Assembly (NCBI GenBank): GCA_020853015.1 | Contig: JADYZQ010000344.1 | Coordinates: forward strand, 1-32,355 | Length of the DNA stretch: 32,355 nt | Source: Deltaproteobacteria bacterium | GTDB lineage: Bacteria; UBA10199; DSSB01 | Direction of reading: 5' to 3' | Part shown: one piece after another, positions 1-32,355 of the stretch | Numbering within the stretch: the stretch's first letter is position 1 | Layout: the number at the start of each line of letters is the position of its first letter | The notes under the pieces: generated by a model | Told to the model about the DNA's origin: nothing | The model's database searches: none | Seen by the model: the letters and a program-made list of their open reading frames with translations, nothing else | Program-made: the position numbers and the translations under genes

Positions 1-35
1 AAACTGGAAAAAATCCTGGAGGCCATGGAGGACCT

Positions 36-39
<4 letters not shown>
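1..39 (+). CDS. C-terminal end of an upstream CDS (...KLEKILEAMEDL*)
   Basis: Frame 1 is open from base 1 to TGA at 37-39. It overlaps the ATG at 36 as ATGA, the usual sign of coupled genes. Only 12 residues are visible, so function is unknown. Confidence 0.6.
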
Positions 40-1799
<1,760 letters not shown>

Positions 1800-1912
1800 T
1801 TTGACGCAATTTTTCCCGTTCGGGAGCCGATAATCGAATAGCTATCGAAGGGAAGGCAACCCCAAGGGGGCGCGGCGTCGGGTCGCTGCGCAGGACAAGG
1901 GTTGGGGGCCGA

Positions 1913-2638
1913 ATGGGTTTTCACGCCAAATCAATCGCCAACTTTATCGCGCTGGGCCTTTGCGCGGCCCTCGCCGCCTGCGCCGGTCTCACTTCCGGCG
2001 GGGCCGGAGGCGCGCCGACCTTGGGCGGACAAAACAGCCTCGACGGCGGGCTATCCGCGGACGGAGGCCTGCCCGACGGCGATACCGCCCAGGGCCAAGC
2101 GGTCCCCAGCACCCAACAGAGCGAGCCGGGCGTCGGCGCCCCCTGCGTCATCCGCTTCGTGGCGAGCGTCCAAGTCACGCGCGGCGCCTACGAGACCTCC
2201 TGTCGCGATAACAGCGTGGCCGCGCTGCGGGTTCGGGCGGCGGAGGAAATCCTTGGAGAGGATGCCGACACGATGGCCCCGCCTGATGATCCCGTCCCCG
2301 GGCCCGAAGTCACCCTTACCTTCCGCGCCGAGGGCGATATCGAAGATCGGAGCGTGAAGGCCTCGACTCATTGCGCCGAGGACGGAAGGTGGCGGACGGC
2401 GCTCGGCGCCTTGAGTTTCTTCACCGTCTCTCGGGGATTGCATTGTCCGAATTTTTCGGTGAGGGCCCAGGCCCTCTGGAACCAAGGCGGCGCCCCGCTG
2501 ATGAGCCCACCGTATAGCGGCGGGTCGCAGGTCCTCGAATACGACAAGGCTATCGAAGCCTACCCCATTCCTTTGGGTATCGATCTGGGCCCGACGAAAT
2601 TCGACGCGGGAAGCGTTCTTCAGCAGGCGACTCCATGA
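1913..2638 (+). CDS. Putative secreted lipoprotein, paralogue of the next gene
   Basis: Signal peptide and lipobox (ALGLCAALAAC), Gly-rich linker, then AVPSTQQSEPGVGAPC, which is shared with the downstream ORF. Confidence 0.75.
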   Translation: MGFHAKSIANFIALGLCAALAACAGLTSGGAGGAPTLGGQNSLDGGLSADGGLPDGDTAQGQAVPSTQQSEPGVGAPCVIRFVASVQVTRGAYETSCRDNSVAALRVRAAEEILGEDADTMAPPDDPVPGPEVTLTFRAEGDIEDRSVKASTHCAEDGRWRTALGALSFFTVSRGLHCPNFSVRAQALWNQGGAPLMSPPYSGGSQVLEYDKAIEAYPIPLGIDLGPTKFDAGSVLQQATP

Positions 2639-2725
2639 GCGCGCCGCGTCTTTCCGGAATTGCTCTTTCCCGGGCTGGAAGCAGGGAGCTAATAATTTTA
2701 TAGTGGATGTAAGGAATCGATTTCG

Positions 2726-3460
2726 ATGCAGCGAAAAACCCCATGGCCTCAGTTCCTCTCCGCCTTCGGCCTCTTGGCCGTCTTGACCGCCTGCTCGGGC
2801 ATGGGCGGTCCGGGAGGCGGAGCCTCCTCGGCGGGGGGCGGCCCCGGCGGCCTCCAGTCCCTCGACGGAGGCGGAAATAGTCTGGGCGGCGGCGGAGACC
2901 TCGCCGGAGGCGGTGGCGCCGTGCCCAGCACCCAGCAGAGCGATCCGGGCATCGGCGGCCCCTGCGGGATGGGGATCCCCGTGCGGGCGCGCGTGATCGA
3001 GAACGGCTTCGTGCGCAACTGCGACGGAAGCCTCGGGCCCAGGGCGGAATTCGCGGACGTCGTCTCCGGCGGCGGCGACGGCATGATGACCAAGACCCTG
3101 GGCCGCGCCGAAACCTTCGACCCCGGCGACGCCCAGATGTACGACGAGCCGCTCGATTACAACCCTAAGGTGAAAGTGGATTTCGTGCCGGAGGGCGGGG
3201 GCTACTTCGAGAGGCACATGACGCTCGATGCCTCCTGCCGGCCCGACGGGCTCTGGGAGACCTGGGTCACCTTGCGCTGGGGTCATGCGGCGGACGGTCG
3301 ACTCTGCGCCGACTACCGGCTTTCCCTCTCGGCATTCCTGCGCTCGGCGGGAACGTATTATTACAGCTCCGCCTTCCAAACCTCTTCCGTGCCGCGCGAA
3401 GCTAGGGGCGATATCGCGCCGGTCCTCCTCGCCATCGACCGCGGTCGCACCGCCCCCTGA
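2726..3460 (+). CDS. Putative secreted lipoprotein, paralogue of the previous gene
   Basis: Signal peptide and lipobox (GLLAVLTAC), strongly Gly-rich linker, AVPSTQQSDPGIGGPC motif, conserved C-x-x-DG-x-W motif. Confidence 0.75.
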   Translation: MQRKTPWPQFLSAFGLLAVLTACSGMGGPGGGASSAGGGPGGLQSLDGGGNSLGGGGDLAGGGGAVPSTQQSDPGIGGPCGMGIPVRARVIENGFVRNCDGSLGPRAEFADVVSGGGDGMMTKTLGRAETFDPGDAQMYDEPLDYNPKVKVDFVPEGGGYFERHMTLDASCRPDGLWETWVTLRWGHAADGRLCADYRLSLSAFLRSAGTYYYSSAFQTSSVPREARGDIAPVLLAIDRGRTAP

Positions 3461-3484
3461 TCCGATCGGTTCCGGGTAAAAAAA

Positions 3485-3545
3485 GGCAGGCCCGGAGAAA
3501 CCCACCGAAATAGGACAAGGGGCTCGGCGGTCTCCCCGGGCTGCC
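3485..3545 (-). terminator. Hairpin R1; on the minus strand it is a stem-loop followed by T7 (intrinsic-terminator-like)
   Basis: Minus strand: GGCAGCCCGGGGAGA ... TCTCCGGGCCTGCC followed by TTTTTTT (3484-3478). Large loop containing CCCCTTGTCCTA. Lies downstream of the rpoH run. Confidence 0.5.
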
Positions 3546-3585
3546 AAGAAAACGTCCAAAAAATAGAGTAAAAAATTTAAAGAAA

Positions 3586-3638
3586 ATCCCGGAGGCACCA
3601 GCCGCTTAGGACAAGGGGTGCGTCAGTGACCCCGGGAT
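3586..3638 (-). repeat. Hairpin R2, homologous to R1
   Basis: ATCCCGG (3586-3592) pairs with CCGGGAT (3632-3638). Shares CCCGGAG, TAGGACAAGGGG and CCCCGGG with R1 at nearly identical spacing. Confidence 0.55.
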
Positions 3639-3858
3639 ATGGGAAAATAAAAGCAGGATTCGTGCCAGAAACAGAAAATGGGCGAGATGAAAATTATAAT
3701 TATTTCAAGCACTTAAAGACATGACAGTCGGCTCAAACCATGCCAAATAAGTGTGAAATGTATAGAAATGCCTACAAATCTGTAAATTATTATAATTATT
3801 ATTAATTATTAAAAATCAGTCCTGAGAACTTTTGGATTTGGATTGACAATAAACACAC

Positions 3859-4752
3859 CTAAAGGTGGTCCTCGACCTTCACCCCTTCTTTTTCGAAGAA
3901 GGTCTTGAGTTTGGCCTTGATGCGCTCTTCCAGCTGCCGGGCGCGCTCACGGCTGATGCCGTACTGGTCGGCGATGGCCTGGAGGGTGAGCGGGACCTCC
4001 GACAGGAGGCGCTCCCGAAAGATCTTGGCCTCGCGCTCGTTGAGCGACTTGGCGAAATCGCGGAGCTTCACCTCGAGGATGTCTTTGAAGGCCGCTTGGT
4101 CGAGCGTCTCCTCGATCGGCGGCGTCTCGGCCTCGAGCAGGTCGATGTGGCGCTTGTCGTCGTCCTCGCGAATCGTGGCGTCGAGCGAGAGATCGCTATG
4201 ACCGAGACGCTGCTGCATTTCCTCGACCTCTTCCGGCTTCACCTCCATCGCCGCCGCAAGCTCCTTGACGCCCGGATGGAAGCCCTGCTTCTCGAGCCTC
4301 TCCTTCTCCTTCATCAGGTTGAAAAAGATGCGGCGCTGGGCCTGGGTGGTGCCGATCTTGATCAGTCGGAAATTGTCCAGGATGTGCTTGAGGATGTAGG
4401 AGCGGATCCACCAACTCGCGTAGTGGCTGAGGCGCGCTCCCTTGTCGGGATCGAAGCTCTTAACCGCGCGCATCAGGCCCAGGTTGCCCTCTTGGATCAG
4501 GTCGAGAAGGTTGCCGTAAGCGGTGCGGTACTCGGAGGCGATCTTGACGACGAGTCGCAGGTGCGAGGTGACCAGCTTGCGCGCGGCCTCGCGGTCCCCG
4601 GTTTCTTGATAAGCCAGGGCCAGCTCGCGCTCTTCTTTGGGCGAGAGAAAAGGATAGCGGCTGATTTCCTGGACGTAGCGCTTGAGCGGGTCGACCGGCT
4701 CCAGCGGGCGGTGGGCGGAGACGGCGGGCAGCTTTTGTTTAGCGACAGACAT
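3859..4752 (-). CDS. rpoH: RNA polymerase sigma factor of the RpoH (sigma-32) type
   Basis: Region 2 (LLDLIQEGNLGLMRAVKSFDPDKGARLSHYASWWIRSYILKHIL), RpoH-box-like QRRIFFNLMKEKERL, region 4 LTLQAIADQYGISRERARQLEERI. Confidence 0.92.
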   Translation of the reverse strand: MSVAKQKLPAVSAHRPLEPVDPLKRYVQEISRYPFLSPKEERELALAYQETGDREAARKLVTSHLRLVVKIASEYRTAYGNLLDLIQEGNLGLMRAVKSFDPDKGARLSHYASWWIRSYILKHILDNFRLIKIGTTQAQRRIFFNLMKEKERLEKQGFHPGVKELAAAMEVKPEEVEEMQQRLGHSDLSLDATIREDDDKRHIDLLEAETPPIEETLDQAAFKDILEVKLRDFAKSLNEREAKIFRERLLSEVPLTLQAIADQYGISRERARQLEERIKAKLKTFFEKEGVKVEDHL

Positions 4753-5215
4753 CGGAGGTAGCCCTTTCGGCGAGGGCGATGCGGCGCACGCCCTCCCCCT
4801 CTTTACTGAAGCTCAGGCGGAATTGGCAATAAGGGATTATCTTTTCCATGCGCTCCGGCCATTCGACCAAGGCGACGGCGCCGGGGGCGAGGATTTCGTC
4901 CCAGGCCAGCTCCTCGGCCTCGCGGGCGTCCCGCATGCGGTAGAGATCGACGTGGTAGATGGGGCCTTCGCCCCGGTATTCCTCGACGAGGGTGAAGGTC
5001 GGCGACGGGATCTCCGCCGGCTCGACTCCGCTCAGCGCGGAGACGACGCCCTTGGCGAAGCAGGTCTTGCCGCTGCCCAGGTCGCCCTGCAAGGCGACAG
5101 CGCCCCCACCGCGGAGGCGCACGGCGAAGCGTGCCGCGAGGGCGAGGGTCTCTTCGACGGAATGGGAGAGCCAAATTGTTTCCATGGTGGTGCTCACGAC
5201 ATCATCCGAATTCAT
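4739..5215 (-). CDS. tsaE: tRNA threonylcarbamoyladenosine biosynthesis ATPase TsaE (start at 5215 or 5185)
   Basis: GDLGSGKTCFAKG Walker A, PSPTFTLVEEY, HVDLYR, VEWPER. The track ORF is over-extended to 6451 across nnr. Confidence 0.92.
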   Translation of the reverse strand: MNSDDVVSTTMETIWLSHSVEETLALAARFAVRLRGGGAVALQGDLGSGKTCFAKGVVSALSGVEPAEIPSPTFTLVEEYRGEGPIYHVDLYRMRDAREAEELAWDEILAPGAVALVEWPERMEKIIPYCQFRLSFSKEGEGVRRIALAERATSDVCR

Positions 5216-5274
5216 TTCATAACGTCGGCATCGACGCCAAATCCGTAGGGGGGACGCCAACCATCTTCCTGCTT

Positions 5275-6792
5275 TCAACCACAAAATTCCCAAACCACCT
5301 TGGGAATCTCCTTGGCAATATCCGACGCGATTGTCCCCCGGTCGCCCAGCCGCTCGGCCAGGCGATCGCCCGCCAGGCCGTGCAGGAAGACCGCGCAGGG
5401 CACGGCGGCTTCGGGCCCGAATCCCTGGGCCAAGAGGCCCGCGATCAAGCCCGTCAAGACGTCCCCGCTCCCGGCGGTGGCGAGGCTGGGACCGCCGCTG
5501 GAATTGATCCAGAGTTTTCCCGCCGGGCCGGCGATCACCGAACGATAGCCTTTCAGCACCACCCAGCACCGATGCCGCCGGGCGAAAGCCCGGGCCGCGG
5601 CGAGGGGATTCGCGCGGATCGAGGCCACGCTCTTGCCGGACAGCCGGGACATCTCCAAAGGATGCGGCGTCACGATCGCCCCGCGCAGGCGCGCCGGCAA
5701 ACCCCAGCACCCGGCGAGGTTGTTGAGCGCGTCCGCGTCCAGCACCGTCGGCGGGCGCCGCGCGGACAGCAAATCCTCCAAAAAGCGCCGCGGGCCCTCG
5801 CCCTGCCCCAGGCCCGGCCCGACCGCCAAGCACTGGAAACGCCGCATTGGGGCCCGCAGGGCCGGGAAGGAGCCCGCCGCGAATTTTCCGTCCCGGCCAG
5901 GCACCGGCAAAAGCATCACCTCGGGAAATCGCAGGTCGATCCTGCGGTAGGCCTCCTCCGGAAGCGCCCAGGTCACCAAGCCCGCTCCGGCGCGCAGGGC
6001 GGCGACAGCGCAAAGATAACCCGCGCCCGGCATCTCGCGCGAGCCGGCGACCACCAAGACGCGGCCGGCATCGCCCTTGTGGGCGCCGCGACGGCGCGGG
6101 CGCCAATGCCGGCGAAAATAATCCGCGTCCACCCACTCGGCGGTGCTGGGCATTTTTTTCAACTCGGCGCGGCTCAGGCCGATGGGACGCACGGCTAGGC
6201 GCCCCACAAAGTCCCAGGCCGGCGGCAGGATCTGCCCCCACTTCGGCGCCTCGAAGGTCACCGTCAGGTCGGCGCGAAAGGCCGTCCCCATCGCCTCGCC
6301 GGTGTCCGCCGAGATCCCGCTGGGAATGTCCACCGCGAGCTTGCAGCCCGGAGCGCGGTTCATCGCGGCGATCGCCACGGCGTAGCGGCCCGTCACGGGG
6401 CGCTTGAGACCGATCCCGAAGACGGCGTCCACTACCAGGTCGGCCCGGCACAGGGCCGCGGCCATGGCGCGCGGAGGGTGGATCAAGTCCCGCGCTAGGC
6501 CGTGGAAGTAACGCGCCTCTTCGGAAAGAGCCGCCGCGCTTCCCAGAAAGAACACCTGAATCTCGATATTTTTCGACCGCAACAGGGTCGCCACGGCGAA
6601 TCCGTCCCCGCCGTTGTTGCCAGGCCCGCAGACGACGACGATGCGCCGGAGCTTTTTGGGCAGACGCAAGGCGAGGATTTCCTCGCAGCAGGCCCGGGCG
6701 GCGTTGCCCATCAGAAGCCGCGCGGAAATCCCGTGCCTTCGGATCGAAAGCCGGTCGAGGCGGGCCATCTGCGCTCCGCTGAGGATCTTCAT
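5275..6792 (-). CDS. nnr: Bifunctional NAD(P)H-hydrate epimerase / ADP-dependent NAD(P)H-hydrate dehydratase
   Basis: YjeF-N motif VVVCGPGNNGGDGFAVA; C-terminal kinase-like fold with HKGDAGRVLVVAGS, VLDADALN, VTPHPLEMSRL, GSGDVLTGLIAGLLAQG. Confidence 0.95.
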   Translation of the reverse strand: MKILSGAQMARLDRLSIRRHGISARLLMGNAARACCEEILALRLPKKLRRIVVVCGPGNNGGDGFAVATLLRSKNIEIQVFFLGSAAALSEEARYFHGLARDLIHPPRAMAAALCRADLVVDAVFGIGLKRPVTGRYAVAIAAMNRAPGCKLAVDIPSGISADTGEAMGTAFRADLTVTFEAPKWGQILPPAWDFVGRLAVRPIGLSRAELKKMPSTAEWVDADYFRRHWRPRRRGAHKGDAGRVLVVAGSREMPGAGYLCAVAALRAGAGLVTWALPEEAYRRIDLRFPEVMLLPVPGRDGKFAAGSFPALRAPMRRFQCLAVGPGLGQGEGPRRFLEDLLSARRPPTVLDADALNNLAGCWGLPARLRGAIVTPHPLEMSRLSGKSVASIRANPLAAARAFARRHRCWVVLKGYRSVIAGPAGKLWINSSGGPSLATAGSGDVLTGLIAGLLAQGFGPEAAVPCAVFLHGLAGDRLAERLGDRGTIASDIAKEIPKVVWEFCG

Positions 6793-7499
6793 GCGATGAG
6801 GGCCTTCATCTCCCTCACCGCGCGCTCCCAGCCCACCAGGACCGCGTGGGCGACGATGCTGTGGCCGATGTTGTACTCCTCAATCTCGGGGATCTTTTTC
6901 ACGGGCAGGATGTTCTCGTAGTTGAGGCCGTGGCCGGCGGCCACGAAGAAGCCGAGCTCCTTGGCGAGGCGGGCGGCCTCGCTCAGCCGCTTCAGCTCGG
7001 GGCCGCGTCGCTCCGCCGGGACCTCGCAATAGGCCCCGGTGTGCAGCTCGACCGAGTCGGCGCCCAACTCGCGGCTGCAACGCAGCTGCTCGGCCTCGGG
7101 GTCGACGAAGAGCGAGACGAAAAACCCTTCTTGCCTGAGCTTGGCGACCATCGGGACCAGGACGTCGCGATGGGCAACCACGTCCAGGCCGCCCTCGGTG
7201 GTGAGCTCCTCGCGGCGCTCGGGAACCAAGGTGATCTTCGCCGGGCGGTGCTTCAAGGCGAAGGCCTCCATCTCGGCGGTGGCCGCCATCTCGAGGTTGA
7301 CGGGGATCGACACCGCCTTCAAGAGATTCGGAACGTCGGCGTCCTGGATGTGACGCCGGTCCTCGCGCAGGTGACAGGTGATCTGGTCGGCGCCGGCGTC
7401 CTGGGCCATCCGTGCGGCCACGACGGGATCGGGGTAGGAGATGCGCCGGGCCTGGCGCAGGGTCGCGATGTGATCGATGTTCACGCCGAGCAGGGCCAT
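6789..7499 (-). CDS. pdxJ: Pyridoxine 5'-phosphate synthase
   Basis: LGVNIDHIATLRQARRISYPDPVVAA, DQITCHLREDRRHIQD, GAYCE, AAGHGLNYENI. Start trimmed to MALLGVNIDH (7499); stop overlaps the nnr start by 4 nt. Confidence 0.96.
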   Translation of the reverse strand: MALLGVNIDHIATLRQARRISYPDPVVAARMAQDAGADQITCHLREDRRHIQDADVPNLLKAVSIPVNLEMAATAEMEAFALKHRPAKITLVPERREELTTEGGLDVVAHRDVLVPMVAKLRQEGFFVSLFVDPEAEQLRCSRELGADSVELHTGAYCEVPAERRGPELKRLSEAARLAKELGFFVAAGHGLNYENILPVKKIPEIEEYNIGHSIVAHAVLVGWERAVREMKALIA

Positions 7500-7509
7500 G
7501 GGAGATTCC

Positions 7510-8865
7510 TCACGCGCGACCCAGGGCCTTTTCGGTCTCGGCCTTGAGGTCCTGCGCAAATTTTTCGATCTGCCCCTGGTCCTCGCCCTCGAGCATGATC
7601 CGAAGCAAAGGCTCGGTGCCGCTGTAGCGCAGCAAGAGGCGTCCCTTGTCGCCCAAGGTCTTCTCGATGTCCTGCTGGAGCCGCAGCACCTCGGGGACCT
7701 GATGCAGGTCTTTTTTCTGCCGGACTCGGACGTTCAAGAGGACTTGGGGGAAGATCTCCATGCAATTGGCGACTTGAGAGAGCTTGGTCCCCCGGCGCAC
7801 CAGGATGGAAAGAACCCGCAGGGCGGCAAGGATGCCGTCGCCCGTCGTGCTGTAATCCGAAAAGATCAGGTGGCCGGACTGCTCCCCCCCGAAGTTGTAA
7901 TGGTGGCGGCGCATCGCCTCGATGATGTAGCGGTCGCCCACCTGCACGCGCTGGAGCTTCAGGCCCCAGCGTTTGAGCGCGATCTCGAGACCGAGGTTGC
8001 TCATGACCGTCGCGACGACGGTGTCTTGGGCCAAGGTCTTCCGCTCCTGTAGGTCGCGGGCGCAGAGCGCCATCAGGACGTCGCCGTGCAGGATCGCTCC
8101 GCGCTCGTCGACCAGTACCAGCCGGTCGGCGTCGCCGTCCAATCCTACGCCCAAATCGGCGCCTTCCGCCTTTACTCGCTCGCGCAGCGACTCGGGGTGC
8201 AGCGCCCCGCAGGCCTCGTTGATATTGGTGCCGTTCGGCGCCACACCCAAGGCGACCACATCGGCTCCCAGTTCCTCGAAAACGGTCGGCGCCACCCGGT
8301 AGGCGGCGCCGTGGGCGCAGTCGACGACGATCTTCGCCCCCTCCAAGGTCAGTTCCTTCGGGAAGGTTCCCTTGAGGTACTCGATGTAGCGACCGGCCGC
8401 ATCTTCAACGCGGTAGGCGCGCCCCACCTCGCCGTGCGTGGGCCCCCGCTTCAGGGCCTCGCCGTCGAGCATGGCCTCGAGCTGGGCCTCGACCTCGTCG
8501 GGCAGCTTGAAGCCGTCGTGGTCAAAAAACTTGATCCCGTTGTCGTAGTAAGGGTTGTGGCTGGCGCTAATCATCACGCCGGCAGCGGCGCGCATCGCCT
8601 GGGTGATGAAGGCGATCCCCGGCGTCGGCAGGGGGCCGAGGAAGATCGCCTCGCCGCCCATCGAGCAGATGCCGGAGGAAAGCGCGTTCTCGATCATGTA
8701 GCCGGAAAGCCGCGTATCTTTGCCGATGACGATGCGGTTTTTCCGGCTCTTGCCCAAAAAATAGCGCGCCAGCGCCCGGCCCAGGGCCAAAGCGGTCTCG
8801 GGATCCATCGGGGCCTGGTTGGCGAGGCCGCGAACGCCGTCGGTGCCGAAGATTTTTCGGGTCAT
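7510..8865 (-). CDS. glmM: Phosphoglucosamine mutase
   Basis: [67 protein letters not shown]. Start placed at 8865. Confidence 0.96.
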
Positions 8866-8891
8866 CGTGATGTCTCCAACAGGGTTCCTTC

Positions 8892-9674
8892 TCAATCTAT
8901 TGAAAACTCGGATTTTTGCAAGGCTTGTAAAAAGCCGCGCGTGGCGGCGACGTCGTGCACCCGAACGATGCGGGCCCCCCGCCGAATCGCGGTCCGCGCC
9001 GCATCGAGACCCGCCCGCAACAGGGCTTCGGGCTCCCCCCCCACCCTCTCCCGCAGCATCCGCTTTCGCGAGAGGCCCACCAAGATGGGCCGACCCAGTT
9101 CGGCAAGCCCGGCCAAACCCTCCAATAAGATCCAATTTTGCTCGGGGGTCTTGGCAAAGCCGAAACCGGGGTCGACGCAGATCCGCTCGGCGACGATGCC
9201 GGCCTGCAGGGCGCGGTCGAGTCCGAGTCGCAGCTCGGCCTCGACCTCTCCGACCACGTCGCCGTAATGGGCCAAAGAGGCCATGGCGGCGGGCTCTCCG
9301 CGGGAATGCATCAGGACATAGCCGGCTCCAGCCGCGGCGACGACCTTCAGCAGCCCCGGGTCCCGGGCGCAGGAGACGTCGTTGACGACCGAGGCCCCCG
9401 CGTCGAGCGCGCGGCGCGCGGTCTCGGTGTTTCGGGTGTCCACGGAAATCGGCGTCGCGGTCGCGGACGTCAGGACCTTCAACACGGGCTCCAACCGCCG
9501 CCATTCCTCCTCGGGCGGCACCGGAGCCGCGCCCGGGCGCGTGGATTCGCCGCCGACGTCGATCAGGTCGGCGCCTTCCGCGATCAAGGCCCGTGCGCGC
9601 TCGAGGGCGCGCTTAGGATCGAGGTATTTCCCGCCGTCGGAAAAGGAGTCGGGGGTGACGTTGAGGATTCCCAT
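8892..9674 (-). CDS. folP: Dihydropteroate synthase (true start probably a little upstream at a TTG)
   Basis: [58 protein letters not shown] at 9674 sits right at the first motif; in-frame TTG codons lie just upstream. Confidence 0.93.
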
Positions 9675-9736
9675 GATCCTGGGACGATCCAGGGACAGTG
9701 AGAAAAATCGCAATGACCAGGACGTCGCGGCCAAGG

Positions 9737-11668
<1,932 letters not shown>

Positions 11669-11771
11669 CGTGAACCTCTTAAATCATGCAACTCATCAAC
11701 CCTAACATAGGGATTTTCGGGGTGGCAACCCAGATTTCCGGAAAGATTTGGGATTTCGAAGGCTTTTTCGC

Positions 11772-12815
11772 CTAGACCGCCACGCCGGGACGCCGGCGGC
11801 CGGGGGCAGCCCTCAAGGGTGTCGAGCGACGCCTCAAGAGCAGTTTCTGAGGACTCAGCTGAACCCAAAACCCTCCCTTGAGCGGCAACTCGATTCCCTC
11901 AGCCGTCTTCTCCAAGCCCGCCAGCAAGGGGGGAAGGATCTTCCCGAAACTCTGCTCGCGGCCCGTCCCACCTCGCAGCCAGGCCTCCAGGACGGAGGCC
12001 CGCAGGGCCGGTGGCAGGCGCTTGAGGGCGCGCCGATCGAGGGCGGCGGGGCCGGCCGCGCTTCCCCGGGCGGCGCGCCGCAGCCAATCTTGAGCCAGGG
12101 TCTCCAAGGCCGCGGCGGTCTGGCCGGCACGGGCCGCGAAGACGGCGAGCACCTCTTGGATCCTCGGGTTTTCCTCTGCCATCCGCGGCAAGATCCGATG
12201 CCGGATCCGGTTGCGCAGATAATCGTCGCCGTCGTTGGAACGATCATGGTGGAAGCCCAGGCGGTGGCTTCGGGCGTAGAGCTCCAGGGCCTCCCGCGGC
12301 ACCTCGAGAAAGGGCCGGAAGACCCAAAGCCCCCCGATCTCCTCGAGCTCGTCCATGCCCCGCAAACCCTTGAGACCGGCGCCGCGCAACAGTCGGGCCA
12401 GGACGGTTTCGGCCTGATCGCCTTGATGGTGGGCCATCCAAATCAGGCCGCTCCCGCCGGACCGGGAGGCGATGAGGCTCCGAAAGAAAGCCAGGCGTCG
12501 CTCCCTGGCCCAGGCCTGGAGGTTGGACGGCTTCGCTCGGGGACGAAGCCGCAGCACCCGGATTGGCACCCCTTCCCGCCCCGCCCAGTCCTTAAGCGAG
12601 GCCTCTTCCCGATCGGAATCCGGCACGCGCAGGCGATAATTGACATGGGCGAAATGCAGGGAGGGCAAGCGAGGACGCAGCCGGAGGGCGACCGCGGCCA
12701 GCACGGTCGAATCCAGACCGCCCGACACCGCAATCCAGACCGGCAACGCCCGCAGCGCCTTCGGCAGCGCGAGGTAGCGGCTCATCAGCCTCTTTGGCAG
12801 GTCAACGCGTGGCAC
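11772..12815 (-). CDS. tilS: tRNA(Ile)-lysidine synthetase
   Basis: PP-loop VSGGLDSTVLA, HVNYRLR, AHHQGDQAETVLARLLRGAGLKGLRGM, RNRIRHRILP. Confidence 0.93.
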   Translation of the reverse strand: MPRVDLPKRLMSRYLALPKALRALPVWIAVSGGLDSTVLAAVALRLRPRLPSLHFAHVNYRLRVPDSDREEASLKDWAGREGVPIRVLRLRPRAKPSNLQAWARERRLAFFRSLIASRSGGSGLIWMAHHQGDQAETVLARLLRGAGLKGLRGMDELEEIGGLWVFRPFLEVPREALELYARSHRLGFHHDRSNDGDDYLRNRIRHRILPRMAEENPRIQEVLAVFAARAGQTAAALETLAQDWLRRAARGSAAGPAALDRRALKRLPPALRASVLEAWLRGGTGREQSFGKILPPLLAGLEKTAEGIELPLKGGFWVQLSPQKLLLRRRSTPLRAAPGRRRPGVAV

Positions 12816-13296
12816 TCGTTTGGAATCCGATCCAAGTCTCGTAGAGGATCAATCCCGCCGGCACGAAGAAAAAGAAGAACAGCCCCAACCCGCCGACGGT
12901 GAAGAGCGAGGCCGCATGGGGGGAATAATAGCGCAGCAGGAAGGGCGCGGCATTATAAATCAAAATGGAAAGCGCGCCGCCGGCGACGATCGCCTTCTTC
13001 CACCCCGGACGCAGGGGTGTGAAGTGAAGCCCCAGCCACAACGAGAGAAAAACAAGCGGCATGGTGAAACTGTGGACGTGGGCGGTCTGCAAAAGCTGGG
13101 GATAGAGCTTGGGCATCTGCATGCCGCCGCTCGCCTCGTCGCCGAGGTAGTAGACGACGGTCTGCTCATGGCTGAGGCCGTAGTGCTGACGGCTCATCAG
13201 GCCCGCGATGCCGAAGGCAACGGAAGTCAAAAGCAGGTAGGCCGTGACCGCCGACTTGAGACCTCCGTTTTGTCGATGAAGCCTAGGACTTTCCAT
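12802..13296 (-). CDS. Small polytopic membrane protein of unknown function (about 4 TM segments)
   Basis: Overlaps the start of tilS and the end of the FMN-binding gene by 14 nt each. Several hydrophobic segments and a membrane-proximal HVHSF...GLHF histidine cluster. Confidence 0.7.
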   Translation of the reverse strand: MESPRLHRQNGGLKSAVTAYLLLTSVAFGIAGLMSRQHYGLSHEQTVVYYLGDEASGGMQMPKLYPQLLQTAHVHSFTMPLVFLSLWLGLHFTPLRPGWKKAIVAGGALSILIYNAAPFLLRYYSPHAASLFTVGGLGLFFFFFVPAGLILYETWIGFQTSATR

Positions 13297-13864
13297 AAAA
13301 GATCCGCCACAGGACCAGGGCCCGCTTCACGCCCACCACCAAGGCATGGGAGGAAAGCGTCGCCCCCGAGATGTTGACGATGTCGCCGTGCAGGCGCAGC
13401 TCGCTGTTGAGGTCCTTCTGCTTGAACTGGTTGAGGAAGCGCCGGGAAGCCACCTCCCCGCCGTGGCTCTCGCGATAGACCATCACCTCGACGGCGTCCA
13501 CCCGGCCCTCGGGACTGATTTTGGCGACGAAGGTGATCGGCTGAACCTTGCCGACCTGCTCGTCGATCACGGCGTAGCCGTCGACGCGGCCTTCCGTCTT
13601 GCCGACGTAGAAGACGTAACGGTCCTTGGGGAGTTCGTATTTGAGCTCCACCTCGGCCTTGCGGCGCACTTCGTCGGTGACCGGGTGTTCTTCCTTCAAA
13701 ACCTCCTGGGAGTTTTTGAAAATCAGTTTAAGGGCCTCGGCGGGCTTCAGATAGACGGTGGTCTGGGCCAGGCCCGACCCTTCCGCGCCGAGCAGCGCGG
13801 CCAGCGCGAGGAAAGCTGAAAGTAATTTTCTCGTCAAAGGCACGGGACTCCTTGCTTGCCCCAA
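13283..13864 (-). CDS. Exported FMN-binding domain protein (RnfG/NosR-type FMN_bind)
   Basis: Signal peptide-like N-terminus, and C-terminal VNISGATLSSHA matching the ApbE flavinylation motif [S/T]GA[S/T]x[S/T]. Confidence 0.82.
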   Translation of the reverse strand: MGQARSPVPLTRKLLSAFLALAALLGAEGSGLAQTTVYLKPAEALKLIFKNSQEVLKEEHPVTDEVRRKAEVELKYELPKDRYVFYVGKTEGRVDGYAVIDEQVGKVQPITFVAKISPEGRVDAVEVMVYRESHGGEVASRRFLNQFKQKDLNSELRLHGDIVNISGATLSSHALVVGVKRALVLWRIFYGKS

Positions 13865-13979
13865 TTATCTCGACAAGTCAAACGCTCCGAGGATCGGGGC
13901 AAGGCCGGGGCGGTCGCCCCCGAAAAAGACCCGCCGCAAGGCCCGGCGGATATCGCTCGGCATTGCGGCGGGTTCCTGG

Positions 13980-14005
13980 AAAAACCCCGGACCGAAACGG
14001 TCCGG
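13980..14005 (-). terminator. Intrinsic terminator of the porin gene
   Basis: Perfect 8-bp stem CCGGACCG-AAA-CGGTCCGG (13987-14005); on the minus strand it is followed by GG then TTTTT. Starts 12 nt past the porin stop. Confidence 0.75.
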
Positions 14006-14016
14006 AGCGGGAAATC

Positions 14017-15507
14017 TTAAAATCCGAAGGCCGTCCCGAACAGGAAGGCATGGTTCTTGTCGTCGGGCGACGGAAGATAGTTCGTCACCGAGGCCAGGGA
14101 CTGCCCCTTGTTGGTCTGGGTGTACTCGTAGGCCAGTTGGAAGACCGCCAAGGGATTCAGTCGAAAGGCCAGTCCGGCCGTCACACGGTCGACCCGGCGA
14201 TTGGTCGTCGTGAAGGTGGTCAGAACGCCGTTAGTGACCGTGGCGTCGGTGATCAAGCCGCGCAAGAAGGCCTGCTCCCAACGGACGATGGGAATCAGTT
14301 GCGGGTCGGAAAAATGCCGGCCGAACCAGGATTGGGTCAGCCACTGCGGCCGAAAGTGATAGCGCAGCTCGACCCAATAGCCGTGCTTGGTGCTGGCCAG
14401 GGCGCCGGGCTCGAATTTGGTCTCAAGCTCGATGCCGGGGTTATCCTCGATCTCTGCCTCGACCTCGGAGTTGAAGACCTTACCGCCCAAGTCGGCCATC
14501 ACGTCTTGCAGGCCATCGAAGTGGGTCAGGACGTACTGGGCCTCAATGTCGAAGTTTCCGAAGGTGGAAAGCCAATCGAAGCCGAAGACGGTCAGCTTGC
14601 GGTCGATCACAAAGCCGGGCGTATAGCGCCCCCAGTAGCCGGAGAGGCCGATCTCGTGGCCCAGGACCGGGCTGAAGGCGATGCGGCCGGTGACGGCCTT
14701 GGCGTCTTTGACATCCTGCGAGAAAGTGCCGGTATTGATGTCGAGCACGGCCTCGAATTCGACTTTATTGGTGTCGCCCGGCCGGGTCTCGATCTTTTCC
14801 TCGAACTGCGCGTCCAGGGTGACGCCGTTGACGACGTAAATCTGATAGTCGAGCTTGGATTTCTCGCCCAATTCGATGTCGCCGTTCAGACCGAAGCCCA
14901 GCTCGTCCCAAGCCGATGTGGTAGGCAGGACGGGGACTCCGCGGTCGACCAGCGAGCGCCTCGGCAGGTTCCAGACGTTGTCGTCGTGGTTGATGTTGAA
15001 GCGCCCGATCGGCACCAGGACGCCGCCGCCGCGCAAGCGGATGTAATTGGCGAACTCCAACTCGAACCAGGCTTGCTCCATCGCGATCTCGGAGCTGTTG
15101 GTGCCCTCGATCTCCTGCTTGACGTCGACCCCGCCGTCGGCGCGGGGTGTGAATTCCTTCTCGAGCTCGATCTTGCGAAAGCGCTCGAATTCCAGCTCAG
15201 AGTAGATGCGGAATCGGGAGGCGATCTTGGCGTCGGTGGTCAAGACGAAGCGGCGGAAAGTGAAGGTGTCCTTGGGACCTGAAGCGGAATCGGCCTCGAA
15301 GCGGATCGAGCCGTAACCGCCCAGCTTGAAATAGGTCTTGTCGTTGCCGAACTTCGCCAGCGGCTTGTCCCCGTAGCGGCTGTCGGCAGGCTTCGACTCC
15401 GTCTCCTCGGGGTTGAATTTAAGCTCGGGCTCGGCCGCGCGGGCCGGGGCGCCCTGACCCAAGCAGTAGAGAAGCGCCGCCGCTCCCAGGATCCACTTCT
15501 TCTTCAT
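14017..15507 (-). CDS. Outer-membrane beta-barrel porin (phosphate-selective porin-like)
   Basis: Signal peptide MKKKWILGAAALLYCLGQGAPARAA, alternating beta-strand pattern, C-terminal aromatic (FLFGTAFGF). Good RBS (GGAGGTGAACGATG). Confidence 0.75.
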   Translation of the reverse strand: MKKKWILGAAALLYCLGQGAPARAAEPELKFNPEETESKPADSRYGDKPLAKFGNDKTYFKLGGYGSIRFEADSASGPKDTFTFRRFVLTTDAKIASRFRIYSELEFERFRKIELEKEFTPRADGGVDVKQEIEGTNSSEIAMEQAWFELEFANYIRLRGGGVLVPIGRFNINHDDNVWNLPRRSLVDRGVPVLPTTSAWDELGFGLNGDIELGEKSKLDYQIYVVNGVTLDAQFEEKIETRPGDTNKVEFEAVLDINTGTFSQDVKDAKAVTGRIAFSPVLGHEIGLSGYWGRYTPGFVIDRKLTVFGFDWLSTFGNFDIEAQYVLTHFDGLQDVMADLGGKVFNSEVEAEIEDNPGIELETKFEPGALASTKHGYWVELRYHFRPQWLTQSWFGRHFSDPQLIPIVRWEQAFLRGLITDATVTNGVLTTFTTTNRRVDRVTAGLAFRLNPLAVFQLAYEYTQTNKGQSLASVTNYLPSPDDKNHAFLFGTAFGF

Positions 15508-15529
15508 CGTTCACCTCCAATTCCTGAAA

Positions 15530-15546
15530 ATGAAAGTTGCTTTCAT
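15530..15546. promoter_or_regulatory. Operator-like palindrome ATGAAAG-TTG-CTTTCAT (Fur-box candidate, porin side)
   Basis: Perfect 7-3-7 inverted repeat, 23 bp upstream of the porin ATG. Core TGAAA-N5-TTTCA is shared with the sites at 15660 and 19195. Confidence 0.6.
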
Positions 15547-15658
15547 AAACTGATCGGGTGGATAATCGATGGCGCCGCGGGGCGTCAAGAATAAATTTTA
15601 GGTATTTACTTTAATTTCAGATATAAGCCCGGGGCGCGGGACAGCGGTCCGGGAATCG

Positions 15659-15675
15659 TTGAAATTCCATTTCAA
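15659..15675. promoter_or_regulatory. Operator-like palindrome TTGAAAT-TCC-ATTTCAA (Fur-box candidate, apbE side)
   Basis: Perfect 7-3-7 inverted repeat, about 20 bp upstream of the apbE ATG at 15695. Confidence 0.6.
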
Positions 15676-15694
15676 TGAGGTTAGGCCTGTCCCC

Positions 15695-16588
15695 ATGGCC
15701 CGATCCGCCTTATTCCTTGCCCTCTTAGCCTGCCTGGGCTGCGCGCCCCGCGAGATCACCCTGACCCGTTCCCGTCTCCTGATGGGGCACGTCCCGGTCA
15801 ACTTAAGCCTGCGCTGCCCCGCCGCCGACCGGGAACGCGCGCTCGCGGAGAGCGAGGCGGCCTTCCGCCTGGCCCAGGAGATCGAGGCCAAGATCAGCGA
15901 GTGGCAGCCCGATTCGGAGCTGAGCTGCCTCAACCGCAAGGCCGGCCGCGGCAACTGCCCGCTGACCGAGAACACCCGCGCCCTGCTGGAGCTCTCCCTC
16001 GCCCTCAGTCGACAAACCGACGGGGCCTTCGACATCCGTTTCGCCTCCCCGTCACGGGCCGGCCAGGAAGGCGAGATCCGCCTGGCGGGAGACCGCGGCG
16101 CCCTCCCCCACCCGGAGACACGGATCGGCGTGGGGGCTATCGGCAAGGGCTGGATCGTCGACGCCATGCTGGATTACCTCCAAGGCCGAGGCTACGCAGC
16201 CGCGATCGTCGACGCGGGGGGCGACCTCAGGGCCCTGGGCGGCCCTTGGAAGGTCGCCATCCAAGTGCCGGAGGGCGCACCCGACCGAATCACCGTCCAA
16301 CGCGAAATCCGCGACCGGGCCCTCGCCACCTCCGGCCTCTACGAGCAGGGATCTCACATCCTCGACCCGTCCACCCGGCGCCCCGTCGCCCGCCGAGGCA
16401 GTGTGAGCGTCGAGGCCTCGCGCCTCGCCATGGCCGACGCCCTGGCCACCGCCTTCTTCGTCCTGGGCGAGACGAAGAGCCTCACCTACCTGCCGAAATT
16501 TCCGGGAGTGAAGATGTATTGGACCGATCCGGACGGAAACGTCCGAGCCTACGCGGCGGAGGGCGCCGCCATTCAAGCACCCAAGTAA
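15695..16588 (+). CDS. apbE: FAD:protein FMN transferase (lipoprotein)
   Basis: Lipobox LLACLGC; ISEWQPDSELSCLNRKAG, TDGAFDIRF, VGAIGKGWIVDAML, AAIVDAGGDLRALG, ATSGLYEQGSHILDPSTRRP. Start moved from the track TTG (15659) to ATG 15695. Confidence 0.93.
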   Translation: MARSALFLALLACLGCAPREITLTRSRLLMGHVPVNLSLRCPAADRERALAESEAAFRLAQEIEAKISEWQPDSELSCLNRKAGRGNCPLTENTRALLELSLALSRQTDGAFDIRFASPSRAGQEGEIRLAGDRGALPHPETRIGVGAIGKGWIVDAMLDYLQGRGYAAAIVDAGGDLRALGGPWKVAIQVPEGAPDRITVQREIRDRALATSGLYEQGSHILDPSTRRPVARRGSVSVEASRLAMADALATAFFVLGETKSLTYLPKFPGVKMYWTDPDGNVRAYAAEGAAIQAPK

Positions 16589-18477
16589 AGCGCGAGCCGA
16601 TAGGTGAGAAAAGAGGCCAGATAAGCCAGGCCGGTGAGGTAGAGGAATAGGACCGCGGGCCACTTCCAGGAATTGGTCTCGCGCCTCACCACGGCCAAGG
16701 TCGAAAAACACTGCATCGCGAAGACGAAATAGACGAGCAGGCTCAGGCCCGTCGCCAGACTCCAGCGGCGCTGCAGGATCCGGCCCAAGGCGTCCTCGCC
16801 CACCGCCGCCCCGCCGTCCTCCACCGAATAAACCGTCGCGAGGGTCCCGACGATCACCTCCCGCGCCGCCATGCCCGTCAAGAGCCCGATGCCGATCGAC
16901 CAATCGAAGCCGATGGGACGGATCGCCGGTTCGATGGCGTGGCCGATGCGGCCCGCCAGGCTATAGGTGATGGCCGGCCGCCCGGGATCCGCGTCAGCGG
17001 GCGGCTTGGGATAGGAGGATAGGAACCAAATCACCACCGAAACCGCCAGGATGACCGTCCCGGCCCGGCGTAGAAAAAGCCGGGCCCGCTCCCACATGCC
17101 GATCAGCACGTTGCGGAGGCTGGGCCATTTATACGTGGGCAATTCCAGCAGGAAGGTCGGGGTCGGCCCGCGAAAGACGGCCTTCTTGAAGACCCAGGCC
17201 ACGATCAAGCCCGTGACCAGGCCCAGGGCGTAGAGCCCCAGCATCACCAGGCCCTGCAGGCGGAAGGGCCCCCAAACGACGCGGTTGGGAATGAAGGCGG
17301 AGATCAGCAAGGTGTAGACCGGCAGCCGCGCCGAGCAGGCCATCAGGGGCGAAATCAGGATCGTGGTCAGACGATCGCGGGGATTTTCGATGGTGCGCGC
17401 CGCCATGATGCCGGGGATCGCGCAGGCGAAGGAGCTGAGCAACGGGATGAAGGCGCGGCCGTGCAGTCCCACGCGCCCCATCTGGCGGTCCATCAGGAAG
17501 GCGGCGCGCGCCATGTAGCCGGAATCCTCGAGCAGTAGGATGAAAAAGAAGATCATCAGGATCTGCGGGAGGAAGACTACCACCGAGCCCACCCCGGCCA
17601 GGACGCCGTCGACGAGCAGGTTTTGCAGCCACCCCTGGGGAAGCAGGGCGCGCAAGCCTTCGGAGATCAGCCCGATTCCGCGCTCGATCAAGTCCATGGG
17701 GTAGCTCGCCCAATTGAAGATGCTCTGAAAGACGAAGGTCAAGATGGCGACGAGCAGCAGCGAGCCCCAGAGCGGGTGCAGGACGGCGCGGTCGATCCGG
17801 TCGGTCCAACGGGCGGGCTTCAAATGGGCGGCATTGGCCAGCTTCAGGATGCGGTCGATCTCGCGAAAGCGCGCCCGCACTTCCTCCGCGCCGTGCCGCG
17901 GCAGGGTCCAAGCGCTCTCCGGGAAGGCCTGCACCAAGGGCCGCGGCCTCTCCCCCACCCGCCTCAGCATTTCCTCCAACAGCGGATCCAGGCCTTCTTT
18001 TTTCACCGCCACGACGGGAAAAACCGGAATGCCCAATTCGCGCGCCAGGACCTCCAGGTCGATCTCGAGGCCGCGGTTTCTGGCGAGGTCCATCATGTTG
18101 AGGACGAGCACCATCGGGAAGCCCAAGTCTTTCAACTCGAGGACGAGGCTCAAGCTGCGCTCGAGATTGGTGGCGTCCGCCACCGCCACCAAGAGGTCGG
18201 GCGGCGCGCCCTCGATTTTTCGCGTCAGCAGGACATCGCGGGTGACGGCCTCGTCGAGGGTGTTCGCGTCGAGGGTGTAGGTGCCGGGCAGGTCGAGGAT
18301 CTTGAGACGGTGGCCGCCGGGGCGCTCGATGCTGCCTTCCTTGCGCTCGACGGTGACGCCTGGGTAATTGCCGACGCGCTGCCGGCCCCCCGTCAAGGCG
18401 TTGAACAGGCTGGTTTTCCCGGAATTGGGGGAGCCGACCAGGGCGACGTAAGGTTGGGACAACTCGGAGACGCTCAC
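16573..18477 (-). CDS. feoB: Ferrous iron transport protein B
   Basis: GTPase GSPNSGKTSLFNALTGG, DLPGTYTL, NMMDLA; Gate motifs LLSSFACAIPGIMAARTIEN; C-terminal TM segments. Confidence 0.96.
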   Translation of the reverse strand: MSVSELSQPYVALVGSPNSGKTSLFNALTGGRQRVGNYPGVTVERKEGSIERPGGHRLKILDLPGTYTLDANTLDEAVTRDVLLTRKIEGAPPDLLVAVADATNLERSLSLVLELKDLGFPMVLVLNMMDLARNRGLEIDLEVLARELGIPVFPVVAVKKEGLDPLLEEMLRRVGERPRPLVQAFPESAWTLPRHGAEEVRARFREIDRILKLANAAHLKPARWTDRIDRAVLHPLWGSLLLVAILTFVFQSIFNWASYPMDLIERGIGLISEGLRALLPQGWLQNLLVDGVLAGVGSVVVFLPQILMIFFFILLLEDSGYMARAAFLMDRQMGRVGLHGRAFIPLLSSFACAIPGIMAARTIENPRDRLTTILISPLMACSARLPVYTLLISAFIPNRVVWGPFRLQGLVMLGLYALGLVTGLIVAWVFKKAVFRGPTPTFLLELPTYKWPSLRNVLIGMWERARLFLRRAGTVILAVSVVIWFLSSYPKPPADADPGRPAITYSLAGRIGHAIEPAIRPIGFDWSIGIGLLTGMAAREVIVGTLATVYSVEDGGAAVGEDALGRILQRRWSLATGLSLLVYFVFAMQCFSTLAVVRRETNSWKWPAVLFLYLTGLAYLASFLTYRLALYLGA

Positions 18478-18480
18478 GCT

Positions 18481-18741
18481 TCAGGCCTTCCGCACCGTCA
18501 CGCAGGAGGCCTCTTGCCGGCGCAGCGCCAGCAGGCCGCCGCGCACCCGCACCGCCACCGGATCGCCGCCGAAGGGGGCCTCGTGGACGATCTCGACGTA
18601 GGCCTCCTCGACCATGCCCATCTCCAGCAGTCGCCGCACCGTCGCGTCGGGGCCCTCGATGCGGCAGATATAGCCGCCCTGCCCCTTGCGCATCTGGCCC
18701 AGGGGCAACGGTTGGTCGGGCAATGTCTCGCGTCCGGTCAT
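18481..18741 (-). CDS. feoA: Ferrous iron transport protein A
   Basis: 86-aa FeoA/SH3-like protein directly upstream of feoB: LPLGQMRKGQGGYICRIEG...RRLLEMGMVEEAYVEIVHEAPFGGDPVAVRVRGGLLALRRQEA. Confidence 0.9.
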   Translation of the reverse strand: MTGRETLPDQPLPLGQMRKGQGGYICRIEGPDATVRRLLEMGMVEEAYVEIVHEAPFGGDPVAVRVRGGLLALRRQEASCVTVRKA

Positions 18742-18748
18742 GGAATTC

Positions 18749-19183
18749 CTATTCGTTTTGGCATCGGCTGCAGCAGCCGTAGATCTCGTGGCGGTGGCTG
18801 ACGATCTTAAAATTGATGCGCTTGGCGACCTGCTCTTGGAGTTTTTCGATGCGGTCGTCCTCGAATTCGTTGATGCTGCCGCACTTGATGCAAATCATGT
18901 GGTCGTGGTGATCCCCCGCCTTCTCAAACAGCGATTTGCCGTCGCCGAAATGGCGCTGATGCGCCAACCCGCATTCCTTGAGCAGCATCAGGGTGCGGTA
19001 GACGGTGACGTAGCCGATCGAGGGCTCGATCTTCTTCACTTGGTTGAGCAGCTCCTCGATCTGGAGATGCTTGTTCGACTTGAGGAATTCGCCGACGATG
19101 ATCTCGCGCTGCCGGGTGTGCTTCATCCCGTGCTCATCCAAATACCGGTTTAGGACTTCCATGGGGTCTTGGGTATGGGCCAT
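18749..19183 (-). CDS. fur: Ferric uptake regulator family protein
   Basis: HTRQREIIVGEFLKS, GYVTVYRTLMLLKECGLA, DHHDHMICIKCG, CSRC. Start trimmed to MAHTQDP (19183) because the track start runs through the palindrome. Confidence 0.93.
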   Translation of the reverse strand: MAHTQDPMEVLNRYLDEHGMKHTRQREIIVGEFLKSNKHLQIEELLNQVKKIEPSIGYVTVYRTLMLLKECGLAHQRHFGDGKSLFEKAGDHHDHMICIKCGSINEFEDDRIEKLQEQVAKRINFKIVSHRHEIYGCCSRCQNE

Positions 19184-19194
19184 GCCGCCTCCGC

Positions 19195-19209
19195 TGAAAA
19201 CCACTTTCA
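19195..19209. promoter_or_regulatory. Operator-like palindrome TGAAA-ACCAC-TTTCA (Fur-box candidate, fur-feoA-feoB)
   Basis: Same TGAAA-N5-TTTCA core as in the porin/apbE intergenic region, 12 bp upstream of the fur ATG. Confidence 0.6.
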
Positions 19210-19251
19210 AATGAGTTACACCCGGCCCGGGAGGGCGTCAATAGGAGTTTG

Positions 19252-20202
19252 TCAGAAGTCGGTCTTGACGGGATGCTGCGGCTTATCCGCGGGCGTCGAG
19301 GAAGCGGGACGGGACTCCGGCAAGGCTTTTACGGCCTGGGCCTTGCCCTTTCCTTTTTCGGAGAGCTTGCGAAACTCGGGGTAGGGTTTTTGGGGATCCT
19401 GATAAATTTCGAGGGCTTCGGGAAGGTAGCCCTCGAGGTCTTTGGCCCGGGCCCCGCTGGCGGGATGGGAGGCGAAGATGCTGGTCGCATCGCCGCGCTT
19501 CTGCGCGGCGCGTTTCCAAAGGGCGACGGCGGCCCGAGGATCGTAACCCGCCTTGGCCATGTAGAAAAGGCCGATGCGGTCGGCTTCGTGCTCGTTTTTA
19601 CGGGAGTAGCTGGGCGCGTAGATGTTGTAGCCCGCGGAGAAAAACTGGCCGAACAGGTTGCCGCCCGTCGCGGAGGCGCCCGCCGTGATCGCGCTGGCGG
19701 CGACTTGCCCGGCGAGCATGATCGTCATGTTCTTGGTGAGCGACTCGGTGACGTGCCTCGCGGTGACGTGCGAGATCTCGTGCGCCAGGACCGCGGCGAT
19801 CTCGTCGTCGCTCTCCTGGTTGACCAGGCCCTTTTTCGGGTCCCAGAGACCCGAATAAACCATGATCTTGCCGCCGGGCGCGGCCCAGGCGTTGACGACC
19901 GGGGCGTCGGCCAGGTGCACCTCGTAAGGCAGGTCGGGCAAATGGCTGACCTTGGAGATGCGGTTGACGATGGTTTGGAGGCGCTGCAGCATCGCCTTGT
20001 CGCCGCTTTCGTCCAGCGGGACCTTCTTCTTCTCGAAGGCCTGAAGCTGCGCGCCGAGCACCTGCTTGCCCAGCTTCACGTCGTCGTCCAGCTTGAACCA
20101 GTTATAGCTGGACTTCCCCGTCACATAGTCGTGGGCGCAACCGAGAAAACCGGCCCAAAGCAGGAGATTTGCCAATAGGGTTATCCGAAGGCGCTTCGTC
20201 AT
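19252..20202 (-). CDS. M48-family zinc metalloprotease, probable lipoprotein
   Basis: Lipobox-like GFLGC, APGGKIMVYSGL, HEISH (HEXXH) with ARHVTESL, downstream YSRKNEHEADRIGLFYMAKAGYDP. Confidence 0.92.
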   Translation of the reverse strand: MTKRLRITLLANLLLWAGFLGCAHDYVTGKSSYNWFKLDDDVKLGKQVLGAQLQAFEKKKVPLDESGDKAMLQRLQTIVNRISKVSHLPDLPYEVHLADAPVVNAWAAPGGKIMVYSGLWDPKKGLVNQESDDEIAAVLAHEISHVTARHVTESLTKNMTIMLAGQVAASAITAGASATGGNLFGQFFSAGYNIYAPSYSRKNEHEADRIGLFYMAKAGYDPRAAVALWKRAAQKRGDATSIFASHPASGARAKDLEGYLPEALEIYQDPQKPYPEFRKLSEKGKGKAQAVKALPESRPASSTPADKPQHPVKTDF

Positions 20203-20253
20203 AGGGACTCCGAACCCTTCTATATAATAAATCGAGGTTCGCTAAAAATGGTT

Positions 20254-20283
20254 TTGACTGGGCCGAGGCTCCTCCCCTACACT
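20254..20283 (+). promoter_or_regulatory. Sigma-70-like promoter for the response regulator
   Basis: TTGACT (20254-20259), 18-bp spacer, TACACT (20278-20283); ATG at 20327. Confidence 0.4.
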
Positions 20284-20326
20284 CTTGTACATTCTTAGCC
20301 GGCCTCCGTCCAAGGTTTGGGGACCC

Positions 20327-20938
20327 ATGACGCGCATCCTGCTCATTGAAGACAATGAAGACCATGCCGAATTGATCCGACGCTCCTTGCAAAAGGGTTT
20401 TGGAAAGATTCAATTGAAGCTTTCACCCAGCGCCGAGGACGCCTACCGCCTCCTGCAGCGCAAGGCCTTCGATCTCATCCTCAGCGATTATTATCTGCCC
20501 GACATCGACGGGGACACTCATATCCGCGAGCTCCACAAGCGGGCTCCGAAAATCCCCATCGTCATCATCACCGGCCAAGGCGACGAAAAAATCGCGGCTC
20601 GGTCGATCCAATCCGGCGCCGAGGATTACGTGGTGAAGACCCGCGAAGCGCTGGAGGCCCTCCCAGCCATCCTGAAGCGCGCCATCGTCAAGCACCGCAG
20701 CCATCAAAACAAGAAGAGCCTGGAAATCCGCCGGCACCTCAGCCATCAGAAACGGCACGCAGAGAAGGTCCTGGGCGAGATGGAAGAAATCAACAAGCAC
20801 ATGAAACGGCTCAAGCGCGGCAAGCGCAAAAAGTCGACGCGCCCGGAAGGCGGCGAGGATCCTTCCGCGATCGAACAGCTGACTCAACAGTTCGAATCGT
20901 TGAAAAAATTTTTCAAAAGCATGTTCGTCAAGAAGTGA
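20327..20938 (+). CDS. Response regulator receiver protein with a Lys/Arg-rich C-terminal extension
   Basis: ILLIEDNEDHAELIRRSL, LILSDYYLPDIDGDTHIREL, IVIITGQGDEKIAARSIQSGAEDYVVK. No recognised output domain. Confidence 0.9.
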   Translation: MTRILLIEDNEDHAELIRRSLQKGFGKIQLKLSPSAEDAYRLLQRKAFDLILSDYYLPDIDGDTHIRELHKRAPKIPIVIITGQGDEKIAARSIQSGAEDYVVKTREALEALPAILKRAIVKHRSHQNKKSLEIRRHLSHQKRHAEKVLGEMEEINKHMKRLKRGKRKKSTRPEGGEDPSAIEQLTQQFESLKKFFKSMFVKK

Positions 20939-21836
20939 GCAGGGATTTGGCCGAAACGCGATTGCGGCCGTTGGATTTCGAGAAATAGAGATATTCGTCG
21001 GCGGCGCGGATCAATTCGCCGTAGCTCTTGAAGTTGGCGTCCTTCAGACAGGACACCCCGATGCTCACGGTGACCGGGATCCGCTTGGATTCGAAGACGA
21101 AATCGGAGGTCGCGATCTTCTTGCGAAGCCTCTCGGAGAGAGCCACGGCGTCGGCCTCCTCGGTGTCGCGCATCAATATCACGAACTCCTCCCCGCCGTA
21201 ACGGGCGAAGATGTCCTCGCGACGGATCATCCCCTTGGTGATTTCGGAAACCCGATGCAGGACGTAGTCCCCGGCCGGGTGGCCGTAGGTGTCGTTGACT
21301 TTTTTGAAGAAATCGAGGTCGAAGATCGCCAGGGACAAAGGCAGGTTTCTTCGGGCCGAATGCGCAAACTCGTGCTGGATACGGTCGAGAAAATAACGCT
21401 TGGTATGCGCCGCGGTCACCGGGTCGTAGAGCGCCATCTCGTAGAAGCGCTCGTGGCTGTTCTTGTCGATGGTGTCGACGTAGGAGAAGCGCAGCACGGT
21501 CGCCGAGCTGATCTGGATTTTGTCGTTGGCCTTGAGGACCTGTTGCTTGATCCTCATCCCGTTGACGAAGGTGCCGTTGGTGCTGTTGAGGTCCTCGATG
21601 GTGGCGATCTTGTCCCGAACCTTGATCTTGAAGTGACAACGGCTGATGGCCTCGTCCTCGACGACGATGTTGGCGTCCTTGCTGCGGCCCACCACCACCT
21701 CGCCTTCCGCCAAAATGACCTGCATCCCCATGGCGGGACCGCCCAAAAAATCGACCGCGGGCTCTTTTTCGGAAATCCCTTCCAAAGCCCCGATGCTGGT
21801 GACGACGGTTTCGTCCTTGAAGCCCTCAATCCCCAT
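20928..21836 (-). CDS. FHA domain-GGDEF diguanylate cyclase
   Basis: FHA: VVGRSKDANIVVEDEAISRCHFKI...LNSTNGTFVNG. GGDEF: FKKVNDTYGHPAGDYVL, RRED-IFARY-GGEEF. Confidence 0.95.
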   Translation of the reverse strand: MGIEGFKDETVVTSIGALEGISEKEPAVDFLGGPAMGMQVILAEGEVVVGRSKDANIVVEDEAISRCHFKIKVRDKIATIEDLNSTNGTFVNGMRIKQQVLKANDKIQISSATVLRFSYVDTIDKNSHERFYEMALYDPVTAAHTKRYFLDRIQHEFAHSARRNLPLSLAIFDLDFFKKVNDTYGHPAGDYVLHRVSEITKGMIRREDIFARYGGEEFVILMRDTEEADAVALSERLRKKIATSDFVFESKRIPVTVSIGVSCLKDANFKSYGELIRAADEYLYFSKSNGRNRVSAKSLLTS

Positions 21837-21878
21837 GACGACCTAAAACCCTTTCCGTGAATAGGATGCAGCGTTTTC

Positions 21879-21908
21879 ATTATAAGCCGAGGAAATTATT
21901 AAGGTCAA
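21879..21908 (-). promoter_or_regulatory. Sigma-70-like promoter for the FHA-GGDEF gene
   Basis: Minus strand TTGACC (21908-21903), 18-bp spacer, TATAAT (21884-21879). The -35 box overlaps the kinase stop codon. Confidence 0.6.
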
Positions 21909-23962
21909 CGAGAGGGATTTTTTTCCAGGGCGTGGTAGATCTGGAGCTTTTGCCCGGGCGCCACCGAAACCTCGTTGGCGTAAGGCTTGAAACCCGGCAG
22001 GTCCAGGGTCAGATCGAGGGTCTCGTTGGCGGGAACCGGGTGGGTCAGAAGCGGCGTCTTGCCCACGGTTTTCCCGTCGATCTTGACGAGGGCGCCGGCG
22101 GGCGAACTTTGGACGTCGAGGCTGCCGACAACCTCCTTGAGATCGGCGTGGATCCGCAGGGCTTCCCGGGGAGGGGCCTCCAGCCTCCGCTCCCAGTGCG
22201 GCGCGCCGTTCAGGGAGAGCGCCAAAACCACCGGAAACTGCAAGTCCTTCGAGTCGAGGACGGCGGGGGTCCGTTTGCCGCTGGCCTTGCCGTTGAAATA
22301 GATGTCGGCGCCGGAGGGATCGCTTAAAATTTGGATTTGCCCGGGAGGCCTTTTTGTCAGGCTTAGGTTCAAGGAGCGGGTCCAATTAGGGAAAATATAA
22401 GGCGAAAGCTCCAGCGGTTCGAAGCCGTCCCGCTCCAGGCGCAGGACCGCCCGCCGCCGGCCCGGCAGGTTGGGCAAGTGGATCGGCGGCGATCCCGCGA
22501 CCGCCTTGCCGTCCAAGGTCAGCTTGGCGTCGGCCGGTTGAAAGACCAATCTCAAGGCCCCCGGCGCCGGGGACAAGAGGAAATGGTACAGCGCCAAGGC
22601 TGCCAGCAGGGACAAAAGGACAGCCGGGACCACCAGCAGCTCGCGCCGGCGGCGCACGACCGCCGCCGGCCCGGACGTAAGCATTGGAACGGGCCGCGCA
22701 GCGGCGTCCCTCGGAGCCGGCGGAGCCGGGACGGAGGGCGCCTCGAGATCGCCGGTGATCTCTTCCTCCTGCGAGGAGGAATCCTCCGAAAAGGTGACCG
22801 CCGGGGCCGCTCCGGTCTGAGAGGTTTCCCCCAGTCCGATGGCCCGAGTGATGTCGCTCAGCTCCTCGACGTCGATCTCCTCGAAGATCGAATGGAAATC
22901 CAACTCCTGCGGGTCGACGATCATGGTGTCTTCGGCGACGTCCGGCGCCTCGTCCTCCATGCCTTCCGCTCGGACTCGCTCGCGGACCGTCAGTTCTTCG
23001 CGCATTGTCTTTTCTTGATAGAGATCGCCAGTTTTCTCTTCGTTGTCGAAAATCTCTTTGAGCAGATCGCCCACCTGTGTCGGCTTGAATTCCGGGTAAT
23101 GGCGCAGCAGGAACTTGGTCAGGTCGAGCGACATGTCGGCCGCCGCCGCGTAGCGTCTTTGGGGGTCGCGCTCGAGGGCCCGCATCACGATCTCGTCTAA
23201 GTCCGAGGGGATCTCGTTGCGATAGGCGCTGGGCGGAAAGATGGTCATCGCCTGGACCGCCTCGATCGTCTCGGGGTTGGATTTTTTCTTGAACAGACGC
23301 CTTCCGGTGAGCATTTCCCAGAGGACCACGCCCGTCGAAAAGATGTCGGACCGAAAGTCGATATTCTTGCCCTCCGTCTGCTCGGGAGACATGTAGGCGA
23401 ACTTGCCCTTCAAAACGCCCCGCTCCATCTCGGAGAGCTTGAAGGCCGCCTTGGCGACGCCGAAGTCGACGATTTTGACGTTTCCCGACTCGGTAAGGAT
23501 CACGTTTTGTGGGCTGATGTCGCGGTGGACGATCTCGAGGGAGCGCCCGCTCTCGTCCTTGCGCCGGTGCATGTAGTCGAGACCGTTGCAGATCTCCGAG
23601 ACCACATAGGCGGAGATCGGGATGGGAATAAATGTCTTGTACTCGACGGTCTTCTTGTAGATCTGGCTGATGGTCCTGCCGTCGACGTACTCCATCACGA
23701 TGAAGTAATCGTCGGCGACCTTCCCCAAGTCGAAGGTTTGGGCGATGTTGCCGTGACTTAACTTGACCGCGATCTTCGCCTCGTCGATCAACATCTTGAT
23801 GAAGTCCTTGTTGACGGCGATGTGCGGCAGGATGCGCTTGATGACGATGAATTTCTTCAGACCGCTGAAGTCGTAGGTCAAGCCCTTGAAAATCTCCGCC
23901 ATCCCCCCTTGGGCGATCTTTTCTAAAATGAAATAGTGGCCGAAGGGCCTTGGCTTGGTCAT
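21905..23962 (-). CDS. Ser/Thr protein kinase with TM segment and C-terminal PEGA-like repeats
   Basis: FGHYFILEKIAQGGMAEIFKG, VHRDISPQNVILTESGNVKIVDFGVAK, MSPEQ; TM VVPAVLLSLLAALALYHFLL; repeats ILSDPSGADIYFNGKASGKRTPA and VQSSPAGALVKIDGKTVGKTPL. Confidence 0.93.
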   Translation of the reverse strand: MTKPRPFGHYFILEKIAQGGMAEIFKGLTYDFSGLKKFIVIKRILPHIAVNKDFIKMLIDEAKIAVKLSHGNIAQTFDLGKVADDYFIVMEYVDGRTISQIYKKTVEYKTFIPIPISAYVVSEICNGLDYMHRRKDESGRSLEIVHRDISPQNVILTESGNVKIVDFGVAKAAFKLSEMERGVLKGKFAYMSPEQTEGKNIDFRSDIFSTGVVLWEMLTGRRLFKKKSNPETIEAVQAMTIFPPSAYRNEIPSDLDEIVMRALERDPQRRYAAAADMSLDLTKFLLRHYPEFKPTQVGDLLKEIFDNEEKTGDLYQEKTMREELTVRERVRAEGMEDEAPDVAEDTMIVDPQELDFHSIFEEIDVEELSDITRAIGLGETSQTGAAPAVTFSEDSSSQEEEITGDLEAPSVPAPPAPRDAAARPVPMLTSGPAAVVRRRRELLVVPAVLLSLLAALALYHFLLSPAPGALRLVFQPADAKLTLDGKAVAGSPPIHLPNLPGRRRAVLRLERDGFEPLELSPYIFPNWTRSLNLSLTKRPPGQIQILSDPSGADIYFNGKASGKRTPAVLDSKDLQFPVVLALSLNGAPHWERRLEAPPREALRIHADLKEVVGSLDVQSSPAGALVKIDGKTVGKTPLLTHPVPANETLDLTLDLPGFKPYANEVSVAPGQKLQIYHALEKNPSR

Positions 23963-24257
23963 AGGCGATTCGCAGGCTGTTTTTGGGGCTTGAATGCCCC
24001 CGCTTCCAGGCACGAATGGGGTGCAGCCCCCTCAAATCAAGGTGGGCCCCTTAGCCCCCCTTGCTAGGGATCTAAATATAAAATCACCGAAATACAAGTA
24101 CTTAGAATATTTTTTCTTTCCTTCGATGTTTGGCAAAAGCTTTGCAGTATCTAGAGGTGTATTCGGAACGCTGAGACATAAGGATTTAAAGTTTTTCTTC
24201 ACTTCAAAATTTTTTCTACTTCTTTCTATTCTTTCTAACCCCACCCACTATCCTACC

Positions 24258-24295
24258 AACTACCGGCAATCTTAAAGTAGAGATTGCCGGTAGTT
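24258..24295. repeat. Perfect 15-bp inverted repeat with 8-nt loop
   Basis: AACTACCGGCAATCT - TAAAGTAG - AGATTGCCGGTAGTT. Confidence 0.9.
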
Positions 24296-24458
24296 ATCAC
24301 CTCCCTCCTTTTTTGCCCCTTTCCAAGTAACCTTTCAGTGAATTGATATTTTCCGATTGCCAGCTTTCCTCCCGTTAAGCTAGCAACTTCCACTTCCAGC
24401 AACCGAGGATAAGTCTAGGTATTTGTTGTTTTTTAACGCACTTTGTTAAAAGGGCGGC

Positions 24459-27400
24459 ATGAGTCCACCGGGCGGCACAACCGGGAAGGGACTGGGTGCC
24501 TATGGGACCCTCCCTCCTAAGGATTTCTATTCTCCGAAGGCATGCTCGAATTGTCACGGCGATTCCAGTGTTTCCAGCGGGGCGTCCCTCGGCTCTTTGC
24601 CCTACGAACCCCTCAATCCCGACAATCTTAAATTTCTCCCATCGCCCAGCGACTGCCCGGCCGAAATCTATTGGCCCGACTCGCTGAAGACCTACCAGGA
24701 TTTCGTCCAGGTCAATCCCTACTTGAAGGGGCAAAACTACCTCGATACCTTGCTTGTCTCCCGACAGGGCACCTTTCCCTTGGAGGTTCGCGACACCTCG
24801 TTGGACGTCTTCCTCGGGCTTAAAGGGCCCGCCGATTTCCCTAAATTCAAGCTCGACGTGCCGCACGACGCCCAACTCTGCGCCGGACCGGCCAAGCCGG
24901 GCGGATCGGGATTCGAGGCCTGCGAGGGACTTCAGATCGAACTCAAGGACGAGGACATCGGACTCACCCTCGATGGCCTCGACCTGCTGAGCACCCAAAA
25001 TTTGGACCTGGGCATCGCCGGCCTGCTTGGGGTCAAGTTCCGGGGCGCCTCGGTGCGCGACGGAAGGCTTCTGGTCACCCTGCAATTGGCCGATCCCTTG
25101 CTCAACGCGGGCTTTCCCTTGGCCTTCACCAACGAGTACCTGCTCGGAAAATTAAACCCGACCTTGCAAAAGCTGCTCCGCTCGGCGGCGCCCAACCCCT
25201 ACGATCCCGACAGCTACGACTTGGACCTGACTTCCCTGGTCCTGGAAAAGATGCCCGTGGCCTACCGAGTCGCCACCGGAGAGGCCGTCAATTTTTCGGA
25301 ATACCAAGCGGCAACGGACAAGCCGGGACTGAAGACAATCCCCTATTTATTCAACATGGCGCGCGAAGGAAAATTTCCCGACCGCCTCTCCTTCAACCAG
25401 CTCTACGAGGCGGTGACGGAATACCAAAAAAACGTCCGCCCTTCGGACAAGAAGCAGGACGAGGCCCAGCAAGCCATCCTGCAGAAGCTCTTCGAGACCG
25501 TTTCGCTGCGCGCTCGCCTGCACCCCGGCCGACTTCTTTTCAAAAACCTCTACGTCGAATTCGCGGACGAACCGGATAAGAACCTGCTCGAAACCCAGCT
25601 GAGCGTTAAAAACCTGAAAGACGTCAGTCTGGCGCTCATGGCCCCGCTGCACATCACTCGCTTGTATAGCCCGGGCGGCATCGACATCACCGAACTGAAA
25701 GGCGACCTGGGTCTGAGCTATCGCTCGACCGGAGACTCCAAGCTCCGTCTCGACAACCTGGAGGAGCTCCGCCTCGACAACCTCGAGATCGAATTCGGCC
25801 GCATGGAATACGGCGGCGCCCAAGAAAAGGGCACGCCCAGCCTCCTCGGCCTGGTGGGCAAGCTCCAGCGCCATTTCCGCCTGGATCCCACCAAGCCCGG
25901 GAAGCTCGCCGTCCTCGGCGGCAGCATCACGGGGCTTCCGGATCCTTTTGAAATCCCCTACGCGTCCAAACCCGCCCTACTCGTCCGCGGCGAACCCGGC
26001 GTGGGCCTCACCGCGGAGGTCAACCTGCGCATGGAGGGGCTTCGCCTTCGTCTCCCCATGGTAGGAGAGGTCACCTTGCACGGAAAAATCGAAGGGGGAA
26101 TGCGGCTCGTCCCGAAGATCGTCGTCGAGACCCTCGCCGACGGCAGCAACTCCGAGAAGACATTATGGGTCCCCGAGCCCAACAGCACGCACCTGCGCCT
26201 GAGTGATCTCGAGGTCGTCACCGAAAAGGGCCAACGTTGGTCGCGGGCCTCCGTCGAAGTCTTCGACGACGGCTTGTGGTCGCCGGTTCCCGCCGCGAAT
26301 TCCCCGTCCGCCTTCGTGACAAAGATCGAAGTGCCGGAAATGACGGGGGGCTCCTACAGCTCGCTGCGGATCGACGGCGGCATGTCGGTGCCCAAAGACA
26401 TCGACGGCCTCTACGACTTCTCCGAATTGGCCAAGGCCTTCGCGGCCGAGGTGACGATGCAGGCCGTCCGTGTCGGCGGCAATCCGGAGGCCTGGAACCT
26501 CAACCTGAGCGGCAGCCATCGGCCGGACTCCACCCAAATCAAGGTGGCCTTGGACAGCCGCGAAACCGATCCCGCCGGCACCCTGAAGCGACGGCCGCTC
26601 GAAGGGCTTGAAATCAATTTCGACCGGAACCTGATCGGCGACCAGACCTCCTTCTCGGTGGAAGCCAAAGCCAAATCGCTGGATTTCCCGGCAATTCACC
26701 TTAGCTCACCCAAACTCGAGTTGAACGCCAGCCTCGAACCGACCAAAAACGGAGGCTTCCTTTATACGGTGCCCAACCTCAAATTTACGGCCAATCCCTG
26801 GAAGGACATGCCCAAGACGGGGGTGATCCGCGGGCCCGTCTGGATCGAGCAGAAGAACTTCAAGAAGAAGAGTCCCTTGACCCTGGAGATCGACGGGGCC
26901 GCGCCGACCTTCGAGATCAAAAATCTCAACCTCCATTTCGGTTTTTTGGGTTTCACCCACGAAAAAATGGTGAAGGCCACCGGCGGCCGCATCACCGGCG
27001 TCGACGTCGACGGGGCGCTGCGCGGTTTCTGGAAGATGGATTACGACGCCTTCCGCGGCAAAGGCCTGCTCACGCTGGCCGGCGACGCCGGCGGCGAGGG
27101 CGACATCCACCTGCGCGGCGCCGATTTCCTGCGGTTGGCCAAAGACGATCCGCGCGACGCGACGCGACTGGTCGAAATCCCGATCTTCTCCAAGACCACA
27201 TGGACCCTATGGAACATCCTCGGCGTGGACCCGGACAAAGAGAGGATCAACGGCGCCTTCAAGCTCTCCACCAAAGTCGACCCGGCCTTCGCGCGGGTCT
27301 TCAACGTCATCATCGACAACGGCAAGGTGTTGAACTGGAGCATGACCCACGACCACCTCCCCTACACGGCGAAGGGCTACGAAAAGAAAATGGAAGAATA

Positions 27401-27476
27401 CGTCGCCGCCAAGGCGGCCGAAGAGGCCCGCAAGGCCGAAGACGCCAAGAAGGCCGAGGGAGGGAAAACGCCATGA
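24459..27476 (+). CDS. Very large beta-strand-rich protein of unknown function (1005 aa)
   Basis: Long open frame with a credible composition and an in-frame TAA shortly before the ATG. Repeated short strands with an AsmA/TamB-like feel, Ala/Lys-rich C-terminus; no family recognised. Confidence 0.8.
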   Translation: MSPPGGTTGKGLGAYGTLPPKDFYSPKACSNCHGDSSVSSGASLGSLPYEPLNPDNLKFLPSPSDCPAEIYWPDSLKTYQDFVQVNPYLKGQNYLDTLLVSRQGTFPLEVRDTSLDVFLGLKGPADFPKFKLDVPHDAQLCAGPAKPGGSGFEACEGLQIELKDEDIGLTLDGLDLLSTQNLDLGIAGLLGVKFRGASVRDGRLLVTLQLADPLLNAGFPLAFTNEYLLGKLNPTLQKLLRSAAPNPYDPDSYDLDLTSLVLEKMPVAYRVATGEAVNFSEYQAATDKPGLKTIPYLFNMAREGKFPDRLSFNQLYEAVTEYQKNVRPSDKKQDEAQQAILQKLFETVSLRARLHPGRLLFKNLYVEFADEPDKNLLETQLSVKNLKDVSLALMAPLHITRLYSPGGIDITELKGDLGLSYRSTGDSKLRLDNLEELRLDNLEIEFGRMEYGGAQEKGTPSLLGLVGKLQRHFRLDPTKPGKLAVLGGSITGLPDPFEIPYASKPALLVRGEPGVGLTAEVNLRMEGLRLRLPMVGEVTLHGKIEGGMRLVPKIVVETLADGSNSEKTLWVPEPNSTHLRLSDLEVVTEKGQRWSRASVEVFDDGLWSPVPAANSPSAFVTKIEVPEMTGGSYSSLRIDGGMSVPKDIDGLYDFSELAKAFAAEVTMQAVRVGGNPEAWNLNLSGSHRPDSTQIKVALDSRETDPAGTLKRRPLEGLEINFDRNLIGDQTSFSVEAKAKSLDFPAIHLSSPKLELNASLEPTKNGGFLYTVPNLKFTANPWKDMPKTGVIRGPVWIEQKNFKKKSPLTLEIDGAAPTFEIKNLNLHFGFLGFTHEKMVKATGGRITGVDVDGALRGFWKMDYDAFRGKGLLTLAGDAGGEGDIHLRGADFLRLAKDDPRDATRLVEIPIFSKTTWTLWNILGVDPDKERINGAFKLSTKVDPAFARVFNVIIDNGKVLNWSMTHDHLPYTAKGYEKKMEEYVAAKAAEEARKAEDAKKAEGGKTP

Positions 27477-30400
27477 CGCCTCCAAAGAGTCCCGAAAACA
27501 AGCCAGGCTCCACCCTTCTGGAATACGGATTCCAAGAGCCCTTCACCTTCCACACCCCGCTCTTCGAGCCGGTCTTCGATTATTCCAAGCCGGATCAATC
27601 CAGCTTCCTAAAGACGTCGCCGCTGTTGTCCAGCCTGGGCTTTCCGACGGTGCCCGTCTACTCGAACTTCCGCATCCCCGGGATCTACACGCCGAAGTTC
27701 ACCTCCCCCGTCGCGAACTTCACGCCGCCCCCCTCTCCCGCCAAGTGGCGCCCCAGCGACACCGGTCAGCTGATCACCGATATCGTCATGGCGATCGACT
27801 CGATGGACGTGGACTTGAACGACATGTTGGTGAACGGCGGAGAAAAGGGCTGCCGTTATTCGGAGGTAGTCACCAAACAACGCTACGACGCCGGCAAGGA
27901 GAAGTGTCACAACCAGTTCGAAGCCGGAACTTACGCCGACGCCCACGTGGAGGTTCGCCCGGTGGAGGGAAAGACCTTCAGCGAGTTTCATAAATTCACG
28001 GTGCTGTATAAAAAATACCCCGGACGCACCGGAAACCGGATCAACGGATTCTTCCTGACCCACCCCCTCGATAAAAACGCGGAGGGGCCGCTGAAGGTCG
28101 ATCGCGACGACCCCTTCGAGAGCGGCAAGGACTTCCGCGACGCGGCCAACCCTTCCTTCGACACCCCGATCGGCAAATCGGTGCCCCATTCCGAAAAATC
28201 CAGCCGCCTGATCATGCGCCCCATCGGCTGGCTCTACGACGACGCCGGGCCGGGCGTAAACTTCGACATCAGCGAGAACATGCTCAAGGCCTGGGGCATC
28301 CTGGACAAGGACATCTACAAGAAGCTGGGCGTCGAGACCTTTCAGCTCCCGCGCCGCCTCGATCGGCTGTGGCGGCTCCTGCCCATGCCTCGGCCTCACA
28401 ACCCCGATTACATCCTCGCCGACGGCTGCTACGACAAACTGCCGGGGGCCAAATACGTCCGACCCAATTCCATCAACGCCAAGCCCGACCTGATCGCCTG
28501 GACCGCACCGAAGGACCTCTCCGCCGAGATCCGCTTCAAGAAGACCTCCATTCCGCTGGGCGGGAGGGGCCACATCGACTTGGGCGATGGCGGGGTCAAC
28601 CGCATCAAGGTCAAGGGCGACCTCACGGGCCTGACCGTCGAGATCGAGCTGAAGGACATCCCCAGCTTTCGCTTCAACCAAGGCGGTTACACCATCGGCG
28701 CCAAGGGACTGAAGGCTGGCAAGGTCATCCTCAAGCTGCCGCCGCTCGCGGACATCATGAAAGAATTCGGCAGCGCCCCGAAGAGCCACGCCGACAAGAC
28801 CCTGGATTGCGAGAAAAAGGCCGAGCTGAAGGCCAAGGCCAAGAAAATCGCCGAGGCCGAAAATCGCAGCTACGGGGACGTCCTCGACCAGCTGGAGATG
28901 GAAGCCATCGAAGAAGCCGACGCCAAGACGCCCAAGAAGGACCACTCCGCCTTCTTTGAAAAACTCTTGGGCGACATCCAGGTCACGGGCATCGAGGCCG
29001 ACGAGCTGACTTTCGAGCGGCCGGACCGCGGCCTCAAGGCGACCTTGGTCAAGCCGGTCATCAAGTCCGCCACCGTCAGCGGCACCAAATCCTTCACCTT
29101 CAACGGACTGGCCGTGGACGGTTTGACCCTCGAAGATGCCTCGACCGGCGGCAAAGCGTCCTTCGGCAAGAGCGAGATCGAGAAAATCACCGTCACCCGC
29201 GGCGCGGAGGGGCCGATCTTCGACATCACGGGATTGGAAGGATCCAAACTTTCCTTCACCCGGGACGAGGGCGGTATCGTCGTGGACAAGGGCCGCATCG
29301 AGTCCGTCAAAGTCGACATGAGCAAGAAGGACCGCGTCGACTTCACCATGACCGACACCACGAGCAACGGCAAGGTCGACTACAAGAATCCCAAAGAGGG
29401 TTACGAGTTCCACACCTCCGGCAAGAGCAAGCTGAGCCTCTTTACCCTCAACTACGAAAAGAACCCCAGCGGCGACAAGATCGACACGAAGATCAAGTTT
29501 TCCGGGGAAATCAACGATTTCTCGGTGGTCCATCCGCAATTGGGCGAGTTCAAGCTGGCCGACACCGTGCTCGGCGAAAGCACCTTCGACCTGGGCCTCG
29601 AGCTCCCGCCCGCCGGCTCCGCGGGACAGGCGCCCAAGGCTAGGTTCTCGGTCGACGTCGAAGTCCAAAAGGCCACCCTAAAATCGGGCCACCTGCCCCA
29701 TGTCGAACTGGACGAATCCAAGGTGACGAACGGCCGGATCCAGCTCGAGAAGACCGAATCGGGGCTGGTCGGCAAGGTGAAGGGCAACCTCGACCTGCAC
29801 ATCAAGGAAATCGACATCCCCCAGGTCGAGCTCGCCACCAAGGGCTTCACGATCGAGGGCGTCATGAAAGACATCGGCATCGTCGGCGCGGGCGAGCTCG
29901 AGATCGGCCCGGAGCTGATCTCCCTCCACAAGCTCGAAGGCCAGGAGAAGCCCGGCCCGCTGAAGATCACCGGCACCTTCTCCAAATTGCTGTTCCGAGA
30001 CGACCCCTCGGTGCGGAAGGCCGAGCTGAAAAAATTCCCCTACGCCGGCACGGTCAAGACCGAGATGGACATCGCCGGAGCCAAGCTCGAGATCAAGGAC
30101 TTGGAGGGTTTCGAGTTCGTGCGTCCCGACCCGGCGACCGGCCGAAAACCCGACCTGCGCAAGCTCAAGGTCAACGACATCTCCATCACCCAGATCCAGG
30201 CTAGCGCCAAGATCTGGGCCAAATTCCCCATCTTCGGCTGGCTTCGGGGCACCTTCCCGGCGATCGGCAAGATCGACGGCAAGCTGCCCGACGAGAAGGT
30301 CGACAGCGAGTTGCGCCTCGAAAAGCTCGACATCTCGACGGACTCCGACGGCAAGACCACCCAGATCGTCAACCTATTGATCCAACTCTTCGAGGTCGGC

Positions 30401-30589
30401 GGCCAGACCCAGAAGGCGAAGTTCCGGCTTCCCTCCCTGACGCTCTCTCCGAAAATGATCACCACCGGGAAGGACCCCATCGAGCTCGAGCTCTACTTCA
30501 AGGATTCGCAGCGCGGGGGGGATTTCGAGTTCAACCTCGAAGACGAGGATTTAAGCCACCGCGGGACGCGGCCAAAAAAGAAGAAGTGA
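27473..30589 (+). CDS. Very large beta-strand-rich protein of unknown function (about 1038 aa), coupled to the previous gene
   Basis: ATG at 27473 overlaps the upstream TGA (ATGA). The track start at 27200 is an artefact running over the previous gene. Repetitive GxxVxGxLxxL-type strands and a KKKK C-terminus. Confidence 0.8.
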   Translation: MTPPKSPENKPGSTLLEYGFQEPFTFHTPLFEPVFDYSKPDQSSFLKTSPLLSSLGFPTVPVYSNFRIPGIYTPKFTSPVANFTPPPSPAKWRPSDTGQLITDIVMAIDSMDVDLNDMLVNGGEKGCRYSEVVTKQRYDAGKEKCHNQFEAGTYADAHVEVRPVEGKTFSEFHKFTVLYKKYPGRTGNRINGFFLTHPLDKNAEGPLKVDRDDPFESGKDFRDAANPSFDTPIGKSVPHSEKSSRLIMRPIGWLYDDAGPGVNFDISENMLKAWGILDKDIYKKLGVETFQLPRRLDRLWRLLPMPRPHNPDYILADGCYDKLPGAKYVRPNSINAKPDLIAWTAPKDLSAEIRFKKTSIPLGGRGHIDLGDGGVNRIKVKGDLTGLTVEIELKDIPSFRFNQGGYTIGAKGLKAGKVILKLPPLADIMKEFGSAPKSHADKTLDCEKKAELKAKAKKIAEAENRSYGDVLDQLEMEAIEEADAKTPKKDHSAFFEKLLGDIQVTGIEADELTFERPDRGLKATLVKPVIKSATVSGTKSFTFNGLAVDGLTLEDASTGGKASFGKSEIEKITVTRGAEGPIFDITGLEGSKLSFTRDEGGIVVDKGRIESVKVDMSKKDRVDFTMTDTTSNGKVDYKNPKEGYEFHTSGKSKLSLFTLNYEKNPSGDKIDTKIKFSGEINDFSVVHPQLGEFKLADTVLGESTFDLGLELPPAGSAGQAPKARFSVDVEVQKATLKSGHLPHVELDESKVTNGRIQLEKTESGLVGKVKGNLDLHIKEIDIPQVELATKGFTIEGVMKDIGIVGAGELEIGPELISLHKLEGQEKPGPLKITGTFSKLLFRDDPSVRKAELKKFPYAGTVKTEMDIAGAKLEIKDLEGFEFVRPDPATGRKPDLRKLKVNDISITQIQASAKIWAKFPIFGWLRGTFPAIGKIDGKLPDEKVDSELRLEKLDISTDSDGKTTQIVNLLIQLFEVGGQTQKAKFRLPSLTLSPKMITTGKDPIELELYFKDSQRGGDFEFNLEDEDLSHRGTRPKKKK

Positions 30590-30590
30590 C

Positions 30591-31304
30591 CTACTCCGGG
30601 TCAACGCCGAGGTAATGGCGAAAGCCCGCGGCGAAGATGGCCCGCGAGGCCCGGACCCAATCCCCCTCCTCCTCCGAAGCGCCGGACTCCCGCTCCCAAA
30701 AATCTCCCGGAATGGCGCCCGCCAGGGCCTGGACCTTGGGCCCGCGGTGACAGGCCTCGCAAAGCAGGCCGCCCTCCTCCGCGCTGAAGTAAAAGGCCTC
30801 GGCCCGGTCGCGATGGCAGAGGACGCAGCGGGAGAGATCGAGCAAAAAACCCAATCGACCCAACAATTGCCGCAGGAAAACCACGTCGACCCAATCGCGT
30901 CGATAGACGGCGAGGCTGGAAAGCCCCTCCTGCAACAAGGCGAAAAGCCCGGGAACGCTCTGGCCTTCCGGCACCACCCGGGAGACCATTCGGATCCATT
31001 TCAAGGCGACGATGGTGGCCTCGTAGTCGGCGCGCACCCCTTCGTAGGGCTCGCGCAGTTCGCAGTGCAGCAATTGGGTGAGGCCGCCCCGGCGCGGAAC
31101 TTGGGTCTCAATCTCGAGGCAGTGCAAAAAGTCAAGGATGCCGGAGAAGCGTCTGGCGCTCTTCCGAGCGCCCAGGGCGATGGCCTCGACTCGGCCGTGG
31201 GAGGCGGTGAGAAAGCTCAATATCCGGTGATCGTCACCGTAGGGAACGGAGCGCAGCAGAAAGGCCTGATCCTTGAGCGATTCGCCTATTTTTTTAACCA
31301 CCAT
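30591..31304 (-). CDS. recO: DNA repair protein RecO
   Basis: LLRSVPYGDDHRILSFLTASHGRVEAIALGARK at the N-terminus, C-terminal Cys pairs CVLCHRD...GGLLCEACH. Confidence 0.88.
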   Translation of the reverse strand: MVVKKIGESLKDQAFLLRSVPYGDDHRILSFLTASHGRVEAIALGARKSARRFSGILDFLHCLEIETQVPRRGGLTQLLHCELREPYEGVRADYEATIVALKWIRMVSRVVPEGQSVPGLFALLQEGLSSLAVYRRDWVDVVFLRQLLGRLGFLLDLSRCVLCHRDRAEAFYFSAEEGGLLCEACHRGPKVQALAGAIPGDFWERESGASEEEGDWVRASRAIFAAGFRHYLGVDPE

Positions 31305-31654
31305 AGCACCAGGATAGTACCGGCTCCGAACAGGACCAGCAAGGCCAGCAGGCCGATCAGAAGCTTGGTGTGGGAGCGTTCAGCGCGCGGGGCGGAGCCG
31401 CCGGAGAGCTTGCCCAGGAAATCCTCGAAGCGGAGCAGGACGTCCTCGGGCAAAAGCCCGATATACGAGGCGTAGGCCTTGAGGTAGCCCCGGGCGAAGG
31501 TCATCCCGGGCAGTTTTTCGAAATGCTCGGACTCGATGGCCTGAAGGTATTCCAGCTTGACGCGGGTCTGCTCGGCCACCTCCTCGAGCGGGATTTTGCG
31601 CAGTTCACGCTCCCGGCGGAGATGGGAGCCGATCGATTCGTGGGTCTCGGACAT
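31286..31654 (-). CDS. RodZ-like HTH protein with one C-terminal TM segment
   Basis: IGSHLRRERELRKIPLEEVAEQTRVKLEYLQAIESEHFEKLPGMTFARGYLKAYASYIGL, then TM LLIGLLALLVLFGAGTILVLWWL. Confidence 0.85.
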   Translation of the reverse strand: MSETHESIGSHLRRERELRKIPLEEVAEQTRVKLEYLQAIESEHFEKLPGMTFARGYLKAYASYIGLLPEDVLLRFEDFLGKLSGGSAPRAERSHTKLLIGLLALLVLFGAGTILVLWWLKK

Positions 31655-32355
31655 TACAGGTTTTTACCGTAAATCAGTTTGAGTTTTTTCTTGGTGCTCT
31701 CCGGAACCAAGAGCTTATTCGTAACGATGGCGTTGCGCAAGGCGCGGGAGCATACGCAGTCGCGCGGCGCGACGACCGTCGGCAGCACCTTTCGTATCAC
31801 CTGCTGGGCGGTTTTGACGTTCTTTTGCAGGGTCGCGATCACCATGTCGGCGGTGACGCTGTCGTGCTCCTCGTGCCAGCAGTCGTAATCGGTGGAGAGC
31901 GCCATCGTCGCATAGCATATCTCGGCCTCGCGGGCGAGCTTGGCCTCCTGCAAGTTGGTCATGCCGATGACGTCCGCGCCCCAGGATCGATAGAGCCGCG
32001 ACTCCGCCCGGGTCGAGAACATCGGCCCCTCGATGCAGACGTAAGTGCCTTTCTCGTGGGAGGTCGCACCCGCGGCCCCCGCGGCCTCGTGCAGCTTGCG
32101 GCGCAGGTCGGGGCAAATCGGGTCCGCGAAGGCGACATGGGCGACGATGCCCTCGCCGAAAAAAGTGCCTTGGCGGCCGAAGGTGCGGTCGATGAACTGA
32201 TCGACCATCACCAAGTGCCCCGGTTCGATCTCCTCCTTCAGCGAGCCGACGGCGGAGACCGACAGGATGAACTCGCAGCCGAGCTTCTTGATCGCGTAAA
32301 TATTGGCCCGAAAGTTGAGCTCGCCCGGCAGGAGGCGATGCCCCTTGGCGTGGCG
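31654..32355 (-). CDS. mtnP: S-methyl-5'-thioadenosine phosphorylase (5' end beyond the window)
   Basis: Frame stays open to base 32355 (RHAKGHRLLPGE...). GTYVCIEGPMFSTRAESRLYRSWGADVIGMTNLQEAKLAREAEICYA, STDYDCW. Confidence 0.92.
   Translation of the reverse strand, partial: RHAKGHRLLPGELNFRANIYAIKKLGCEFILSVSAVGSLKEEIEPGHLVMVDQFIDRTFGRQGTFFGEGIVAHVAFADPICPDLRRKLHEAAGAAGATSHEKGTYVCIEGPMFSTRAESRLYRSWGADVIGMTNLQEAKLAREAEICYATMALSTDYDCWHEEHDSVTADMVIATLQKNVKTAQQVIRKVLPTVVAPRDCVCSRALRNAIVTNKLLVPESTKKKLKLIYGKNL

Follow-up and report, generated by a model that had tools for sequence, protein, structure and literature searches.

Iron-uptake and flavin genes share a palindrome

The window analysed here, a stretch of DNA of 32,355 nt, carries a fur-feoA-feoB operon on its reverse strand. 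The first gene (18749..19183) encodes an iron-sensing repressor of 144 aa (PF01475, 4.2e-35), for which the closest solved structures are Fur proteins; it is followed by feoA (18481..18741; PF04023, 2e-18) and by feoB (16573..18477; TIGR00437, 512 bits, 2.5e-153), which encodes a ferrous iron transporter and is the only feoB above the cut-off in its own genome. On the forward strand lies apbE (15695..16588), which encodes a periplasmic FMN transferase (PF02424, 3.4e-47). These family-profile matches agree with the gene names that an earlier note had given to fur, feoA, feoB and apbE. Divergent from apbE, three reverse-strand genes follow in the order porin, FMN_bind and membrane protein. The outer-membrane porin (14017..15507) is related to Porin_O_P-type porins: it has no significant Pfam match itself (OMP_b-brl, 0.016), and its homologues in the relatives G007, G017, G022 and, weakly, G032 match Porin_O_P (PF07396). 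The FMN_bind protein (13283..13864; PF04205, 1.8e-7) carries the flavinylation motif SGATLSS and is the likely substrate of ApbE; the (S/T)GATLS motif is kept in nine relatives. ApbE attaches FMN to motifs of this kind, and the cluster combines it with an FMN_bind protein that has the (S/T)GAT motif, as expected of a flavinylated iron-assimilation cluster. The last gene (12802..13296), conserved beside FMN_bind in most relatives, encodes a small membrane protein with about four helices and a conserved HVH motif; a single-sequence model of it is helical but of low confidence (pLDDT 63).

Perfect copies of TGAAA-N5-TTTCA are present at 15531-15545, 15660-15674, 19195-19209 and 20901-20915. Only 0.02 would be expected in the window from dinucleotide shuffles, and none of 100 shuffles reached four, which bears out the earlier view that chance is unlikely in 32 kb. 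The three palindromes of common architecture reported at fur, apbE and the porin gene are indeed all perfect matches: one precedes the fur operon (19195..19209, reverse; TTGAAAGTGGTTTTCAG on the fur strand), one precedes apbE (15660..15674, forward; TTGAAATTCCATTTCAA) and one precedes the porin operon (15531..15545, reverse; ATGAAAGCAACTTTCAT on the porin strand). The distance to the start codon, previously given as 12-23 bp, is 20 bp for apbE (ATG at 15695) and 23 bp for the porin gene (ATG at 15507); at fur (ATG at 19183) it is 11 bp and falls outside that range. The fourth copy lies inside coding sequence, as had been noted, near the 3' end of a response-regulator gene, and we set it aside as a coding coincidence.

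The box at fur can be placed relative to a predicted promoter. Upstream of fur, a -35 element TTGACG (19236..19241, reverse) is followed after a 17-bp spacer by a probable -10 element TAACTC (19213..19218, reverse), both assigned from sequence and alignment. A few bases separate this likely -10 from the box downstream, which would therefore span the predicted transcription start, a natural place for a repressor. A second fur box, shifted by 6 bp, was dropped because its upstream half is accounted for by the -10 element. The porin operon has a similar putative promoter, with TTGACG (15583..15588, reverse) and TTATCC (15560-15565, reverse) separated by 17 bp; at apbE no promoter stands out as clearly.

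The palindrome corresponds to the deltaproteobacterial dFUR-box

The motif had been likened to a relaxed form of the 15-bp Fur box. It is the known dFUR-box instead of a loosened E. coli box: Rodionov et al. (2004, PMC545781), reasoning in the same way, described this 17-bp palindrome, WTGAAAATNATTTTCAW, for metal-reducing deltaproteobacteria, in which it precedes feoAB and fur. Each of the three window sites agrees with the consensus at 13 of 16 positions, the remaining intergenic sites of the genome at 13-15; the centre follows the consensus less strictly here than in the published set. The regulon of Geobacter, Desulfuromonas and Desulfovibrio shares with ours the palindrome and its location at fur and feoAB; it also includes porins weakly similar to PF07396 and a cytochrome c gene (PMC545781), and both kinds of target have counterparts here, in an outer-membrane porin whose relationship to PF07396 is weak and in a cytochrome c-type gene. 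Our genome differs in belonging to another lineage and in adding apbE, FMN_bind and the small membrane protein to the cluster. A further precedent is the operator at feoAB1 of MSR-1, TGCAA-ATCAT-TTGCA, on which MSR-1 Fur was crystallised as one dimer (Nat Commun 2015, PMC4506495). It is likewise a 15-bp TGnAA-N5-TTnCA inverted repeat with 5-5-5 geometry, although it has C at the third position where A stands here, and MSR-1 is an alphaproteobacterium. The type of operator is therefore already known and the lineage that carries it is another; the dFUR-box and its typical targets are hereby extended to an uncultured lineage.

The boxes are conserved at orthologous promoters

Phylogenetic footprinting, proposed earlier as a check, showed that the boxes are retained in relatives. 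A perfect box lies directly upstream of fur in all seven genomes of the family (our own and G001-G006) and in five more distant genomes of the class, against a chance level of about 0.001 box per 250-bp upstream region; several more distant Fur orthologues have no perfect upstream box. When the seven fur promoters were aligned, TTGAC of the -35 element and the box TTGAAAGT with TTTCA were invariant, and most other columns varied. The apbE box has a perfect counterpart at the orthologous position in G001, G002 and G004, and the porin box is perfect in G001, G002 and G003, with one mismatch in G004. Across the apbE-porin intergenic region of four genomes, overall four-way identity is 25%, and the two boxes and the porin -35 element (CTTGACG, invariant in all four) stand out.

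These footprints bear on whether the palindromes could be chance occurrences, or short hairpins in 5' leaders that act in RNA, with no role for Fur. In favour of such an origin, AT-rich genomes often contain this palindromic pattern, and perfect copies can arise from conserved coding words such as LKLIFK. Set against this are the expectation of 0.02 copies in the window, the weakness to be expected of a hairpin whose stem has 5 bp, three of them A-T, and, at orthologous promoters, the retention of the arms of the apbE and porin boxes while their centres change. We regard an origin in chance or RNA structure as extremely improbable.

In G002 and G004, perfect copies occur inside the FMN_bind coding sequence (L102:6810 and L103:919), where they are produced by the LKLIFK codons. 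We rejected them as operators, and such copies are a trap for motif scans.

A single true Fur is encoded beside the boxes

The window Fur has H39, E87, H93, H95 and E106 together with H92, D94, E113 and H130, which we take to be the sensory metal ligands of Fur, so that a Fur domain and a complete ligand set are both present; the two cysteines of its structural zinc site are there as well. Its best NCBIfam models are Fur equivalogs, with a score of 106 bits that is below their cut-offs (146-220), a shortfall to be expected in a divergent lineage. Apart from fur, the genome has one Fur-family gene, a paralogue on contig C120, which reads CGGVQD in the regulatory-site stretch where the window Fur reads CGSINEF (with E106). 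Glu versus Asp in the CxxCGxxxE/D stretch separates Fur from PerR-type proteins, and the paralogue accordingly looks PerR-like by sequence.

We considered whether the palindromes might serve this paralogue or another metalloregulator. The paralogue is present in the same genome, and the 15-bp palindromic geometry is common to Fur-family members. However, it has Asp where Fur has Glu, its own upstream region contains no perfect box, and the boxes are located at fur itself and at iron genes; in addition, no DtxR-type regulator was found in the genome. Control by a regulator other than the window Fur is therefore very unlikely. The window Fur, moreover, has Lys21 and Tyr62-Arg63 at the positions of the DNA-reading Lys15 and Tyr56-Arg57 of MSR-1 Fur, so that the base-reading Tyr-Arg pair is common to both (PMC4506495).

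Given the published dFUR-box, footprints in seven genomes, one true Fur and no other plausible iron regulator, a Fur regulon with autoregulation is the best-supported reading of the locus, and the palindromes are in all likelihood Fur operators of the dFUR-box type. Alongside the computed site identities, conservation, gene identities and Fur residues, we infer Fur binding, iron dependence and repression. When Fe2+ is plentiful, a dimer of the window-encoded Fur would bind the boxes and block transcription of fur-feoAB, and thus of its own gene, as well as of apbE and the porin-FMN_bind-membrane protein operon. Iron scarcity would free the operators, allowing FeoAB to bring in Fe2+. This Fe2+ would probably be supplied by ferric reduction in the periplasm, through an electron-transfer route made up of the porin, the flavinylated FMN_bind protein, the membrane protein and ApbE.

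The predicted regulon extends beyond the window

To follow the motif genome-wide, we scanned the whole assembly (2.73 Mb, 81% complete), a check that the earlier note had proposed. Eleven perfect sites were found, compared with none for a reversed-pattern control, and their placement is non-random: nine are intergenic, of which the window contains three, contig C43 two and C109 four. The two coding sites are the window copy at 20901 and C170:3481, which falls within a glycosyltransferase-like gene and was also set aside as a coding coincidence. One-mismatch sites (59, versus 20 for the control) are near background and were left unused. The proposal of a local Fur regulon with autoregulation stands as regards Fur and autoregulation, but "local" is wrong, given six further sites on two other contigs. 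Several AT-rich class genomes with no close Fur orthologue likewise have more copies of the pattern than of its reversed control; raw counts are for this reason weak evidence by themselves, and the proof lies in position and conservation.

The pair of sites on C43 precedes an outer-membrane-like gene adjoining a DUF4382/MbnP-like lipoprotein gene. Those on C109 lie beside a MauG/MbnH-like di-heme gene and a divergent membrane gene, and beside two others, one a paralogue of the outer-membrane-like gene on C43 and one of unknown family. In G001 and G004, which cover a second genus, every one of these targets has retained one box or more at the orthologous position.

Some of these targets merit separate mention. 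The two outer-membrane-like proteins (L012:2602-3780 and L013:8718-9746) are 30% identical, matched no Pfam family and are encoded directly behind Fur boxes; both are conserved in G001 and G004. The di-heme protein gene (L013:6953-8644) also adjoins a box, as does that of the lipoprotein (L012:3956-4693), which matches DUF4382 weakly and has a G004 orthologue with a weak match to MbnP. Together they are possibly an iron-regulated MbnP/MbnH-like pair.

A putative flavin electron-transfer module is linked to Fur

The operators are of a known kind, and the flavin module is the part of the locus worth following. In G007, G015, G017, G022 and G032 the same set of genes, for porin, FMN_bind, membrane protein and ApbE, again lies beside Fur (G032 has its best ApbE match on a different contig), and all of these but G022 have a perfect box near the module. 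The FMN_bind orthologue co-occurs with the Fur orthologue, in 14 of 17 carriers versus 7 of the 28 others (45 relatives, relatedness uncorrected; Fisher p = 2.4e-4). PepSY-type flavinylation clusters have been tied to Fur and iron assimilation (Meheust et al. 2021, PMC8238504). In those Fur-repressed, PepSY-like clusters, as here, ApbE and a flavinylated protein are under Fur, and assimilatory iron reduction has been proposed; our cluster differs in having an unassigned small membrane protein in the membrane position and in the added porin. We recognised no PepSY, MsrQ, NapH-like, DsbD or NQR/RNF-like carrier in the window cluster, whose sole membrane protein matched no Pfam family. This protein is a possible electron donor to the FMN_bind protein.

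These observations suggest that the module, under Fur control, transfers electrons through flavin in the periplasm, perhaps as an assimilatory ferric reductase, and so feeds FeoAB. The ferric-reductase role is drawn from gene neighbourhood, and we hold it to be about evenly balanced. A plausible, somewhat less favoured alternative is that the boxes are genuine Fur sites and that the module does another iron-regulated job, such as respiration or metal efflux: FMN_bind/ApbE systems serve many electron acceptors (PMC8238504). Pointing instead to iron supply, the module adjoins feoAB and fur and is linked to Fur across the class, and Fur-repressed flavinylation clusters have already been tied to iron assimilation (PMC8238504). 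More tentatively, the porin, FMN_bind protein, small HVH membrane protein and ApbE might together be a flavin-based assimilatory ferric reductase of a type not described before, controlled by Fur, widespread in the class and feeding FeoAB; the membrane protein would then be a new membrane electron carrier. The genes behind the boxes are targets that can be tested, and they connect Fur with a putative flavin-based route of periplasmic electron transfer beside FeoAB.

Two further observations concern the module's surroundings. In G024 (L159) and G039 (L153), a perfect dFUR-box lies near the FMN_bind gene of the module, and our orthologue search among the relatives found no Fur orthologue in either genome; a missing contig or another regulator could account for this. 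In the window, tilS (tRNA-lysidine synthase) overlaps or abuts the small membrane-protein gene (11772-13296), an order kept in G002, and it may be co-transcribed with the Fur-controlled operon.
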